From Bacteroidota bacterium (GTDB taxonomy: Bacteria > Bacteroidota > Bacteroidia > Chitinophagales > Chitinophagaceae), in assembly GCA_016868455.1 (NCBI GenBank), contig VGGV01000012.1, positions 1 through 64,000 on the forward strand: a DNA stretch of 64,000 nucleotides. The letters are read 5' to 3'. A program made the position numbers and the translations under genes. Positions within the stretch are counted from its first letter, which is position 1. Every line of letters starts with the position of its first letter. Shown here piece after piece: positions 1-64,000 of the stretch. A model generated the notes under the pieces. It did no database searches and had not been told where the DNA came from. It was given only the letters and a program-made list of their open reading frames with translations.

Positions 1-62
1 GCCTCTAAAGCCACTTTAGCCTTAAAGGCAGGACTGAATTTTCGGCGTGTTTGCTTTTTCAT
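1..62 (-). mobile_element. IS3-family transposase OrfA, N-terminal end, cut by the window edge
   Basis: Read on the minus strand from an ATG at 62, the sequence encodes a Lys/Arg-rich start (MKKQTRRKFSPAFKAKVALE) that runs off the window. This is the standard N-terminal signature of OrfA, the helix-turn-helix subunit of IS3-family transposases; OrfB (the DDE integrase) would lie outside the window. Only about 20 residues are visible, so completeness and activity cannot be judged. Family assignment rests on the motif alone, but the motif is characteristic. Confidence 0.82.
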
Positions 63-100
63 AATTGAGGTTAATTTAATAAAATTTATTAACTAACCCT

Positions 101-131
101 CTGGTCTCAAATTAGGGGAGTATTATAGTAT
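101..131 (-). repeat. Possible terminal inverted repeat of the IS3-family element
   Basis: About 40-70 bp upstream of the OrfA start is the minus-strand string CTCCCCTAATTTGAGACC, which resembles the CCCC...TTTGAGACC core seen at IS3-family ends. The other end of the element is outside the window, so the exact border and any target duplication cannot be fixed. Confidence 0.4.
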
Positions 132-162
132 TTTATGTAGTGCAGTATCATGATTTCATTTA

Positions 163-600
163 TTACTCTGAAAGGTTTATTTCCCTTTCCCACATTAGCT
201 TCGTTCCAAAACCAAGGCTGTTATCTGTAAATTTTATTCTGTTCAAACATACCGTCCATACCTCTCCTGCAATTAATTTTGCCAGCGGATGCTTATTATA
301 ATAGTAAGTCGAAGCACTTTCCGCTAACTTATGATCTTGTGGTAATAGGTTGCCTTCAAACTGTATTCCCTTCACTGTCAGTTTACGGATTTTATCAGGT
401 AAAATCGTTCCGGCTACTAAGGGATTAGCAGATAAAAACCGGGCATGTTTTGTGTCATTTCCTGATTTAAAATATAAAAGAAATTGTTCTGCGTTGAAAG
501 CGTAGAAACAACTAAACGAATATGGATTTTCCTGTTCATCCACGCAACAGACGCTTGCACAGGTTTGCGTTTCAATAAAATCTGTAATTCTTTCTTTCAT
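163..600 (-). CDS. PNPOx-like flavin-binding protein (YhbP/UPF0306-like)
   Basis: A 145-residue protein, starting at the ATG at 600 rather than the GTG just before it. The sequence fits the split-barrel pyridoxamine-5-phosphate-oxidase-like fold, with a CVDEQENPYSFSCFY beta-strand region, the FKSGNDTKHARFL segment and a C-terminal WERE. It most resembles the E. coli YhbP type. Members bind FMN or a related flavin; the substrate is unknown. It lies 37 nt downstream of the hydrolase/radical-SAM fusion gene on the same strand, so the two are probably co-transcribed. Assignment is from sequence character only. Confidence 0.7.
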   Translation of the reverse strand: MKERITDFIETQTCASVCCVDEQENPYSFSCFYAFNAEQFLLYFKSGNDTKHARFLSANPLVAGTILPDKIRKLTVKGIQFEGNLLPQDHKLAESASTYYYNKHPLAKLIAGEVWTVCLNRIKFTDNSLGFGTKLMWEREINLSE

Positions 601-637
601 CACTCTCTATCTGTTTCCCTTTATCTGAGACCTGGCT

Positions 638-2749
638 TCAGGAAACATCTGCAGTTTCAGGTTCCCTGCTTTTAACAATCATTTCTTTTGCTTCCGCTGA
701 GGTGATACTTATATTCAGAAGGCTGCCATACTTCCGGCATTCATCGAGCCGGCAGGAGTTAACCAGTTTCCCTTCAAATACACACATATCCGGACAGTCA
801 TCACACATATCTATCCTTCCATCCGGCATCACATCCGGGGCCTGGATCACGCCAATTCCAATGGCCTTCACTTTGTAAAAAAAACGTAATGGGTTTCCAA
901 GGCAGTAAAGAAGAAATTTTCCAAACGCTTTTCTCACTGTTTTATCAAACAGGCTCATAAAAAAAATCCTCTTTCCCATTTTTATTTTTGGATATACAAG
1001 GTATTTACCAAACCAGCGGTGATAGTAGGTTTGCACCAGCTCCATTGTTTTACTTCCATAAGCGCCGAACACCTTTCCTTTTCTGTTAACAATGAAATTT
1101 CCGATCAGCCATTTAAAAGAAGTATGATCAATTGTCCCCCCTAAATAGGAAGTTGCTTCATAACCCGGAAATTCTTTTTTAATAACAGCATACACTTCTT
1201 TAGATGTAACATTTGCGATTTTCATTTCTTCGGGTAAAATTGAATACCCCAGACTGCCGGGCAATATCGGAATCTTTTGACCCTCTGCATTTCTGAATTC
1301 TATCCCCTCCTGTACCGGAACACCCCTGTATGTAATCAGAGAAATTCCGCCCACCACATCCATATTACCTATAGCCCACCTTAATAAATCCGGCACCTCA
1401 TTCAGATTCTTCCTGGTCACCGTAATTCCAAAATGAGCATACAAGCCAACTGTTTTGCGGAGCATTTTAGCACATTTAAGTCTTAATTCATTCAAGTCAG
1501 TTTCTTTTTTAGGTTTTATTTTTTTGAACTCAGGTCTTGTTTGTGTCACATCAATATGAAAACTCAGACCGGTAAGACCGGCCCTTTTTAATCTGATCAG
1601 TATATCCTCTTTTAAGGCATATCCGTTTGTCAGCATCAGGCTTTTCATTCCGTTATCAGTTATAAACTGGACTATTTCGACAATTTGCGGATGAGTCAAT
1701 GGTTCTCCCCCGGCAATAGAAATGCCGTCACAATTCCTCCACTTCTTAAGAAAAAGTATTTCCTCTTTTACTTTTTCCAGGGGCTTATGGCCTTCTCCCA
1801 TTACCAGGCGATAACAGCCATCACAATGAATATTGCAGATATCGGTTATTTCAACCCATCCGATTGGGTTATCGTTTGTTGACCAGGGTAAACGATAAAG
1901 TTTTCGCTTATCAGGAAATTGATTTACTTGCATATAAAAGGATTTAGTATTAACAGAATAGGTTTGTTTTTCTGAGTCAGCAGAACTGACCGTTTCCGTA
2001 TTTTTGGTCAAATTATTACTCATAAAACTATCAATCACCTTATTAAACTTATCGGGAGTTTCCAGCATAGGTACATGTCCGCATTCATCAATCCAATAAA
2101 GCCTCGCATGAGGAATTAACCTTTTAAAATCTTCTGCTACATGCGGAGGAGTTACAACATCCTGTCGCCCCCATACCAGGCAACAGGGAACCTTAATCTT
2201 ATGCAATTCTTTTTCAAGGTTATTTCGAATGGTAGATTTAGCCAATGATAAAATTTGAAGCGCCTTACGGCTGTTTACAATCGCATATATTTCATCAACC
2301 AGCTCTTTAGAAGCAATCTCCGGATTATAAAAAGTAAGCTCTGTTTTTGACTTTATGTAATCATATTCCTTTCTTTTTGGAAAACTGTATCCCATTCCGT
2401 TCTCAAAAAGACCCGAACTGCCACTTAAAATTATAGATTCAACTTTTTCCGGATGCTTCAAAGTGTACAATAGAGCAATATGGCCGCCCATCGAGTTGCC
2501 AAGTAAATGAAACTTATCTAACTTCAACTCCTCAATAAGTTGGCTCAGATATTCTGCTAAGCAAAATATGGTCACTGAGAATCCCAGGTCATAAAAAGGG
2601 AATACGGGAATAATCACACGATAATTTTCTTTAAGATGATCAGCCAGGTAATTAAAATTCTTCGCCGAACCAAATAATCCATATAAAAGAATGAAGACAT
2701 CCCCACTGCCTTCATCTATATATTTTTTTTCTTTTTGATCAGCCTGCAT
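638..2749 (-). CDS. Alpha/beta-hydrolase fused to a radical SAM protein
   Basis: A single 703-residue reading frame with two enzyme domains. Residues 1-245 form an alpha/beta hydrolase: nucleophile elbow GNSMGG with Ser86, a GRQD acid at Asp197 and the CGH histidine at His225, so the triad looks complete. After a polar linker (about 246-275), residues 275-703 carry a radical SAM core with CNIHCDGC (Cys305, Cys309, Cys312), a GGEPLTHP glycine motif and a Cys-rich C-terminus (MCDDCPDMC, CRLDEC) that could hold an auxiliary cluster. Both domains are usually separate proteins. The Met at 273 could mark the start of a formerly separate gene. It is followed by a PNPOx-like flavoprotein, so a joint redox/lipid-type pathway is possible, but the substrate is unknown. 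Confidence 0.8.
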   Translation of the reverse strand: MQADQKEKKYIDEGSGDVFILLYGLFGSAKNFNYLADHLKENYRVIIPVFPFYDLGFSVTIFCLAEYLSQLIEELKLDKFHLLGNSMGGHIALLYTLKHPEKVESIILSGSSGLFENGMGYSFPKRKEYDYIKSKTELTFYNPEIASKELVDEIYAIVNSRKALQILSLAKSTIRNNLEKELHKIKVPCCLVWGRQDVVTPPHVAEDFKRLIPHARLYWIDECGHVPMLETPDKFNKVIDSFMSNNLTKNTETVSSADSEKQTYSVNTKSFYMQVNQFPDKRKLYRLPWSTNDNPIGWVEITDICNIHCDGCYRLVMGEGHKPLEKVKEEILFLKKWRNCDGISIAGGEPLTHPQIVEIVQFITDNGMKSLMLTNGYALKEDILIRLKRAGLTGLSFHIDVTQTRPEFKKIKPKKETDLNELRLKCAKMLRKTVGLYAHFGITVTRKNLNEVPDLLRWAIGNMDVVGGISLITYRGVPVQEGIEFRNAEGQKIPILPGSLGYSILPEEMKIANVTSKEVYAVIKKEFPGYEATSYLGGTIDHTSFKWLIGNFIVNRKGKVFGAYGSKTMELVQTYYHRWFGKYLVYPKIKMGKRIFFMSLFDKTVRKAFGKFLLYCLGNPLRFFYKVKAIGIGVIQAPDVMPDGRIDMCDDCPDMCVFEGKLVNSCRLDECRKYGSLLNISITSAEAKEMIVKSREPETADVS

Positions 2750-2878
2750 ATCAGCATCAATTATTATTAATTATCTATTTTTTTGCTTTCTGATAATTTT
2801 ACTTTAACCCATTGTGGTTTTCAGCCATTTCTTTTGAGCCACATTATACAAAAGGCTATTGGCAAATATATTAATTAA

Positions 2879-2892
2879 GGATATTTTTGTCC
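2879..2892 (+). promoter_or_regulatory. Candidate promoter box and Rrf2 operator
   Basis: GGATATTTTTGTCC is an imperfect inverted repeat (GGAtA/TgTCC around an A/T centre) and contains a TATTTTTG box at 2882-2889 that matches the Bacteroidota -7 consensus TAnnTTTG. It lies about 140 bp before the Rrf2 gene and could be an autoregulatory site. The promoter match is clear; the operator role is inference. Confidence 0.4.
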
Positions 2893-3027
2893 TCTTTTTT
2901 TAAATTTTTTTATCCCTCACTCAAAAAAGGAATACCGGACTATCCATCCTGTAAGGGATTGCCTCAACAGATATTTACTGAGAAATTGAATTGAAAATCT
3001 GTAGTTTTCCTTTTAAAACGTTTCAAT

Positions 3028-3468
3028 ATGTTCTCCAAAGCAACTGAGTATGCGTTAAGGGCAACTATATATATAGCCAGGAGAAGTGATGAAAAAAACA
3101 AACCCGGTCTTGCGGAAATTGCAAAGGTCATTGATTCTCCCCGGTCATTTACAGCCAAAATATTGCAGCAGTTGACGAAAAATAACAAAATAGTCAGCTC
3201 AGTTCGTGGGCCAAATGGAGGTTTCTTTCTTACTGATAAGGCTAAAAAACTTCCGGTGTATTCTATATTGAAAGCCATGGCCGAAGATGAGGTATTAACG
3301 AAATGTGTTCTTGGCCTCAAGCAATGCTCCGAAACCAAACCATGCCCGATGCATGCACAATACAAACCCCTTAAACAACAATTAATAAAACTGTTTGAAA
3401 CCAAGACTATTCAAGATCTTGCCTCGGAAATAACAAATGGTGACAGTGTCATCGGAAATGGCAAATAA
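3028..3468 (+). CDS. Rrf2-family transcriptional regulator with Fe-S cysteines
   Basis: A 146-residue protein. The N-terminus (FSKATEYALRATIYIAR) and the following winged helix with RGPNGGFFL are typical of Rrf2/IscR/NsrR regulators. Three cysteines, CVLGLKQC and then CPMH, fall where IscR and NsrR bind an iron-sulfur cluster. It probably senses Fe-S status, nitric oxide or redox state. It is divergent from the hydrolase/radical-SAM operon and convergent with nifJ, both cluster-containing systems, so either could be a target (inference). A long ORF antisense to it (2964-3404) was rejected. Confidence 0.9.
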   Translation: MFSKATEYALRATIYIARRSDEKNKPGLAEIAKVIDSPRSFTAKILQQLTKNNKIVSSVRGPNGGFFLTDKAKKLPVYSILKAMAEDEVLTKCVLGLKQCSETKPCPMHAQYKPLKQQLIKLFETKTIQDLASEITNGDSVIGNGK

Positions 3469-3520
3469 AAAATAATGTAGTCATAAAATGATTCCCCTTA
3501 TTTAAAGTGTCCTTCAATCA

Positions 3521-6500
3521 TCAGAGATTCTTTAATGCTTCAATGGTTTCCCAACGTCTGTGTACTCCTTCATTTGCCAGTGTAAGAAATTCTTCAGCTT
3601 TTTCAGGATAATTATTTTTGATGGTAGCAAACCTGTTCTCATGATAAAGAAATTCATCCAACGCAACAGAGGGTGGTTTGCTATCGAGGCTGAAACGTTG
3701 CCCTTTTTCTTTTAAAGGATTGTAACGGAACAATGGCCAGTAACCGGTTTTCACAGCCAGACTTTGCTGTTCGAGTCCATGACACATATCATATCCATGT
3801 GCAATACAATGGCTATAGGCAATGACGATGGAAGGACCCGGATAAGATTCAGCTTCCAGAATGGTTTTTAATGCATGTACATCATTTGATCCCATAGCAA
3901 TCTGTGCAACATAAGCACTGCCGTGTGCAATGGCCTGCATGGCCAGGTCTTTTTTACCGGTTGTTTTACCCTTTACAGCAAATTTGGCGCTGGCGCCGAT
4001 GGGTGAGGCTTTGGATTTCTGTCCGCCGGTATTGCTGTATACTTCCGTATCCATCACCAGTATGTTTACATTTTCACCGGTGCTCAGCACATGATCCAAT
4101 CCGCTGAAACCAATATCATAGGCCCATCCGTCGCCGCCCACAATCCAGATGGATTTCTTTTCCAGGAATTCCGCGACCTGGTACAACCTCCAGGCATCCT
4201 GTCTTCTCAGATCCCTGAGTCTTTTCTTCAGTTCGTTTACATTCTTACGCTGCTGTATCAGTTCCCCTTCAGTGTTTTCGGCATTGGCCAGAATGGAATC
4301 GGTTAACGCTGAACCTACTTCTTCTCTTAGCTCTTTCAAAAGCCTCAGTGCCATTTCCCGTTTCTTATCGGCTGCCAGTTTTAATCCTAATCCAAACTCT
4401 GCATTATCTTCAAATAATGAATTGGCCCATGCAGGTCCCCTGCCCTCCTCATTACTCGTCCATGGTGTAGTGGGCAGGTTGCCGCCAAAAATGGAAGAAC
4501 AGCCTGTTGCATTCGCCACAATCATTCTGTCGCCAAATAACTGGGTGAGCAGTTTCAGGTAAGGCGTTTCGCCGCAACCGCTGCAGGCACCGGAAAATTC
4601 AAATAAAGGTTCAAGCAGCTGTGAGCCCTTTACAGTTGATTTATTTACCCTTGTACGGTCAATATCCGGAAGAGAAAGGAAGAAGTCCCAGTTTTGCTTT
4701 TCGGTTTCCTTCAGCGGCAGCACATCTTTCATATCAATGGCCTTATGGCCCGGCTCTGTTTTGCTTTCTATGGGGCAAACTTCAGTGCAGAGTTTGCATC
4801 CGGTACAATCTTCCACCGCTACCTGCAGGGTGTACGCTTCCTTATCCTTAATGAACTCTTTACCTACGGGATCAACATGCTTGAAAAAGTCTGGGGCATC
4901 TTTCAAAAACTCCCGGTCATAAACTTTTACCCGTATGGCGGCATGAGGGCAAACAAAATAGCATTTGCCGCATTGCGAGCAAAGTTGAGGGTCCCATACC
5001 GGTACCTGGTCAGCGATATTTCTTTTCTCCCATTTTGTGGTTCCGGAAGGGTAAGTGCCATCCACCGGAAAAGCGCTAACCGGAAGATCATCGCCATCGC
5101 CGGCAATGATCTTTGCCAGGACATTTTGTACAAATTGAGGCGCATCGCCGCTGATGGGCGGTTCAATTTCCCTGCTGCCTGTTTTATAATCATTGTAGTT
5201 TATCCGGAACAGGTTTACCAGCGTTTGATCAACCGCCCGGAAATTTTTCTGTACCACCTCCTCGCCTTTGCGGCCATAAGTCTTCCGGATTGCATTTTTG
5301 ATATATTCAATGGCTTCCTCTTTGGGCAGCACATAAGAAATGGCAAAGAAGCAGGTTTGCAAAATGGCATTGATGCGGGAGCCCATCCCGGTTTCTTTCG
5401 CTACTTTGGAAGCATTGATAACATAAAATTTCAGGTCTTTCTCTATAATTTCTTCCTGAATTTTTTGGGGCAGCTGCTCCCAGATTTCTTCCGGGGGGTA
5501 AGGTGCATTCAATAAAAATACAGCGCCATCCTCCGCATCTTTCAGCACATCATATTTCTTCAGGTAGTTAAAATGATGACAGGCGATAAAGTTAGCCGAA
5601 TTGACCAGGTATGTGGAAAGGATCGGGTGTTTGCTGAAACGCAGATGTGACACTGTCAGTGAACCGGATTTTTTTGAATCATAAACAAAATAACCCTGAA
5701 CATAGTTATCAGTCACCTCTCCAATGATCTTAATCGTATTCTTGTTGGCGCTTACCGTACCATCAGCGCCGAGGCCAAAAAACAGACCGCGGAAAAGATG
5801 TTGTTTCTCCAGGGAAAACTCTTTGTCCCATTTCAGGCTGGTGTGGGTTACATCATCTTCTATCCCCACTGTAAAACCGTTTTTGGGTTTATCATTTTTA
5901 AGTTCATCAAATACCGCCCGGGCCATGGCAGCGTTAAATTCCTTGGATGCCAAACCGTAGCGTCCGCCCGTTATTACCGGCATTTCATTCTTCCACATCA
6001 TATGAAAAGCGCTGACAACATCCATATATAATGGTTCGCCGATAGCTCCCGGTTCTTTGCATCTGTCAAGTACTGCAATTTTTTTCACCGTTGCAGGTAT
6101 AGCTTCTATAAAATGTTTGATGGAAAATGGACGAAACAGGTGAACATTGATATAGCCCACTTTTTCACCACGGTCATTCAGATAATCGGTTACTTCATGC
6201 ACAGGTCCATAACCTGAGCCCATGATGATGATAATTCTTTCGGCATCGGGATGACCATAGTACTCAAACAGTTTGTAAGAACGGCCTGTCAGCTCTTCGA
6301 GCTTTTTCATTGTGTCTTCTACAATTCCCGGAACCTGTCGGTAAAATTTATTGCAGGCTTCCCGGCTCTGGAAAAACACATCCGGGTTTTGTGCTGTACC
6401 TCTTACCAGCGGATGATCAGGATTCAATGCCCGATGACGATGTTCATTCACTGCATGTTCATCGATCATCTTCCGGATTATATCATCCGGTATTACAGCT

Positions 6501-7096
6501 ACCTGGTTCAGTTCATGCGAAGTACGGAAGCCATCGAAAATGTTCAGAAAGGGAACTTTAGCCTTCAGGGTAGCGGCATGTGCAATCATCGCCATATCCA
6601 TAGCCTGTTGCGGGTTGCTGCCAAAGAGCTGGGCAAAACCAGTTGACCTTGCTGCCATCACATCACTGTGATCTCCGAAAATAGACAAGGCATGAGTGGC
6701 TACAGCCCTTGCTGCAATATGAAATACAGCCGGAGTTAGTTCTCCGGCTATCTTGTACATGTTTGGGATCATGAGCAGCAGTCCCTGCGAACAGGTAAAA
6801 GTGGATGCCAGGGCGCCTCCCTGCAAAGCGCCATGAATAGCACCTGCAGCGCCCGCTTCACTTTGCATTTCAATAACCTTCGGTACTTCACCATAAATGT
6901 TTTTCACTTCATTGCTGCTCCATTCATCTGCCCACTCACCCATCGCTGATGAAGGTGTGATGGGATAAATTGCACATACTTCGCTGGTTTTATAAGCGAT
7001 ATGTACCGCTGCTTCATTTCCATCCATGATAGAAAAGACGTTCTTATTTTGAATGGTTGATTTCTTATCCGTAGCCGGATTTATTGTGGTTTCCAT
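3521..7096 (-). CDS. nifJ: Pyruvate:ferredoxin (flavodoxin) oxidoreductase
   Basis: A 1191-residue single-chain enzyme, the usual length of the fused type. It converts pyruvate and CoA to acetyl-CoA and CO2 with reduction of ferredoxin or flavodoxin. Domains run in the expected order: N-terminal pyrimidine-binding domain (YPITPSSAMGEWAD), central transketolase-like and CoA regions, a two-cluster ferredoxin domain (CSQCGKCYFVCP and CTGCKLCTEVCP), then the TPP-binding domain (CSGCGETPY, GGDGWAYDIGFSG). The enzyme is oxygen-sensitive in most organisms, so it suggests anaerobic or microaerobic pyruvate use. It is a single-gene unit with 100 bp of upstream spacer. Confidence 0.97.
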   Translation of the reverse strand: METTINPATDKKSTIQNKNVFSIMDGNEAAVHIAYKTSEVCAIYPITPSSAMGEWADEWSSNEVKNIYGEVPKVIEMQSEAGAAGAIHGALQGGALASTFTCSQGLLLMIPNMYKIAGELTPAVFHIAARAVATHALSIFGDHSDVMAARSTGFAQLFGSNPQQAMDMAMIAHAATLKAKVPFLNIFDGFRTSHELNQVAVIPDDIIRKMIDEHAVNEHRHRALNPDHPLVRGTAQNPDVFFQSREACNKFYRQVPGIVEDTMKKLEELTGRSYKLFEYYGHPDAERIIIIMGSGYGPVHEVTDYLNDRGEKVGYINVHLFRPFSIKHFIEAIPATVKKIAVLDRCKEPGAIGEPLYMDVVSAFHMMWKNEMPVITGGRYGLASKEFNAAMARAVFDELKNDKPKNGFTVGIEDDVTHTSLKWDKEFSLEKQHLFRGLFFGLGADGTVSANKNTIKIIGEVTDNYVQGYFVYDSKKSGSLTVSHLRFSKHPILSTYLVNSANFIACHHFNYLKKYDVLKDAEDGAVFLLNAPYPPEEIWEQLPQKIQEEIIEKDLKFYVINASKVAKETGMGSRINAILQTCFFAISYVLPKEEAIEYIKNAIRKTYGRKGEEVVQKNFRAVDQTLVNLFRINYNDYKTGSREIEPPISGDAPQFVQNVLAKIIAGDGDDLPVSAFPVDGTYPSGTTKWEKRNIADQVPVWDPQLCSQCGKCYFVCPHAAIRVKVYDREFLKDAPDFFKHVDPVGKEFIKDKEAYTLQVAVEDCTGCKLCTEVCPIESKTEPGHKAIDMKDVLPLKETEKQNWDFFLSLPDIDRTRVNKSTVKGSQLLEPLFEFSGACSGCGETPYLKLLTQLFGDRMIVANATGCSSIFGGNLPTTPWTSNEEGRGPAWANSLFEDNAEFGLGLKLAADKKREMALRLLKELREEVGSALTDSILANAENTEGELIQQRKNVNELKKRLRDLRRQDAWRLYQVAEFLEKKSIWIVGGDGWAYDIGFSGLDHVLSTGENVNILVMDTEVYSNTGGQKSKASPIGASAKFAVKGKTTGKKDLAMQAIAHGSAYVAQIAMGSNDVHALKTILEAESYPGPSIVIAYSHCIAHGYDMCHGLEQQSLAVKTGYWPLFRYNPLKEKGQRFSLDSKPPSVALDEFLYHENRFATIKNNYPEKAEEFLTLANEGVHRRWETIEALKNL

Positions 7097-7203
7097 TTCT
7101 AAGTTTTTTGAGGTAAGAAATATCAGCCAAAGTACTCAGAATGGAGAGTTTGGGACTATGACTAAGGTCAGGTAAAGAACTGATTGATATAAAATTTCAG
7201 TTT

Positions 7204-8490
7204 CTAAATTACTCTCTCAAGTGGTTGTAATTGAGGTAATCTGACCTTCTCCAGCGCCTGCTCAATATCCCAGATAATATCCATATAACTCTCAACCCCG
7301 ATACTCAGCCGGATCATTTTATCCGTGATATGTAATTCCTGTTTTTCTTCAAATGGCACATCAGAATGTGTCATGCTGGCCGGATGCTCGGCAAGGCTTT
7401 CAGTTCCTCCCAGGCTTACTGCGAGTTTGATATGCTTCAGGTTATTTAGAAAAGCAAAAGCTTCTTTTTCTCCGCCAACAATATCAAAACTCAGCATGGC
7501 CCCGTTACTCAGGTATTGTTTTTCAAAAATATTTTGTTGTCCGGGATTATTCCTATGGGTATAACCCAAATAATAAACCTTCTCAACCTTAGGATGATGT
7601 GATAAATACTCAGCCACCTTCTCTGCATTGGCAGCAGCAGCTTCCATCCTGAGCTTTAGAGTTTCCAGGCTTCGCATCAGTAACCAACTGGTATGCGGAT
7701 CAATCATCGTTCCGAAAAAAGTCCTTGTCTTTTTTATTTTCCCGATCAGGTCTTTACTTCCCACAGCAGCGCCGCCTATCACATCACTATGCCCACCGAT
7801 ATATTTGGTGGCTGAATATAAAACAACATCAGCCCCATGCTTCAATGGATGCTGCCACAAAGGACCCATGTAAGTATTATCAACTGCTACCAGTGCTTTT
7901 TTATCTGCAGTGGAATATTTTTCAGCAATAGCGCTGCACATTTCAATATCTATAAGGTCATTGGTGGGATTGGCCGGTGTTTCTACAAAAATCATTTTCA
8001 GCTTTTTTGCCTGACCGCTTTTCAGCAAGAGTTTTTCCACTTCTTTCAAACTTAGCCCCGCCCTGAACCCAATCACTTCTATTCCAAAATGTGTGAGAAT
8101 GTGATGAACAAACTTATGGGTGCCGCCATATAAAGGATTGCTGTAAAGCAGGACATCACCAGGACTCAGAAAGGTGAACAATGTAGTGGCAATGGCACTC
8201 ATTCCACTCGAAAATGCAGCGGCGCTTTCTCCACCATCCCAAAGCTTCAACCTTTCTTCCAGTATCTCCATATCAGGATTATTGATGCGGCTGTAGATCA
8301 AACCGGGCTCTTCGCCCTCATGTCCGGGTTTGCCATAGGCCATTTCAAAAAATGCTTTTCCTTCTTCCGCACTGTTGAATACAAAAGTGGAAGTCTGGAA
8401 AATGGGACATTTCACAGCACCTTCACTCAGTTCAGGTTTGTAACCATATCCCAGCATCTGTGTTTCGGGGGAAAAACGGGAATTGCTCAT
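7204..8490 (-). CDS. Cystathionine gamma-synthase / methionine gamma-lyase family PLP enzyme
   Basis: A 428-residue Cys/Met-metabolism PLP enzyme, taking the ATG at 8490 in preference to a TTG 21 nt upstream. The lysine that binds PLP is in SATKYIGGHSDVIGG. YSRINNPDMEILEERL and FSSGMSAI are also family-typical. Members cleave or exchange gamma-substituted amino acids; which reaction applies here (methionine gamma-lyase, cystathionine gamma-synthase or gamma-lyase) cannot be decided from sequence alone. The divergent Lrp/AsnC gene 150 bp away suggests amino-acid-responsive control, which slightly favours a degradative role. Confidence 0.9.
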   Translation of the reverse strand: MSNSRFSPETQMLGYGYKPELSEGAVKCPIFQTSTFVFNSAEEGKAFFEMAYGKPGHEGEEPGLIYSRINNPDMEILEERLKLWDGGESAAAFSSGMSAIATTLFTFLSPGDVLLYSNPLYGGTHKFVHHILTHFGIEVIGFRAGLSLKEVEKLLLKSGQAKKLKMIFVETPANPTNDLIDIEMCSAIAEKYSTADKKALVAVDNTYMGPLWQHPLKHGADVVLYSATKYIGGHSDVIGGAAVGSKDLIGKIKKTRTFFGTMIDPHTSWLLMRSLETLKLRMEAAAANAEKVAEYLSHHPKVEKVYYLGYTHRNNPGQQNIFEKQYLSNGAMLSFDIVGGEKEAFAFLNNLKHIKLAVSLGGTESLAEHPASMTHSDVPFEEKQELHITDKMIRLSIGVESYMDIIWDIEQALEKVRLPQLQPLERVI

Positions 8491-8567
8491 ATCAGATATT
8501 TTAGGACACAAAAGTCCGAATCAAAGATTATTTTTCCATTGATTTCAATCATTTTAGAAAATATTTC

Positions 8568-8575
8568 TATTTTTG
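8568..8575 (+). promoter_or_regulatory. TAnnTTTG promoter box for the Lrp-family gene
   Basis: TATTTTTG matches the Bacteroidota -7 box and lies 68 bp before the regulator's ATG, in the divergent intergenic region shared with the PLP enzyme gene. Confidence 0.45.
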
Positions 8576-8643
8576 CCATATTTTAAAGACAAATAGTTTA
8601 TCATCGACTGTGTTTAATACAACTTTCAGAATAAAAAACTTCT

Positions 8644-9132
8644 ATGCTACAGCTTGATTCAACCGATATCCGCATTCTTCAATTACTGCAAATCGATGCA
8701 AGACTGACCAATAAGGAAATTGCTGATAAACTCGGTAAGACGGTGACCCCCATTTACGAACGTATCAAATGGCTGGAACAGGAAGGCTATATTCAGCGCT
8801 ATGTGGCGGTGCTGGATAAAAATAAAATTGACAAAAACCTGGTGGCCTATACCAATGTGCAGCTAAAAGAACACTCTCATCCGATGCTGAAAGCATTTGA
8901 AAGAGATATTGTGAAGTTTGATGAGGTAATGGAGTGCAACCACATGACCGGCATCTATGACTATCTTTTAAAGATTGTTGTAAAAAACATGAATGAATAC
9001 CAGGGCTTTATTGTAAACAAACTGGCTAAACTGCCTAATATCGGAACAGTGCAAAGTGGATTTGTGATGACCGAGGTGAAGCATGAAACAGCTTATACTA
9101 TTTCATTACCGGAAAAGAAAAGTAAAAAATGA
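8644..9132 (+). CDS. Lrp/AsnC-family transcriptional regulator
   Basis: A 162-residue protein. It opens with LDSTDIRILQLLQIDARLTN, followed by the AsnC-type helix-turn-helix (NKEIADKLGKTVTPIYERI) and a C-terminal RAM domain that normally binds an amino acid. It is divergent from the cystathionine/methionine PLP enzyme, a common arrangement in which the regulator controls its neighbour (inference). It ends 6 nt from the convergent glyS stop, with no visible terminator between them. Confidence 0.93.
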   Translation: MLQLDSTDIRILQLLQIDARLTNKEIADKLGKTVTPIYERIKWLEQEGYIQRYVAVLDKNKIDKNLVAYTNVQLKEHSHPMLKAFERDIVKFDEVMECNHMTGIYDYLLKIVVKNMNEYQGFIVNKLAKLPNIGTVQSGFVMTEVKHETAYTISLPEKKSKK

Positions 9133-9138
9133 TACTCA

Positions 9139-10626
9139 TCATTGAACAGCAGCCATTACAATTTCTCTCACTTTGTCTAATGGAATTCTCTCCTGCTGCA
9201 TGGTATCCCTGTAACGAATGGTAACGGTATCATCCTGCAGGGTTTGATGGTCCACCGTTACACAGAAGGGAGTGCCGAGGGCATCCATCCGGCGGTATCG
9301 TTTTCCAATAGAGTCTTTCTCTTCATAGAAGCAACGGAAATGCGGGCGGCAGTCGCTCATTATCCGCTCCGCTACTTCCGGCAAACCATCTTTTTTGGTT
9401 AAGGGCAGCACTGCCAGTTTTATTGGCGCCAGTTGCGCCGGCAATTTTAATACAGCACGGCTGTCTGGTTTATCCGGAGTACTCAGATCCTGTTCCTCAT
9501 AGGCATGACTGATGACAGCCAGAAACATACGGTCAAGACCAATAGATGTTTCAATTACAAAGGGAATATAATTTCCATACGCCTTGCCGGTGGCAGAATC
9601 CATATCATTATCGAAGTACTGCATTTTCTTTTTGCTGTACTCCTGGTGATTCTTCAGATCAAAATCTGTTCTGGAGTGAATGCCCTCCAGTTCCTTGAAT
9701 CCCATTGGGAATTCAAATTCAATATCGCAGGCTGCATCGGCATAATGTGCCAGTTTTATATGATCATGAAACCGAAATTTCTCTTTCGGAATACCCAGGC
9801 CCAGGTGCCATTTCATTCGTTCTTCTTTCCAGTATTCATACCACTCTTTTTGTGAACCGGGGCGGATGAAGAACTGCATTTCCATTTGTTCAAATTCCCG
9901 CATGCGGAAAATAAACTGTCTTGCTACAATTTCGTTGCGAAAGGCTTTACCGATTTGCGCAATACCAAAAGGAATTTTCATTCTTCCGGTCTTTTGCACA
10001 TTCAAAAAATTAACAAAAATGCCCTGGGCTGTTTCGGGTCGTAAATACACTTTGTTAGCCCCCCCACCCCCCGAAGGGGGGATTTCCGAAGCCTCAGTGC
10101 TTCCAAACTCGGTTGAAAACATCAGGTTGAACTGGCGGATTTCCGTCCAGTTAGATGTACCGCTGACGGCACATTTTATCTTATTGTCTTCAATCAGCTT
10201 TTTCAATCCGGCAAAATCATCCTTTGCAAGCAAAGCATCCATCTGCTCAAGTACCTCTTTTGCCAGTTGTTCATTGCCTGTTGCAGATTGCTCTTCCGCA
10301 AATGTTTCAATTAAATGATCCACCCGGTATCTTTTCTTGCTGTCTTTATTGTCAATCATCGGGTCGTTGAAATTGTCCACATGTCCTGATGCTTTCCAGG
10401 TAGTGGGGTGCATGAAGATGGCGGCATCAATACCCACGATATTATCCTGCAACTGGGTCATGCTTTTCCACCAGTAATCTTTGATATTCTTTTTCAGTTC
10501 AACACCCATCTGGCCGTAGTCATACACCGCCTGCAGCCCGTCGTAAATTTCGCTGCTGGGAAAAATAAAACCGTATTCTTTGCAATGGGAGATAATTGCC
10601 TGGAACCTATTGATATCATTTGCCAT
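9139..10626 (-). CDS. glyS: Glycyl-tRNA synthetase (alpha2 type)
   Basis: A 495-residue class II synthetase that charges tRNA-Gly; the length and single chain fit the eukaryal/archaeal-like alpha2 form. Class II motifs are visible: YLRPETAQGIFVNF, FRNEIVARQFIFRMREFEQMEMQFF (split here only by position), and ETSIGLDRMFLA. The anticodon-binding domain occupies the last 100 residues. Residues near 185-195 hold an unusual EIPPSGGGG insert just before NKVYLRPETAQG. It is encoded by a G/C palindrome at 10059-10086 that looks like an inserted repeat. A TATTTTTG box lies 8 nt before the ATG. Confidence 0.96.
   Translation of the reverse strand: MANDINRFQAIISHCKEYGFIFPSSEIYDGLQAVYDYGQMGVELKKNIKDYWWKSMTQLQDNIVGIDAAIFMHPTTWKASGHVDNFNDPMIDNKDSKKRYRVDHLIETFAEEQSATGNEQLAKEVLEQMDALLAKDDFAGLKKLIEDNKIKCAVSGTSNWTEIRQFNLMFSTEFGSTEASEIPPSGGGGANKVYLRPETAQGIFVNFLNVQKTGRMKIPFGIAQIGKAFRNEIVARQFIFRMREFEQMEMQFFIRPGSQKEWYEYWKEERMKWHLGLGIPKEKFRFHDHIKLAHYADAACDIEFEFPMGFKELEGIHSRTDFDLKNHQEYSKKKMQYFDNDMDSATGKAYGNYIPFVIETSIGLDRMFLAVISHAYEEQDLSTPDKPDSRAVLKLPAQLAPIKLAVLPLTKKDGLPEVAERIMSDCRPHFRCFYEEKDSIGKRYRRMDALGTPFCVTVDHQTLQDDTVTIRYRDTMQQERIPLDKVREIVMAAVQ
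10059..10086. repeat. G/C palindromic repeat inserted in frame in glyS
   Basis: CCCCCC GAA GGGGGG (10067-10081) forms a perfect 6-bp hairpin, preceded by a further CCCCCA tract. On the coding strand it gives the residues EIPPSGGGG. The GlyRS family does not normally have a Gly/Pro run here. The leading sequence (TTAGCCCCC) matches the start of the element in the MazG-like gene. Confidence 0.65.
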
Positions 10627-10634
10627 AGTGGCGG

Positions 10635-10642
10635 CAAAAATA
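10635..10642 (-). promoter_or_regulatory. TAnnTTTG promoter box directly before glyS
   Basis: The minus strand reads TATTTTTG with only 8 nt between the box and the glyS ATG. A start about 7 nt after the box would make a nearly leaderless mRNA. Confidence 0.5.
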
Positions 10643-10688
10643 AGTCAGAACAGTGATTTAGCAGATGGAAAGATTAAAAGAAAAAACG

Positions 10689-10919
10689 TCATTTCTGCTT
10701 TTCAGTCTGCTGATCCCATTTCGTACCCCATATTCCTTTTTGATATTCCCCAACGGGATCAAGATCGCCTAAGGGCAGGTTTTTACTCTTTTTAAACTGA
10801 CGCAATGCTTCCCTCATTTGCTCTAAATCCCTGAGTATAATATATAATCTTTCACCCATGGATTTTTCATTCCAGAGCTTTAAATGAATGTCATTTATGT
10901 GCCGGGGAGTGTCAGTCAT
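10689..10919 (-). CDS. Small hypothetical protein paired with the nucleotidyltransferase
   Basis: A 76-residue charged protein starting at the ATG at 10919, which overlaps the end of the upstream nucleotidyltransferase gene by 8 nt. It has a predicted helical region (ERLYIILRDLEQMREALRQFKKSK) and a Trp-containing tail. No family is recognised. The tight overlap shows translational coupling and suggests that the two products act together, as in nucleotidyltransferase-based toxin-antitoxin or modification pairs (inference). Confidence 0.65.
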   Translation of the reverse strand: MTDTPRHINDIHLKLWNEKSMGERLYIILRDLEQMREALRQFKKSKNLPLGDLDPVGEYQKGIWGTKWDQQTEKQK

Positions 10920-11445
10920 TTTCAAACAAATCGTAGGTTTTCATTTTTAACGCCTTAACCCATTTTTTTATATAATCCCAGTCAAGATAATCCAGTTTTG
11001 ACAGCAGTGCAATATCTTCCTGCTGTGTCTCGCTTACCAAATCCTGTATCCACTGTAGCTTTGATAAAAGCAAATCCTCCGGTGAAATTACAGAAACAGA
11101 AAAATCAAGAAATTTTTCAACCCTCCTTCTGTTAAACTTCTCGTATTCAAAACTATTGTCTTTTAAAACTATAAAATCTGCTTTAAAATTACTTTTATGG
11201 TCAATAATATTGAACATCGCCTTTCGCCTGATAGCATCTGTCACAGCATCTTCGTCGCAATAATAACCATCCTTAAAATAACTTATTAATACAGGTGCGT
11301 CAGTTGGCTTAAGATGTACAACAAAGTCAAAATCCCTTGTATAGCGGGGCCCCGTGTAAAGGCTGTTTGCCATACTGCCAGAAAGCATGTAGGGAATATC
11401 ATTATTTTCAAAAAAAGCAACTAAGACTCTCAAAAATTCAAACAT
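10912..11445 (-). CDS. Nucleotidyltransferase-like protein (AbiEii/MNT type)
   Basis: A 177-residue protein with the minimal nucleotidyltransferase signature: GSMANSLYTGPRYTRDFDFVV, where GS and DxD are the expected catalytic elements, and a later acidic residue in FKADFIVL. Similar proteins appear in toxin-antitoxin and AbiE-like defence modules and in domestic genes. The downstream gene overlaps it. No HEPN motif is visible in the partner, so a classical MNT/HEPN pair is not supported. Confidence 0.75.
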   Translation of the reverse strand: MFEFLRVLVAFFENNDIPYMLSGSMANSLYTGPRYTRDFDFVVHLKPTDAPVLISYFKDGYYCDEDAVTDAIRRKAMFNIIDHKSNFKADFIVLKDNSFEYEKFNRRRVEKFLDFSVSVISPEDLLLSKLQWIQDLVSETQQEDIALLSKLDYLDWDYIKKWVKALKMKTYDLFEND

Positions 11446-11458
11446 ACCGTAATATAGC

Positions 11459-11812
11459 TTATTTCAATTTCTCATTCCGCTGATGCCTCTCCGCATCCCG
11501 TTTATTTTTCTTCTCAAAATTTTTCTCTAATGCCGAGGTCAGGTCTACCCCCGTCTGGTTGGCCAGGCAAATAAGCACCCATAGTACATCGGCCATTTCA
11601 TCGGCGAGTAGCCCCACCCCTTCCCTCCCCTGAGGGGAGGGAGCAATCTCATCTTTTTTATATGACTGATCACCGTATTGCCGGGCCATATGTCTTGCAA
11701 GTTCTCCTACTTCTTCCGTAAGAATAGCCATATTGGTGAGTTCGCTGAAGTAGCGCACCCCCACCGTTTTTATCCATCCGTCCACCTGCTGCTGGGCTTG
11801 CTGAAGGGTCAT
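11459..11812 (-). CDS. MazG-like nucleotide pyrophosphohydrolase with repeat-encoded insert
   Basis: A 117-residue protein (ATG at 11812 preferred over a TTG 9 nt upstream). It carries the all-alpha NTP pyrophosphohydrolase motif: EEVGELARHMAR and then DEMADVLWVLICLA, the ExxE...ExxD metal site that hydrolyses NTPs to NMPs, probably for nucleotide-pool cleaning. Between the two metal-binding helices sits IAPSPQGREGVG. It is encoded by a perfect CCCTCCCC/GGGGAGGG palindrome and looks like an in-frame repeat insertion into a loop. It begins 13 nt upstream of the next minus-strand gene region. Confidence 0.85.
   Translation of the reverse strand: MTLQQAQQQVDGWIKTVGVRYFSELTNMAILTEEVGELARHMARQYGDQSYKKDEIAPSPQGREGVGLLADEMADVLWVLICLANQTGVDLTSALEKNFEKKNKRDAERHQRNEKLK
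11612..11644. repeat. CCCTCCCC-TGA-GGGGAGGG palindrome inserted in frame
   Basis: An 8-bp perfect stem with a 3-nt loop (11623-11641), preceded by GTAGCCCCACCCC. It lies within the MazG-like gene without breaking its frame and adds about ten residues (APSPQGREGV). The same lead sequence occurs with the palindrome in glyS. Confidence 0.7.
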
Positions 11813-11906
11813 AACAAACAATTTGCTGTAAAAATAACCTTATGGCTCAATAGTTGCTGTATGAAACTCCCCCTGTCCCAGTACCCCGTGATATCAATTA
11901 AAATCT

Positions 11907-13310
11907 ATGTTTATGAATGGCTCCCTGATAACCCGGTGGTTGCTCCTCCCCTTTGTTTTCATTCATGCTATCCATGCGCAGGAAACCTGTATCCGTTTTT
12001 ACGGTAATGGCATAGCTGCTCCTGACAATAACCGAATCAAAATTGCCATTGCAGCAGGCAGCCCGGTGAATGTATCCGGCAACTTTACGATTGAATGCTG
12101 GCTGAAATGCACGGCCGGCTCCAACAACGGCACCGTAAACGCACAGGCCAATGGCGATGGCTGGATCACCGGCAATATTTTTATTGACCGGGATTTGTAT
12201 GGCAACGGTGATATTGGCGATTATGGTTTAGCTATCGGAACGGGTACCGGTGTACCTGCCGGGCAGCGGGTAGTGGCTTTCGGTATTGACCGGCTGGGAA
12301 CCGGCATCACTATCCGCGGGACTACTAATGTGGCGAACAACCTGTGGCACCATATCGCCGTGACAAGAAACAGCACTACCGGAGAAGTGCGGATGTATAT
12401 TAACGGAAACCTGGATGCATCCGGCATTGGGCCGGCAGGAAATATAAACTACAATATTGGCCGCCCAACATCATACCCCAACAGCGACCCTTTTATTGTG
12501 CTGGGAGCTGAGAAACATGATGCCGGCGCCGCCTATCCCTCATACAACGGGCAAATGGATGAATTGCGGATATCAGGCATTATCCGTTATACCGGCAATT
12601 TTGTTCCGTCCGTGGCTGCATTCATCACAGATGCAAACACTCTGGGTCTTTATCATTTCAATGAAGGCAGCGGCACAACAGCCGCTGATGTATCCGGTGC
12701 AGCAGGGGGACCTTCAAACGGGGTCCTGAATATCGGAGGCTCACCTGCTGGACCGGTGTGGGTGGCAGATTCTCCTTTTACCGGTGCATTACCCCAGCAA
12801 TGGCTGGAGCTAAAAGCTAAAAAAGAAATTCAGAAAGTGAATATCAACTGGTCCGCCACACCTGACACCGGGCCTTCCGTTTTTGAAATAGAACGGTCGT
12901 CAAATGGTATTCAGTTCAGCAGCATTGGCCGGTTAGACGGCCTGTTATACTGCAGCGATCATTGCCGGTATTCATTTACAGACGACAATCCCTTGAAAGG
13001 AAAAAATTATTACCGCATCAAATACATCCCTCATACCGGTGAAACAGAGTACTCCCGCCTGCTGAATATAGTATTTACCCAGCTGAACCCCTACAAAATC
13101 TATCAATCCGGCAGCCGGCTTGTAATTAACAACAAATACATCATGGAAGAACTTATTGTATGGAGCAGCGACGGTAAGCGTTTGCTGGAAAGAAAAAATG
13201 TGCCGGAAGGGGTTTTGTATCTGCCGCTGCAAAATATGCGGGGATTGGTGTTTGTACATATCAGTATGACCGACGGAAACAGATATACTGAAAGAATAGT
13301 ACTGCAATAA
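11907..13310 (+). CDS. Secreted LamG-domain protein, likely type 9 secretion cargo
   Basis: A 467-residue protein with a Sec signal peptide (hydrophobic WLLLPFVFIHAIHA, cleavage before QE). Residues about 35-245 form a concanavalin-A-like/LamG domain (FTIECWLKC, WHHIAVTRNSTTGEVRMYING, LYHFNEGSG). The last 80 residues resemble the type A sorting domain of type 9 secretion cargo (WSSDGKRLLERKNV, LVFVHISMTDGNRYTERIVLQ). It is probably exported to the cell surface through the machinery that includes the gldKLMN products at 50.7-55.6 kb. The ligand is unknown. Confidence 0.82.
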   Translation: MFMNGSLITRWLLLPFVFIHAIHAQETCIRFYGNGIAAPDNNRIKIAIAAGSPVNVSGNFTIECWLKCTAGSNNGTVNAQANGDGWITGNIFIDRDLYGNGDIGDYGLAIGTGTGVPAGQRVVAFGIDRLGTGITIRGTTNVANNLWHHIAVTRNSTTGEVRMYINGNLDASGIGPAGNINYNIGRPTSYPNSDPFIVLGAEKHDAGAAYPSYNGQMDELRISGIIRYTGNFVPSVAAFITDANTLGLYHFNEGSGTTAADVSGAAGGPSNGVLNIGGSPAGPVWVADSPFTGALPQQWLELKAKKEIQKVNINWSATPDTGPSVFEIERSSNGIQFSSIGRLDGLLYCSDHCRYSFTDDNPLKGKNYYRIKYIPHTGETEYSRLLNIVFTQLNPYKIYQSGSRLVINNKYIMEELIVWSSDGKRLLERKNVPEGVLYLPLQNMRGLVFVHISMTDGNRYTERIVLQ

Positions 13311-13324
13311 CCGCTTTATTCTGG

Positions 13325-13777
13325 CTACTCTTTATTTTTTGAGTCAATCACAATCGTTACCGGCCCGTCGTTTAAAAGTTCAACTTTCATATCAGCCCCG
13401 AAAATGCCGGTGGCAATGGGTTTTCCCAGTTCTATAGTCAGTTGCTGTATCATTTTTTCATATAAGGGAACGGCCAGCTCCGGTTTACCCGCTTTTATGT
13501 AAGAAGGACGGTTCCCTTTTTTGGTGGAAGCATGCAGGGTAAACTGACTGATCAGTAAAATCCCGCCGTTTTTATCTTTTACCGATTCGTTCATCACACC
13601 GGCCGCATCATCAAAAATGCGGAGGTTGACGATTTTGCCGCTGAGCCATTCGATATCTTCATCACTATCCGCATTTTCAATCCCCATAAAAACAAGTAAG
13701 CCATTTGCTATCGCAGCATGAATTTTCCCGTTAATAGTAACACTTGCTTTTGAGACCCTTTGAATTACAGCCCTCAT
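13325..13777 (-). CDS. dtd: D-aminoacyl-tRNA deacylase
   Basis: A 150-residue protein, the standard DTD length. It hydrolyses D-aminoacyl-tRNA and mischarged Gly-tRNA-Ala. MRAVIQRVSKASVTI at the N-terminus, the catalytic SQFTLHA (SQxT motif) and the NDGPVTIVID region carrying the cross-subunit GP motif are all present. It is divergent from arfB, another translation quality factor, across a 55-bp spacer. Confidence 0.96.
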   Translation of the reverse strand: MRAVIQRVSKASVTINGKIHAAIANGLLVFMGIENADSDEDIEWLSGKIVNLRIFDDAAGVMNESVKDKNGGILLISQFTLHASTKKGNRPSYIKAGKPELAVPLYEKMIQQLTIELGKPIATGIFGADMKVELLNDGPVTIVIDSKNKE

Positions 13778-13805
13778 ACTTTAGTATCTTTACAATCCGC
13801 AAATG

Positions 13806-13830
13806 TATTGACTATTGACCCAATTGACCC
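13806..13830 (+). repeat. Short TTGAC(C) direct repeats before arfB
   Basis: Three TTGAC-type units follow each other (ATTGACTATTGACCC, then AATTGACCC) and overlap the possible TTG start of arfB. This looks like a small tandem repeat. It is also a reason to prefer the ATG at 13833 as the start. Confidence 0.4.
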
Positions 13831-13832
13831 TT

Positions 13833-14243
13833 ATGACCCTGCTAGACTTGTCTTCAGAAATATCTTTCCAAACTACCCGGAGCGGAGGAAAGGGCGGACA
13901 AAATGTTAATAAAGTGGAGACGGCCGTTATCGCTTCTTTTCATATTGACAGATCCCAACTGATGACGGATGAACAAAAAATAATGCTCAAAGAAAAACTC
14001 AGCAACCGCATCAACAGCGAAGGTTTTCTGCTGGTAAAATCACAAACTCACCGAACCCAACTTGCCAATAAAGAAGAAGCCGTTGAAAAGATAAATGAAC
14101 TGGTGACCCATGCCCTTCATAAAAAGAAACCACGCATTGCCACCAGGGCCACCAAAGCATCCAAAGAGAAAAGGCTGGAATGGAAAAAGAGAAATGCAGA
14201 AATCAAATCAGGCAGGCAAAAACTCAGACCCGGTAACTATTAA
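13833..14243 (+). CDS. arfB: Ribosome-rescue peptidyl-tRNA hydrolase ArfB
   Basis: A 136-residue protein that releases stalled peptidyl-tRNA on ribosomes without a stop codon. The release-factor GGQ loop is present in RSGGKGGQNVNKVETAV, and the basic C-terminal tail (KKPRIATRATKASKEKRLEWKKRN) that enters the mRNA channel is typical of ArfB/YaeJ. The ATG at 13833 is chosen over an in-frame TTG at 13815, which falls in a direct repeat. It is followed closely by the cytochrome c peroxidase gene. Confidence 0.93.
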   Translation: MTLLDLSSEISFQTTRSGGKGGQNVNKVETAVIASFHIDRSQLMTDEQKIMLKEKLSNRINSEGFLLVKSQTHRTQLANKEEAVEKINELVTHALHKKKPRIATRATKASKEKRLEWKKRNAEIKSGRQKLRPGNY

Positions 14244-14289
14244 ACCATTCCCGGTTGAAATTTGTATATTAGCTGTTCAATTTTACCCT

Positions 14290-15336
14290 TTGCAGAAAAC
14301 AGTAGTGACGATATTCTTCCTTTTCCTCGCTTTCATCACACTTTCCTATTTACTGGGCTCATGCAGGAAGGAACAAAAAACAAACGGCTTGCAACTGTTG
14401 CAGCAGGAAGTACCGGCCGGTTTCCCTTCTCCTGCATACACTTTTCATGATAACCCGCTGACGCAGGAAGGATTTGAACTGGGCCGGAAATTATTTTATG
14501 ATAACCGGCTCTCCATTGATGGTTCCATTTCCTGCGCTTCCTGTCACCAGCAAATTGCCGGCTTCGGTACATTTGAACATGACCGCAGCCACGGCGTTTT
14601 TGATTCGCATACATTGCGCAATGCTTCTGTGCTTTTTAACCTCGCATGGAACAAAGCCTTTCACTGGGACGGGGAATTCGGAAAGCTGCAGGATGCCGTT
14701 GCGCAGCCCATCAATGGTCATATTGAAATGGGCGAAACCTTCCAGGGAGTTATTGCCAAACTGGAAAGAGATGATGAATACAGAAAGGCGTTTAAAAATG
14801 TTTTCGGATCTCCCTTTATCCGGCCGGAATATATTTTAAAAGCCCTGAGCCAGTTTACCGGCTATCTTGTTTCTGCCAACTCCAAATACGACAAAGTAAA
14901 AAGAGGGGAAGCCGGATTTACGACACAGGAACTGAACGGGTACAATATTTATAAAGCCAGTTGCGCCACCTGTCATCCCGAACCTCTGTTCACTGATTAC
15001 AGTTACCGTAACATCGGTCTGCCCGTTGATAATTTCCTGGATGACTTCGGAAGAATGCGGATTACCGGCAAAAAAGAAGATTCACTGAAGTTCAAGGTCC
15101 CCACACTCCGTAACTGCAATATCTCTTCCAACTACATGCATGACGGCCGCTTCAACACATTGCAGCAATGCATCAATCATTACCGCAACGGTGTGCAGCA
15201 AAGTGCAACGCTTGACCCTTTGCTTGCAAACGGAATAACCCTTACCAATGCAGAAATAAATGACCTGTTCCAGTTTCTGAAAACCCTGACCGATTCAACA
15301 TTTCTCAGGGATACCCGGTTTCAGCATCCGCAATAA
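14290..15336 (+). CDS. Di-haem cytochrome c peroxidase (MauG/CcpA family), lipoprotein
   Basis: The long frame starting at 14110 overlaps arfB and its first 60 residues are not credible. A TTG at 14290 or GTG at 14305 gives a lipoprotein signal (FLFLAFITLSYLLGSC). The mature part has two haem c sites, CASCH and CATCH, and the family segments FDSHTLRNASVLFNLAWNKAFHWDG (only partly quoted), VPTLRN and YMHDGRFNTL. It would reduce H2O2 with electrons from cytochrome c in the periplasm. Length about 348 residues is normal. The start codon is uncertain. Confidence 0.92.
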   Translation: MQKTVVTIFFLFLAFITLSYLLGSCRKEQKTNGLQLLQQEVPAGFPSPAYTFHDNPLTQEGFELGRKLFYDNRLSIDGSISCASCHQQIAGFGTFEHDRSHGVFDSHTLRNASVLFNLAWNKAFHWDGEFGKLQDAVAQPINGHIEMGETFQGVIAKLERDDEYRKAFKNVFGSPFIRPEYILKALSQFTGYLVSANSKYDKVKRGEAGFTTQELNGYNIYKASCATCHPEPLFTDYSYRNIGLPVDNFLDDFGRMRITGKKEDSLKFKVPTLRNCNISSNYMHDGRFNTLQQCINHYRNGVQQSATLDPLLANGITLTNAEINDLFQFLKTLTDSTFLRDTRFQHPQ

Positions 15337-15981
15337 TCAGTTCGTGGTTTTTCTTTTGCCAACCAGTATACCGAGTTGCTGTTTTTGGGCTTCAATATCC
15401 TTTTGTGTGTTTTCCTGGTCGGTTTTGTTTTGCTGCAGTTTTCTTTCCAGGCTGGTATGTTCATCCTTTAAATCCCTGAGTTTCTTCTCGGCTTTGGCCA
15501 CCACTTCTTCCTGGTCTTTTATCTGTAATTCTAGGTCGGCCGCTTCCACCTCCGGGAGCAGACTGTTTAAAAAAGATTTGGCCTTGCCAACAGCAGCCGT
15601 ATCTATTATAGTCAGTGCATTTTTGTCGTCTTTCAGCATAATAAGGTATAAGATGGCCTCATCGCTTTCTTTACGGCTTTTGCGTTCCACCTTTACCAGA
15701 TAATCCATCCTGTCGCTGCTGATCTCTGTGATAAAAATGTTTTTATACACCAGGTACCCTTTGTCGCGGTTCAGGATGCCTTTTTCTTCCTTGGCTTTAT
15801 AGCCCATCCCGGTCAGTTTTTGTAGGATGGCATTTTCAACCGCTTCCGGTTGAAAAGAATAATCAAAGGCAATGGCCTGTTGTTTTTTCTTATCATACTG
15901 GACGGATGTTTCATAAGCCTGTCCGAAACCAAAGGAAAAAATCATCAGCTGGATAGAGAGGAGTAAGCCTGTTTTCTTCAT
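15337..15981 (-). CDS. Exported hypothetical protein with C-terminal coiled coil
   Basis: A 214-residue protein starting at the ATG at 15981 (17 residues inside the longest frame), which opens a clear signal peptide (KKTGLLLSIQLMIFSFGFGQ). The middle is an unrecognised alpha/beta domain. The last 75 residues are a heptad-rich coiled coil (VVAKAEKKLRDLKDEH, LERKLQQNKTDQEN). It probably acts in the periplasm, possibly as a multimer. It is convergent with the peroxidase gene. Confidence 0.75.
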   Translation of the reverse strand: MKKTGLLLSIQLMIFSFGFGQAYETSVQYDKKKQQAIAFDYSFQPEAVENAILQKLTGMGYKAKEEKGILNRDKGYLVYKNIFITEISSDRMDYLVKVERKSRKESDEAILYLIMLKDDKNALTIIDTAAVGKAKSFLNSLLPEVEAADLELQIKDQEEVVAKAEKKLRDLKDEHTSLERKLQQNKTDQENTQKDIEAQKQQLGILVGKRKTTN

Positions 15982-16101
15982 ACTGTCAGTTTTATGCCCG
16001 TAAAGATACGCTCCGGGCCAAAAGAGTTGCAATTGTCCTAAATAAACACCGGTGGAAAGCCTGCATTCGTTTTTTGACGGCCTATCTGTTACATTTGTTC
16101 T

Positions 16102-16122
16102 GCCCCTGCCTAAGGCGGGGCC
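16102..16122. repeat. GCCCC(T)GCC-TAA-GGCGGGGC hairpin repeat
   Basis: An imperfect G/C palindrome with one bulged base, sitting 18 bp before the flippase start in its leader. It resembles the other dispersed palindromes in the window. It is not followed by a T-run, so a terminator is unlikely. Confidence 0.5.
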
Positions 16123-16139
16123 GGTAAATTTCCAATCCT

Positions 16140-17648
16140 TTGAGCGGCATCAAAAAACTGGCGGGACAAACCATCTGGTACGGGCTGAGCAGCATTTTCG
16201 GACGATTCCTGAATTACCTGCTTACGCCGCTGCTGGTGACCATTTTTGCAACAGGTGAATATGGCAGGATCAGCACCCTGTTCACCATTGCGGCCTTTTT
16301 AAATATTGTTTTTACCTACGGGCTTGAGACTTCCTATTTCCGTTTCGCTTCCATTGAGCCGGAAAAAAAAGTATACAATACCTGTTCTTCCTCACTTATT
16401 ATTACCACAAGCCTGTTTACAGTATTGCTGTTATTATTTGTAAAACCCATTGCCGGCTTTCTGGAAATGCCCCGCCACCCGGAGTACATTACCTGGGTTA
16501 TTTTGATTGTTGCGCTGGACACCTTGGCCGTAATGCCTTTTGCCAAACTGCGGTATGAAGGAAGGCCCCGAAAGTTTGCTGCCATTAAAATCATGAACAT
16601 ATTGATCAATGTTGGTCTGGTAATTTTCTTCCTCGTTGTTTGTAAAAATGCACATCAGAAAGATGCCACTAGTTTCTTTGCTTCGATTTATAACCCGAAA
16701 ATCGGTTTAGGCTATGTAATAATTGCTAACCTGATAGCCAGCGCTGCCACCCTGTTACTTCTTGCTAAAGAATTTTTGCAATTCCGTTTCAGACTAAATC
16801 CCGTTTTCTGGAAACAGCTGATGAACTACAGCTGGCCGCTTGTTATTGTGGGTTTTGGCGGTATGGTGAATGAAACCATTGACCGTATTATGCTGCTGAA
16901 ATTGTATCCCGGAACTACCGAAGAGGCCTTTTCCCAATCCGGTATTTACTCTGCCAATTATAAGCTGGCCGTGATCATTGTGCTTTTCATACAGGCATTC
17001 CGCATGGGGGCCGAGCCTTTTTTCTTTAAACAATCCACTACCGAAAATGCACAGCGCACCTATGCAAGGGTGATGAAATTTTTTGTCATCGCCTGTTGTT
17101 TTTGTTTTTTGGGGGTTACCCTTTTTCTTGATATCTGGAAATATTTTATGGGAACACGGCATCCGGAATATTATAGCGGACTGAAAGTAGTACCGCTGCT
17201 GATGACGGCAAAAATCTTTTTGGGCATCTATTACAATCTTTCCATCTGGTATAAAATAAAAGAACGTAATCTTACCGGCGCCTGGATAACTATCGGCGGC
17301 GCCATCATTACCGTTTTGTTCAATTGGTTTTTTATCCCCGTATGGGGCTATATGGCCTGTGCCATCGCCACGGTGCTATGCTATGGGTTTATGATGGTAG
17401 TAAGCTATTCTCTCGGGCAAAAACATTACCCGGTTCCCTACGCATGGAAAAAGATACTGGCTTATATCGCTGTCTGTCTGATACTGTTCGGGCTGCACCA
17501 GGCTTTTCCTCTATTGGGAATGAACCGCTGGATAAATCGTGGTGTGGCAGTTGCATTTGTTGGATTGTTCGCCTTACTTGTTTTAAGTGTGGAGAGAAAG
17601 GAATTTCACAGATTGCCGGTGATTGGGAAGTTTTTAAGATCAAAATAG
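16140..17648 (+). CDS. Polysaccharide/oligosaccharide flippase (MATE/Wzx superfamily)
   Basis: A 502-residue polytopic membrane protein with about 12-14 hydrophobic segments. The N-terminus (SGIKKLAGQTIWYGLSSIFGRFLNYLL, read in parts) is typical of the polysaccharide biosynthesis flippase family that moves lipid-linked sugars across the inner membrane. The start is a TTG at 16140; homologous proteins begin with the same SGxKKLAGQ motif, which supports it. No glycosyltransferases are nearby, so the transported glycan is unknown. Confidence 0.88.
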   Translation: MSGIKKLAGQTIWYGLSSIFGRFLNYLLTPLLVTIFATGEYGRISTLFTIAAFLNIVFTYGLETSYFRFASIEPEKKVYNTCSSSLIITTSLFTVLLLLFVKPIAGFLEMPRHPEYITWVILIVALDTLAVMPFAKLRYEGRPRKFAAIKIMNILINVGLVIFFLVVCKNAHQKDATSFFASIYNPKIGLGYVIIANLIASAATLLLLAKEFLQFRFRLNPVFWKQLMNYSWPLVIVGFGGMVNETIDRIMLLKLYPGTTEEAFSQSGIYSANYKLAVIIVLFIQAFRMGAEPFFFKQSTTENAQRTYARVMKFFVIACCFCFLGVTLFLDIWKYFMGTRHPEYYSGLKVVPLLMTAKIFLGIYYNLSIWYKIKERNLTGAWITIGGAIITVLFNWFFIPVWGYMACAIATVLCYGFMMVVSYSLGQKHYPVPYAWKKILAYIAVCLILFGLHQAFPLLGMNRWINRGVAVAFVGLFALLVLSVERKEFHRLPVIGKFLRSK

Positions 17649-17654
17649 CCCCTT

Positions 17655-17958
17655 TTAATTCTCACAAACAATTTCAAAATAAAACTCATCTGATTGCTTC
17701 TGGAGAAAGCGTACTGCTTCATCCCAGCAGTCAAAACCACTTTTTTTTGACGTATGGCTTTGATGTAAAATCAAGGCTGCATTCTTGAAATGGCTGGAGT
17801 CGTTCATCCGGTTGTAATAAAATCCCATCTATCCCTAATATCCGAATTGATTCTCTTTTACAGGCTTTAATAAACTCAATAGCAACATCCTTTGGAAATA
17901 CAACCCATAAACCTTGTGAAACTCCTTTTCCCCAAAATTCTTTCTCAATTTTATTCAT
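17655..17958 (-). pseudogene. Small hypothetical gene with a homopolymer frameshift
   Basis: The frame from the ATG at 17958 stops after 75 residues, just behind an 8-nt T run on the plus strand (17741-17748; A8 in the coding direction). If the run were 7 nt, translation would continue as SGFDCWDEAVRFLQKQSDEF to a stop at 17655, giving a 100-residue protein. The continued stretch looks coding. The gene starts 11 nt after a leftover metallo-hydrolase tail. No known family is recognised. The cause could be a real mutation, slippage or a sequence error. Confidence 0.65.
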
Positions 17959-17968
17959 TGAATATTTT

Positions 17969-18007
17969 TTAATACATCTTCACAAAAGGAGTATTCATTT
18001 TCTCAAA
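17969..18007 (-). pseudogene. Leftover 3' end of a second metallo-hydrolase gene copy
   Basis: The minus strand encodes FEKMNTPFVKMY and a stop. This is nearly the same as the end of the intact hydrolase gene upstream (FEKMNNPFVKLF). About a fifth of the bases differ, and several of the changes are synonymous, which points to divergence while still coding. A hairpin repeat separates the two tails. Confidence 0.6.
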
Positions 18008-18056
18008 CCACCTCATCCTGCCTTCGGCCACCTTCTCCTGAAGGAGAAGGATAAAG
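18008..18056. repeat. Hairpin repeat CCTTCTCCT-GA-AGGAGAAGG
   Basis: A 9-bp perfect stem (18031-18050) is preceded by CACCTCATCCTGCCTTCGG, itself containing a small GCC/GGC hairpin, and followed by ATAAAGACCC. It sits exactly between the two copies of the metallo-hydrolase gene tail. Its build matches the other palindromic repeats of the window. Confidence 0.6.
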
Positions 18057-18062
18057 ACCCTG

Positions 18063-18728
18063 CTAAAATAACTTTACAAAAGGATTGTTCATCTTCTCAA
18101 ATCCAATCGTCGTTACCGGCCCGTGACCGCTATAAACCTTGGTTTCATCAGGTAATGTGAAGAACTGGGTTTGTATACTTTGAACCAATGTGTCAAAATC
18201 ACCGCCGGGCAGGTCTGTTCGGCCCACACTCAGGTTAAACAAAACATCACCGCCAATAATAAATCCGCCGGCTTCATGGTAAAAAGCAACACTTCCTGGG
18301 GAGTGGCCGGGCACAAACCGGATTTCCAGCTCATCCTCCCCTATTTTTATTGTTTTTCCCTCCTGTAAATAAACCAGCGGCCCTTCATAGTTGTCGAATG
18401 GCAGTTGCCACATCTGCCCGGCCTGCGGGGCAAAGTCCAGCACCGGTTTTTCCTTAGGGTGCAGGTGCAGCGGCAGGCCCCAGGTGTCATGTACGAATTT
18501 ATTGCCAAAAACATGGTCAAGATGGCAGTGGGTATTAAGCAGCAAAACCGGCCTGAGGCCTGTCTCTGTTATGCCCGTTTTTAATTCCTCCCTTTCCTCC
18601 GGGCAATAGCAGCCGGGGTCAATAATGCAGCACTGCTTCTGCCCGCCTCTCCGGTAGGCAGGTTCGTTGTACAGTACATACGTATTCTCCTGGACGGGGC
18701 TAAATATGAAGGACTTAACACCTAACAT
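18063..18728 (-). CDS. Metallo-beta-lactamase-fold hydrolase (glyoxalase II-like)
   Basis: A 221-residue protein with the zinc motif NTHCHLDHVFGN (HxHxDH), a second histidine in PGHSPGSVAF, an aspartate in IIGGDVLF and the C-terminal SGHGPVTTIG. It probably hydrolyses thioesters such as S-lactoylglutathione-type or persulfide substrates in the cytoplasm; the exact substrate is open. Near residue 22, PAYRRGGQK interrupts the beta strand that normally runs from YVLYNE to CCIIDPG. It is encoded by a palindromic repeat (18640-18663) and appears to be an in-frame insertion. Confidence 0.88.
   Translation of the reverse strand: MLGVKSFIFSPVQENTYVLYNEPAYRRGGQKQCCIIDPGCYCPEEREELKTGITETGLRPVLLLNTHCHLDHVFGNKFVHDTWGLPLHLHPKEKPVLDFAPQAGQMWQLPFDNYEGPLVYLQEGKTIKIGEDELEIRFVPGHSPGSVAFYHEAGGFIIGGDVLFNLSVGRTDLPGGDFDTLVQSIQTQFFTLPDETKVYSGHGPVTTIGFEKMNNPFVKLF
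18640..18663. repeat. CCTGCCTACCGG-type palindrome inserted in frame in the hydrolase gene
   Basis: On the coding strand the segment begins CCTGCCTACCGG and ends GGCGGGCAG, an imperfect inverted repeat. It encodes PAYRRGGQ at the tip of a hairpin between two N-terminal strands. The frame is kept on both sides. Confidence 0.6.
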
Positions 18729-18834
18729 GGATTGTTTTTTTGTACTTTTAAAACCGGAACCGGGATTTTAAGAAAATAAAGATAGTCTGTCCCCTTATAA
18801 CTGGTCAAATTTGAACAGAAACAGTAAAGCGTTT

Positions 18835-21800
18835 ATGAAGAAAGCATTATCCCTGATGATCTGCTTTTCCTTTCTGATGGCTATGGAAACTGCAGCACAA
18901 GTGAACACCGTAGAGTTTGGTAAAAACCGGGTGCAGTACCAGAAATTCAAATGGAAATATTACCAGACGGAAAACTTCAACACCTACTTCAGCCAGGACG
19001 GGCTTGGCCTGGGCAAATATGTGGCCCAAGTGGCCGAACTGGAACTTCCCTCTATTGAAGAGTTTGTGGAGTACGGGGCCCAGCGCCGCATCAATATAGT
19101 AGTATATAATAACTATGATGAGATGCAGCAGTCCAATATCGGGCTCGGTATTGACTGGCAGAACACCGGCGGGGTAACCAAACTGGTGAACAATAAAATG
19201 ATTGTTTACTTCGACGGGAACCATGATAACCTGCGGCGCCAGATTCGACAGGGCATTGCAAGAGTGCTGGTGGATAATTTACTGTTTGGAGATGATCTGG
19301 GCGAATTTGCCGCTAACCAGGCCCTGCTGGATTTACCCAAATGGCTTACAGACGGCTATATTGCTTATGCCGCTGAATACTGGAACACCCGGCTGGATGA
19401 TGACCTCCGCGGGGTAATGCTGAATGCGGATTACAAAACCTTTTACCATTTTGCTTTTGACAAACCCCTGCTGGCTGGTCATGCTTTCTGGAAATACATG
19501 GGCGATAAATACGGCAAGGGCAAGACCACTTATTTCCTGTACCTGGCCCGCATTTACCGCAACCTGAACAATGCTTCGAACAAGATCGCCAAAAAGAAAT
19601 ATAAAAAAGTGCTGCAGGATTTTATGAACGAGGTACAGGAGCAGTACTTCAAAGACATCCGCGGCCGGCGCAATACACCCCGTGGCCAATTGTCAGTATC
19701 GGAGGATATAGGCAAAAAAGATTTTATCCGTTTTAACGCCAACCCGGTTCCCCGCAGTTTTACTTACGCCGTTACGGAATACAAACAAGGCCGTTACCAG
19801 GTTGTGCTGATGGAAAATTTTGTCAACCGGAAAGTGCTGCTGAAACTCGGGGTTCGCACAAGAGAAAAAGACCTGCACCCCAACTATCCCCTGCTGGCAT
19901 GGGATGGCAAAGGCACCCGGCTGGCCGTGCTGTACAACGATAAAGGCAAAACAAAATTCTTTGTGTATGATGTGGTAAACCGCAACAAACTATGGCAGCA
20001 TGAAATAGATGAAAAGTTTGACCAGGTGCAGGATATGAAATATATGCTGGATGCCAACACCCTTGTGATGAGTGCTGTACGCAGCGGCCAGTCTGACATC
20101 TATGTTTACAAGATAGACAAGCAGACATTTGAGCAGGTTACCAATGATGTGTACGATGACCTGGACCCTTCCTTCGTGGCTTTCCCCAACAAAACGGGTA
20201 TTCTTTATTCCAGTAACCGGCCATCGGCGCTGGCGGCCAGCAGTGATGATTCGCTGCCGGGCAAACATTTTAATATTTACCTGGTTGACAACTGGAACCA
20301 ATCTGAATTCAAACAACTGTCAAAACTGTCTGATCTGAAACGGGGCAATGCCCGCTATCCCTCGCAGTACAACCAATCGCATTTCACTTTTGTAAGTGAT
20401 GAGAACGGGGTGAACAACCGCTATGCCGGCTTCTTCACCACGGAAAGGGCCGGCCTGGATACGCTGGTTTTCATCGGCGATGAAGTGCTCCGCAACCCGC
20501 CCCGGAAGGATGTGGACAGCCTGCTGAAAGAATGGGGCAAAACAGATATTGATTCGGTGGGCTTTGTTTCCATAACCAATGATTCATCTTATGTGTTCCC
20601 GCTGACGAATTACCAGAGCAGCATGCTGGAAACAAGAACCGCCGGCGACAACCAGCAGGTGAGTGAGGTAATAAAACTGGGTGATACCAAGCTTATGTAC
20701 CGCCTCCGGGTGGATGAGAATACCCTCCGCCGCAGAAATGTAAATGCAAGACCGACTGAATACATGAAAAAGGTGATTGAAGAAGAGAAGAAAGCAGTGA
20801 GAAAAGAAGCATTGATTACTCCCAAAACAGATACGCTATCTCAAAAACAAAAAGACTTTTTCAACAGCGGTTTTGATGATGAAAAGCAAAAAACCGACAG
20901 CACCAAACTGGGCAAAGTGGTTTCTGCTGAATTTGTGGAAAAGGAATCGGTGCTTAGAAAGGTCCGGGTATGGGAATACCGGCCACCCAAATTTTTTAAC
21001 GATTACCTTGTCAGCGGTTTTAATAATAATGTACTGATAACCCGTTACCAGCCTTATGGCGGCGGAGCAGGCCCCATACAGCTCAGCAACGGGGACCCGC
21101 TGAACGGAATATTAAGAGTAGGCACATCCGAGCTCTTTGAAGACTGGAAATTTGCCGGCGGCTTTCGCATCAGCCCCGACCTTAATAATAATGAATATGT
21201 TTTCACCACGCAGTACCTGAAAAAAAGAATTGATTATGGTATCACCTACTACCGCAGCAGCGCCAATTTAACGGCAAATATTACTGGCCTTGGGGCATTT
21301 AATGCAAAACAATTCTCCAACCTGTACCAGGCCACCGTAACCTATCCCCTCAATAAAATAAAAAGTATCCGGCTGAATGCAGCGCTGCGGAGCGACAAAT
21401 TTGTTTTTCTTGCTAACGATTTCAACCCTATATCGCTGGAACTGCCCGATATAAAAGATAAATATGCACTTACCCACCTGGAATTTGTGCATGACGATGC
21501 CGTTTCCCCGGTCCTCAATATCTGGAACGGACTAAGGTGGAAAGTGTTTATAGATATGAATGCAAGGGTTAAAACCAGCGGCCCCACAGGTTCCAAAAAA
21601 CATCCCACCACTTTCAATTTCGGGTTTGACGGAAGACATTACCTGCCCCTGTACAGGAATATAATCTGGGCTGTGCGGGCAGCCGGAGATTTTTCCTGGG
21701 GAAACCAAAAACTCATTTACTACCTGGGCGGGGTTGATAACTGGCTGATGTTTGGCAGCAACCTGAAGGACAACGGTTCATTCCGTTACTTTAATGAGGC

Positions 21801-22239
21801 CAATAAGCCTGACCCGGATGTTAATTATGCCTACCAATCGCTTGCCGTTAACATGCGGGGCTTTATACAAAATGTGGCGAACGGCAACAATGCCCTTGTC
21901 ATCAACAGCGAAATAAGAGTGCCGGTATTTACCACTTTCTTTAATAAACCCATTAACAATGCTTTCCTTCGGAATTTCCAGATAGTGCAGTTTGTTGACC
22001 TGGGCACAGCATGGAATGGAGCCTATGATAAAATAGAGCGGCCTAATGTTACTTATACATCACCCCCTATTACGGTAAAAGTAAAAGCAGGTGGTATCGG
22101 TCCTTTTGCCGGAGGTTATGGTTTTGGCGCCCGAAGCACTTTGTTAGGATATTTTCTGCGGGCAGATGTAGCATGGGAAATGAACGGGTTGTTTAAAGGA
22201 AAACCCATCTGGTATTTTGCGATGGGGCTGGATTTTTGA
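18835..22239 (+). CDS. Large exported protein: TolB-like propeller plus outer-membrane barrel-like C-terminus
   Basis: A 1134-residue protein, starting at the ATG at 18835, which opens a signal peptide (KKALSLMICFSFLMAMETAAQ); a TTG 24 nt upstream is less likely. Residues 20-270 resemble a peptidase-MA-like region but lack an HEXXH zinc motif. Residues 280-600 contain TolB/WD40-like repeats (SDIYVYKIDKQTFEQVTND, LDPSFVAFPNKTGILYSSNR). The C-terminal 400 residues resemble a surface-antigen/BamA-type barrel and end in aromatic FAMGLDF. Related proteins are common and uncharacterised in Bacteroidota. It likely acts at the outer membrane. Confidence 0.8.
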   Translation: MKKALSLMICFSFLMAMETAAQVNTVEFGKNRVQYQKFKWKYYQTENFNTYFSQDGLGLGKYVAQVAELELPSIEEFVEYGAQRRINIVVYNNYDEMQQSNIGLGIDWQNTGGVTKLVNNKMIVYFDGNHDNLRRQIRQGIARVLVDNLLFGDDLGEFAANQALLDLPKWLTDGYIAYAAEYWNTRLDDDLRGVMLNADYKTFYHFAFDKPLLAGHAFWKYMGDKYGKGKTTYFLYLARIYRNLNNASNKIAKKKYKKVLQDFMNEVQEQYFKDIRGRRNTPRGQLSVSEDIGKKDFIRFNANPVPRSFTYAVTEYKQGRYQVVLMENFVNRKVLLKLGVRTREKDLHPNYPLLAWDGKGTRLAVLYNDKGKTKFFVYDVVNRNKLWQHEIDEKFDQVQDMKYMLDANTLVMSAVRSGQSDIYVYKIDKQTFEQVTNDVYDDLDPSFVAFPNKTGILYSSNRPSALAASSDDSLPGKHFNIYLVDNWNQSEFKQLSKLSDLKRGNARYPSQYNQSHFTFVSDENGVNNRYAGFFTTERAGLDTLVFIGDEVLRNPPRKDVDSLLKEWGKTDIDSVGFVSITNDSSYVFPLTNYQSSMLETRTAGDNQQVSEVIKLGDTKLMYRLRVDENTLRRRNVNARPTEYMKKVIEEEKKAVRKEALITPKTDTLSQKQKDFFNSGFDDEKQKTDSTKLGKVVSAEFVEKESVLRKVRVWEYRPPKFFNDYLVSGFNNNVLITRYQPYGGGAGPIQLSNGDPLNGILRVGTSELFEDWKFAGGFRISPDLNNNEYVFTTQYLKKRIDYGITYYRSSANLTANITGLGAFNAKQFSNLYQATVTYPLNKIKSIRLNAALRSDKFVFLANDFNPISLELPDIKDKYALTHLEFVHDDAVSPVLNIWNGLRWKVFIDMNARVKTSGPTGSKKHPTTFNFGFDGRHYLPLYRNIIWAVRAAGDFSWGNQKLIYYLGGVDNWLMFGSNLKDNGSFRYFNEANKPDPDVNYAYQSLAVNMRGFIQNVANGNNALVINSEIRVPVFTTFFNKPINNAFLRNFQIVQFVDLGTAWNGAYDKIERPNVTYTSPPITVKVKAGGIGPFAGGYGFGARSTLLGYFLRADVAWEMNGLFKGKPIWYFAMGLDF

Positions 22240-22274
22240 TTCGGATTAAAAGAATATAAACGAAGAATACAGTT

Positions 22275-22306
22275 AAAGCTCCCAAAAATGGGAGCTTTAT
22301 TATTTG
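22275..22306 (+). terminator. Rho-independent terminator after the TolB/barrel protein gene
   Basis: AAAGCTCCC (22275-22283) and GGGAGCTTT (22290-22298) form a 9-bp perfect stem with a 6-nt loop, followed by ATTATTTG. It lies 36 bp after the stop codon and can also act on the convergent DUF1361 fragment. Confidence 0.75.
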
Positions 22307-22312
22307 TACACC

Positions 22313-22552
22313 TCAACGCTTATAAATAAATATTTCACCAAGTTTCTTTACCGTGAAATAGAAGACGGTCATAAAAACACTGTACACTAATGTCATCCCC
22401 CATGCAGCGCCATTCCGAAGAGGGTGTAAAATCATATCTGCAATCTCTGCTGTCAGCGAAAAAGGGTCTGCCAGTACGTCCCAGCTGTTGAAACGCAGAA
22501 AGCGGCCGATATAAATTCCAAAAGCCGACAGCCATATGACGGCAAACACCAT
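22313..22552 (-). pseudogene. DUF1361 protein, C-terminal fragment
   Basis: 79 residues from the ATG at 22552. FGIYIGRFLRFNSWDVLADP is the hallmark of DUF1361, a small polytopic membrane protein normally of about 200 residues or more. The N-terminal membrane segments are missing: an in-frame stop lies about 12 codons upstream and the sequence there is unrelated. It therefore looks like a 3' remnant left by a deletion whose border is near 22555-22590, where a DUF5686 remnant begins on the other strand. Confidence 0.75.
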
Positions 22553-22561
22553 AGGCTTCGC

Positions 22562-23197
22562 TTTGCGTGCCTCGAACGTTTCCTAGAAAGCCATTTCTAC
22601 CGAACCAGTTTGGGCAGCGCTTATCCCATTGGTGAGATCAATATCAGCCGGGGTTTTTCCGGTGTGCTAAGGAGCAGCTATAAATACACAAAAATTTCCG
22701 CCGGTTGATCCGACAACTTTAAAATACCTCCTCTGGGAAATATATCCTGGTATATCTATGGCGGAAAAACATTTGGCACACTTCCGTATACTTTACTTGA
22801 TATTGCGCCGGGCAACGAATTGTACTACTATAACAAATATGCATTTAACATGATGAACCGCTGGGAATTCATTCATGATAAATATGCCGGCGTGAATGTT
22901 GAGCACAATATTGGTAATGGAATTTTCCGCTGGTTTCCCAAACTGCGATTCCGGCAGTTCTGGACAGCCAAAGCCCTATGGGGCAGCCTTTGTCCTTCCA
23001 ACCGGGCCCTTAATTTTAAACAGGGGTATACTTTTCAGACTCTGGATGGGAATACCTAACTGGAATTGGGTACTGGCATTGACACTATTTTCCGTGTTTT
23101 CCGGATTGATTTCATCTGGCGGGTATTGCCTGAAACATTGCCAAAGGAAGGCGATAAATCTTTTGGTGTTTTTGGAAGCTTGGGGGGTGCATTCTGA
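22562..23197 (+). pseudogene. DUF5686-family protein, C-terminal remnant with two nonsense codons
   Basis: One frame runs from about 22562 to a stop at 23195-23197. It reads as the outer-membrane barrel part of a DUF5686 protein: SHFYRTSLGSAYPIGEINIS, GGKTFGTLPYTLLDIAPGNE, YYYNKYAFNMMNRWEFIHDK, VEHNIGNGIFRW, LKFRQFWTA-like LRFRQFWTA and FRVFRIDFIWRVLP. The frame is interrupted by TGA at 22706-22708 and TAA at 23057-23059. The first 600 or so residues, with the carboxypeptidase-like domain, are absent. The two substitutions without frame change indicate real decay. Confidence 0.85.
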
Positions 23198-23316
23198 TAA
23201 TTTGTAGTTACTGGTTCTCGGCAGATTATTATAGTTGCGGCTAAAAATACTCTCTGTAAATCTTTCATAAAGGTACTGTTCCATTTTCACTAACTTCCTT
23301 TCATAAAAATCATTTC

Positions 23317-24822
23317 ATGTCCGCACATTACATCCTTGCCCTTGACCAGGGCACTACCAGCAGCCGCAGCCTGATTTTTGATAAAAAGGGAAATATTATC
23401 GGCTCGGCACAAAAAGAATTTAAACAGCTTTATCCGCAGCCCGGCTGGGTGGAGCATGATGCCAACGAAATCTGGAGCACCCAGTTTGGCACTATGGCCG
23501 AAGCAGTAGCGAAAGCTCATATCAATATGAAACAGATAGCCGGTATTGGCATCACCAATCAGCGGGAAACAACGGTGGTGTGGGACCGGAAAAGCAGTCA
23601 GCCCGTTTACCATGCCATTGTATGGCAGGACAGGAGAACCGCCGCTTACTGTGATCAGTTACAAGCTGAAGGGCAGGCATCTTTCATTCAGCAAAAAACA
23701 GGGCTGATCATTGACGCATATTTTTCCGTCACCAAATTGAAATGGATACTTGATAACGTAGCCGGCGCAAGAGAAAAAGCAGAAAGAGGTGAGCTGGCCT
23801 TTGGCACTATTGACACCTGGATTACCTGGAAGCTCACCAACGGTGAGGTGCATGTAACGGATGTTTCCAATGCATCCAGAACGATGCTGTTTAATATTCA
23901 TTCTATGCAATGGGATGAAGACTTGCTGAAACTCTTCAATATACCTGCATCGGTTCTTCCGGAAGTAAAACCAAGCAGTAAAATTTATGGTGTCACAGGC
24001 AACATCATTCCTGAAAGCAGGATACCCATTGCCGGTATTGCCGGCGATCAGCAGTCGGCCCTGTTCGGGCAAATGTGTACCCAGCCCGGAATGGTAAAGA
24101 ACACATACGGTACAGGGTGCTTCATGCTGATGAATACCGGAGAAAAAGCTATCGCATCGAAAAATAATTTGCTGACAACCATAGCCTGGCAGGTAGACGG
24201 AAAAACAGAATATGCACTGGAAGGCAGTGTATTTATAGCCGGGGCAGTAGTACAATGGCTGCGTGACGAATTAAAGATCATACGAAATTCAAAGGAAGTG
24301 GAAACCCTGGCAGCGCAGGTAAAGGACAGTGACGGAGTATATATCGTTCCTGCATTTGCCGGATTAGGCGCCCCGCACTGGAACCAGCATACGAGGGGCA
24401 GCATTTTTGGAATGACAAGGGGCAGCAGTAATGCACATATTGCAAGGGCGGCATTGGACAGCATCGCCTATCAAACTTATGATGTGCTGAAAGCTATGGA
24501 GGCTGATTCAGGCATTCATATCAAAGAACTGAGAGTGGATGGCGGAGCTACAGTGAATAATGGATTAATGCAGTTTCAGAGTGACCTATTGAATTGTAAA
24601 GTTGTGAGGCCAACAATTACTGAAACAACGGCTTTAGGCGCTGCATACCTGGCCGGGCTTGCCGTGGATTACTGGAAAAATATTAATGAAATACAGCAGC
24701 AGTGGCAGGTAGATAAAGTTTTCTCACCCGGAATGAATAATGAAAAACGAAATGAATTAATATCAGGTTGGCAAAGAGCTGTGAAGGCGACGATTGCCTG
24801 GGCAGAACAGAAGGTCAAATAA
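23317..24822 (+). CDS. glpK: Glycerol kinase
   Basis: A 501-residue FGGY-family kinase that phosphorylates glycerol to glycerol-3-phosphate. The N-terminal [42 protein letters not shown] and the C-terminal [20 protein letters not shown] region are diagnostic and complete. It is the first gene of a glpK-glpD-glpF cluster, all on the same strand. Confidence 0.98.
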
Positions 24823-24842
24823 GTCATATGACTTGTATGACC
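24823..24842 (+). repeat. GTCATATGAC-type short repeat after glpK
   Basis: GTCATATGACTTGTATGACC follows the glpK stop directly. It is built of repeated TATGAC units and a GTCATATGAC palindrome. It resembles a dispersed spacer repeat rather than a terminator, since no T-run follows. Confidence 0.4.
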
Positions 24843-24882
24843 AGTATAACCTCAACACCAAAGAACATTGAACAGGCAAACA

Positions 24883-26370
24883 ATGATACAACAACTGGAC
24901 TCGGTTCCCGGCTGGGATATCTGTATCATTGGCGGCGGCGCAACCGGCCTGGGCACTGCATTGGATGCTGCATCCCGCGGATTAAAGACGGTGTTATTTG
25001 AGCAGCATGACTTTGCCAAAGGCACCTCCTCCCGCAGCACCAAGCTGGTGCATGGGGGTGTACGCTACCTGCAACAGGGCAATATCAAACTGGTGATGGA
25101 GGCACTGAAAGAAAGAGGATTATTGCTCCGCAATGCCCCACACCTGGTACACAACCAAAAATTTGTTGTCCCCAATTACAAATGGTGGGAAAAGCCTTTT
25201 TACGGCATCGGGCTGAAGATATACGACAAGATGGCGGGGAAATTAGATCTGGGCCGTTCTCAGTTTTTATCTAAAGAAGAAACACTGCAGTTAGCCCCAA
25301 CCCTTGACCCTGAAGACCTGAAAGGCAGTGTATTATACCACGACGGGCAGTTTGACGATGCAAGACTCGCCATCAGCATTGCCCAAACAGCTGCAAAGCA
25401 AGGAGCCACAGTGCTGAATTATTTTCCCGTAAATGGTTTGCTTAAAATGCAAAAGAAGGTCTGTGGTGTGTGGGTAAAGGATGCCTTAACCGGAAAAGAA
25501 TATGAAGTAAAAAGTAAGGTGGTCATTAATGCAACAGGTGTTTTTACCGACAGCATCATGAAAATGGATGATCCGAAACATAAAAACATCATCAGCCCCA
25601 GCCAGGGAATACATTTGATAGTTGACAAAGATTTTTTGCCCGGCGATACAGCGATTATGATACCAAGGACCGATGATGGCAGGGTATTATTTGCAGTGCC
25701 CTGGTATGATAAGATAGTTTTGGGCACCACTGATACACCCGTTGATACTGTTTCGGCCGAACCTGTTCCGCTGCAGGAAGAAATTGAGTTTATATTAAAG
25801 CATATCGGCCGCTATCTGACGAAAGACCCTCAACTCAGTGATGTAAAAAGCATGTTTGCCGGCCTTCGGCCTCTGGTAAAAGGGAAAAAGAAAAAAACAT
25901 CTGGTATTGCAAGAGATCACCTGATTTATATAGCTGATACCGGTCTTATCACCATCACCGGCGGTAAATGGACCACTTACCGGAAGATGGCTGAAGATGT
26001 GGTGGATATCGCTATTGAAAGATCCGGTCTGCTCCGTTCAACCTGCATTACAAAAGAATTGTTACTGAATGGTCATGACCAGCCTGTTCCCCCTTCTTCT
26101 GTCAGCGCATTAACCAATGATCAATTGCAAAAATGGGTACACCGGGCTGTGCAGGAAGAAATGTGTATGACGGTGGAAGATTTTTTATCAAGAAGAACAA
26201 GGCAGTTGCTGCTGGATGCAAATGTTGCAATGGAAATGGCTCCGCTTATAGCTAATCTGATGAGTAAAGAATTAAACAAAGATGACCCCGATAGCTACCG
26301 GGGCTGGATAAAAGAACAAATCAATAACTTTAATTCTGTTGCAGCCTGTTATAAGCCTGCAACCGGGTAG
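24883..26370 (+). CDS. glpD: Glycerol-3-phosphate dehydrogenase (FAD, aerobic type)
   Basis: A 495-residue flavoprotein that oxidises glycerol-3-phosphate to dihydroxyacetone phosphate and passes electrons to quinone at the inner membrane. The FAD motif ICIIGGGATGLGTALDAASRG, then GTSSRSTKLVHGGVRYLQQG, GLRPLVKG and ITGGKWTTYRKMAED are all present. The ATG at 24883 is chosen over a TTG 15 nt upstream. The codons for DPDSYRG near the C-terminus come from a CCCCGATAGCTACCGGGG palindrome. Confidence 0.96.
   Translation: MIQQLDSVPGWDICIIGGGATGLGTALDAASRGLKTVLFEQHDFAKGTSSRSTKLVHGGVRYLQQGNIKLVMEALKERGLLLRNAPHLVHNQKFVVPNYKWWEKPFYGIGLKIYDKMAGKLDLGRSQFLSKEETLQLAPTLDPEDLKGSVLYHDGQFDDARLAISIAQTAAKQGATVLNYFPVNGLLKMQKKVCGVWVKDALTGKEYEVKSKVVINATGVFTDSIMKMDDPKHKNIISPSQGIHLIVDKDFLPGDTAIMIPRTDDGRVLFAVPWYDKIVLGTTDTPVDTVSAEPVPLQEEIEFILKHIGRYLTKDPQLSDVKSMFAGLRPLVKGKKKKTSGIARDHLIYIADTGLITITGGKWTTYRKMAEDVVDIAIERSGLLRSTCITKELLLNGHDQPVPPSSVSALTNDQLQKWVHRAVQEEMCMTVEDFLSRRTRQLLLDANVAMEMAPLIANLMSKELNKDDPDSYRGWIKEQINNFNSVAACYKPATG
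26286..26303. repeat. CCCCGATAGCTACCGGGG palindrome inside glpD
   Basis: An 18-bp near-perfect palindrome in the last 30 codons of glpD. The same core (CCCGATAGCTATCGGG) occurs in nadE at 33048-33063, so this is a dispersed element. Confidence 0.6.
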
Positions 26371-26375
26371 TAAAC

Positions 26376-26424
26376 CCTTTGTGCCCTTTGTGTAAAACTT
26401 TGTGGCCTCTGTGGTGAAATATTT
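26376..26424. repeat. CTTTGTG-type repeated spacer element
   Basis: Between glpD and glpF, the units CCTTTGTG, CCTTTGTGT, CTTTGTGG and CTCTGTGG follow each other at about 10-bp spacing. It has no coding character and is related in style to the CTCTGCG element at 29520-29612. Confidence 0.5.
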
Positions 26425-26481
26425 TTTAGACAGTTTAATAAACTTAGAATACACAAAGTCCGGATAATTAAAACCACTTTT

Positions 26482-27195
26482 ATGAATGCATTTTTTGCTG
26501 AATTCATCGGAACAGCCATCCTCATAACCTTTGGGGCCGGCGTTGTTGCCAATGTTGTTTTAAAAAAGACCAAGGGAAATAACAGCGGCTGGATCGTCAT
26601 CGCATTTGGCTGGGGCATGGCCGTATACATGGGCGCATCTGCATCGCTGGCATTGGGCGGGGCCGGGCATTTAAATCCTGCCGTTACCATTGCAAGCGCC
26701 GTTTTTTCTGAAAATACCATTGACACAGAAACTATCCTGGAAATGATCGGCGGACAATTCGCAGGCGCTATTCTTGCCTCCATCATTGTTTATATCGCTT
26801 ACAAACAGCATTTTGATGAAACGGAAGATGTGAATGCAAAGCTGAGTGTATTTTGTACAGCTCCGGCGATAAGAAATACAACCTGGAACCTTTTAACCGA
26901 GATCATCGGCACATTTATATTGGTGCTTGGGGCTTCTTTGCTATCCAAACCGGAGAGCCATGCGGGGCAGTTAGGTGCATTGCCGGTCGGTTTGCTGGTA
27001 CTGGCTATTGGTTTATCGTTAGGTGGTCCAACAGGCTATGCCATCAATCCTGCAAGAGATCTTGGTCCACGCATTGCTCATTTTATTTTACCCGTCAAAA
27101 ATAAAAGAGACAGTGATTGGGGTTATAGCTGGATACCGGTAGTGGGGCCTGTAATTGGAGCATTGATCGCAGCCTATATTTTTAAAATGTTTTGA
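26482..27195 (+). CDS. glpF: Glycerol facilitator / MIP-family channel
   Basis: A 237-residue membrane channel with six membrane spans and the two NPA motifs, HLNPAVTIA and INPARDLGPR. The Asp after the second NPAR is typical of glycerol-type channels rather than strict aquaporins, and the position behind glpK and glpD supports glycerol uptake. The stop is separated by only 1 nt from the next start, so the RidA-like gene is part of the same transcript. Confidence 0.94.
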   Translation: MNAFFAEFIGTAILITFGAGVVANVVLKKTKGNNSGWIVIAFGWGMAVYMGASASLALGGAGHLNPAVTIASAVFSENTIDTETILEMIGGQFAGAILASIIVYIAYKQHFDETEDVNAKLSVFCTAPAIRNTTWNLLTEIIGTFILVLGASLLSKPESHAGQLGALPVGLLVLAIGLSLGGPTGYAINPARDLGPRIAHFILPVKNKRDSDWGYSWIPVVGPVIGALIAAYIFKMF

Positions 27196-27196
27196 T

Positions 27197-27715
27197 ATGA
27201 AAAAAATATTTGTATTTACATTTTTTGTTTCATTATTTGCCATTGCTGCTGCTGCACAAGACGCCGAAGCAAGACTAAAAGAAAAAGGAATTATATTGAC
27301 AACTCCATCTGCACCGGTGGCGAATTATGTGAATGCAGTCCGTGTTGGCAATTTATTGTTCCTTGCAGGCAAAGGCCCCAATAAACCGGATGGAAGCTAT
27401 GTAACGGGTAAGGTTGGAAAAGACCTGACGATTGAACAGGGTTATGAAGCAGCAAGGCTTACTGCAATCAGTCATTTGGCTGTTCTGAAAACAGAGTTGG
27501 GATCATTGAACAAGGTAAAACGGATTGTGAAAGTGCTGGGCATGGTGAACTGTACGGATGATTTTAAAGACCAGCCAAAAGTGATTAACGGTTATAGCGA
27601 CCTGATGGTGGAAATTTTTGGGGAGAAAGGAAAGCATGCCAGATCAGCTGTGGGTATGTATGCACTGCCGCTCGGCATTGCAGTGGAGGTGGAGGTGATT
27701 GTGGAGGTAGAGTAA
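27197..27715 (+). CDS. RidA-family protein with a signal peptide
   Basis: A 172-residue protein: signal peptide (KKIFVFTFFVSLFAIAAAAQ) followed by a YjgF/YER057c/UK114 domain. The LLFLAGKGPNKPDGSY strand, EQGYEAARLTAISHLAVLK helix and RSAVGMYALPLGIAVEVEV end are typical, including the arginine used by RidA for imine hydrolysis. RidA proteins are usually cytosolic and about 130 residues, so export is unusual. It is translationally adjacent to glpF, but a link to glycerol use is unclear. Confidence 0.88.
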   Translation: MKKIFVFTFFVSLFAIAAAAQDAEARLKEKGIILTTPSAPVANYVNAVRVGNLLFLAGKGPNKPDGSYVTGKVGKDLTIEQGYEAARLTAISHLAVLKTELGSLNKVKRIVKVLGMVNCTDDFKDQPKVINGYSDLMVEIFGEKGKHARSAVGMYALPLGIAVEVEVIVEVE

Positions 27716-27802
27716 ATAGGAGGATATGCTTAGATTAATCAATAAATGAATTTAATCGCTTCTTCGCAATGTAAGTAATCATCTTGTGTTTAAGTTTGGA
27801 AT

Positions 27803-28285
27803 ATGAATTATGTAGATTTTCAAAAAATCTTCTTATTCCGAGTAAGTTCACTCGTGTATGAAGAGCAGCTTGAACTTGCAATATTAGTGTGCAAACGTTT
27901 ATTTCCGGATTATAAAAATTTTTATACTGAAAATAGTCGGGGCGACCCAAATGTGCTAAAAGATACGATTCAATTCTGCCAAAATCAGGATAAAGAAACA
28001 TTAAATATTAATATTATTGATAACCTGTTATTGAAAATTGATGACATAACTCCAGAGACAGAAGATTTTGAAAATGCATCTTATGCTCTTAATGCTTGTA
28101 CATCGGTTTATGAAACCCTTGAATTTATTAAGGATAAAAACCAAAACCACATTATCAATATTGGAAGTTACTTAACCGACACTGTTGACTTCAAGATTCA
28201 GGATGATAAAGAGTTGACAGAACAAGAAATAGATAACCATCCTTTGATGATAGAAGCGAGAAACTTTCTTTTGGCAATATCTTAA
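27803..28285 (+). CDS. DUF416 family protein (YjaG-like)
   Basis: A 160-residue protein matching DUF416: LAILVCKRLFPDYKNFY near the N-terminus, then an acidic helical region (ENASYALNACTSVYETLEFI) and a C-terminal IDNHPLMIEARNFLLAIS. The function of the family is not established. It is slightly shorter than the E. coli YjaG type. It stands alone between the glycerol cluster and a convergent aminotransferase gene. Confidence 0.82.
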   Translation: MNYVDFQKIFLFRVSSLVYEEQLELAILVCKRLFPDYKNFYTENSRGDPNVLKDTIQFCQNQDKETLNINIIDNLLLKIDDITPETEDFENASYALNACTSVYETLEFIKDKNQNHIINIGSYLTDTVDFKIQDDKELTEQEIDNHPLMIEARNFLLAIS

Positions 28286-28292
28286 AAAGATT

Positions 28293-29483
28293 TTATGCCT
28301 TAATAATTATTTCGTAAGCTTTTCTTATCTGTTCTTCTGTAATAGTTAACGGCGGCGAAATCCTAAGACAATTTGGTGCAAATAAAAACCAGTCGGTCAA
28401 TACCCCATTGACAATACAGGCATCAATTACTTTCTTGTTGGTTTCAAACGAATCAAACTCCACCGCCATCCACATACCAAATGAACGGACGGCTTGTATT
28501 TTTGGACTGTGTCCGCCCTTTGGTGGATAAACTAGTAATGATTTAAACAATTCTTCTTTTTGCTTTACCACTTCAATCATCTTCTCATCAAGCAATGCCT
28601 TCATCGCCGCCATACCCGCTGCACAGCAAACCGGGTGGCCGCCAAACGTAGTGATATGTCCGAGTACCGGGTTCTCCGTAAATGCATCCATTAGTTTCTT
28701 GTCGGCAATAAAAGCGCCCAGCGGCATGCCCCCACCCAATGCTTTGCCGAGTAATAAAATGTCCGGTACAATATCAAAATGCTCAAAGCCCCATAGTTTG
28801 CCGGTACGTCCAAAACCGGTTTGTATCTCATCCAGCACCAGCAGCGTTCCTGTTTCCGTACATTTCTTCCGCAAAGCCTGTATCCACTTCTGTGCAGGAA
28901 GAATTATTCCCGCCTCCGCCTGCACCGTTTCTGCAATTACGCAGGCGGTTTGTTCTGTTATCTCATTCAGCGATTCAAATAAATTATACTCCAAATGCAG
29001 CACATTCGGCAGCAGCGGACGAAAAGCATTCCGCCAGTATTCATCGCCCATAATGCTTAAAGCGCCTTGCGTGCTGCCATGGTAAGACTTATTAAAGGCA
29101 ATTATCTGCGTACGGTTGGTAATCCGCTTGGCCAGCTTCATAGCTCCTTCCACGGCTTCGGCGCCGGAGTTGGTGAAGTAAACGGAGTTTAAAGAAGAAG
29201 GAAGATTATCCGTAAGTAATTCAGCGTATTGCACCTGCGGGATTTCCACAAATTCACCATACACCATCACATGCAGGTAGGCATCCAGTTGTTTTTGAAT
29301 GGCTTCAATCACTTTGGGATGGCGGTGCCCAACATTGGCCACACTGATGCCGCCGATAAGGTCAATGTATTCTTTACCCTGCACATCATAAAGCAGGCAG
29401 CCTTCGGCTTTGGCTATTTCAAAAGCCATCGGAACCGGCGATGTCTGCGCTACATGACGAAGAAAAACTTCCCGCTGAGTCAT
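28293..29483 (-). CDS. Class III aminotransferase (acetylornithine/ornithine aminotransferase-like)
   Basis: A 396-residue PLP enzyme. YFTNSGAEAVEGAMKLAKR, the ALLVLDEIQTGFGRTGKLW-type region and the PLP lysine in LLGKALGGGMPLGAFIA place it in class III with ArgD, RocD and GabT. Without arginine-biosynthesis neighbours the substrate remains open. YPPKGGHSPK near residue 325 is encoded by CCACC/GGGCGG-like DNA (28513-28526). This may be a degenerate copy of the in-frame repeat seen elsewhere, but the match is weak. Confidence 0.9.
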   Translation of the reverse strand: MTQREVFLRHVAQTSPVPMAFEIAKAEGCLLYDVQGKEYIDLIGGISVANVGHRHPKVIEAIQKQLDAYLHVMVYGEFVEIPQVQYAELLTDNLPSSLNSVYFTNSGAEAVEGAMKLAKRITNRTQIIAFNKSYHGSTQGALSIMGDEYWRNAFRPLLPNVLHLEYNLFESLNEITEQTACVIAETVQAEAGIILPAQKWIQALRKKCTETGTLLVLDEIQTGFGRTGKLWGFEHFDIVPDILLLGKALGGGMPLGAFIADKKLMDAFTENPVLGHITTFGGHPVCCAAGMAAMKALLDEKMIEVVKQKEELFKSLLVYPPKGGHSPKIQAVRSFGMWMAVEFDSFETNKKVIDACIVNGVLTDWFLFAPNCLRISPPLTITEEQIRKAYEIIIKA

Positions 29484-29519
29484 GCAGCAAATGTCGGAAA
29501 GAATAAAGGATATTTGTGA

Positions 29520-29612
29520 TTCACCGCAGAGAACAAGAGAACGGGGAGTTAACGCAGAGTAAAATTTTAAACACTCTGCGCAAGCTCTGTGGTCTCTTGT
29601 TCTCTGCGGTAA
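29520..29612. repeat. Long CGCAGAG inverted repeat
   Basis: ACCGCAGAGAACAAGAGA at the left is matched by its exact complement TCTCTTGTTCTCTGCGGT at the right, and the inner parts (ACGCAGAGT / ACTCTGCGC) also pair. The result is a hairpin of about 90 bp in the divergent spacer between the aminotransferase and the carbonic-anhydrase-like gene. There is no coding potential, and it is too symmetrical to be chance. Confidence 0.7.
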
Positions 29613-29625
29613 AAAAAACTATAGC

Positions 29626-30162
29626 ATGCCGGTCATATTACCAGTAGAGAATAAATATCCCCAATTCGGCAACAACTGTTTTATTGCCCCCAATGCCACC
29701 ATTGTTGGTGATGTAATTACCGGTGATGACTGCAGTTTCTGGTTCAATACGGTGGTGCGGGGCGATGTGAACTTTATCCGCATCGGCAATAAGGTGAATG
29801 TGCAGGACGGCGCCTGCATCCATTGCACTTTTCAGAAATATGGAACCACCATCGGCAATCATGTTTCCATCGGCCACAATGCCATTGTACATGCCTGTAC
29901 CCTGCATGATAATGTGCTGATCGGTATGGGCGCCATTATAATGGATAATGCAGTGGTCCATTCCAATACCATCATAGCGGCGGGAGCTGTGGTATTGGAA
30001 AACACTATTTGCGAACCCGGAAGCATCTATGCCGGAGTGCCGGCCAAAAAAGTAAAAGACATTCCGCAGGAAATGATCAGCGGGGAGATTGACCGGATAG
30101 CCAATAATTATGTGCGGTATGCGGATTGGTTCAGGGAGCAGGCAGGAGGTAGGAGCGATTAG
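29626..30162 (+). CDS. Gamma-carbonic-anhydrase-like protein (left-handed beta-helix)
   Basis: A 178-residue hexapeptide-repeat protein (NNCFIAPNATIVGDVITGDDC and further I/V-G-x-x repeats). The zinc-type histidines are in CIHCTF, VSIGHNAIVH. It belongs to the YrdA/PaaY/CaiE group of gamma-class carbonic anhydrase-like trimers; only some members have proven CO2 hydration activity. The C-terminus is helical. A repeat-rich stretch begins in the last codons (GGRSD). Confidence 0.9.
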   Translation: MPVILPVENKYPQFGNNCFIAPNATIVGDVITGDDCSFWFNTVVRGDVNFIRIGNKVNVQDGACIHCTFQKYGTTIGNHVSIGHNAIVHACTLHDNVLIGMGAIIMDNAVVHSNTIIAAGAVVLENTICEPGSIYAGVPAKKVKDIPQEMISGEIDRIANNYVRYADWFREQAGGRSD

Positions 30163-30232
30163 GCGGGAGCCAGAAAACTTTCATTTTTGAGGTATTTCTC
30201 CTGACTCCAGCCTCAGGCCTCCCGGCTCTTAA
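30146..30232. repeat. GGAG/CTCC-rich spacer repeat
   Basis: AGGAGGTAGGAGCGATTAGGCGGGAGCC and, 35 bp later, CTCCTGACTCCAGCCTCAGGCCTCCCGGCTC are built of repeated short GGAG(C) and complementary CTCC units. They form an imperfect inverted repeat that overlaps the 3' end of the carbonic-anhydrase-like gene. This is a third style of dispersed spacer repeat. Confidence 0.45.
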
Positions 30233-30294
30233 CTTTACTCTGGTAAAAACAATTAAATCTCCTTACATTCGTTATTGCATTACAAGCTGATACA

Positions 30295-30489
30295 ATGAAA
30301 AACCTCCGTTTTATCACTGTTGCACTGAGCCTCATGGTGTTACTGGCATCCTGCGGCAAACTGAGCAACCTGTTTAAACGGAAGACTGGATGCCCCACCA
30401 ATGGAAAGAATATAGGCGCCGAAAAGATACTCAGCGGCGATCCGGAAGGCACTAAGGCGGCCAAAAAGGCCAAAAAATTCAAGAGTTAA
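30295..30489 (+). CDS. Small lysine-rich lipoprotein
   Basis: A 64-residue protein with a lipoprotein signal (FITVALSLMVLLASC, Cys at about residue 20) and a short basic mature part that ends TKAAKKAKKFKS. It includes a CPTNGKNIGAEKIL segment seen in other small Bacteroidota lipoproteins, but no function is known. It is likely an envelope protein. Confidence 0.7.
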   Translation: MKNLRFITVALSLMVLLASCGKLSNLFKRKTGCPTNGKNIGAEKILSGDPEGTKAAKKAKKFKS

Positions 30490-30579
30490 GTTTTTGTTGT
30501 GTGCAGCTGTTGAGCCTCCGTCCATGTCTAATGGATGTGCTATGTTATTCGTAGTATGACAAACTAAAAACACCTTACC

Positions 30580-30909
30580 ATGAGCCTCACCCTGCGAACC
30601 ACCCTCGGCTGTACCGAAGTCGTAATTGCCGATGACGGCGGACTGAAACAATTTTACCATGTGGCTGATGTCCTTAGCCAGGATTTCAACATCCGGTTTT
30701 CCCACAAGGAAGATGACTTTGATGCCATTGACTGGGAGTTCCGCTTCAAGGGCCACAACCTTACCCTGCATTACAGTATTTACAACGGCATTTCCATTTT
30801 CCCCACCAAAACCCGTGATGCCCTGAACAAGGACAATAAGGCGGTGGTGGAACTGGCCAACGGGCTGGAAGGAAGATTGTTTAATGAGGGAAGAAGGAAT
30901 ATTGCGTAA
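30580..30909 (+). CDS. Conserved hypothetical protein, 109 residues
   Basis: A soluble alpha/beta protein without signal peptide or membrane segment. It contains the strand-rich stretch IDWEFRFKGHNLTLHYSIYNG and a segment ISIFPTKTRDALNKDNKAV. No family with known function is recognised. The start at 30580 follows a 90-bp spacer. It ends at a strong hairpin shared with rsgA. Confidence 0.65.
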   Translation: MSLTLRTTLGCTEVVIADDGGLKQFYHVADVLSQDFNIRFSHKEDDFDAIDWEFRFKGHNLTLHYSIYNGISIFPTKTRDALNKDNKAVVELANGLEGRLFNEGRRNIA

Positions 30910-30911
30910 AG

Positions 30912-30945
30912 AAGCTATTAGCTCTTAGCTATAAGCTAATAGCTT
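30912..30945. terminator. Bidirectional hairpin terminator between the hypothetical gene and rsgA
   Basis: AAGCTATTAGCT (30912-30923) pairs perfectly with AGCTAATAGCTT (30934-30945). A short T-run follows on the plus strand; on the minus strand the stem overlaps the rsgA stop codon. The sequence is also repeat-like (AGCTATTAGCT units). Confidence 0.55.
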
Positions 30946-31862
30946 TTGGCCTCTATACTTTCCAGGATATTCAGGTAACTTACATACCTGTCTTCATGTA
31001 TCACTCCATCATTTACGGCCTCTTTTACTGCACAGCCCGGTTCATTATAATGCAGGCAGTTATTGAACTGGCAATTGTTCAGCCGTTCCCGCATTTCAGG
31101 AAAATAGTGTGAGAGCTCCTGCTTCTCAATATTCACCAGCCCAAATTCCCGCATCCCGGGTGTGTCAATGATGCGGCCTCCTTCCGGCAGGTCAAACATC
31201 TCCGCAAAAGTGGTGGTATGCGTCCCCTTACCGCTCCATCCGCTGATCTCGCCGGTCTTCAGGTTCATATCCGGAAAAATTGCATTAAGCAATGTTGATT
31301 TGCCAACCCCGCTGTGTCCGCTTATCAGGGTGGTTTTATCCCTCAGCAATGCTTTCAGTTCATCCAGCCCTTTCTTTTTTTCGGCGCTTACCAGCAGCAC
31401 TTTGTATCCAACTGCTTCATACATCTTTTTCCACTGATTGTACTTTCCCAGCTCTTTGTTTTTATACAGGTCGCTTTTGTTGAAAACAATCACTGCCGGC
31501 ACATGGTACATTTCTGCTGCTACAAGAAAACGGCCAATAAATCCCTGCGAAGTACGGGGTTCATTCAGGGTTGCAATCAGCAGCGACTGGTCAAGATTGG
31601 CAGCTACAATATGATGCTGGTGCTTGTGCCGGGGGCTTTGCCGGTTAATATAATTATGCCGCGGTATAATTTCGCTGATGATGGCCGTGGCGCTTTCTTT
31701 GCTTTCCACCCCTGCTTCCACCCAGTCGCCAACGGCCACGGGGTTGGTGCTGGTAATATCATCCAGCTTCAGCACACCTTTGGTCCGGCCATTCCAGAAC
31801 TTTCCTGCTTCATCTTTCAGGATGTACCAGCTGCCGGTTGATTTGTAAACAAGGGCCCTCAT
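30936..31862 (-). CDS. rsgA: Ribosome small-subunit-dependent GTPase A
   Basis: A 308-residue circularly permuted GTPase that helps mature the 30S subunit. The ATG at 31862 starts the OB-fold (RALVYKSTGSWYILKDEAG); the longer open frame upstream overlaps the batA remnant and is not credible. The permuted G motifs are visible: NKSDLY (G4), SGHSGVGKSTLLNAI (G1), DTPGMREF (G3). The zinc-binding C-terminus (CQFNNCLHYNEPGCAVKEAV) is complete. It uses TAG as stop. Confidence 0.96.
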   Translation of the reverse strand: MRALVYKSTGSWYILKDEAGKFWNGRTKGVLKLDDITSTNPVAVGDWVEAGVESKESATAIISEIIPRHNYINRQSPRHKHQHHIVAANLDQSLLIATLNEPRTSQGFIGRFLVAAEMYHVPAVIVFNKSDLYKNKELGKYNQWKKMYEAVGYKVLLVSAEKKKGLDELKALLRDKTTLISGHSGVGKSTLLNAIFPDMNLKTGEISGWSGKGTHTTTFAEMFDLPEGGRIIDTPGMREFGLVNIEKQELSHYFPEMRERLNNCQFNNCLHYNEPGCAVKEAVNDGVIHEDRYVSYLNILESIEAKSY

Positions 31863-31920
31863 AAGAACCAGGATTAAAGAGATAAAAATAGATTGGCGAG
31901 AAAGATAGAACAATTCTGCT

Positions 31921-32300
31921 TCAGGGAAATTTCCTGAACAGGCTAAACCGCAACACAAGTTCAATAAATAAAAAGGCCAGTGCTGCCAGTACAAAAGGCA
32001 GAAACTTTTCTTCCACTCTTTTAAAACTGGTAATCTCCACTTTAGATTTCTCCATCTGGTCAATCTGGCTGTAGATGATTTTCAGTCCTTCCTTATCTCT
32101 TGCCCTGAAGTACTGCCCTCCTGTTTCTGCAGCAATTTTTTGCAATAAAGCTTCATCCAGAAAATCAACTGCCGGATTTTTCTTTCCCTTTTCGTTACCG
32201 GTATTTTCCATTACAGTAGCCGGCCCGGCGCTCATACCAATGGTATAAACCTTTACCCCTTTGGATTTTGCAATTTCCAGCGCTGTCAGCGGGTCAATCA
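31921..32300 (-). pseudogene. BatA-like von Willebrand A protein, C-terminal remnant
   Basis: The frame encodes LIDPLTALEIAKSKGVKVYTIG, then FLDEALLQKIAAETGGQYFRARD and a C-terminal membrane helix (FVLAALAFLFIELVLRFSLF). These match the last third of BatA, the VWA-domain membrane protein of the Bacteroidota aerotolerance (bat) operon. The first about 200 residues, with the MIDAS DxSxS metal site and N-terminal membrane helices, are missing. The only available start is a TTG, and the homology ends abruptly near 32300. It probably makes no functional product. Confidence 0.8.
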
Positions 32301-32436
32301 GCTTATGCAAAATACAAACTTGGCCTTAGCAAAAGCCCTGCCGTGATGATAAACGGGGCAAAAATCTGGCATTATTTTAGGGCATTTACAGTTTAAACCC
32401 CAAAAGAATACGAACTTTATATTCAAATTCCGTTTT

Positions 32437-32892
32437 ATGAAAAAACAATTTTTAGTTTTGACGGGCATTTTTGCAGCTTTACTTTTTACGATAGCCTCCT
32501 GCGGGGATAAAAACGATACTCCTCCCAAAACAAAGACCCAGTTGCTGACACAGGGATCTTGGAAGTTTAAAACGGCTGCTGTAGGCACATCTGATTTTTC
32601 CTCAGCACTGCAAAGCTGTCAGAAGGATAATATTCTTACTTTCAGTACAAATGGTTCAGGAAATGTAAATGAAGGCGCTTCCAAATGCAGCGGCAGCGAC
32701 CCGGATAATAATCGATTTACCTGGGCATTTGCTAACAGTGAAACCCAAATCACCATTTCCAACCCGCTTTTTACCAACGGGGCAACAACACTTACTTTAA
32801 TATCACTGACAGAGGCTGAGCTGGTTGTGCAAATGCCTTACAATCCTCCGGTAGGGATATCGGTACTGGTTACTGTTACATTTATGCATTAA
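32437..32892 (+). CDS. Lipocalin-like lipoprotein
   Basis: A 151-residue lipoprotein with signal LVLTGIFAALLFTIASC. The mature part (LLTQGSWKFKTAAVG, NILTFSTNGSGNVNEG, ITISNPLFTNG, AELVVQM) looks like the small lipocalin-like beta barrel common in Bacteroidota lipoproteins. The ligand is unknown. It lies beside the batA remnant and is convergent with nadE. Confidence 0.75.
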   Translation: MKKQFLVLTGIFAALLFTIASCGDKNDTPPKTKTQLLTQGSWKFKTAAVGTSDFSSALQSCQKDNILTFSTNGSGNVNEGASKCSGSDPDNNRFTWAFANSETQITISNPLFTNGATTLTLISLTEAELVVQMPYNPPVGISVLVTVTFMH

Positions 32893-32900
32893 GGGCTTCT

Positions 32901-34598
32901 TCAGGAAAGATATTTTCCAACAATGGGCAGCCTTCTGCCAACACCAAAGGCTTTTGGTGAAATGCGTATGATGGGGCAAAACTGGTTGCGCTTATATTCA
33001 TTCACATTTACCAGTTTCAGCACCCGGTCAACCAGCGCCGGGTCAATCCCGATAGCTATCGGGGCCTGTGCTTTTATTTCTTTGGGTCCCTGCCTTCTTT
33101 CAATATACTGGTAAAGGATACTGTCAAGAACCGCATAATCAGGTAAAGAGTCGGTATCTTTTTGCCCGGGCCTCAATTCTGCCGAAGGGGGGTTCACCAG
33201 AATATTTTGCGGGATGATCTGCCGGTTCCGGTTAATGTATTTTGCCAGGGCATATACCTGCATTTTATAACAATCACCCAGTACGCCCAGCCCGCCGGCC
33301 ATGTCTCCGTATAAAGTTCCATACCCGGTGGCCAGTTCACTTTTATTGGAAGTGTTCAGCAGTATGTACCCGAATTTATTGGCTATCGTCATCAGCAGGT
33401 TGCCCCTGGTCCGTGCCTGTATATTCTCCTCTGCAACGCCAAACGGAAGATCTCTGAAAAGGGGTTTGAGTTCTGAAAGGAAACTGTTATAAATATTTTG
33501 TATAGGCACAATATCATACGGGTTGCCAAGGTTTTTGCTTAATAGCTCGGCATCACTTACAGAATGCCCGGTGGAATATTGAGATGGCATCAGGATAGCC
33601 CTCACATTTTCATTTCCCAATGCTTCGCAGGCCAGCACCAGGGTAACAGCGCTGTCAATACCGCCGCTGCTGCCCAGTATGGCCTTTGAGAACCCCATTT
33701 TGCGGAAATAATCCCTGATGCCGGTTACAATAGCCTGGCAGATCTCTGGAGTGCACAAATTATAATCCAGCTCCACCGGGTTAAATTCTGCATCAGGCAG
33801 GTCGGCAGCAACGGTTGTAACAGGCTGCGCAAATGTTCCGTCATCATTGAGGTCAAATACCTGCAGTGATTCTTCAAACAGGGGAAGCTGCTTAACGAGG
33901 TTGGAGTGTTTATCAAACACCAGGGAGCCTCCGTCAAAAACAATTTCAGTCTGGCTGCCCGCACAGTTGCAGTAAAGCATGGGCAGTTTATATTTCGAGG
34001 TATTCAGTTTTACAATCGCTTTTCTGTCTTCTACATGCGTATAATCAAACGGCGAAGCTGAAATATTCAGCATGATATCCGGCCGGTGTTTCATCAGTTC
34101 ATCCATCGGGCATTTGCGGTACAAAGGATTGTCGCCCAGGTTCCAGATATCTTCACAAATGGTTATTGCCAGTTTCCTGCCTTTAAATTCAATGACATTC
34201 CAGTTGTAGGCAGGTTCAAAATACCGGTATTCATCAAATACATCATAATTGGGAAGACAGGTTTTATGGGCCACCCCTTTCACTTGTTTCTCATACAGGA
34301 AAAAAGCGGCATTGAATAAATCCTTTCCTTCTGTTACAGGGTTTCTCTCCGGAGCACCTACCACTACAGCAATGGTGTCTGCATGCTTCCTGATTGTATC
34401 AATCGCGTCATAGCATTTCCGTATAAAATCATCAAACTCCAGGAAGTCTCTTGGAGGATAACCGCATACACAGAGTTCTGAGAATAAAACAAGGTCAGCA
34501 CCCTGCTTTTTTGCCCAATTGATTCCATCAATGATCTTGCGGGTATTGTATTCAAAATTGCCGATATGATAGTTTTGCTGCGCTAAAGCGATCTTCAT
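32901..34598 (-). CDS. nadE: Glutamine-dependent NAD+ synthase
   Basis: A 565-residue two-domain enzyme that makes NAD from nicotinate adenine dinucleotide, ATP and glutamine. The N-terminal glutaminase has the nitrilase triad (Glu in FSELCVCGYPP, Lys in HKTCLPNYDVFDEYRYF, Cys in TICEDIWN). The C-terminal synthetase has the P-loop GSSGGIDSAVTLVLA and NPPSAELRPGQKDTDSLP. Near residue 515, APIAIGIDP is encoded by a perfect CCCGATAGCTATCGGG palindrome. nadC is in the same window but not linked. Confidence 0.96.
   Translation of the reverse strand: MKIALAQQNYHIGNFEYNTRKIIDGINWAKKQGADLVLFSELCVCGYPPRDFLEFDDFIRKCYDAIDTIRKHADTIAVVVGAPERNPVTEGKDLFNAAFFLYEKQVKGVAHKTCLPNYDVFDEYRYFEPAYNWNVIEFKGRKLAITICEDIWNLGDNPLYRKCPMDELMKHRPDIMLNISASPFDYTHVEDRKAIVKLNTSKYKLPMLYCNCAGSQTEIVFDGGSLVFDKHSNLVKQLPLFEESLQVFDLNDDGTFAQPVTTVAADLPDAEFNPVELDYNLCTPEICQAIVTGIRDYFRKMGFSKAILGSSGGIDSAVTLVLACEALGNENVRAILMPSQYSTGHSVSDAELLSKNLGNPYDIVPIQNIYNSFLSELKPLFRDLPFGVAEENIQARTRGNLLMTIANKFGYILLNTSNKSELATGYGTLYGDMAGGLGVLGDCYKMQVYALAKYINRNRQIIPQNILVNPPSAELRPGQKDTDSLPDYAVLDSILYQYIERRQGPKEIKAQAPIAIGIDPALVDRVLKLVNVNEYKRNQFCPIIRISPKAFGVGRRLPIVGKYLS
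33048..33063. repeat. CCCGATAGCTATCGGG palindrome inside nadE
   Basis: A perfect 16-bp palindrome in the 3' part of nadE, kept in frame. A near-identical copy lies in glpD at 26286-26303. Confidence 0.65.
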
Positions 34599-34602
34599 GC
34601 TG

Positions 34603-34610
34603 CAAATCTA
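34603..34610 (-). promoter_or_regulatory. TAnnTTTG promoter box directly before nadE
   Basis: The minus strand reads TAGATTTG, with only 4 nt before the nadE ATG. If transcription starts about 7 nt after the box, the mRNA would be leaderless. Confidence 0.5.
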
Positions 34611-34628
34611 CGCTAAACTTTCGGGCTG

Positions 34629-34636
34629 TACATTTG
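34629..34636 (+). promoter_or_regulatory. TAnnTTTG promoter box for gldB
   Basis: TACATTTG lies 40 nt before the gldB ATG in the divergent nadE-gldB spacer. Confidence 0.45.
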
Positions 34637-34676
34637 CAAAAACAACAAATTGCCGCTGGTATCGTTTAGTATAGCT

Positions 34677-35693
34677 ATGAAAAAAATTATTCTGCTGTCA
34701 TTGGTTGCAGTATTCTTATTCAGCTGTAAAAACAGGAAAGGGATACCGGATGTTTCCGGAATACATGTGGAATTGACCATTGACCGGTTTGACAAAACTC
34801 TTTTTAGTCTTGATACCGCAGGTATGGTATCGGCCCTTAACAGGCTCAAAGAGAAACACCCGGATTTTTATGATGATTTTATGAAGGAAGTGCTCGGCGT
34901 TAGCGGCAGCGCAACCGACAGCAGTACTCTTTTCATTACCCGGCAGTTTATCCGTGACTATGCTCCTGTTTACGATTCCATTCAATTGAAATACCGGGAA
35001 ACAGACTGGTTGAAAAAAGAATTACAGGAGGCGTTCCGGTTTGTGAAATACTATTTTCCTCAGTATAAGCCCGGCAAAATCATTTTGTTTATGGGGCCGT
35101 TTGATGCACCGGGTGTTGCAACAACCAAAACAGGGCTGGCTATCGGCCTGCACCAATTTGCCGGGAAGGATTTTTCTGTTTACCATACAGCCCAGCTGCA
35201 GGATCTTTTTCCGCTTTATATATCCCGCCGCTTTTCCCCGGAATATATTACTGCCAATTGCATGAAGGCTGTGGCCCTAGATTTATTTCCCGATCAAAGC
35301 GCGGGTAAACCGCTGATTGAACAAATGGTGGAAAAAGGGAAACAGTGGTGGCTGCTGGACAAATTCCTGCCTCATACACCCGATTCCATCAAGACAGGAT
35401 ATACAGCACTGCAATTGAAATGGTGTAAAGAAAATGAAGGATTGATCTGGAGTGATGTAGTGCGGAATGAAGACCTCAATTCGCTGAACCCAACCGTTAT
35501 CCAAACCTATATTGGTGAAGGCCCCTTTACTCAGGGCTTTTCACATGAATATTCTCCCGGTAACCTGGGCCAGTGGCTGGGCTGGCAGATTGTAAAAAAA
35601 TTTGTTGCAAAAAATAGCGGCCTGAAGCCTGAAGAAGTTATGAGGACCCCTGCCAGGAAAATACTGGATGAAGCCAAGTACAAGCCCAGGTGA
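34677..35693 (+). CDS. gldB: Gliding motility lipoprotein GldB
   Basis: A 338-residue lipoprotein (KKIILLSLVAVFLFSC, ATG at 34677). The sequence matches GldB, a membrane lipoprotein needed for gliding motility in Flavobacterium; segments such as LFSLDTAGMVSALNRLKEKHPDF and GEGPFTQGFSHEYSPGNLGQWLGWQI (read in parts) are typical. Its biochemical role is unclear, and it also occurs in non-gliding Bacteroidota. It is separate from the gldKLMN cluster 15 kb away. Confidence 0.88.
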   Translation: MKKIILLSLVAVFLFSCKNRKGIPDVSGIHVELTIDRFDKTLFSLDTAGMVSALNRLKEKHPDFYDDFMKEVLGVSGSATDSSTLFITRQFIRDYAPVYDSIQLKYRETDWLKKELQEAFRFVKYYFPQYKPGKIILFMGPFDAPGVATTKTGLAIGLHQFAGKDFSVYHTAQLQDLFPLYISRRFSPEYITANCMKAVALDLFPDQSAGKPLIEQMVEKGKQWWLLDKFLPHTPDSIKTGYTALQLKWCKENEGLIWSDVVRNEDLNSLNPTVIQTYIGEGPFTQGFSHEYSPGNLGQWLGWQIVKKFVAKNSGLKPEEVMRTPARKILDEAKYKPR

Positions 35694-35783
35694 TACCTGC
35701 TTTTACCACTGCCTTTTAGATTTCTCAAAATCTGTTAAAGGTCTTATGTCAACGGGTTTGATTTGCCTACTTTTACCAGAATC

Positions 35784-36835
35784 ATGAAATCACTGGCCGC
35801 CACACTTACTGACCCGGTATATGTTCAGAACAAACAATACACCCTTTACGACCGGGTTTGGTTAAAAATAATGAATGATAAAAGGGACTTGCCATTTATT
35901 TACCTGCTTACAAAAATTCATTTAATGGTTGTTCCGGCAGCCATCCTGCTTTTTACACCTTTGTTTGCAGGCTGGTATTGGTGGGCTCTTGCCATCCCTT
36001 ACTTCTATGTTACGCAGTTTTATTTCAAAGGAAGGTTTGGGCTTATGTTTCATTGTTTATGTCACCGTAAAACATTCAAAGCGCCCTGGCAACAGCCTCT
36101 TCATGCTTATATTACCTGGATTATCTGCCCGTTATTCGGCCATGCCCCTGAAGGCTACTTCAGCCACCACATGGGCATGCACCATATTGAGAACAATATG
36201 CCCGATGATACCAGCAGCACCATGGCCTACCAGCGGGACAGCCTCCGTGGGTTTCTGGCATATTTCTTCAAATTTATTTTTGTTGGTGTCATTCATACTA
36301 TCCGCTATTTGTTCAGCAGGAAAAGAAAAAAATTATACCGGCGTTTTACGGCAGGAGAATACATTTACATGGCCTTTTGCATTGCCATGTGCTTTGTAAA
36401 TCTGAAAGCCACCCTGGTTGTCTTTATTGTTCCGCTGCTGTTTGCACGGCTGGTAATGATGCTGGGAAACTGGACACAGCATTCTTTTATTGATGCTGCA
36501 GATCCCGGAAACCTTTACACCAATTCCATCAATTGCATCAATACGGTTTATAACAAACCCTGCTGGAATGACGGCTATCACATCATCCATCACCTGCGCC
36601 CCGGGATGCATTACACAGAGATGCCCGGTGAATTCTTAAAAAGGAAAGATGAATTTGCAGCCAACTGGGCCATTGTGTTTGACGGGATACATTACCTCCA
36701 CATTTTATCTGGCTGCTTACCAAACGGTATGATAAACTGGCTGACAAACTGGTTAACATCAACGGAACCATTTTTAACTCAAAAGAAGAAGCCATAGCCC
36801 TGATGAAAGAGAGGACAAAGAAAATATCAGCCTGA
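35784..36835 (+). CDS. Fatty-acid-desaturase-family membrane protein with a 3' frameshift
   Basis: The frame from the ATG at 35784 has several membrane segments and the histidine boxes HHMGMHH and HIIHH/GMHY of membrane desaturases, with QHSF between them; these use a di-iron centre. It ends early at 36797. One extra T in the run at 36703-36706 would restore a typical C-terminus (FIWLLTKRYDKLADKLVNIN and so on) and a stop at 36833-36835, giving 350 residues and abutting apaG exactly. All metal ligands lie before the shift, so the product may still work. The lesion may also be a sequence error. Confidence 0.8.
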
Positions 36836-37222
36836 TCAGTTGCACTTCATGGGCGCCATCATCTCAAATGCAGGAATGCGGACAGTAAAAGCCTTTTTGC
36901 TGTTGAGGTTTTCCATTTCATACGTGCCGTACATACGGCCCATTTCTGAACGAAGGTTGCAACCACTTACATACTGGTAGTTTTCGCCCGGCTGCAGGGT
37001 AGGCTGCACACCCACTACGCCTTCGCCTTCCACCTCACGGTGGGTGCCGTTGCTGTCAAAAATATACCAGTGGCGGCGGTGCAGTTTTACCGGGAAACGA
37101 TTGTGGTTTTCAAGCGTAATGCGGTAAGCAAACATGAATTCCGACTGCAGGGGGTTGCTGTAATCAGGCTGGTAAAATGTTTCCACACTTACCTGCATAC
37201 CCTCTGATATCATGCTTGTCAT
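36836..37222 (-). CDS. apaG: ApaG protein
   Basis: A 128-residue single-domain ApaG (DUF525) of fibronectin-III-like fold: EFMFAYRITLENHNRFPVKL, RHWYIFDSNG, EVEGEGVVGVQPTLQPGE and GTYEMEN are all present. Its exact function is unclear; it is linked to Co2+/Mg2+ resistance and diadenosine tetraphosphate levels in enterobacteria. Its stop codon directly abuts the restored stop of the desaturase gene. Confidence 0.95.
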   Translation of the reverse strand: MTSMISEGMQVSVETFYQPDYSNPLQSEFMFAYRITLENHNRFPVKLHRRHWYIFDSNGTHREVEGEGVVGVQPTLQPGENYQYVSGCNLRSEMGRMYGTYEMENLNSKKAFTVRIPAFEMMAPMKCN

Positions 37223-37291
37223 ACAGTAAAAATAATAAAAATTGACGGGAAGAAAAGATAAGTGATAATATTTTAATCAGCAGCAGCATCG

Positions 37292-37299
37292 TAATTTTG
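37292..37299 (+). promoter_or_regulatory. TAnnTTTG promoter box for icd
   Basis: TAATTTTG lies 39 nt before the preferred icd ATG. Confidence 0.45.
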
Positions 37300-37338
37300 C
37301 GGCCTCTCTTCGACAAATTAAAGGTAATAAGCAAAAAC

Positions 37339-38790
37339 ATGAAAATAGCAGTAGCCAAAGGAGATGGTATCGGGCCCGAAATTATGGAAGCCGTGCTAGG
37401 CATTTTTAAAGCCAATGCTGTGCCTCTTGAGTATGAAATGGTGGAAATGGGCAAATGGGTGTTCGATAAAGGCTTTAACAACGGCATGACCCCGGAGGCC
37501 AAACAAACTATTGAATCGCTCGGTTTACTGTTTAAGGGACCGATGGAAACGCCAAAAGGCAAGGGTGTAAAGAGCATCAATGTAACCGCCCGCAAAACCT
37601 GGAACACCTTTGCCAACAAAAGGGTCTTTCAGAGCCTCCATGGGGTGGACACTGTTTTCAGCAAAGCCGGTATCCCCATTGACATAACGGTGGTACGGGA
37701 AAATATTGAGGACACTTATGGCGGCATCGAACATATGCTTACCCATGATGTGGCGCTGAGCCGCCGCTTCATCACCCGGCCGGGCAGTATGCAGGTAATA
37801 CGCTATGCCTTTGAAATGGCCCGGCAAAAAAAGGCCCGCCGCATTACCTGCGGGCACAAGGCCAACATTATGAAAATTACTGACGGGCTTTTTCTCGAAT
37901 GTTTTTATGCAGTAGCCAAAGAATATCAGGAGCTGAAAGCTGATGATGTAATAGTGGATGACCTCTGCATGAAACTGGTAACAAGACCCGACACCTTTGA
38001 TGTGGTAGTTTTGACCAACCTGCAGGGCGATATTGTTTCTGATTTGTGCGCCGGTTTGGTTGGTGGTTTGGGGTTCGCTCCTTCAGCTAACATAGGCGAC
38101 CATATTTCCATTTTTGAAGCCGTGCATGGCACTGCTCCTGATATTACCGGGAAAAATATTGCTAACCCCACCGCCCTCCTGCTGAGCGGACTTGCCATGC
38201 TGCGTCATGTTGGCCTTACTGAAAATGCTGCCATTATTGAAAATGCTTTGCTTTACACCCTGGAAAACGGTGTGCATACAGGTGATTTTGGAGATAAATC
38301 AATACCGGCAGTAAACACCACACAGTTTGCGGAAGCCATTATCAGCAACTTTGGAAAAACACCGGCGCAGGGGGCTAAAGAAATCATTCCTAATAAACCG
38401 GGAACACCCACACCGCTGAAACTGGAGACCAACCCGATGATGGTTTCAAAAGAAAGCGGAAGTGAAACCATTGTGGGTGTTGATTTATTTATTGAAAGCA
38501 ATGAACAACCGGGTGCTATAGCTGAAAAATGTAACCGCCATGCAGGTGTAAAATTCAATTTGATTAATATCAGCAACCGCGGCACACAGGTATGGCCCAC
38601 TGGTTCTGTTTATACCAATTTGGTTAACCAATACAATGTTCGGTTTGAAAGTATCAACAACGAACCGCTGAACCAGCAGGATGTGATTGGTCTTTATGTA
38701 AGCATGAGCGGCAATTTTAAGATCTGTTCTTTTGAATTATTGAACAGTTGGGGAGGAAAGAAAGAGTATAGTTTGGCACAGGGGCAATAA
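37339..38790 (+). CDS. icd: NADP-dependent isocitrate dehydrogenase, long C-terminal form
   Basis: A 483-residue beta-decarboxylating dehydrogenase (ATG at 37339; the 14 residues upstream are not conserved-looking). AKGDGIGPEIMEAVL, VRENIEDTYGGIEHML, NLQGDIVSDLCAGLVGGLG and AVHGTAPDITGKNIANP are diagnostic of isocitrate dehydrogenase. The last 130 residues (VGVDLFIESNEQPGAIAEK and following) form the extra C-terminal domain found in the Thermus/Rickettsia-type enzyme. It converts isocitrate to 2-oxoglutarate in the TCA cycle. Confidence 0.93.
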   Translation: MKIAVAKGDGIGPEIMEAVLGIFKANAVPLEYEMVEMGKWVFDKGFNNGMTPEAKQTIESLGLLFKGPMETPKGKGVKSINVTARKTWNTFANKRVFQSLHGVDTVFSKAGIPIDITVVRENIEDTYGGIEHMLTHDVALSRRFITRPGSMQVIRYAFEMARQKKARRITCGHKANIMKITDGLFLECFYAVAKEYQELKADDVIVDDLCMKLVTRPDTFDVVVLTNLQGDIVSDLCAGLVGGLGFAPSANIGDHISIFEAVHGTAPDITGKNIANPTALLLSGLAMLRHVGLTENAAIIENALLYTLENGVHTGDFGDKSIPAVNTTQFAEAIISNFGKTPAQGAKEIIPNKPGTPTPLKLETNPMMVSKESGSETIVGVDLFIESNEQPGAIAEKCNRHAGVKFNLINISNRGTQVWPTGSVYTNLVNQYNVRFESINNEPLNQQDVIGLYVSMSGNFKICSFELLNSWGGKKEYSLAQGQ

Positions 38791-38830
38791 GTTATTTTCA
38801 GTAAATCGAAATAGCAAATACTGAGTCAGT

Positions 38831-39085
38831 ATGCCTAAAGAAACGCTGAAAAATACGAATAGTGAAATAACGGTGGTATGGAAACCGAAAGTTTGCATTC
38901 ACTCAACGCTTTGCTGGTAGGGTTTGATTGAGGTCTTCGATCCCCGGGAAAAGCCATGGATAATAATGAATGGTGCTGACTCTGAAAGAATTATTGAACA
39001 GGTAAAAAAATGCCCGAGTGGTGCGTTGAGTTATAATATGAATAAAGAAACAGATAAAGAAATAAGCACAGACGAAACGGATTGA
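38831..39085 (+). pseudogene. YjdI-like (4Fe-4S) mono-cluster protein with an in-frame TAG
   Basis: An 84-codon frame from the ATG at 38831 to TGA at 39083-39085, interrupted once by TAG at 38918-38920 (codon 30). The translation (ITVVWKPKVCIHSTLCW, then GLIEVFDPREKPWI, ERIIEQVKKCPSGALSY) is a clear Fer4_19/YjdI domain with its cluster cysteines. The stop lies in the middle of the conserved part, so the product is broken. The rest of the frame is intact, so the loss looks recent. Confidence 0.85.
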
Positions 39086-39091
39086 GGATAT

Positions 39092-39436
39092 TTAACCTGA
39101 ACGTTTAGTATTACTGTACCCATTCTTCAGCAGCCACTGCATCACTTTCTCCCGTTGATCACCTTGTACAATGATCTCACCATCTTTTGCAGACCCACCG
39201 GTACCACAAAATGATTTTAATTTTTTACCCAGTACCTGCAAGTCTTCTTCTTTTCCACTAAATCCTTCAATGAGTGTAATCGCTTTGCCGGCCCGGTGTT
39301 TTGTATCTAATCTTATTCTGAGCTTTTGCTGAGATGGCGGCAAGGTTTCAATATTATTTTCTTCCGGCTGAAAAGAAAAATCGGGATCGGTGCTGTAAAC
39401 AAATCCTCTTGTATCTGGCTTATTCTTCCTGCTCAT
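39092..39436 (-). CDS. yciH: SUI1/eIF1-like translation factor (YciH)
   Basis: A 114-residue protein with a SUI1 domain in the second half: LRIRLDTKHRAGKAITLIEGF, LGKKLKSFCGTGGSAKDGEI and IVQGDQREKVMQWLLKNGY. Bacterial YciH can influence start-site fidelity of initiation. Its start overlaps the nadC stop by 4 nt (ATGA type), so the two are translationally coupled. Confidence 0.94.
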   Translation of the reverse strand: MSRKNKPDTRGFVYSTDPDFSFQPEENNIETLPPSQQKLRIRLDTKHRAGKAITLIEGFSGKEEDLQVLGKKLKSFCGTGGSAKDGEIIVQGDQREKVMQWLLKNGYSNTKRSG

Positions 39437-40290
39437 AAGATGACTGCTTTGAGGCTAAGATCAAGGCTCCTGGCCTGGTGTATCAATGCCCCCACACTCA
39501 CATAATCAACTCCTGTTTTTGCATATTCTTCTATATTCTCAAGGTGAATTCCCCCGCTCGCCTCTGTTTCAAATGCTTCACCAATTAAAGCAACAGCCTC
39601 CCTAATTGTCTCCGGTTTAAAATTATCCAGCATAATGCGGAACACTTTTCCTTTTCCGGCAGCAAGAACTTTTTTCACATCTTCAATACTTCTTGTTTCC
39701 ACTTCAATCTTTAGTCCGGGCTTTTTTGTTTGAACATACTCCCATGCCTTGTTAATGGCCTTTTCGATACTGCCGCAATAATCAATATGGTTATCCTTCA
39801 GCATGATCATATCATAAAGTCCAAAACGGTGGTTCACCCCCCCGCCTATGCGTACTGCTTCTTTTTCCAGTAATCGAAAATTGGGAGTGGTTTTCCGGGT
39901 ATCCAGCAGCTTTGTTTTATACCCCTTTAATTTCTCTGTGTATTGCTTCGTAAGCGTTGCAATACCGCTCATCCGTTGCATGCAGTTCAGCACTAACCGT
40001 TCGCATTGCAGAATTGTATAAACATGAGCTTCTACTTCAAATGCTTTTTCACCAGCCTTCATTTCATCACCATCTTTTTTAAAGGAAGTAAACATCATAC
40101 CGGGCTCTTTGCACTGAAAAATTTTCTCCGCTACCTGCATTCCTGCCAGTATGCCCTCCTGTTTTATTTTTAAAACAGCTTTGCCTCTTGCGGCCGGGTT
40201 AATGCTGGCCAGGGTGGAGTGATCGCCGTCGCCTATATCCTCTTTCAAGGCCTCATCAATCAGTTGCTGTAGTTGTTCTTCAAAATTCAT
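39433..40290 (-). CDS. nadC: Nicotinate-nucleotide pyrophosphorylase (carboxylating)
   Basis: A 285-residue quinolinate phosphoribosyltransferase of NAD synthesis. DIGDGDHSTLASI, LNCMQRMSGIATLT, TRKTTPNFRLLEKEAV and the strand-end motifs VETRS, LDNF, EASGGI and VSVGALIH line the beta-barrel active site. The length is normal. It is coupled to yciH downstream, and a TATTTTTG promoter box lies 5 nt before its ATG. Confidence 0.97.
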   Translation of the reverse strand: MNFEEQLQQLIDEALKEDIGDGDHSTLASINPAARGKAVLKIKQEGILAGMQVAEKIFQCKEPGMMFTSFKKDGDEMKAGEKAFEVEAHVYTILQCERLVLNCMQRMSGIATLTKQYTEKLKGYKTKLLDTRKTTPNFRLLEKEAVRIGGGVNHRFGLYDMIMLKDNHIDYCGSIEKAINKAWEYVQTKKPGLKIEVETRSIEDVKKVLAAGKGKVFRIMLDNFKPETIREAVALIGEAFETEASGGIHLENIEEYAKTGVDYVSVGALIHQARSLDLSLKAVIL

Positions 40291-40295
40291 AGTGG

Positions 40296-40303
40296 CAAAA
40301 ATA
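40296..40303 (-). promoter_or_regulatory. TAnnTTTG promoter box directly before nadC
   Basis: The minus strand reads TATTTTTG with 5 nt between box and ATG, again consistent with a leaderless or nearly leaderless transcript. Confidence 0.5.
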
Positions 40304-40330
40304 CTGTTTCAGTTGGAGCCGCAGTGATGC

Positions 40331-40358
40331 AAAAAAACCCGGCAATAATTGCCGGGCT
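40331..40358 (-). terminator. Rho-independent terminator after the DUF4783 gene
   Basis: On the minus strand, CCCGGCAA and TTGCCGGG form an 8-bp stem with a 3-nt loop (40338-40356), followed by seven T. It lies between the DUF4783 gene and the nadC promoter and so separates the two units. Confidence 0.88.
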
Positions 40359-40383
40359 GCAAATGATTTATTTCAAAACAGGT

Positions 40384-40773
40384 TTATTCAATTGCCTGGA
40401 AACGGATCTCTTTCAATACTTCCTTTCCATTTTTACTTTTCATAAACACATTGGTTCTGAAATTACCAGCTGAAGTCTGCAAGGTACCGCTGCAATAATG
40501 CCCGCCGGGCGAATCACCTTTATGACGAAGCTCAAACCCCCTCACACCGTTATTACCAAAAAAGTCTTTTACAATCAGTTGTGCCTGCGCCCTGCTGTAG
40601 CTGTCGCTTTTATCCGGCAGGGTGATATCTACATTATCATCAAAATACTTTGACAGTTCTGAAGAATTACCACTGCGCAGGGCATTGATCACCCCGTCCA
40701 TATTGTTTTGCGTCACAAAAGACGAAAGTAACAGAATAAGACCAGTCACCAGTGTTATGGACAATGTTTTCAT
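40384..40773 (-). CDS. DUF4783 exported protein
   Basis: A 129-residue protein with a signal peptide (SITLVTGLILLLSSFV). The mature part (VINALRSGNSSELSKYFDDNVDI, YSRAQAQLIVKDFF, FRTNVFMKSKNGKEVLKEIRF) matches DUF4783, an NTF2-like fold common in Bacteroidota and often found close to nadC. Its role is unknown, with probable periplasmic location. Confidence 0.87.
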   Translation of the reverse strand: MKTLSITLVTGLILLLSSFVTQNNMDGVINALRSGNSSELSKYFDDNVDITLPDKSDSYSRAQAQLIVKDFFGNNGVRGFELRHKGDSPGGHYCSGTLQTSAGNFRTNVFMKSKNGKEVLKEIRFQAIE

Positions 40774-40980
40774 ACAAAAAGGTTTTCACAGGTGTATTAA
40801 TCTAAAAATATGCCATAGTAAAGGTCAGTTTTTAACAGGTACTAAAATACTAAAAACCAGCATGTTTTCTGAGCGGGAAGCTGGCCAATAGGCATTTTGG
40901 ATGTAGTTTTACAGGGTACGGACCGGCATTCTTACCTGAAAATGAATGTATTTGTACTACACCTTAAAGTGGATAAATAA

Positions 40981-42528
40981 ATGACTCCAAAAAAAATTAT
41001 TCTGCTCATCATGGACGGCTGGGGATTGGGTAAAGTTGCGTCGGCAGATGCCATCCAAAATGCAAATGTTCCTTTCACAACCTCGTTATATAAAAAATAT
41101 CCTCACACAACTCTTGTCACCTGCGGAGAAGCCGTGGGATTACCGGACGGGCAGATGGGCAATTCCGAAGTGGGACACCTGAACCTGGGCGCCGGCCGTA
41201 TTGTTTACCAGGAACTGCAGCGCATTAATGTAGCAATCCGGAATGGCTTCTTGGCACAGAATGAAATGTTGCTTGCCGCTGTTCGCCATGCCAAAACAAA
41301 TAATAAACCCCTGCATCTTTTGGGATTGGTTAGTGATGGCGGTGTGCACTCCCACATCAACCACCTGAAAGCAATTATTGATGTGTGCAAAGCAGCGGGT
41401 TTTGCAAATGTATTTATTCATGCATTTACCGATGGCCGGGATTGTGATCCGGAAAGCGGTTTAGGATTCATTAAAGAATTGCAGGAGCACCTGAACGGCA
41501 ATGTTGGAAAAATTGCAACCGTCAGCGGACGTTATTTTGCAATGGACCGGGATAAACGTTGGGAAAGAATAAAACTGGCATACGATGCCATGGTGAACGG
41601 AACAGGACAAAAAGCAACGGATGCAATTGCTGCTGTAGAAAACTCTTACCATAACAATATCACTGACGAATTCATTAAACCAACTGTTATTCTTGATGAA
41701 GGACAACAGCCATTGGCAATGATAAAAAACGGCGATGTGGCCATTTGTTTCAATTTCCGCACCGACCGCTGCCGTGAAATTACACAGGTGCTGACACAGG
41801 CCGATTTTCCCGAACAGAAGACCTATAAGCTTTCGTTACACTACACCACCATGACGGAATATGACAAAACATTCCGTAACGTCAATATCATATTTGACAA
41901 TGATAACCTGAACAATACATTGGGCGAAGTGCTGGAACAACAAGGCCTGAAACAACTGCGGGCAGCCGAAACAGAAAAATACCCGCATGTTACTTTCTTT
42001 TTCAGCGGTGGGAGGGAAAAAGTGTTTGAAGGCGAGAAAAGGATACTTGTAGCTTCACCCAAGGTGGCCACTTACGACCTGAAGCCGGAAATGAGCGCCT
42101 ATGAACTTACCAATGCCGTGTTGCAGGAAATACAAAACAAGGCGTTCGATTTTTGCTGTCTGAATTATGCCAATGCCGATATGGTAGGTCACACCGGTGT
42201 CTGGTCAGCCGCCATTAAAGCTGTGGAAACCGTGGATAAATGCGTAGAAAAAATTGTGACTGCCGGGCTGGCAAACGGCTACACTATTTTTCTTACAGCC
42301 GATCATGGCAATTCTGATTATATGATCAATGAAGATGGCTCGCCTAACACAGCACATACTTTAAACCCGGTTCCTTTATTTATTATTGATCATGAATGGA
42401 CCGGACAGATAAAATCCGGCAAGCTGGGCGATATTGCACCTACTGTTTTAAGTATGATGAATTTGCCGTTACCTAAAGAAATGACAGGAGAAATTTTAAC
42501 AGATAAAAGTAATTTTAAAACAAATTGA
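40981..42528 (+). CDS. gpmI: Cofactor-independent phosphoglycerate mutase
   Basis: A 515-residue alkaline-phosphatase-superfamily enzyme that interconverts 3- and 2-phosphoglycerate, with two Mn2+ ions. LLIMDGWGLG, the catalytic serine in GQMGNSEVGHLNLGAGR, HAFTDGRDCDPESG, NFRTDRCREIT and LTADHGNSD are all present. The downstream haem-binding-domain pseudogene starts 4 nt after the stop, so the two are in one transcript. Confidence 0.97.
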   Translation: MTPKKIILLIMDGWGLGKVASADAIQNANVPFTTSLYKKYPHTTLVTCGEAVGLPDGQMGNSEVGHLNLGAGRIVYQELQRINVAIRNGFLAQNEMLLAAVRHAKTNNKPLHLLGLVSDGGVHSHINHLKAIIDVCKAAGFANVFIHAFTDGRDCDPESGLGFIKELQEHLNGNVGKIATVSGRYFAMDRDKRWERIKLAYDAMVNGTGQKATDAIAAVENSYHNNITDEFIKPTVILDEGQQPLAMIKNGDVAICFNFRTDRCREITQVLTQADFPEQKTYKLSLHYTTMTEYDKTFRNVNIIFDNDNLNNTLGEVLEQQGLKQLRAAETEKYPHVTFFFSGGREKVFEGEKRILVASPKVATYDLKPEMSAYELTNAVLQEIQNKAFDFCCLNYANADMVGHTGVWSAAIKAVETVDKCVEKIVTAGLANGYTIFLTADHGNSDYMINEDGSPNTAHTLNPVPLFIIDHEWTGQIKSGKLGDIAPTVLSMMNLPLPKEMTGEILTDKSNFKTN

Positions 42529-42532
42529 AACT

Positions 42533-43019
42533 ATGTTCAGGAAAATAATGCTGGCAATGTTGCTGGCACTCATCATTATCCAGTTCATCCATCCCAAAAA
42601 GAACAAGGCAGAAGGGCCGCAGGCCAATTATATCGGCAATACCTACCCGGTACCGGAAGATGTAAAAACCATAATGGCCAAAGCCTGTCTGGATTGCCAC
42701 AGTAACAATACCCGGTACCCCTGGTATGCCAGTTTTTAGCCCGTTCACTGGTGGCTTAACAAACATATTACAGAGGGCAAAAAAAAATATCAACTATGAT
42801 AAATATACCAACCGGTCGCTCCGTTACCAGTACCACAAAATGGAAGCAACCATTGAGATGGTAAAAGAAAGGGAAATGCCCCTAAAATCATACAAATGGA
42901 CACACAGGGATGCCAGGCTTACTGATGAAGAACAAAGTAAAATTACTGGATGGGCGCAGTCCATAATGGACATGATGAAGGTCAAATACCCAATCGACAG
43001 CCTGGTAAGAAAAAAATAG
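42533..43019 (+). pseudogene. Haem-binding-domain protein, broken by TAG and a frameshift
   Basis: From the ATG at 42533 there is a membrane anchor (IMLAMLLALIIIQFIHP) and a haem c site (ACLDCHSNNTRYPWYASF), then TAG at 42737-42739 where a Gln is expected. The continuing frame (PVHWWLNKHITEGK) shifts at the A9 run 42779-42787 into the frame YDKYTNRSLRYQYHKMEAT, REMPLKSYKWTHRDARLT, ending at 43019. The combined product matches the small Bacteroidota haem-binding domain family (DUF with CxxCH). With two independent lesions it is most likely non-functional. Confidence 0.87.
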
Positions 43020-43043
43020 CATTATCTTCGTCAATGGGAAAAA

Positions 43044-43550
43044 TTGAGAAGGACTGTCAAAATATTATCTGTCATTCTTTTACTGGTAATGATTTCAGCG
43101 CCGGTAATTTTCCCTTTTTTACTGCAATCAAGACAGCGCTCCATACAGCACCAGATGAAAGAGCGGCTGGAAGAAAGCATCCTTCACACCATCACAGTTG
43201 CTGAACATGATCTTCGCTGGGTAAAAGAGGGTAAGGAGATAGCTCTCGGTAATAAACTTTTTGATGTAAAAACAATCGCCTCCGGTAGCAATGGTAATTT
43301 CATCCTTACAGGTCTTTTTGATGACGAAGAAACCATGCTGCTGAATCAAATGAAGAAAAAACAGCAGGAGGAAGAATCTAACGGAAATAAACAGCTAACG
43401 CAGCTTTTTCATTTACTACAGGTTTTGCCTGATAACTGGCAGGTGGATGGCCTTACCCTGCTTCCGGCTGCTGATGTTCAGCCTGTTACTGACATATGTA
43501 TTTTGCCATCACCGGTTCAGAACATCCCCACTCCCCCGCCCCAGGCCTGA
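43044..43550 (+). CDS. Membrane-anchored hypothetical protein upstream of a TonB receptor
   Basis: A 168-residue protein starting at a TTG, with an N-terminal membrane helix (ILSVILLLVMISAPVIFPFLL), a charged helical stretch, and a proline-rich end (PVQNIPTPPPQA). Proteins of this shape with a Pro-rich tail often precede TonB receptors in Bacteroidota, some linked to metal uptake. That role is only suggested here by position. The start codon is uncertain. Confidence 0.6.
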   Translation: MRRTVKILSVILLLVMISAPVIFPFLLQSRQRSIQHQMKERLEESILHTITVAEHDLRWVKEGKEIALGNKLFDVKTIASGSNGNFILTGLFDDEETMLLNQMKKKQQEEESNGNKQLTQLFHLLQVLPDNWQVDGLTLLPAADVQPVTDICILPSPVQNIPTPPPQA

Positions 43551-43599
43551 TTACAGTTTCTGTTTTTCCAAAACCAATTCTGTAATCAAAAAATTAATC

Positions 43600-45801
43600 A
43601 TGAAAAAAGCTTTACTGCTTTTTGCATTGCTGCATGTATATATTATCAGCACGGCACAAACGGATACTACGGAGGAGAAGACACTTGGCGAAATTGTTAT
43701 CTCTGTTAATAAATGGGAAACAAAACTGAATGAAGTTCCCAATAAAATCGTTAAGTTAAATAAATACGATATTCTGAGAAACAACCCCCAGACATCAGCT
43801 GATCTTCTGGGACAAAGCGGAATGGTTTTTATACAGAAAAGCCAGCTTGGCGGCGGCAGCCCGATGATACGGGGCTTTGCCACCAACAGGGTGCTGCTGG
43901 TGGTGGATGGTGTACGGATGAACAATGCCATTTACCGCAGCGGCAACCTGCAAAATGTAATCAGCATTGATGCCCTAAGCACAGAAACAGCGGAAGTGAT
44001 ATTCGGGCCCGGCTCTCTCATTTATGGCAGTGATGCCATAGGAGGTGTCATGGATTTTCATACGCTGGAACCACGGTTTTCAAATGATAAAAAAACACTG
44101 GTAAAAGGAAGTGTGCTCGGACGCTATTCAACCGCCAATAAAGAAAAAACAGGTCATGCAGATATTAATCTCGGCTGGAAAAAATGGTCACTTCTCACCT
44201 CTTTTTCTTACAGCAGTTTTGACGACCTGAAGATGGGAAAGAACGGCGGGCAGGACAGCTACCTGCGGCCTGAATATGTGGAGCGGATCAATAACATTGA
44301 CAGCATTGTAAAAAATAGTGACCCCCGCATTCAGCGATTTAGCGGATATGACCAGGTGAATTTTTTACAAAAAGTACGTTTCAAACCAAACCAGTTCTGG
44401 GATCTGCAGTACAGTTTTACCCATGCCAAAACAGGCGATGCTCCGCGGTATGACAGGCTGATTCAATATCGCAACGGCGCCCTGCGATTTGCAGAGTGGT
44501 ACTATGGCCCGATGTTATGGAATATGCACTCATTAAATATTCGTAATTCTAAAAAAACAAGTTTATACGAGGATGTAAAATGGGTAATAGCTTACCAGAA
44601 CTATGAAGAAAGCCGCATGGACCGTACAAGAACCAATAATAACCGCAATAAACAAACTGAGTTAGTAGATGCCATCAGCATTAATGCGGATGCGACAAAG
44701 AATTTAGGTAAGGGAGAGTTATTTTATGGATTGGAATATGTTCACAACAAAGTGGGTTCGTTGGGTGAACGGATGAATATCAGTAACGGAGTAATAAGCC
44801 CGATAGTAACCCGCTATCCCGACGGTAGCACCTGGAGCACCACCAGCATATATGGCAGCTATAAGTTAAACCCGCATCCTGAAGTAACGGTTACCACCGG
44901 TCTGCGATACAGTTATAATGCACTCAACGCAAGGTTTGATACAACTTTTATCAAATTTCCATACCAGCAAGCCGAATTAAAAGACGGAGCTCTTACGGGT
45001 AATGCCGGTTTGGTTTACCGTCCAGCAGAAGGCTGGCAGCTAAATGCAAATATTTCCACGGGGTATCGGATGCCCAATGTAGATGATATTGGTAAGCTGT
45101 TTGAAAGTGTTCCGGGTAATATAACTGTACCGAACCCCGAACTAAAACCAGAGTATGCCTGGAATTTTGAAGTAGGTATAGTAAAAGCTATTTCTAAAAA
45201 ATTTCGGGTTGAGTTAAATGCATTTCATACCATTCTTAACGAAGCCATTGTGCGCCGCCCTGCCACATTGAATGGGGAAGACAGTATTCTCTTTAATAAT
45301 ATCCTTAGCCGTGTGGAAGCATTACAAAATGTAGCAAAAGCCACAGTATACGGATTGCAGGTTAGTGCAGAGGTATTTTTTATTCCTGCGCTTTCATTAC
45401 AGACACATGCTAATTGGATTAGCGGAAAAGAAACAGACGAGGTAATGAATGAACAGGTACCACTACGTCATGCTCCTCCGTTTTATGGCAGCTCAGCTTT
45501 AAAATACAGACTAAAGAAAATAACGGCTGAAATTAATGCACAATACAATAGTCAAATAAAGAATGAGGATCTGGCCCCATCTGAGCAGGCAAAAACTGAC
45601 ATCTATGCAAAAGACGCCAATAACAAGCCATACTCACCAGGTTGGTATACGCTCAACCTTAGGGGTTCGTACCAGATGAGTAAAAACCTGCTGATTACAG
45701 CCGCCTGGGAAAATATAACCAACCAGCGTTACAGGCCCTACTCATCGGGTATTGTTGCTCCCGGTACCAACTTCATAGTCTCGTTAAGGGCTCACTTGTA
45801 A
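43600..45801 (+). CDS. TonB-dependent outer-membrane receptor
   Basis: A 733-residue receptor starting at the ATG at 43600, which opens a signal peptide (KKALLLFALLHVYIISTAQ); the longer frame upstream overlaps the previous gene. A plug domain is seen in TSADLLGQSGMVFIQKSQLGGG, MIRGFATNRVLLVVDGVRMN and GPGSLIYGSDAIGG. The rest is a 22-strand type barrel ending in aromatic/Leu (FIVSLRAHL). The NNAIYRSGNLQNVISID plug motif resembles haemoglobin/haem-type receptors, so haem or a metal complex is the best guess. A haem-binding-domain pseudogene lies nearby. Confidence 0.9.
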   Translation: MKKALLLFALLHVYIISTAQTDTTEEKTLGEIVISVNKWETKLNEVPNKIVKLNKYDILRNNPQTSADLLGQSGMVFIQKSQLGGGSPMIRGFATNRVLLVVDGVRMNNAIYRSGNLQNVISIDALSTETAEVIFGPGSLIYGSDAIGGVMDFHTLEPRFSNDKKTLVKGSVLGRYSTANKEKTGHADINLGWKKWSLLTSFSYSSFDDLKMGKNGGQDSYLRPEYVERINNIDSIVKNSDPRIQRFSGYDQVNFLQKVRFKPNQFWDLQYSFTHAKTGDAPRYDRLIQYRNGALRFAEWYYGPMLWNMHSLNIRNSKKTSLYEDVKWVIAYQNYEESRMDRTRTNNNRNKQTELVDAISINADATKNLGKGELFYGLEYVHNKVGSLGERMNISNGVISPIVTRYPDGSTWSTTSIYGSYKLNPHPEVTVTTGLRYSYNALNARFDTTFIKFPYQQAELKDGALTGNAGLVYRPAEGWQLNANISTGYRMPNVDDIGKLFESVPGNITVPNPELKPEYAWNFEVGIVKAISKKFRVELNAFHTILNEAIVRRPATLNGEDSILFNNILSRVEALQNVAKATVYGLQVSAEVFFIPALSLQTHANWISGKETDEVMNEQVPLRHAPPFYGSSALKYRLKKITAEINAQYNSQIKNEDLAPSEQAKTDIYAKDANNKPYSPGWYTLNLRGSYQMSKNLLITAAWENITNQRYRPYSSGIVAPGTNFIVSLRAHL

Positions 45802-45940
45802 ACCTCTAATGGTCATTTAAAAGAGTGATTGTCAATACTTTCATTCTTTTTCCTTTTTATCCCGTTGCCAAAAATTTTACAATGTCGTGCAGCACCTCTT
45901 CGGAAAATTTGTCTAATTTACGGGCAACCTAAGGCTATTT

Positions 45941-46522
45941 ATGACCGAGGAAGCCATATTACAAGGTTGTTTGAAAAATGAAGCCGCAGCCCAACGGGAA
46001 TTGTACAACCGGTACAGCCCCAAAATGCTGTCTGTGTGCTATCGTTTTGCTCACAACCGGGAGGATGCTGAAGATATGCTGCAGGAGGGTTTTATTAAGA
46101 TTTTTACACAGATACACACTTTTGAAAACCGTGGAGCTTTTGAAGGATGGATCAGGCGGATTATTGTTCACACCTGCATCAATGTCCTTAAAAAGAATAA
46201 GAAGTTCAATGAAAGTGTTGACATCATTCATGCAACAGGAGTACAGGTGAGGGAAGAAAGTGTGCCGGCCATCATTCAGGCCAAGCAAATAGTGGAGTGT
46301 ATTCGATTGCTGCCGATTGGTTATCGTACCGTACTTAACCTTTACGCCGTGGAAGGTTACAGTCACCGGGAAATAGCCAATATGCTGGACATAGAAGAAA
46401 GCACCAGCCGCAGCCAGTACACAAGGGCGAGGGCAATGCTGGAAGATATTTTGATCCGAAAAAGAATATTACAGAAACAACGACCCGAAAACGTCTGGCT
46501 GGCCGCAGTAGCCCGCCAATAA
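45941..46522 (+). CDS. ECF-family RNA polymerase sigma factor
   Basis: A 193-residue sigma-70-like factor. Region 2 (ELYNRYSPKMLSVCYRFAHN, REDAEDMLQEGFIKIFTQI, GWIRRIIVHTCINVLKKNKK) and region 4 (LPIGYRTVLNLYAVEGYSHR, EIANMLDIEESTSRSQYTRA) are complete. It is likely controlled by the product of the next gene, which has a membrane anchor. Target genes are unknown. Confidence 0.93.
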   Translation: MTEEAILQGCLKNEAAAQRELYNRYSPKMLSVCYRFAHNREDAEDMLQEGFIKIFTQIHTFENRGAFEGWIRRIIVHTCINVLKKNKKFNESVDIIHATGVQVREESVPAIIQAKQIVECIRLLPIGYRTVLNLYAVEGYSHREIANMLDIEESTSRSQYTRARAMLEDILIRKRILQKQRPENVWLAAVARQ

Positions 46523-46555
46523 TATGAAAAACGTACCCTAAATGACCGACTGACC

Positions 46556-47983
46556 ATGGAGAGTAATTTTAACAACAGGGATTTCGAACGGTTCGTAAAG
46601 CAAAATGCTGACCAGTACCGCATGTTCCCTACTGAAAAAGTATGGAAGGAAATACATGCTGCACTTCATACCCGCAGGCGCTGGTATGGTATTGGCCTTG
46701 TTTTGCTGTTTATTACCGTTGCTCTTGTTACCGCAGTAATGCTTATCCCGGGCAATAAGACTTCCGAAATGGCTTATGCCCCGGTTCCGGTCAGGAACTC
46801 GCAGGATATAATTCCGGGAGTGCCCGCCGCCAATAGCAATACTGCAAATATTCCCCGCGAAAACAAACAGGAAGCAAATATCAGTTTGAAAATAATTCCA
46901 TCGGAAACAGTAAGTCAAGCCAGGTTGTTTACACTGGATGAAGTCATTACTGCCGGTGATAATACCACCCAGGCTTCAGGCTACAGCGAAACAGATCAGA
47001 TTGTTGCAATGGAGGACAATTTTAACCTGGACCGGCCGGCTGCAATTGCCGCTTATTCCCGGCAAATAAAGCAGGGCGTTCGGGATTTCAACCCCCCGCT
47101 GCTGGCTGCTCCTTCGTCAACCTCATTTCTTAACCCGGTGGTTAATAAAACCAGCCTGCCTGTTGCCAAAAACCCTGCAGGAAAAAATCCTGAAGACGAT
47201 AACCGACTGCCGCTGATTGCAGACAGGAACACAAAAGACAGACCGGTAACAGGCGCAGGACGAAAGAAATTGAACTGGTTATTGTATGTAGCACCTACAG
47301 TAAGTTACCGCACCCTTGCTGAGAATATAGATTACCTCAGCATGGCCCGTTATAACAGTTTTGTGAATGGCGGCAATCAAATTGTTTATCCGGCCGATGT
47401 CAATACCGTGGTAATCCACAGGCCGGATCTTGGCTTTCAACTGGGCCTGCACACCGCTTACCCTGTATCCCGGTGGTTTAGTTTAACCGGTGGTCTTCAG
47501 CTAAGTGTAAGCAAATACGATATCAAAGCTTATGATCATCCGGCAGAAGTTGCTACTATTGCCCTCCGTGACAGAAATGTCGCTGCTGTAAGCAAATACA
47601 GAAATACGAATGGTTATAAAGAAAACTGGCTGCGCAATTTTTATTTCTCCGTTTCGTTTCCGGTTGGAGCTGAGCTGAAACTTTCAGACGGTTCGAAAAA
47701 TTATTTTGGCATTGCCGGTACGCTTCAACCTACTTATGTGCTTGACAACAGGTCCTATCTTATTTCAACTGACTATAAGAATTATGCCGAAGTGCCCTCC
47801 CTTACCCGCCGTTGGAATATGAACACCAGCTTCGAAGTTTTCTCGGCGCATACCACCGGTAAATTAAAATGGAGGGTGGGGCCGCAGGTTCGTTACCAGG
47901 TTATGTCGAGTTTTTCAAAAAATTATCCCATTAAAGAACATCTTTTTGATTTTGGCTTAAAGATGGGTATACAGCTAAAATAG
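46556..47983 (+). CDS. Possible anti-sigma factor fused to an outer-membrane-barrel-like domain
   Basis: A 475-residue protein starting 33 nt after the sigma factor gene. Residues 1-40 are a short charged cytoplasmic region (FERFVKQNADQYRMFPTEKVW), residues 44-65 a membrane helix, 66-230 a low-complexity linker, and the last 240 residues resemble the small porin-like beta-barrel family (SYRTLAENIDYLSM, GFQLGLHTAYPVSRWFSLTG, FDFGLKMGIQLK). The arrangement is typical for sigma-linked Bacteroidota proteins, but a spanning inner-membrane helix together with a barrel domain is hard to place topologically. Confidence 0.7.
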   Translation: MESNFNNRDFERFVKQNADQYRMFPTEKVWKEIHAALHTRRRWYGIGLVLLFITVALVTAVMLIPGNKTSEMAYAPVPVRNSQDIIPGVPAANSNTANIPRENKQEANISLKIIPSETVSQARLFTLDEVITAGDNTTQASGYSETDQIVAMEDNFNLDRPAAIAAYSRQIKQGVRDFNPPLLAAPSSTSFLNPVVNKTSLPVAKNPAGKNPEDDNRLPLIADRNTKDRPVTGAGRKKLNWLLYVAPTVSYRTLAENIDYLSMARYNSFVNGGNQIVYPADVNTVVIHRPDLGFQLGLHTAYPVSRWFSLTGGLQLSVSKYDIKAYDHPAEVATIALRDRNVAAVSKYRNTNGYKENWLRNFYFSVSFPVGAELKLSDGSKNYFGIAGTLQPTYVLDNRSYLISTDYKNYAEVPSLTRRWNMNTSFEVFSAHTTGKLKWRVGPQVRYQVMSSFSKNYPIKEHLFDFGLKMGIQLK

Positions 47984-48000
47984 ACCCTTCACTAACTGCC

Positions 48001-48036
48001 GGAATATCCCGTCCGCTATATCCGGACGGGATATTC
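48001..48036 (+). terminator. Hairpin terminator after the sigma-factor unit
   Basis: GAATATCCCGTCCG and CGGACGGGATATTC form a 14-bp perfect stem with a loop of about 6 nt, ending in a short T-run (TTT). It begins 18 bp after the stop of the barrel protein gene. Confidence 0.75.
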
Positions 48037-48093
48037 TTTCCCGGTCAAATGTTCCTTGCATCAGTTTCCGGCTGCTTCAGTTAATTTTAGGCC

Positions 48094-48681
48094 ATGAAAA
48101 TATTTTTATTGAAGCTTTTATTATTCTCTGTTGCGGCTATTACTTCCTGCAGGCAAAAAGAAAAAGAAACAAAGAATGATTTTATTTCCGTTGTTTCATT
48201 AATCAGGGCCGATGTAGCCCATGTGGACACATCGCTTTACTCCATTTTGAAAATGGTGACCTATGACAGCCTCCGTACCGATACGCAGTACATCCCACGG
48301 GAAAAATTTAAAGATGAGGCAAAAGATTTTCTGGACATCCCTGACCTTGGCGATAAAAAAGTAGCCAGGAAATATAAGAATGACCCGCCGAGGTATGACG
48401 AATTGCTGGGCCGTGTAATATTTAAATATACCCCCATTCATCCTGAAAAAGAGGAAGTGAAAAGCCAGGAGCTTCTGGCTACTCCTGTCCCCGGTGCCGA
48501 TGCCAGGATCAATAATGTTATCATCATCCGGGAGATAAGCAACCGGGACAGTTTTTTGCAGAAAAAAATGCTGTGGCAGATGAACCGGAGTTTCCAGATT
48601 ATTACCACAGCGCAGAAACCCGGTAAACCGGAAATTACCACGATAACCAGGGTGACCTGGAACGAGCAACCCGATCAATGA
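48094..48681 (+). CDS. Lipoprotein of unknown function, coupled to uvrC
   Basis: A 195-residue lipoprotein with signal FLLKLLLFSVAAITSC. The mature domain shows no known motif, only charged segments such as SLYSILKMVTYDSLRTDTQ and INNVIIIREISNRDSFLQKK. Its stop overlaps the uvrC start (ATGA), so the two are translationally coupled, but no functional link to DNA repair can be seen. Confidence 0.78.
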   Translation: MKIFLLKLLLFSVAAITSCRQKEKETKNDFISVVSLIRADVAHVDTSLYSILKMVTYDSLRTDTQYIPREKFKDEAKDFLDIPDLGDKKVARKYKNDPPRYDELLGRVIFKYTPIHPEKEEVKSQELLATPVPGADARINNVIIIREISNRDSFLQKKMLWQMNRSFQIITTAQKPGKPEITTITRVTWNEQPDQ

Positions 48682-50606
48682 CAGCAGCCGAATTTCAGCG
48701 AATTGCCTCCACTATACCGGCACAGCCGGGCATCTACAAATACTTTGATGCCCGGAATGAATTACTGTATGTGGGAAAAGCCAAACATCTGCGGAAAAGG
48801 ATCAGTTCCTATTTTGCCAAAACCTTTACCAGCTATAAAACCCATGAACTGGTGCAGCGAACAGCACGGATAGAATTTACGATTGTCAACTCCGAGCAGG
48901 ATGCGTTTCTGCTGGAAAACTCCCTTATCAAACAGTTCCAGCCAAGATTCAATATCAACCTGAAGGATGATAAAAGCTATCCTTTCATTGTTATAAAAAA
49001 TGAACCCTTTCCCCGTGTTTTCCTCACAAGGCGAAGAACCGACGACGGCTCTGAATACCTGGGGCCTTACACCTCTGTGAAAAAAGTCAGGGAATTGCTT
49101 CAGTTTATCAGGCAAACCATCCAGCTCAGAACATGTTCCCTTCATCTTAGTGAAAAAAATATCCGAAAAGGCAGGTTTAAAGTTTGTCTCGAATATCATC
49201 TTGGCAACTGCAAAGGACCCTGCGAAGGGCTGCAATCTGACAATGATTATAAAGAAGGTCTTGTCCAGCTGAAAAACCTGCTGAGGGGCAACCTGGCGCC
49301 TGTTATCCGTCATTTCAAAGAAGAAATGAAGGTCTATGTACAGCAGCTTGCCTTTGAAAAGGCAGATGCCGTGAAAAAGAAAATTGAGTTTCTTGAAAAC
49401 TACCAGTCAAGGTCGGTTGTGGCCAATACCAGAACCGGAAATACCGATGTGTTTACCATATTAAAGGAAAAAGATGTTGCATCTATCAACTACCTGATGG
49501 TGCGGAATGGCGCAATTATTCAAACGCATACCAGCCGTGCCGAAGCTCAATTGGATGAAACGGCTGAGGAAATTTTACTGTATGCAATTGCCCGGATCAG
49601 AGCTGATTTTAACAGCGACGCTTCAGAAATTGCAGTGCCCTTTGCGCTGGATTATCCCGGGCAGGGAATAAAGGTGACGGTTCCCAAAGGCGGCGACCGG
49701 AAAAAACTGCTTGACCTGTCGCTGAAAAATGCAGCTTACTTTATTGAAGAATTAAAAAACAAGGCCCGGTTACAATTAGGTGCTGCTAAAAAGGATAAGA
49801 TAAAGGTGCTGGAGCAGGTTCAGGATGATCTTCAGCTGCAGGAATTACCGGTGCATATTGAATGCTTTGACAATTCCAATTTCCAGGGCAGTTATCCCGT
49901 TTCGGCCATGGTGTGTTTTAAAAACGGTGAGCCCAGCAAAAAAGATTACCGGCATTTTAATGTAAAAACCGTAGAAGGCATTAATGACTTTGCTACCATG
50001 AAGGAAGTAGTTTACAGGCGCTACAAGCGGCTGAAAGAAGAACAGGAACCTTTACCCCAGCTTGTCATTATAGATGGCGGGAAGGGCCAGTTAAGTGCAG
50101 CAATGGAGGCCCTAACAAAACTTGGGCTGCAGGGGCATACTACATTAGTTGGGCTAGCCAAGAACGAAGAAGATCTCTTTTTCAGCGGCGATAAAGAATC
50201 CCTGAAACTGCCTTACAACAGCAGCAGCCTGAAACTGATCCGGCGCATACGGGATGAGGTGCACCGCTTTGGCATTACTTTTCACCGGCAAAAGAGGAGC
50301 AAAGGCACATTTAAAAACGGGCTGGAAGAGATCAAGGGAATTGGGCAAACAACAGCCGCTTTATTATTAAAAGAATTCCGGTCATTAAAGAATATAAAAG
50401 AGATAATCAGGCAGGGCAAAGGCGAAATTGAGATTGGAAAAGTAATTGGTATAACAAAGGCAAGAATTATTATCAGGTATTTCGCAGAAAAAAATTCTCT
50501 CCAATTATCGGAGTCTGAGAACCCCCTTTTGGAGGGTAGGGGGGGGGTAAAAAAATGGGGGCCGGATAGAAATCCAGCCCCGTTTTTAAAATCCAATATC
50601 CTATGA
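48678..50606 (+). CDS. uvrC: Excinuclease ABC subunit C with a repeat-derived tail
   Basis: A 642-residue UvrC that makes both incisions in nucleotide excision repair. The domain order is normal: GIY-YIG nuclease (PGIYKYFDARNELLYVGKAK), UVR domain (FEKADAVKKKIEFL), RNase-H-like endonuclease (ECFDNSNFQGSYPVSAMVCF), helix-hairpin-helix near the end (EIKGIGQTTAALLLKEF). The last about 30 residues (ENPLLEGRGGVKKWGPDRNP) are not UvrC-like. They are encoded by a G/C-rich repeat that starts at 50521 and apparently replaced the original stop region. Confidence 0.95.
   Translation: MTAAEFQRIASTIPAQPGIYKYFDARNELLYVGKAKHLRKRISSYFAKTFTSYKTHELVQRTARIEFTIVNSEQDAFLLENSLIKQFQPRFNINLKDDKSYPFIVIKNEPFPRVFLTRRRTDDGSEYLGPYTSVKKVRELLQFIRQTIQLRTCSLHLSEKNIRKGRFKVCLEYHLGNCKGPCEGLQSDNDYKEGLVQLKNLLRGNLAPVIRHFKEEMKVYVQQLAFEKADAVKKKIEFLENYQSRSVVANTRTGNTDVFTILKEKDVASINYLMVRNGAIIQTHTSRAEAQLDETAEEILLYAIARIRADFNSDASEIAVPFALDYPGQGIKVTVPKGGDRKKLLDLSLKNAAYFIEELKNKARLQLGAAKKDKIKVLEQVQDDLQLQELPVHIECFDNSNFQGSYPVSAMVCFKNGEPSKKDYRHFNVKTVEGINDFATMKEVVYRRYKRLKEEQEPLPQLVIIDGGKGQLSAAMEALTKLGLQGHTTLVGLAKNEEDLFFSGDKESLKLPYNSSSLKLIRRIRDEVHRFGITFHRQKRSKGTFKNGLEEIKGIGQTTAALLLKEFRSLKNIKEIIRQGKGEIEIGKVIGITKARIIIRYFAEKNSLQLSESENPLLEGRGGVKKWGPDRNPAPFLKSNIL
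50521..50548. repeat. G/C palindromic repeat at the uvrC 3' end
   Basis: CCCCCTTTTGGAGGG followed by TAGGGGGGGG is a variant of the palindromic family seen in glyS and the MazG-like gene. It lies within the last 30 codons of uvrC and extends the protein. Confidence 0.55.
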
Positions 50607-50705
50607 AAAACCGAGGCTAAAATACAGCAATTCCCCAACTTTCCTATAGGAGTTTTACGATTTTTTGAACTTTTTTCTTCTTAACAGTAAAGTTATCAGG
50701 CATTA

Positions 50706-50758
50706 AAAAAGCCCCTTGCGTGGGACCTTTCTTATAATGTTTAAACGATGATAAGGGG
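50706..50758 (-). terminator. Candidate terminator after gldN
   Basis: On the minus strand, CCCCTT directly after the gldN stop pairs with AAGGGG about 40 nt later, followed by CTTTTTT. The loop is long and the stem only 6-7 bp, so this is a weaker candidate, but its T-run and position at the end of the gld unit fit. Confidence 0.45.
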
Positions 50759-50759
50759 A

Positions 50760-51785
50760 TTAATACGACCAAAGGTCTTGCTCAAAATTGAACATTTTAT
50801 CCTTGATATTATCGCCTTCAAGCAAGGCCAGAATAGGGTCTTTGATATAGCTCCTTAAATTCTTATTACCGGGGTTATCCAAAGTTGACTTCACAATATA
50901 GCTGCTAAACATACGGCTTTCAAAAAGTTCTTCCCAGGTCATCCGGCTCTGACCCATATTTTTAGGGTTATATACTTCATATCTTCCCAATATTGGCCTG
51001 AGATCAGGATAATAGACCCAAAACATCATAGTAGAGCCTCTTTCTTTGCCATTGGGCAGATAAGAAATTTTAACTGGGGCAATGCCGAGTATTCTGCAGA
51101 ACATTCTACTTGATTCACGGTCAAATACCCATTCTTCTTTTAGCCTAATTTTAGAAACGCTTTTAGCATCAAAGCTTGCTCTGGTCACAACACGGGCAAT
51201 TATTTTACTCGGATCATCAATTGCAGTTTGATTTACTGTATCGGTGCTACCTGCAGTTAGTTGCTGAATTTCGGGCAAACTCATTGGAGTTGTGAATCTT
51301 TCATCAGCAAATGCTGTTATCTCGCCAGTATTTATAGCTTTCAATAAAATGTTGATGAACATCTGGCTGCCATTATCATCAATCGCCTCATATTGAAAAA
51401 CTCTATTAATCTTTTCCCGAAGATCCAATTCCCTCCACACCTTTTCTGCAAAAAGAGCATCATCCCAACGAAGATGTTCGTATGGTATGGGATTACGTGT
51501 TGTCAAACTGCTCTTGTCGAAAGCATTATCATTACGCAAAGACTTTCTCACTACAGTATCACTTAAGCCGGATGAGTCGATGATAATCGGGATATTGGCA
51601 TATGGATCAAATCCCGGAGTGACATTATCGTTGTTAATCTGATTTACAGGCTTAGTTGTATCCGAGGGGTTAGTTGTAGGGTTACCGGTATTCCTTCTCC
51701 TTCCTACTCTTTGTGCATCAGCATCCTGAACTAAAAACAATACCGCCATCAGGCACAAACTACTTTTTATAAGTATGCTTCTCAT
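50760..51785 (-). CDS. gldN: Gliding motility / type 9 secretion protein GldN
   Basis: A 341-residue exported protein, last gene of gldKLMN. Signal peptide (SLCLMAVLFLVQDADAQ), a Thr/Asn-rich linker, then the GldN/PorN domain (LRWDDALFAEKVWRELDLREK, WVYYPDLRPILGRYEVYNPKN read in parts, SRMTWEELFESRMFSSYIVK). GldN/PorN binds GldK/PorK in a periplasmic ring attached to the outer membrane. The start lies 11 nt after gldM. Confidence 0.96.
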   Translation of the reverse strand: MRSILIKSSLCLMAVLFLVQDADAQRVGRRRNTGNPTTNPSDTTKPVNQINNDNVTPGFDPYANIPIIIDSSGLSDTVVRKSLRNDNAFDKSSLTTRNPIPYEHLRWDDALFAEKVWRELDLREKINRVFQYEAIDDNGSQMFINILLKAINTGEITAFADERFTTPMSLPEIQQLTAGSTDTVNQTAIDDPSKIIARVVTRASFDAKSVSKIRLKEEWVFDRESSRMFCRILGIAPVKISYLPNGKERGSTMMFWVYYPDLRPILGRYEVYNPKNMGQSRMTWEELFESRMFSSYIVKSTLDNPGNKNLRSYIKDPILALLEGDNIKDKMFNFEQDLWSY

Positions 51786-51796
51786 TTTCTTTGTTT

Positions 51797-53323
51797 TTAT
51801 TTAATATAATACACAAGCCCTGGAATTTTCCTATTTTTACCATCGGGGCCGACTGCACGGATATTATCTATTGTAACAGTTCTGCCTGCTGTAAGACCCC
51901 TGATTATACCTAACGCTTTTGGGCTCCAGGTATTGCCTTGGCAGGGAGCTTCCTGAATATCTCCGTTTTCATCATCGGCTGTAAGGGTAAAGCTAGTTAC
52001 AGTATACTGAAGCTTAAGGGGGAAATCCTTGATAAAAGCTCCTACCCCGGCTTGAGCTTTGAATTGGCCAGCAGTCATATTTTCGTTACTCATTATCCCG
52101 CCCACTGTAGCGACCGGATCAGGAATATTACGAACCCGGAAAGACTCGCTTCCCACTACTTTGCCATCCACCATAACGTTGACAACACAGTTATCGGATT
52201 GACCCGTCACTTTAGCTATATACATTCCGCCTCCCTGTTTGGTTATTGTTCCGCAACCAATGCTGGCCGTTACACGGTCATCACCGGCGCCACTGGCAGC
52301 TATAGAAATCTTATTATCCCATCCTACATATAAAACGTACATCTCGGGAAGACCTATAGAGGTATTTGATAACCCTACAGTATATTGTACATCATAACTG
52401 ATCACTTCCTCTTTCCCGGTTATCTGATTAGTATATCTTATTAAAACAGGGATAGTATGGGGTCCTAAAACTCCTACTGCCTGACTTACTCTTGCATACC
52501 CAGAATCCAGCAAGGGCACTGATTGTCCTCCAATTGTAATTGTTGGCCTGGCTGCTTTACTAAAAGCGCCAATACCTGCCTTGATTTCTATATTTTGACC
52601 TGGCATCAGATATGTGGCATTTTGACCCACAATGGGAGCGTAAGCATCAAATACAACTTCTACTTCACCTACCTTGTTATGACAATGTGCCACAACTTTA
52701 TTTTCAGCCGTTTTAATATCATTCTGAAATTTGCTGAGTATCGTCATACCTGCAACAGTAGGCACCATATTAAAATAGGCAATTTCCCATTCTTTTATCT
52801 TCCCATCCCTCCCGGGAGGATTATTAATATCAACAAATGACCCTGCAAAAGCGCTGTCAATTGAAGGATCAATCTCCTTTATGTCTTTAGTGTATTGCTC
52901 AAGCATCGCCTTCAGCTTCTTACCTTCTCTTTCTTTCACCATCAGCTTTGTAACTATATCTAGATTATCCTCTTTAAACTTTGAATTAGGATCTCCAATT
53001 GTACCGCCAGCTCCAGTAAATATCTGATTCTTTAAATTAGCTATATAATCATATAGTTTTTGTGAAATATCGCTTGCTTGCTTTGCTTTGGGATACCAAA
53101 TAAGTGCCCTATCCTTAGTCTCATTTTTTGTTGTCTTATCGAGTAAAGATTTCAAAATGGTAGCCGTTGATTTATTTACAGCATCGTTAGTATTTTCTAA
53201 ACTTCGGTTCACCGTTTTAAAGGCGTTGAGGATTTCCGATGACACATTCAACGCCAGGAGTGCGGTCAGCACCAGGTACATGATGTTGATCATCTTCTGC
53301 CGGGGCTCTTTAGGTAAAGCCAT
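51797..53323 (-). CDS. gldM: Gliding motility / type 9 secretion motor protein GldM
   Basis: A 508-residue protein with an N-terminal membrane helix (INIMYLVLTALLALNVSSE) and a long periplasmic part of repeated beta domains (GAFSKAARPTITIGGQSVP, VATVGGIMSNENMTAGQFKA). It pairs with GldL in the proton-driven inner-membrane motor that energises type 9 secretion and gliding. It starts 62 nt after gldL. Confidence 0.97.
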   Translation of the reverse strand: MALPKEPRQKMINIMYLVLTALLALNVSSEILNAFKTVNRSLENTNDAVNKSTATILKSLLDKTTKNETKDRALIWYPKAKQASDISQKLYDYIANLKNQIFTGAGGTIGDPNSKFKEDNLDIVTKLMVKEREGKKLKAMLEQYTKDIKEIDPSIDSAFAGSFVDINNPPGRDGKIKEWEIAYFNMVPTVAGMTILSKFQNDIKTAENKVVAHCHNKVGEVEVVFDAYAPIVGQNATYLMPGQNIEIKAGIGAFSKAARPTITIGGQSVPLLDSGYARVSQAVGVLGPHTIPVLIRYTNQITGKEEVISYDVQYTVGLSNTSIGLPEMYVLYVGWDNKISIAASGAGDDRVTASIGCGTITKQGGGMYIAKVTGQSDNCVVNVMVDGKVVGSESFRVRNIPDPVATVGGIMSNENMTAGQFKAQAGVGAFIKDFPLKLQYTVTSFTLTADDENGDIQEAPCQGNTWSPKALGIIRGLTAGRTVTIDNIRAVGPDGKNRKIPGLVYYIK

Positions 53324-53385
53324 GACTATTTACATTTATTGAATTTAGAAATGATGACTTTTTTCTTACGTCTTTTGTTAGTTCA

Positions 53386-54159
53386 TTAGCTGCGACCCTG
53401 CATGGCAGTAAGCATATTTCCGTAAATGCTGTTCAGGCGGCCCAGGTTAGTGGCCAGGTCACCGATCTGCGACTGTACCCTTCTGGCATCTTCAGCGCTG
53501 TTCAGCATTTGGGCAGAGGTCTCAGACAGCTTACCGTAGAAGGCATTCAGCGCCTTCAGGTGGTTATTGCTCTCCTGCAGCTCCAGCTCATAAATAGTGT
53601 TCAGCGAAGACAGGTTTTTGGTAAGTACCTGCACCTGCTCATGGAAAGCCTTAGCGCCATCAGTTGCCTGGTTAAAGGCCCCTACGGAAGAAGCGGCCGT
53701 GCTATAGACATCCTTTACTTTATCCAGTTGTCCGGTTACCTCTCTTGTTTTGGCAGCAAAATCACCGGTAGCAGCAATAGTGTCATTGATATTATTCATG
53801 CCGTCTACGGTACTGTTCAGTTGTTTGAACCCGTCGCCAAGGCGCTTCATGGTGTCGGGGGTAATATCAGCTTCCATCAGCATCTTATCCATAGCGGCAA
53901 AACCTTTTCTGGCTGTTTGGCCGGCAATGGCGAACTGCTCCTCGTCATGCGAGGTATCCTTAATAGGAGGATAAATAGCATATAAAATACCATAGGTTGC
54001 GAAAATCAGTGTCTCTGTGGTAAGTCCTATCCACAGCCAGGTATCGGCATCGGGCTGGTGTGTGATTTTACGGAGGGCGCCCCAGATTACTAATGCGGCG
54101 CCGAAGGATACACCTACATCTACCCATTTACTTACCTTAGATGGAATTGCTGCTGCCAT
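53386..54159 (-). CDS. gldL: Gliding motility / type 9 secretion motor protein GldL
   Basis: A 257-residue protein with two membrane helices near the N-terminus (VGVSFGAALVIWGALRKI and IGLTTETLIFATYGILYAIY) followed by a long cytoplasmic coiled coil (LGDGFKQLNSTVDGMNNIND, LNTIYELELQESNNHLKALN). The glutamate in TTETLIF is the conserved membrane acidic residue linked to proton flow. It forms the motor with GldM. Confidence 0.96.
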   Translation of the reverse strand: MAAAIPSKVSKWVDVGVSFGAALVIWGALRKITHQPDADTWLWIGLTTETLIFATYGILYAIYPPIKDTSHDEEQFAIAGQTARKGFAAMDKMLMEADITPDTMKRLGDGFKQLNSTVDGMNNINDTIAATGDFAAKTREVTGQLDKVKDVYSTAASSVGAFNQATDGAKAFHEQVQVLTKNLSSLNTIYELELQESNNHLKALNAFYGKLSETSAQMLNSAEDARRVQSQIGDLATNLGRLNSIYGNMLTAMQGRS

Positions 54160-54210
54160 AATTGGATTTTTTTAAAAGTTTTTAACTGATATTAAAGAAG
54201 TGAGAAAGAA

Positions 54211-54239
54211 GAGAGGACAGATGTAATAACTGCCCTCTC
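54211..54239 (-). promoter_or_regulatory. Hairpin in the gldK-gldL spacer
   Basis: GAGAGG-CAG and CTG-CCTCTC arms (one mismatch or bulge each side) enclose a 9-nt loop in the 108-nt spacer, followed on the minus strand by a pyrimidine tract. It could be an RNA processing, stability or partial termination site that sets the gldK to gldLMN ratio (inference). Confidence 0.45.
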
Positions 54240-54267
54240 AAGATTTTTATTTTACTTTTTATCAAAA

Positions 54268-55587
54268 TTATTTTTTGCGGCCTTTCAGGGGAGCTGCCGG
54301 TAAATCAATCACACAACGGAAGCCGATATAAGATTTGGCAGAATCCTGGTACTCATAAGTGCTGGTACCTGTTTGCAGGTAATAACCCACATCTTTCCAG
54401 CTTCCGCCACGGATGATCTTACGCTTCATCAGGGGAGGATCGTCGTCTTTGGCATTCCAGCGGACATCGGGGTTCATATCATGCTGGAAATTGTTGCGCC
54501 CTTCATAATAAATGGAAGAGGTCCACTCGGCCACATTACCGCTCATGCAGTAAAGACCATAGTCATTGGGCCAGTAGGCATCGGCTCTTACCGTGTAGAA
54601 ACCGCCGTCTTCAGGATAGTTACCACGTCCGGGTTTGAAGTTGGCCATCAGGCAACCCTTTTTATTACGCAGGTAATAATTACCCCAGGGGAACATTGAC
54701 TGGGAACGGCCGCCTCTTGCAGCATATTCCCATTGTGCTTCGGTTGGAAGGCGGAAATCCGACTCGTGTGATCTTTTCTTGGAATCGAGATAGGCATTGA
54801 GATAATGGGTTCTCCATTCGCAGAAGGCAGTTGCCTGCTTCCAGCTAACACCCACCACAGGGTAGTTACCAAATGCCGGGTGGGAGAAATATCTTTTGGT
54901 CATCGGCTCATTGTAAGAATAAGAGAAGTCCCTGATCCAGCAAAGCGTGTCAGGATAAACCGGTACATCTTTCTTCACCAAGAACTTTGAACGGGGCTTG
55001 CCTGCATGTTCTCTTTTGGCGGCCTCTTTCAGGTCAAATGTTTCGGAGTGAAATACGATTTTAGAAGCGTCTATTTCTTTTTTTCCGAAAATCCTGTCAT
55101 CCGGGGGAAGGATGATATCGGTGCCGGCCAGTTGCTCCATTACTTTCGGATCGCTCCACTTCATGGACTGCATCTTCTTCCAGTCCACATACTCATTGCC
55201 ATCGGCGCCTGCTTTTACATACCCCATTTTGCGGGCTACCACAGAGTCGCGGACCCAATACACAAACTGACGGTATTCGTTGTTGGTTATTTCAGTGGCA
55301 TCCATCCAGAAGCCGCTGATGGAAACCGAGCGGTTCCTTGCACTGAAGGCATAGGCCGGGTCTTCATCACTGGGTCCCATATGGAAAGTGCCCTGCGGAA
55401 CATACACCATGCCCGGAGGCTTGGGAAGTGTGTATTTACCCCCCGGCGCCACACCACGCACCTGGCCATCATTGGGAAGGCTTCCGCCTTTACCTTTTCC
55501 ATTTTTCTTACCCAGAATTCCGCAACCGGCAAGCAAAGCCATGCATGTCACAGCGCACAGGGAGTAATAAAGATTTTTCATTTTCAT
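54268..55587 (-). CDS. gldK: Gliding motility / type 9 secretion lipoprotein GldK
   Basis: A 439-residue lipoprotein (SLCAVTCMALLAGC, Cys at about 22; a second ATG two codons downstream is also possible). The mature part is a formylglycine-generating-enzyme-like domain (GTFHMGPSDEDPAYAFSARN, WMDATEITNNEYRQFVYWV, PTEAQWEYAARGG, MSGNVAEWTSSIYYEG, IIRGGSWKDVGYYLQTGT) without catalytic use. GldK/PorK forms the outer-membrane-associated ring with GldN. It is the first gene of gldKLMN. Confidence 0.97.
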   Translation of the reverse strand: MKMKNLYYSLCAVTCMALLAGCGILGKKNGKGKGGSLPNDGQVRGVAPGGKYTLPKPPGMVYVPQGTFHMGPSDEDPAYAFSARNRSVSISGFWMDATEITNNEYRQFVYWVRDSVVARKMGYVKAGADGNEYVDWKKMQSMKWSDPKVMEQLAGTDIILPPDDRIFGKKEIDASKIVFHSETFDLKEAAKREHAGKPRSKFLVKKDVPVYPDTLCWIRDFSYSYNEPMTKRYFSHPAFGNYPVVGVSWKQATAFCEWRTHYLNAYLDSKKRSHESDFRLPTEAQWEYAARGGRSQSMFPWGNYYLRNKKGCLMANFKPGRGNYPEDGGFYTVRADAYWPNDYGLYCMSGNVAEWTSSIYYEGRNNFQHDMNPDVRWNAKDDDPPLMKRKIIRGGSWKDVGYYLQTGTSTYEYQDSAKSYIGFRCVIDLPAAPLKGRKK

Positions 55588-55606
55588 ACACTTAAGGGGT
55601 ATTGGG

Positions 55607-55614
55607 CAAATATA
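55607..55614 (-). promoter_or_regulatory. TAnnTTTG promoter box for gldKLMN
   Basis: The minus strand reads TATATTTG, 19 nt before the first gldK ATG. It is the only box of this type close to the gene and probably drives the whole gldKLMN unit. Confidence 0.5.
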
Positions 55615-55735
55615 ATATTTTGCACTATTTGCTGATACAAGGTTAATATTTATTTTTTGGGGTTCAAAGCGTATTTTTCAGGGTAAAATTTCTAACGTTT
55701 ACCGGTTGGGTTTTATTGTATTAACTAAAAATTAA

Positions 55736-57796
55736 TTACCGGTTTTTATCCCTGTTTATCAGCAACATAAGTTCATCTGCAGAAAATACGGGAAGCTGGC
55801 AGGTATAATTGCTGCAAAGGTGAATAGCTGTTGTATTAACAGTTGTTCTTCCCGCCAGCAAAGGGAACTCCGGCCTGCCCTCTGCTGCTGCCATTAATAC
55901 CCGGTTTGGAAGATAGTAACGTAATACAGTTTCCGCCAGTTGCTCATAATCCGGGCCGGTTATGGCTATTTCTTTTATGCCGTCCGTAATATCCTGAATC
56001 AGGCAGGCCCAGTTGCCAAAAGATGCGGGATAACGGATGACCGCCTTCCCAACTGAAGATGTTATGTCGTACGCCTGTTGTTTCCATTCCTGCCGGTCAA
56101 GCAATATCCCAAGCCGGAAAAGATTACAGGTCATCACCGAATTTCCGGATGGCACCGCCCCATCATAAACTTCTTTTTTTCGCACAATCACATCCTGCTG
56201 ATTTGCCGCAGTGTAAAAAAAGAAACTACTGCTTTCTTCCCTGAAAAGCTGCTGAACATAACCAGTAATGTCAGCGGCCTTCAGCAGCCATTCAGTATCT
56301 GCTGTAATTTCCTGCAAATGAATCAATGCCTCAATTAAAAAGGCATAATCATCTAAAAACGCCGGGTATTTCGTTTTTTCTTTTTTCCAGGTGTGATGAT
56401 ATTCATATTGCTGGCCTGCATTAAAACGAGACAGTAAAAAATTCATGTTTTCAATGGCGAGTTTACGGTATTGCTTATTCCCTGTTGCTGAAAATGCCTT
56501 ACTTAGTGCTGTAGCCATCAGCGCATTCCAGCCGAGAATGATTTTATCATCCAGCAGCGGGCGGATTCTTTTATTCCTTTGTCGCAATAATATCTTCCGG
56601 GCTTCAGCCAATTGTGACTTTAAAAATTCTTCATCCATTCCCTTTTCAACTGCAAAAGAACCGGTGGTTTTTTTTACTCTCAGGATATTGACCCCCTCCC
56701 AATTACCCCTTTCTGTTATATCATAATACTCGCAAAAAAGCGCTGCATTTTCTTCTCCAAGTATTTTCTGTACTTCATCCGGCCGCCATACATAGAATTT
56801 CCCTTCCACTCCATCGCTGTCCGCATCCAGTGCAGCATAAAAACCGCCGCCTTCATGCATCAGTTCCCGCTGAATAAACCCGATTGTTTCATCAATAACT
56901 TCCTTATAGCGCTGTTTACGGGTAAGCTGATATGCTTCACTGATTACAGCAACCAGCAGTGCATTATCATATAGCATTTTTTCAAAATGGGGTACCAGCC
57001 ATTCGGTATCTGTTGCATAGCGGGCAAACCCTCCGCCCACCTGGTCGTAAATGCCTCCTTCAATCATTTTATCAAGCGAAAGCAATGCCTGCTGCAGCGC
57101 TTCCTTATTGCCTGTTACATTATGATACCTCAGTAAAAACTGAATAGAAAAAGTCTGCGGAAACTTGGGTGCCCGGCCAAAACCGCCCCATTCCCCGTCA
57201 GCCTGTTTCATGATATTTTCAAAGGCTTCGTCCGGATTTTCCTGGATAAAAATTTCCCGTTCTTCGGTTTTTTTCAGACCAAAAGAATTGGAGTTCAGCA
57301 AATGCTCAGTCAGGTTTTCTGCCTGTGCATCAATTTCATGTCTTCTTTCCCTGAATGCCTGCGCCACTGCCAGCAAAGTCTCTTTCCAGGAAGGGCGGTT
57401 GTAGGCGCTCTTTGGGGGAAAATAAGTGCCTCCGTAAAAAGGTTTGGCGCCGGGTGTAAGAAATACATTTAATGGCCATCCGCCCGAACCCGTCATGGCC
57501 TGCACTGCATCCATGTAAATATGATCCAGGTCGGGCCGTTCTTCCCGGTCTATTTTTATATTGATGAAATGTTCGTTCATGAGGGCCGCCGCAGATTCAT
57601 CCTCAAAACTTTCTCTTTCCATTACATGGCACCAGTGGCAGGCGGAATACCCAATGCTGACCAATATTGGTTTGTTTTCCTGCTTTGCCCTGTTCAGGGC
57701 TTCCTGCCCCCAGGGATACCAGTTTACAGGGTTATGGGCATGCTGCAGCAGGTAAGGGCTTGTTTCATGAATGAGATGATTGGTATATCCGGGCAT
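55736..57796 (-). CDS. YyaL-like thioredoxin-domain protein (DUF255/SSP411)
   Basis: A 686-residue protein. The N-terminal 170 residues form a thioredoxin-like DUF255 domain ([38 protein letters not shown] with a CHWC redox motif, [20 protein letters not shown]). The rest is an alpha/alpha-barrel like glycosidases of the N-acylglucosamine epimerase type ([29 protein letters not shown]). The family (SPATA20/YyaL) is widespread but has no settled function. Confidence 0.92.
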
Positions 57797-57800
57797 TGAA

Positions 57801-57808
57801 CAAAATTA
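57801..57808 (-). promoter_or_regulatory. TAnnTTTG promoter box directly before the YyaL-like gene
   Basis: The minus strand reads TAATTTTG, followed by only 4 nt and the ATG, once more consistent with a leaderless transcript. Confidence 0.48.
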
Positions 57809-57845
57809 ACAAAGCACTTTTTCAGGCCTCTGATAGCACAATTGA

Positions 57846-58574
57846 TTATTCCACTACAAACGCCGTCTGATAAAAATTATTAACAGCCGCCACCGGCTTT
57901 AATTGGATGTAAAAAGCTTCGGTAAACTCCTGATACGCTTTGAACTCATGAAGAGGAACATTGAACTCGTCAAAAAGAATAATGTCCCCTTTTTTAATAT
58001 ATGGATAAAGTTGGGAAAGGGAAAAAATTGTGGCCGAATACAGATCGGCATCCATGTGAATCAATTTCCGGCGGGGCGACACAAGAATTTCTTTTTGGGC
58101 ATCAATAAAGCGGGGTAGTGTATCCTGAAAAAGCCCTTTGACAAATATAGCCCGTTTATCGCTGGTAACGGGAACATCATGGTGCATATCTCCCTGCGAA
58201 TAAAAACCGCCCCAGTTTTCAGGGAGGCCGGTAAAGGTATCAAACCCATAAAACCGCGATGCTTCGTTTAGATTGGCGTTAAGCCACCATTTTAAAGATG
58301 CCCCCGAAGCAACGCCAAATTCAAGGTATAGGAGAGGTTCGTCAGCAAGTCCAAAATGCTTAACCATTTCTGAATAGAGCCGGTACCTTTTATTATAATC
58401 TCTTTTAAATGAAAAAAAATCACTGTACACCATTCCTTTTCTGTTTTTATATATCCAGAGAATAAGCTTATTGAAATAGCTGAGAAATAAAAACAGCCTT
58501 AAAAAGGGATAAAAAATCAATGTGAAAGGGAACACAAGCAGAACACCTTTTATAAACTTTACAAATCTGAGCAT
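57846..58574 (-). CDS. TylF/macrocin-type SAM-dependent methyltransferase
   Basis: A 242-residue protein. An N-terminal hydrophobic segment (FVKFIKGVLLVFPFTLIFYP) could anchor it to the membrane. The Rossmann SAM motif is YLEFGVASGASLKWW; IHMDADLYSATIFSLSQLYP and GDIILFDEFNV carry the metal-binding aspartates of the TylF/MycF/NovP group, which O-methylates sugars or related acceptors. No sugar gene cluster is present, so the acceptor is unknown. Confidence 0.85.
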   Translation of the reverse strand: MLRFVKFIKGVLLVFPFTLIFYPFLRLFLFLSYFNKLILWIYKNRKGMVYSDFFSFKRDYNKRYRLYSEMVKHFGLADEPLLYLEFGVASGASLKWWLNANLNEASRFYGFDTFTGLPENWGGFYSQGDMHHDVPVTSDKRAIFVKGLFQDTLPRFIDAQKEILVSPRRKLIHMDADLYSATIFSLSQLYPYIKKGDIILFDEFNVPLHEFKAYQEFTEAFYIQLKPVAAVNNFYQTAFVVE

Positions 58575-58585
58575 GACGTATTAAT

Positions 58586-58612
58586 AAAAAAATCCCCGCA
58601 ATGGTTGCGGGG
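58586..58612 (-). terminator. Rho-independent terminator after hemD
   Basis: On the minus strand, CCCCGCAA-CCA-TTGCGGGG (58594-58612) is followed by A and seven T. It lies 34 bp after the hemD stop, before the methyltransferase gene. Confidence 0.92.
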
Positions 58613-58645
58613 TATAAAAATAGTTAAATGAATTATAGATACGGG

Positions 58646-59446
58646 TTACTTCTTCTTTGCTGCTAAAGCCAGGAACTGGTCCAGTGCGGCTACCATGCTC
58701 GGCGCCTGCGGCTGAGGCGCTTTTATTTCCAGTTGCAGCCCGGCATCCTCAATAGCCTTGGATGTGTTGTTGCCAAAAGCCCCCAGAATGATGCCGTTCT
58801 GTTTGTATTTGGGAAGGTTGTCAAACAGGCTTTTAACCCCGCTGGGTGTAAAGAAGCAGATTACATCATACTCGGTCTTCATCAGTATTTCTTTCACATC
58901 AGCGCTTTGGGTTCGGTACATAAAAGCCAGTACAAATTCGCAGTTATTGCTTTTCAGCCAGTTTACGATCTCATTATCCTGCTGGTTTTCTGAGCATACA
59001 TACATAAATTTTTCGTTGCCTTTATGCTTATTGATGGCATCAAACATACTCTTATTGGTGCCATCGGCCCCGTAAAATACTTTCCGCTTGCGGTATAGAA
59101 TGAATTTTTGAAGGTAAAGCGCCACAGCTTCAGTAATACAGAAATACTTGGTATCCTGCGATACATTCACTTTCATTTCCTCACACATCCTGAAGAAATG
59201 ATCTATGGCATTGCGGCTGGTAAATACTACCGCTGTGTAATTCTGAATCTCAATTTTCTGTTTGCGGAACTCCCGGGCCGGAATGCCTTCCAGTCTTATA
59301 AACGGGTAAAAATCCAGCTCTACATTGAATTTTCTGGCCAGCTCAAAGTACGGAGACTTTTCACTTTCGGGTTTGGGTTGGGTAATCAGGATTTTTTGAA
59401 TTGCTTTGGCCTGTTCATCGGCCTTATTAACCCCAGTTTTAGTCAT
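58646..59446 (-). CDS. hemD: Uroporphyrinogen-III synthase
   Basis: A 266-residue HemD-like protein that closes hydroxymethylbilane to uroporphyrinogen III in haem synthesis. ILITQPKPESEKSPYFELAR, TAVVFTSRNAIDHFFRMCEE, DVICFFTPSGVKSLFDNLP and LGAFGNNTSKAIEDAGL fit the two-domain family as found in Bacteroidota. The ATG at 59446 is chosen over a TTG 27 nt upstream, which falls inside the promoter box. DUF4271 lies directly upstream, a conserved pairing in this phylum. Confidence 0.88.
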   Translation of the reverse strand: MTKTGVNKADEQAKAIQKILITQPKPESEKSPYFELARKFNVELDFYPFIRLEGIPAREFRKQKIEIQNYTAVVFTSRNAIDHFFRMCEEMKVNVSQDTKYFCITEAVALYLQKFILYRKRKVFYGADGTNKSMFDAINKHKGNEKFMYVCSENQQDNEIVNWLKSNNCEFVLAFMYRTQSADVKEILMKTEYDVICFFTPSGVKSLFDNLPKYKQNGIILGAFGNNTSKAIEDAGLQLEIKAPQPQAPSMVAALDQFLALAAKKK

Positions 59447-59470
59447 ATTCGGTTCGGCTAAAGTTGGGTG

Positions 59471-59478
59471 CAAAGTTA
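59471..59478 (-). promoter_or_regulatory. TAnnTTTG promoter box for hemD
   Basis: The minus strand reads TAACTTTG, 24 nt before the preferred hemD ATG and overlapping the end of the DUF4271 gene. Confidence 0.45.
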
Positions 59479-60456
59479 AGCAGTTATCCTGAAAAACAAC
59501 AACAAGCCCTTGTAAATCAGCAAAAGGGGCGCTATTTCAAAGCCACAGATATATAATAAGAAATGAAAAGGATTGACTTTGACCTGATTACGCACAGCCG
59601 AATATGTAAGAACAAACCGGTAAATAATTAAGGCTCCGGCCAGGCACCAGGATAAAGTCAGTGCTGTATAATAAATGTCTCCCGATGTAAAAGCAAGTAA
59701 TACCAAAAACGGCAACAGCAATATGCCCAGCATTTTGTTGACCACAAAAACAATAAAAATGTATGAATCCGCTGCTTCTTCCAAATTAAAAAGCCAACCG
59801 GCTATTTTAAGCCCGGCGAATTTGATAAAATACACTGCTGAAAGACCGCCGCAGCAATACAGCAGGAGCAGCCAGAAATTTCCCACCGTGTTCAGTTGAA
59901 AATGTTCCAGCAAAAAAGCAAGATAAAGCCCTGCGCTCACAACAAAAAAGCCATTGAGAAGCAGGGAGGGCAATGGGGTTTGCATCAGTTGCTCTTTTAC
60001 CTGTCTTTGCTTGATAGTGGTTCGGAAAAAAAGCCGGAACAGATCACTGAAATATTTAGGGAAGAGCCTTTTCAAAAATCCATAAGCAATTAACAACAAA
60101 ACCAGCAGGTAAAACAACCATTCTTTACCGGCAAAACGCTTCTTTTGTATATCCTGCTTCACTTGTACCGGATTTGCCGAAAATCCATAATAGGGATGAC
60201 GACTGAGAACTTCTTTAGTAATTAGTTCGGGGGCCGTTGCCAAATCCGCTTTTATTACCCAACCTGTATCTATTATCACGGGCCTGCGGCTAACAGAATC
60301 TTCCCATGAAACAGCAGGCAATGAATCATTTTGAAGAATGGTATCAGTTGTTAATATCGTATCGGCGGGCGGAAGCGCCGTTGAATCGGGTTGCTGCCCT
60401 TGTAGAGCAGCGGCGAAAGAAAAATTCAATAATAAAAGAAAAAGGAACTTGTTCAA
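59476..60456 (-). CDS. DUF4271 membrane protein
   Basis: A 326-residue protein starting at a TTG at 60456. A signal peptide and a Thr/Asp/Pro-rich exported region (TALPPADTILTTDTILQND) precede about seven membrane helices from residue 110 on (EWLFYLLVLLLIAYGFLKRL, FWLLLLYCCGGLSAVYFIKF, LLLPFLVLLAFTSGDIYYTA). It matches DUF4271, commonly upstream of hemD in Bacteroidota. Its role is unknown; a link to haem or envelope function is only positional. Confidence 0.85.
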   Translation of the reverse strand: MNKFLFLLLLNFSFAAALQGQQPDSTALPPADTILTTDTILQNDSLPAVSWEDSVSRRPVIIDTGWVIKADLATAPELITKEVLSRHPYYGFSANPVQVKQDIQKKRFAGKEWLFYLLVLLLIAYGFLKRLFPKYFSDLFRLFFRTTIKQRQVKEQLMQTPLPSLLLNGFFVVSAGLYLAFLLEHFQLNTVGNFWLLLLYCCGGLSAVYFIKFAGLKIAGWLFNLEEAADSYIFIVFVVNKMLGILLLPFLVLLAFTSGDIYYTALTLSWCLAGALIIYRFVLTYSAVRNQVKVNPFHFLLYICGFEIAPLLLIYKGLLLFFRITA

Positions 60457-60473
60457 GCAAGAAGATTATACTG

Positions 60474-60481
60474 CAAAAATA
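60474..60481 (-). promoter_or_regulatory. TAnnTTTG promoter box for the DUF4271 gene
   Basis: The minus strand reads TATTTTTG, 17 nt before the TTG start codon, which supports this start. Confidence 0.45.
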
Positions 60482-60511
60482 TCGATAGCAACTGCGAGTT
60501 CACCATAAGCC

Positions 60512-62317
60512 TCAGAAATAGTTTACAAATCCGAAGTGAAGTTTTGATTGGCGCAGGTTAAACTCCGTATCATTTCGTTTTCCAATGGCCCAGGCCAGGT
60601 TAAAAATACCCGCCTTTGTTTCAAATGCCAGGCCCAGGCCGGTACCAATGTAGGTGTAATCCCGTTTTATATCCGGGATATTATTCCTGCCCCAGCCGCC
60701 ATCAACCAGTGCATAAAAGAATGAATTTTGCCCTACCAGGTAACGAAACTCCGCCGTGCCGATGATAAAGTGCGACAGGTACTGGCTTTCCTCATCAAAT
60801 CCCCGCAAAAGTTTATAGCCGCCTATCTGAAACAGTTCATTCCTGAAAATATTCCCGCTTTGGAACATGCCGCCATTAACCGCTGTTTTTATAGTACTGC
60901 GTTGATTGCCCAATGGAAAATATTTAGCCGCCATAAGCCTTGCCCTGAACTGGTAGGTTCTCAGCTTTACCGTATCATAGAGTTTATTAAAATCAAAACC
61001 GGGGTCTGCGGGATCTTTCAGGTGGGTTATTTCATTGTTCTTTTTTAGTTTCTTGGTGCCCAGGGCTGTAATAAGCCGCAGTTCATTTCCCTTTCGGGGA
61101 TTCAGGCGGTAATCGGTAGTGTTCAGTTCATAATCAAGCCCCGCATTAAAAGAGCTTACGTCGCCCACATCAGGCAGGCGTCTCGACTGGATAATGCGTG
61201 AAGCATTAATGCCGCCGGAGCTAATGATGGTTTGAAAACGCTGAATAAAAAGCTTCCCGCTCTGGTTTGCATTCAAAGTATAAGTAGCCCCCAAATGCAG
61301 GTTAATATTTACAAAACTGCTGTCCTTACGCAGAATGTCAAAATTAAAATCAAGTCCGACCGGCGAACGGAACAAATACGGGTAGTTGAACAGCAGGTTC
61401 AGCCTTGGAGATTTTACCTGTATCTGCTGCCAGTTAAGTCCAATCACTTCACCGGAACCCAGCGCATTTTTCAGCAGTACATTGGCCTCACCCGTCAGCA
61501 ATAGTTTTTTAGAGGCCAGCTGATCATTGTTTGGCAGCAAGCCCACCAGCACATTTACCTGGCTGCTTCTTTTTTGCTTCAGGTACATATTCAGTATAGA
61601 GCCGGTGGCCAGCATGGTCAGGTCAAAGGGTTTCTCCTCCTCTATATAAGTGAGCTCCCTTATTTTTCTGTTCACCCTCAACAACTTTTCCCGGCTGTAA
61701 ATACTTCCATTGGGAATATCCAGGTAGCGCTGCAGATAATAATTGGAAATTTTAGCATTGCCATAGATACGGATGCTGTCAACAGTATAAAGCGGGCCTT
61801 TATCCACTTTCAGCAGGGCCGAAACCTTGTCGTTATCCAGGCCAATACTGTCAAGATAAACCCGGGCAAAGGGGTACCCGGTGTTTTCCAGCCGGTTCAG
61901 CATCCGTTCCTGCCATTGGCGCACCTGGGCAAAATCCATCGGTTTACCTGTAAACAATTTGTCCCGCCAGCCAACAGCTTCCAGCAAGGCGGGTTCGATA
62001 TTTTTAGCGTCAAGGCTGGCCCATTTGTATTGCTCTCCTGCGAACAGGATGATATGGGCAGCCAGCGAGTCATATCTGATACTGTCTATGGAAACCGTTA
62101 CATACCACTTGGTTTGTAACAGCCCCGGGAGCTGATTGATATATTCAGTACAGGTAAACCTGGACGAAAAGGAAGTTTGTATGCCCAGCTGGGGAATCAT
62201 TACCGCAGGATCCTTGTCCGCAAACCGAACCACCAGCTGATAGCCGGGCTGTGCTGCAGTATGAATACCTGACAGCAACAAAACAAGCACCGATATTTGC
62301 AGTTGGAATATTTTCAT
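60512..62317 (-). CDS. BamA/TamA-like outer-membrane protein
   Basis: A 601-residue exported protein (signal FQLQISVLVLLLSGIHTAAQ). Residues about 140-270 contain POTRA-like repeats (GYPFARVYLDSIGLDNDKVS, VDSIRIYGNAKISNYYLQRY, YSREKLLRVNRKIRELTYIE). The C-terminal 330 residues form an Omp85-type barrel with GGYKLLRGFDEESQYLSHF, where RGF is the conserved loop-6 motif, and the end LHFGFVNYF. It is shorter than true BamA (about 800 residues), so it is more likely a TamA-like translocation factor than the essential BamA. Confidence 0.86.
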   Translation of the reverse strand: MKIFQLQISVLVLLLSGIHTAAQPGYQLVVRFADKDPAVMIPQLGIQTSFSSRFTCTEYINQLPGLLQTKWYVTVSIDSIRYDSLAAHIILFAGEQYKWASLDAKNIEPALLEAVGWRDKLFTGKPMDFAQVRQWQERMLNRLENTGYPFARVYLDSIGLDNDKVSALLKVDKGPLYTVDSIRIYGNAKISNYYLQRYLDIPNGSIYSREKLLRVNRKIRELTYIEEEKPFDLTMLATGSILNMYLKQKRSSQVNVLVGLLPNNDQLASKKLLLTGEANVLLKNALGSGEVIGLNWQQIQVKSPRLNLLFNYPYLFRSPVGLDFNFDILRKDSSFVNINLHLGATYTLNANQSGKLFIQRFQTIISSGGINASRIIQSRRLPDVGDVSSFNAGLDYELNTTDYRLNPRKGNELRLITALGTKKLKKNNEITHLKDPADPGFDFNKLYDTVKLRTYQFRARLMAAKYFPLGNQRSTIKTAVNGGMFQSGNIFRNELFQIGGYKLLRGFDEESQYLSHFIIGTAEFRYLVGQNSFFYALVDGGWGRNNIPDIKRDYTYIGTGLGLAFETKAGIFNLAWAIGKRNDTEFNLRQSKLHFGFVNYF

Positions 62318-62372
62318 CTGGCTTTTCGCCGGGATATTTAGTAGCTAAATTATTCATTAAATCGCAAACCTC

Positions 62373-63491
62373 TTGGCAGGTGTTTATATTCATATCCCTT
62401 TTTGCAGGCAGGCCTGTCACTACTGTAATTTCCATTTTGCCACCTCGCTGAGGTTAAAAGATAAATTGGTACAGGCTATCCTTAGTGAAATTGAGCTGCA
62501 GAAAAACTACTTCACCGGCGAAACAGCTGAAACAATTTACTTCGGCGGCGGCACCCCTTCTTTATTGAGCGTTGATGAAACAAGACATATCATTCAAGAA
62601 TTAAAGAAAATCTTTTCTGTAACTAACGATGCCGAGATAACCCTTGAAGCAAACCCTGACGATATCACCGTAGAAAAACTGACCGGCTGGAAACAGGCGG
62701 GTATCAACCGCCTGAGCATAGGCATACAAAGTTTTTTTGATGAAGACCTGAAATGGTTGAACCGGGCACATACAGCACAGCAGGCAACGGACAATTTGAA
62801 ACTGGCAAAAAGGTATTTTACTCATACAACTATTGACCTGATTTATGGTTTACCGGGACTAACAGATGAAAAATGGAAACAAAATGTGGATATGGCTATT
62901 GAATTAAACATACCGCATCTTTCCTGCTATGCATTGACAGTAGAACAAAAAACCCCGCTGGACAAAATGATACGGGGACAAAAAAAAGAAAATGTGGATC
63001 CCGGCAAACAATCAAAACAATTTCTGCTGCTGATGCAGTGGATGGAAGAGGCCGGTTATGAGCATTACGAAATTTCAAACTTTGCAAAATCTGGTTTCCG
63101 GAGTCAGCATAATTCATCTTACTGGCAGGGAAAAAAATATTTGGGTATAGGCCCCTCAGCCCATTCGTTCAACGGAAATGAACGTAGCTGGAATGTTTCC
63201 AATAATAATCTTTATATAAGCGCTGTGCAAGAAGGAAAACTGCCTGCTGAAAAAGAAACATTGACCAGCTTACAAAAATTAAATGAGTATATCATGGTTT
63301 CCCTTCGCACTATCGAAGGGATTAATCTGAGGTTGCTGGATTCTGTTTTTGGAATTGAACAAAAAGCAATGCTCGACAAAGCGGGCAACTATATCAGCAG
63401 CGGGTTATTGAAACCGGAAAAACAATCATTGATATTAACCCGGGAGGGAAAATTGCTTGCCGACGGTATTGCGGCCAGCCTTTTCTTTTAA
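62373..63491 (+). CDS. hemW: Haem chaperone HemW (radical SAM)
   Basis: A 372-residue radical SAM protein starting at a TTG at 62373. CRQACHYCNF (Cys11, Cys15, Cys18, then Phe) is the HemW form; true coproporphyrinogen dehydrogenase HemN has a fourth Cys there. ETIYFGGGTPSLLS, NRLSIGIQSFFDEDLKWLNR and the C-terminal HemN domain (EYIMVSLRTIEGINLRLLDS) are complete. HemW delivers haem to target proteins. It is divergent from the BamA/TamA-like gene across 55 bp. Confidence 0.93.
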   Translation: MAGVYIHIPFCRQACHYCNFHFATSLRLKDKLVQAILSEIELQKNYFTGETAETIYFGGGTPSLLSVDETRHIIQELKKIFSVTNDAEITLEANPDDITVEKLTGWKQAGINRLSIGIQSFFDEDLKWLNRAHTAQQATDNLKLAKRYFTHTTIDLIYGLPGLTDEKWKQNVDMAIELNIPHLSCYALTVEQKTPLDKMIRGQKKENVDPGKQSKQFLLLMQWMEEAGYEHYEISNFAKSGFRSQHNSSYWQGKKYLGIGPSAHSFNGNERSWNVSNNNLYISAVQEGKLPAEKETLTSLQKLNEYIMVSLRTIEGINLRLLDSVFGIEQKAMLDKAGNYISSGLLKPEKQSLILTREGKLLADGIAASLFF

Positions 63492-63703
63492 CCTTTCCTT
63501 ATCCAGGCCACAATTATATTCAGCACACAGCCAAGTGCCACCAGCGAAGTAAGAATAAAATTGAACCACTTGATGGGATGGGGTTTGGTACTTCCTTCTT
63601 TTTTCCCTTCCTGCCACTTATTAAATTCAAGCACATTCAGTACAATCAATACAACGGCAGCTATTAAAAATAAAACCTGAAAAAACTGGATCATGGGCTT
63701 CAT
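63488..63703 (-). CDS. Small two-helix membrane protein
   Basis: A 71-residue protein with two membrane helices (FFQVLFLIAAVVLIVLNVLE and FILTSLVALGCVLNIIVAWI) joined by a basic loop. It overlaps the convergent end of hemW by 4 nt. No family is recognised. Confidence 0.65.
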   Translation of the reverse strand: MKPMIQFFQVLFLIAAVVLIVLNVLEFNKWQEGKKEGSTKPHPIKWFNFILTSLVALGCVLNIIVAWIRKG

Positions 63704-63760
63704 TTAATACCCGTGAAGTTAATGGTTTGAAGCCAACAGTAGGTAAGCTTCGGTTCTTTT

Positions 63761-63871
63761 TTAATGCTTAACCGGGTGATCTTTATAATATTGCCAGAGC
63801 CGGCGTATCAGCAGGCAGGCAAGCATGATCAAAATGGCGGTTGGCACAAATCCATGGTACAATAGTGGCAT
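63761..63871 (-). CDS. Very small single-helix membrane protein
   Basis: A 36-codon frame with an ATG at 63871: a short lead, one membrane helix (FVPTAILIMLACLLI) and a basic/aromatic end (RRLWQYYKDHPVKH). The helix plus positive-inside tail pattern looks like a real small membrane protein, and it would fill an otherwise empty stretch. No homolog can be named. Confidence 0.4.
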   Translation of the reverse strand: MPLLYHGFVPTAILIMLACLLIRRLWQYYKDHPVKH

Positions 63872-63890
63872 AGGGTCGGTTTGTATAAAT

Positions 63891-63920
63891 AACAAAATAC
63901 AAATTACAAATCACAAATAC
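63891..63920. repeat. A-rich ACAAAT(A/T) short tandem repeat
   Basis: ACAAAATACAAATTACAAAT and further ACAAATAC form imperfect 7-8-bp tandem units in a non-coding stretch. Confidence 0.45.
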
Positions 63921-63950
63921 AATCCCTTGGCACGCCCGGGATATAAAAAT

Positions 63951-63998
63951 TCAGACCAGTGCCTGCTCTATCCGTTTAAAGCCTTTCAAAGGTTTAAC
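63951..63998 (-). CDS. Possible C-terminal end of a gene cut by the window edge
   Basis: On the minus strand an open frame enters from the right edge and ends VKPLKGFKRIEQALV, stop at 63951-63953. It is only 15 residues long. The composition is coding-like, but no family can be named. Confidence 0.3.
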   Translation of the reverse strand, partial: VKPLKGFKRIEQALV

Positions 63999-64000
63999 AT

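Follow-up and report, generated by a model that had tools for sequence, protein, structure and literature searches.

Why should an alpha/beta hydrolase and a radical SAM (rSAM) enzyme be read from a single frame? The window, by which we mean the whole 64,000-nucleotide stretch of DNA analysed here, carries such a gene at 638..2749 on the minus strand, where one uninterrupted ORF of 703 codons (703 aa) runs through a hydrolase, a linker and an rSAM enzyme. Two known enzyme kinds are joined here in a combination that we saw once. The locus raises the question of whether the two enzymes act together, and under what conditions they are made, or whether they came to share a frame by chance or by error.

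Two enzymes in one reading frame

The hydrolase half (residues 1-248; 2006..2749, minus strand) is connected by a linker (residues 249-272; 1934..2005, minus strand) to the radical SAM half, which has its native start at M273 (638..1933, minus strand). By score, both domains are beyond chance: Abhydrolase_1 (PF00561) reached 88 bits against a Pfam cut-off of 25.8, and Radical_SAM (PF04055) 61.6 bits against 29.5. A preliminary description had proposed this fused frame, with a Ser86/Asp197/His225 triad, a Cys305/309/312 motif and further cysteines at the C-terminus, and all of it was borne out. S86 lies in GNSMGG, D197 in WGRQD and H225 in CGH; the CX3CX2C motif at 305-312 is formed by C305, C309 and C312 in CNIHCDGC; and the C-terminus follows the order M648-C649-x2-C652-x3-C656-x9-C666-x4-C671. 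The hydrolase half has cysteines of its own at 63, 189, 190 and 223.

Both halves are complete, with their catalytic residues kept. Ten aligned stand-alone relatives of the hydrolase end within ~12 residues of residue 248, and a stand-alone relative of the rSAM enzyme begins MQENYFPDKRKLYRLPW where the fused protein reads MQVNQFPDKRKLYRLPW from M273, leaving ~24 residues between the hydrolase and the rSAM start. A structure model of the whole protein was built from an alignment of 24 rows (the window's protein with relatives from 4 of 15 rSAM loci and 19 of 61 hydrolase loci), in which 22 of the 23 relatives lay on the correct half and the tail of one row (L100) strayed; a mixed alignment of 39 rows had been discarded because its hydrolase rows fell onto the rSAM half. 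Residues 249-321 of the model have pLDDT below 50 and the pTM is 0.50, values at which the arrangement of the domains is not readable.

The best solved relative of the hydrolase half is MGS-MChE2 (PDB 5JD6, E 6e-76), which we take to be an esterase, and for which the open-access literature yielded no paper. MGS-MChE2 and the alpha/beta hydrolase common in Bacteroidota share their fold and triad with the hydrolase half, which differs from them in belonging to a separate clade of second copies, in being fused, and in having YG rather than HG near residue 23; it matches the common hydrolase copy of its own genome at 52%. The top NCBIfam model, OlsI (NF052614), an ornithine-lipid O-acyltransferase of alpha/beta fold, hints at acyl chemistry, although its 84.1 bits do not reach the cut-off of 385. 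These sequence relatives make an esterase or acyl-transfer reaction the natural guess for this half.

Distribution and origin of the fusion

In searches with the whole protein, which scored the best 3 (phylum) or best 5 (family) candidates per genome, matches of at least E 1e-20 turned up in 126 of the 296 genomes sampled from the phylum and in 187 of the 195 from the family. Among the matches listed from these genomes only the window's own covered both halves, and the two-domain order was found in no other genome searched. A few hydrolase-half matches extend to about residue 300, with internal stops, and some lie in stop-to-stop frames of 388-590 aa. The rSAM half alone was matched in 2 of 58 near relatives, namely the window's genome and G501 (91%). 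Scanning public genome contigs yielded 76 loci, of which 15 carry the rSAM half and 61 the hydrolase half; tblastn with both halves against every locus found them together only in the five loci that stem from the window's own gene, and no collected locus outside the window's genome held both even as neighbours. The open-access portion of the literature likewise offered no alpha/beta hydrolase-radical SAM fusion besides one Trichinella case. These DUF726 proteins (PMC11878206) belong to an alpha/beta hydrolase family and are listed with PF04055 as an extra domain, but they come from an animal and carry TRAM and fucosyltransferase domains, making a different combination.

The closest relative of the rSAM half is a stand-alone gene of 431 aa (91%) in the same genus, lacking the hydrolase; it was met both as L033 and in G501, which are the same locus of a 'Sphingobacteriales bacterium' groundwater assembly and were counted once. 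There the order is pyruvate:ferredoxin/flavodoxin oxidoreductase (PFOR), divergent Rrf2, rSAM, a quinol-type NO reductase (a COX1 domain and a NorB cytochrome c-like domain) and a DGC/GNAT protein, and in the window it is PFOR, divergent Rrf2, hydrolase-rSAM and PNPOx. Comparing the two orders places the hydrolase between the promoter and the rSAM start. In a maximum-likelihood tree of 32 rows (31 of them different), the fused hydrolase half clusters (100/100) with its closest relatives (65-68%), five stand-alone hydrolases that are second copies within the same bacterial family, and this clade stands apart from the common hydrolase, which the window's genome encodes on another contig. The idea that these paralogues share the neighbourhood of the rSAM gene was rejected, as none of their five loci (5-14 kb) holds an rSAM relative; two of the five, both from one genus, have a U32/ferredoxin-like pair (named by eye) nearby. 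Given the unfused rSAM relative at 91% and a hydrolase that groups with stand-alone copies, we infer from the sequences either that in one lineage an incoming hydrolase copy settled between promoter and rSAM start, or that a missed base hides a stop.

An entry of this kind could have produced a fusion by accident, if the hydrolase copy arrived in the rSAM operon and its stop was lost, leaving two independent halves that share only their expression; in that case M273 may still serve as a start for the rSAM enzyme by itself. Such an accident fits with the rSAM enzyme being encoded on its own in each of the 44 other loci examined, with the hydrolase occupying an ORF of its own (209-304 aa) at every hydrolase locus listed, and with the halves not being even neighbours in any locus from another genome, as it does with the kept native rSAM start codon and the disorder modelled for the linker. 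The hydrolase half has nevertheless kept its triad and 65-68% identity to its paralogues, which argues that it is under constraint. We regard a fortuitous fusion as a serious possibility that, on balance, we doubt.

Family, fold and context of the radical SAM half

The rSAM half is a member of a Bacteroidota family for which the scanned libraries contain no dedicated model. Across 45 rows (the window's protein and 44 relatives, with one weak match, G280 at E 3e-21, excluded from the counts), C305 and C309 are each kept in 44 and C312 in 45, and M648, C649, C652 and C666 are kept in every row. C656 occurs in 16 of the 45 and C671 in 13, which gives the close subfamily two cysteines beyond those of the wide family.

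A model of the rSAM half alone (mf64f83cefdd3; 16 rows, mean pLDDT 77.3, pTM 0.82) aligned best to GDGT-MAS, with Z 23.0 over 299 residues at 3.4 A (model residues 5-405). A second GDGT-MAS entry followed at Z 20.6, and the first other protein was MoaA at Z 15.9. This ranking is a re-alignment of the 1000 best PDB chains of Foldseek, whose own ranking starts with BlsE and viperin and has no GDGT-MAS among the best 50 listed. Profile searches of the PDB also put GDGT-MAS first, over the core only (E 4e-12 and 2e-13), and a wider profile from 42 of the 45 rows (without L035, L043 and L168) did not extend the Tes match past that core. Against the Tes model NF045702 the rSAM half scored 53.3-54.4 bits, core only and far from the cut-off of 450, and in the rSAM family the NCBIfam models for a tungsten-cofactor maturase, NirJ2 and HpnH scored about as well as Tes. 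In G501, 11 kb away from its rSAM gene, a second radical SAM protein (G501:C5:239734-240276, in L195) scored slightly better against the Tes model, at 64.9 bits.

The archaeal enzyme GDGT-MAS/Tes (MJ0619; PDB 7TOL, 7TOM) and the rSAM half resemble each other in the CX3CX2C core and in a fold match that includes the C-terminal region. The rSAM half also has a set of C-terminal cysteines preceded by an invariant Met, which may correspond to the C-terminal cluster of Tes with its labile Met ligand, Met439. They differ in that the window's protein comes from a bacterium and has an N-terminal esterase-type domain instead of the rubredoxin and [4Fe-4S]N; because no cysteine lies between M273 and C305, the N-terminal rubredoxin (CX2CX20CX2H) and [4Fe-4S]N of Tes have no counterpart here. 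One report describes the N-terminal rubredoxin and auxiliary cluster of GDGT-MAS, places bacterial Tes homologues in organisms not known to make biphytanyl chains, and leaves the reactions of these homologues open (PMC9433317); another proposes that they make branched tetraethers (PMC8941075). The fold link of the modelled rSAM half to lipid chemistry is suggestive. Lipid chemistry, which the preliminary description had offered as an example, is a reasonable guess, since the best alignment of the rSAM model is with an enzyme that couples lipid tails.

Five of the 44 rSAM loci (L033, L146, L150, L155 and L160) have nitrate-reductase, NO-reductase or NO-repair genes around them, and a related Rrf2 gene is present in five (L033, L047, L146, L155 and L160). 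In the remaining 39 no nitrate or NO gene was recognised by eye within about six ORFs, some of the loci being short, and inspection by eye revealed among them neither a recurring lipid-synthesis gene nor a common theme. The names NarG, NarH, NarJ, NarK, NorC, MoaC, MoaD, MoaE and MoeB were given by eye, and NarI, RIC (ScdA_N/hemerythrin), qNOR, the NorB-like COX1 domain, U32, DHODH-like, ferredoxin and PFOR were checked with Pfam, which identified NarI and RIC in L160. The rSAM genes of L150, L155 and L160 sit inside clusters of nitrate-reductase and molybdenum-cofactor-type genes with hemerythrin or RIC genes (partly named by eye).

These surroundings could fit a different role for the rSAM half, as a maturase for an anaerobic-respiration enzyme (a molybdenum/tungsten enzyme, haem or quinone) and not as a lipid enzyme, with the esterase half either incidental or trimming an ester of that cofactor. 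Besides the five loci in nitrate/NO clusters, the rSAM gene of L033 also adjoins molybdenum-cofactor-type genes (named by eye), and the NCBIfam models for the tungsten-cofactor oxidoreductase maturase and for NirJ2 roughly equal or exceed Tes in score. Those model matches are, however, partial, confined to the rSAM core and far below their cut-offs, GDGT-MAS leads MoaA by 7 Z units in the fold re-alignment, and most rSAM loci show no respiration genes. We consider a maturase unlikely.

Promoter region, neighbours and a proposed mechanism

Upstream of the fused gene lies an operator-like dyad, GGACAAAAATATCC (2879..2892), ~130 bp from the start of the fused gene and from that of a divergent gene for an Rrf2-family regulator (3028..3468, plus strand); as it is midway between the two, it may serve Rrf2 itself. 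The -7 box has the consensus TAnnTTTG, which is resembled by TATATTTG, oriented to the fused gene at 2863..2870 on the minus strand. The regulator reached 84.4 bits on PF02082 against a cut-off of 30 and has three clustered cysteines, C93, C100 and C106, in agreement with the divergent Fe-S type Rrf2 described earlier, and it plausibly controls the fused gene. NsrR and IscR are alike in having an Rrf2 domain, three cysteines and a position beside NO-reductase-type promoters, but neither model was reached (50 of 182 and 65 of 208 bits). The dyad AAGGAYAWWWWTRTCCTT is unlike the NsrR consensus operator gATGyAT-N5-ATrCATc (PMC1274295), and with 50.1 against 182 bits on the model a canonical NsrR was rejected.

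The dyad GGAYAWWWWTRTCC occurs at 6 sites in 14 same-genus loci (230,680 bp), against a first-order random mean of 0.05 for a pattern that was derived from those loci themselves. All six sites precede the fused gene, the separate rSAM gene, qNOR, norC or one uncharacterized protein. In L033, GGATAAAATTGTCC lies in the interval from Rrf2 to rSAM and GGATAAAAATATCC immediately ahead of the NO reductase ORF; in L185 (G488) the dyad stands before norC/norB and before a 610-aa protein, and in L190 (G498) before a relative of the 610-aa protein, with a near match before a qNOR/Rrf2 pair. It is absent at the norC of L184 and at the uncharacterized protein of L183 and L189, and the pattern has no occurrence in the 61 hydrolase loci (917 kb) or the 43 other rSAM loci (635 kb). 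An 18-base pattern had 4 exact positions in 24 genomes, all at NO-reductase (NOR) genes or the uncharacterized protein, and the window's site and the G501 rSAM site are each one base off it. At one mismatch the pattern was not enriched genome-wide (64 hits against 75 for the reversed control in the 24 genomes). Six such one-mismatch sites were checked elsewhere; one of them, in L223 (G497), which was chosen for a nearby NorB match and is outside the set from which the pattern was derived, lies directly before a norC-norB-Rrf2 row, and the other five lie within ORFs.

The Rrf2 protein of that row (L223:1323-3609; G497:C78) is very like the window's. The uncharacterized protein is a conserved one of 605-616 aa containing FHIPVMGLAYTIDSP (L185:12115-13944, L190:10635-12452 and L189:4764-6614), with the dyad in front in L185 and L190 and absent in L183 and L189; its L185 copy had no Pfam match at E 1e-4.

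Since the dyad in this genus otherwise fronts NO-reductase genes, an unfused rSAM gene and the uncharacterized protein, the fused gene is probably responsive to NO or anoxia, and we regard its regulatory link to NO as moderately supported. The window's genome itself gave no qNOR match and encodes a NorB-like protein on another contig (44%). In the open-access portion of the literature we found no relevant radical SAM enzyme in nar clusters and no pairing of Rrf2 with a radical SAM enzyme.

Two further genes flank this arrangement. PFOR (3521..7096, minus strand), a possible electron source, is part of a PFOR-Rrf2-rSAM arrangement common to the window and L033. Downstream, a PNPOx/YhbP-like ORF (163..603, minus strand) begins 34 nt (GTG) or 37 nt (ATG) after the fused gene, the latter being the spacing first described. 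PNPOx_N (PF01243) scored 22.6 against a Pfam cut-off of 28.1, and the best name, YhbP-like (NF002900), also stays below its cut-off (109 against 176 bits). The PNPOx gene is present in 9 of 15 same-genus and same-order loci and in 8 of those 9 is beside a U32-family gene and a ferredoxin of 73-78 aa, with PFOR in the same stretch in five of the eight; none of the 15 loci holds a relative of the hydrolase or rSAM half. Across the 58 near relatives, PFOR occurs in 17 and a PNPOx-like gene in 12. Its membership of a conserved U32/ferredoxin island means that adjacency to the fused gene says little, and from this neighbourhood we rejected the pathway partnership that the preliminary description had proposed for PNPOx. 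The same-genus cassette of U32 gene, ferredoxin and PNPOx/YhbP-like gene (L180, L181, L182, L183, L185, L189, L191 and L192) lies in several loci behind PFOR and a dihydroorotate-dehydrogenase-like gene.

The reading we tentatively put first is a tethered pair of an esterase and a lipid-type rSAM enzyme behind an Rrf2-linked promoter that is switched by NO or anoxia. Comparison shows that, the joint excepted, a carboxylesterase-type hydrolase copy came in frame between this promoter and a pre-existing rSAM gene. Because the promoter appears to be shared with a small NO-reductase regulon, to judge by the common dyad, the protein would be made when NO or anoxia switches the Fe-S regulator Rrf2. 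Ferredoxin or flavodoxin reduced by PFOR could then feed low-potential electrons to the rSAM half, which by its fold similarity may abstract hydrogen from an unactivated carbon in a lipid-like substrate; as in tetraether lipid synthase, its C-terminal Fe-S cluster might hold the intermediate or couple it. In the weakest step, the hydrolase half would act on substrates of the same class, either ahead of the radical reaction or following it, and remove or transfer an acyl group held in ester linkage; it is in this sense that we infer a joint function for the fused halves.

The joint itself is known from one genome, a draft of 64 contigs in which the gene lies ~640 bases from the contig end, and an error of a single base near the end of the hydrolase could have made two adjacent genes read as one. 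Both other frames meet stops within a few codons of the hydrolase end, adjoining the linker, so that one missed base could create the joint, and with a chance of ~16% that the 24 linker codons stay open (P ~0.16, from linker composition) this keeps a missed base a live alternative. Relatives do encode the halves separately, as the preliminary description had allowed for an assembly artefact, but no stop stands between the halves here: the frame stays open across the entire linker and runs on in the rSAM frame, and because the gene order agrees with that of L033 there is no sign of a chimeric contig. An artefact is quite improbable in our estimation.

A Bacteroidota rSAM family with a predicted Tes-like fold, joined once to a putative esterase and placed behind a promoter region linked to NO reductases, offers a concrete, expressible candidate for finding the substrate class, and would tie membrane chemistry to nitrosative stress. 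The most specific reading, to which we give little credence, is of a bacterial Tes-like enzyme with a built-in esterase that is induced by NO or anoxia and cross-links or remodels the tails of ester lipids in Bacteroidota membranes, its esterase half freeing or re-loading the acyl chain on which the radical half acts. Should the joint prove fortuitous, the rSAM family and the dyad regulon would remain testable items.
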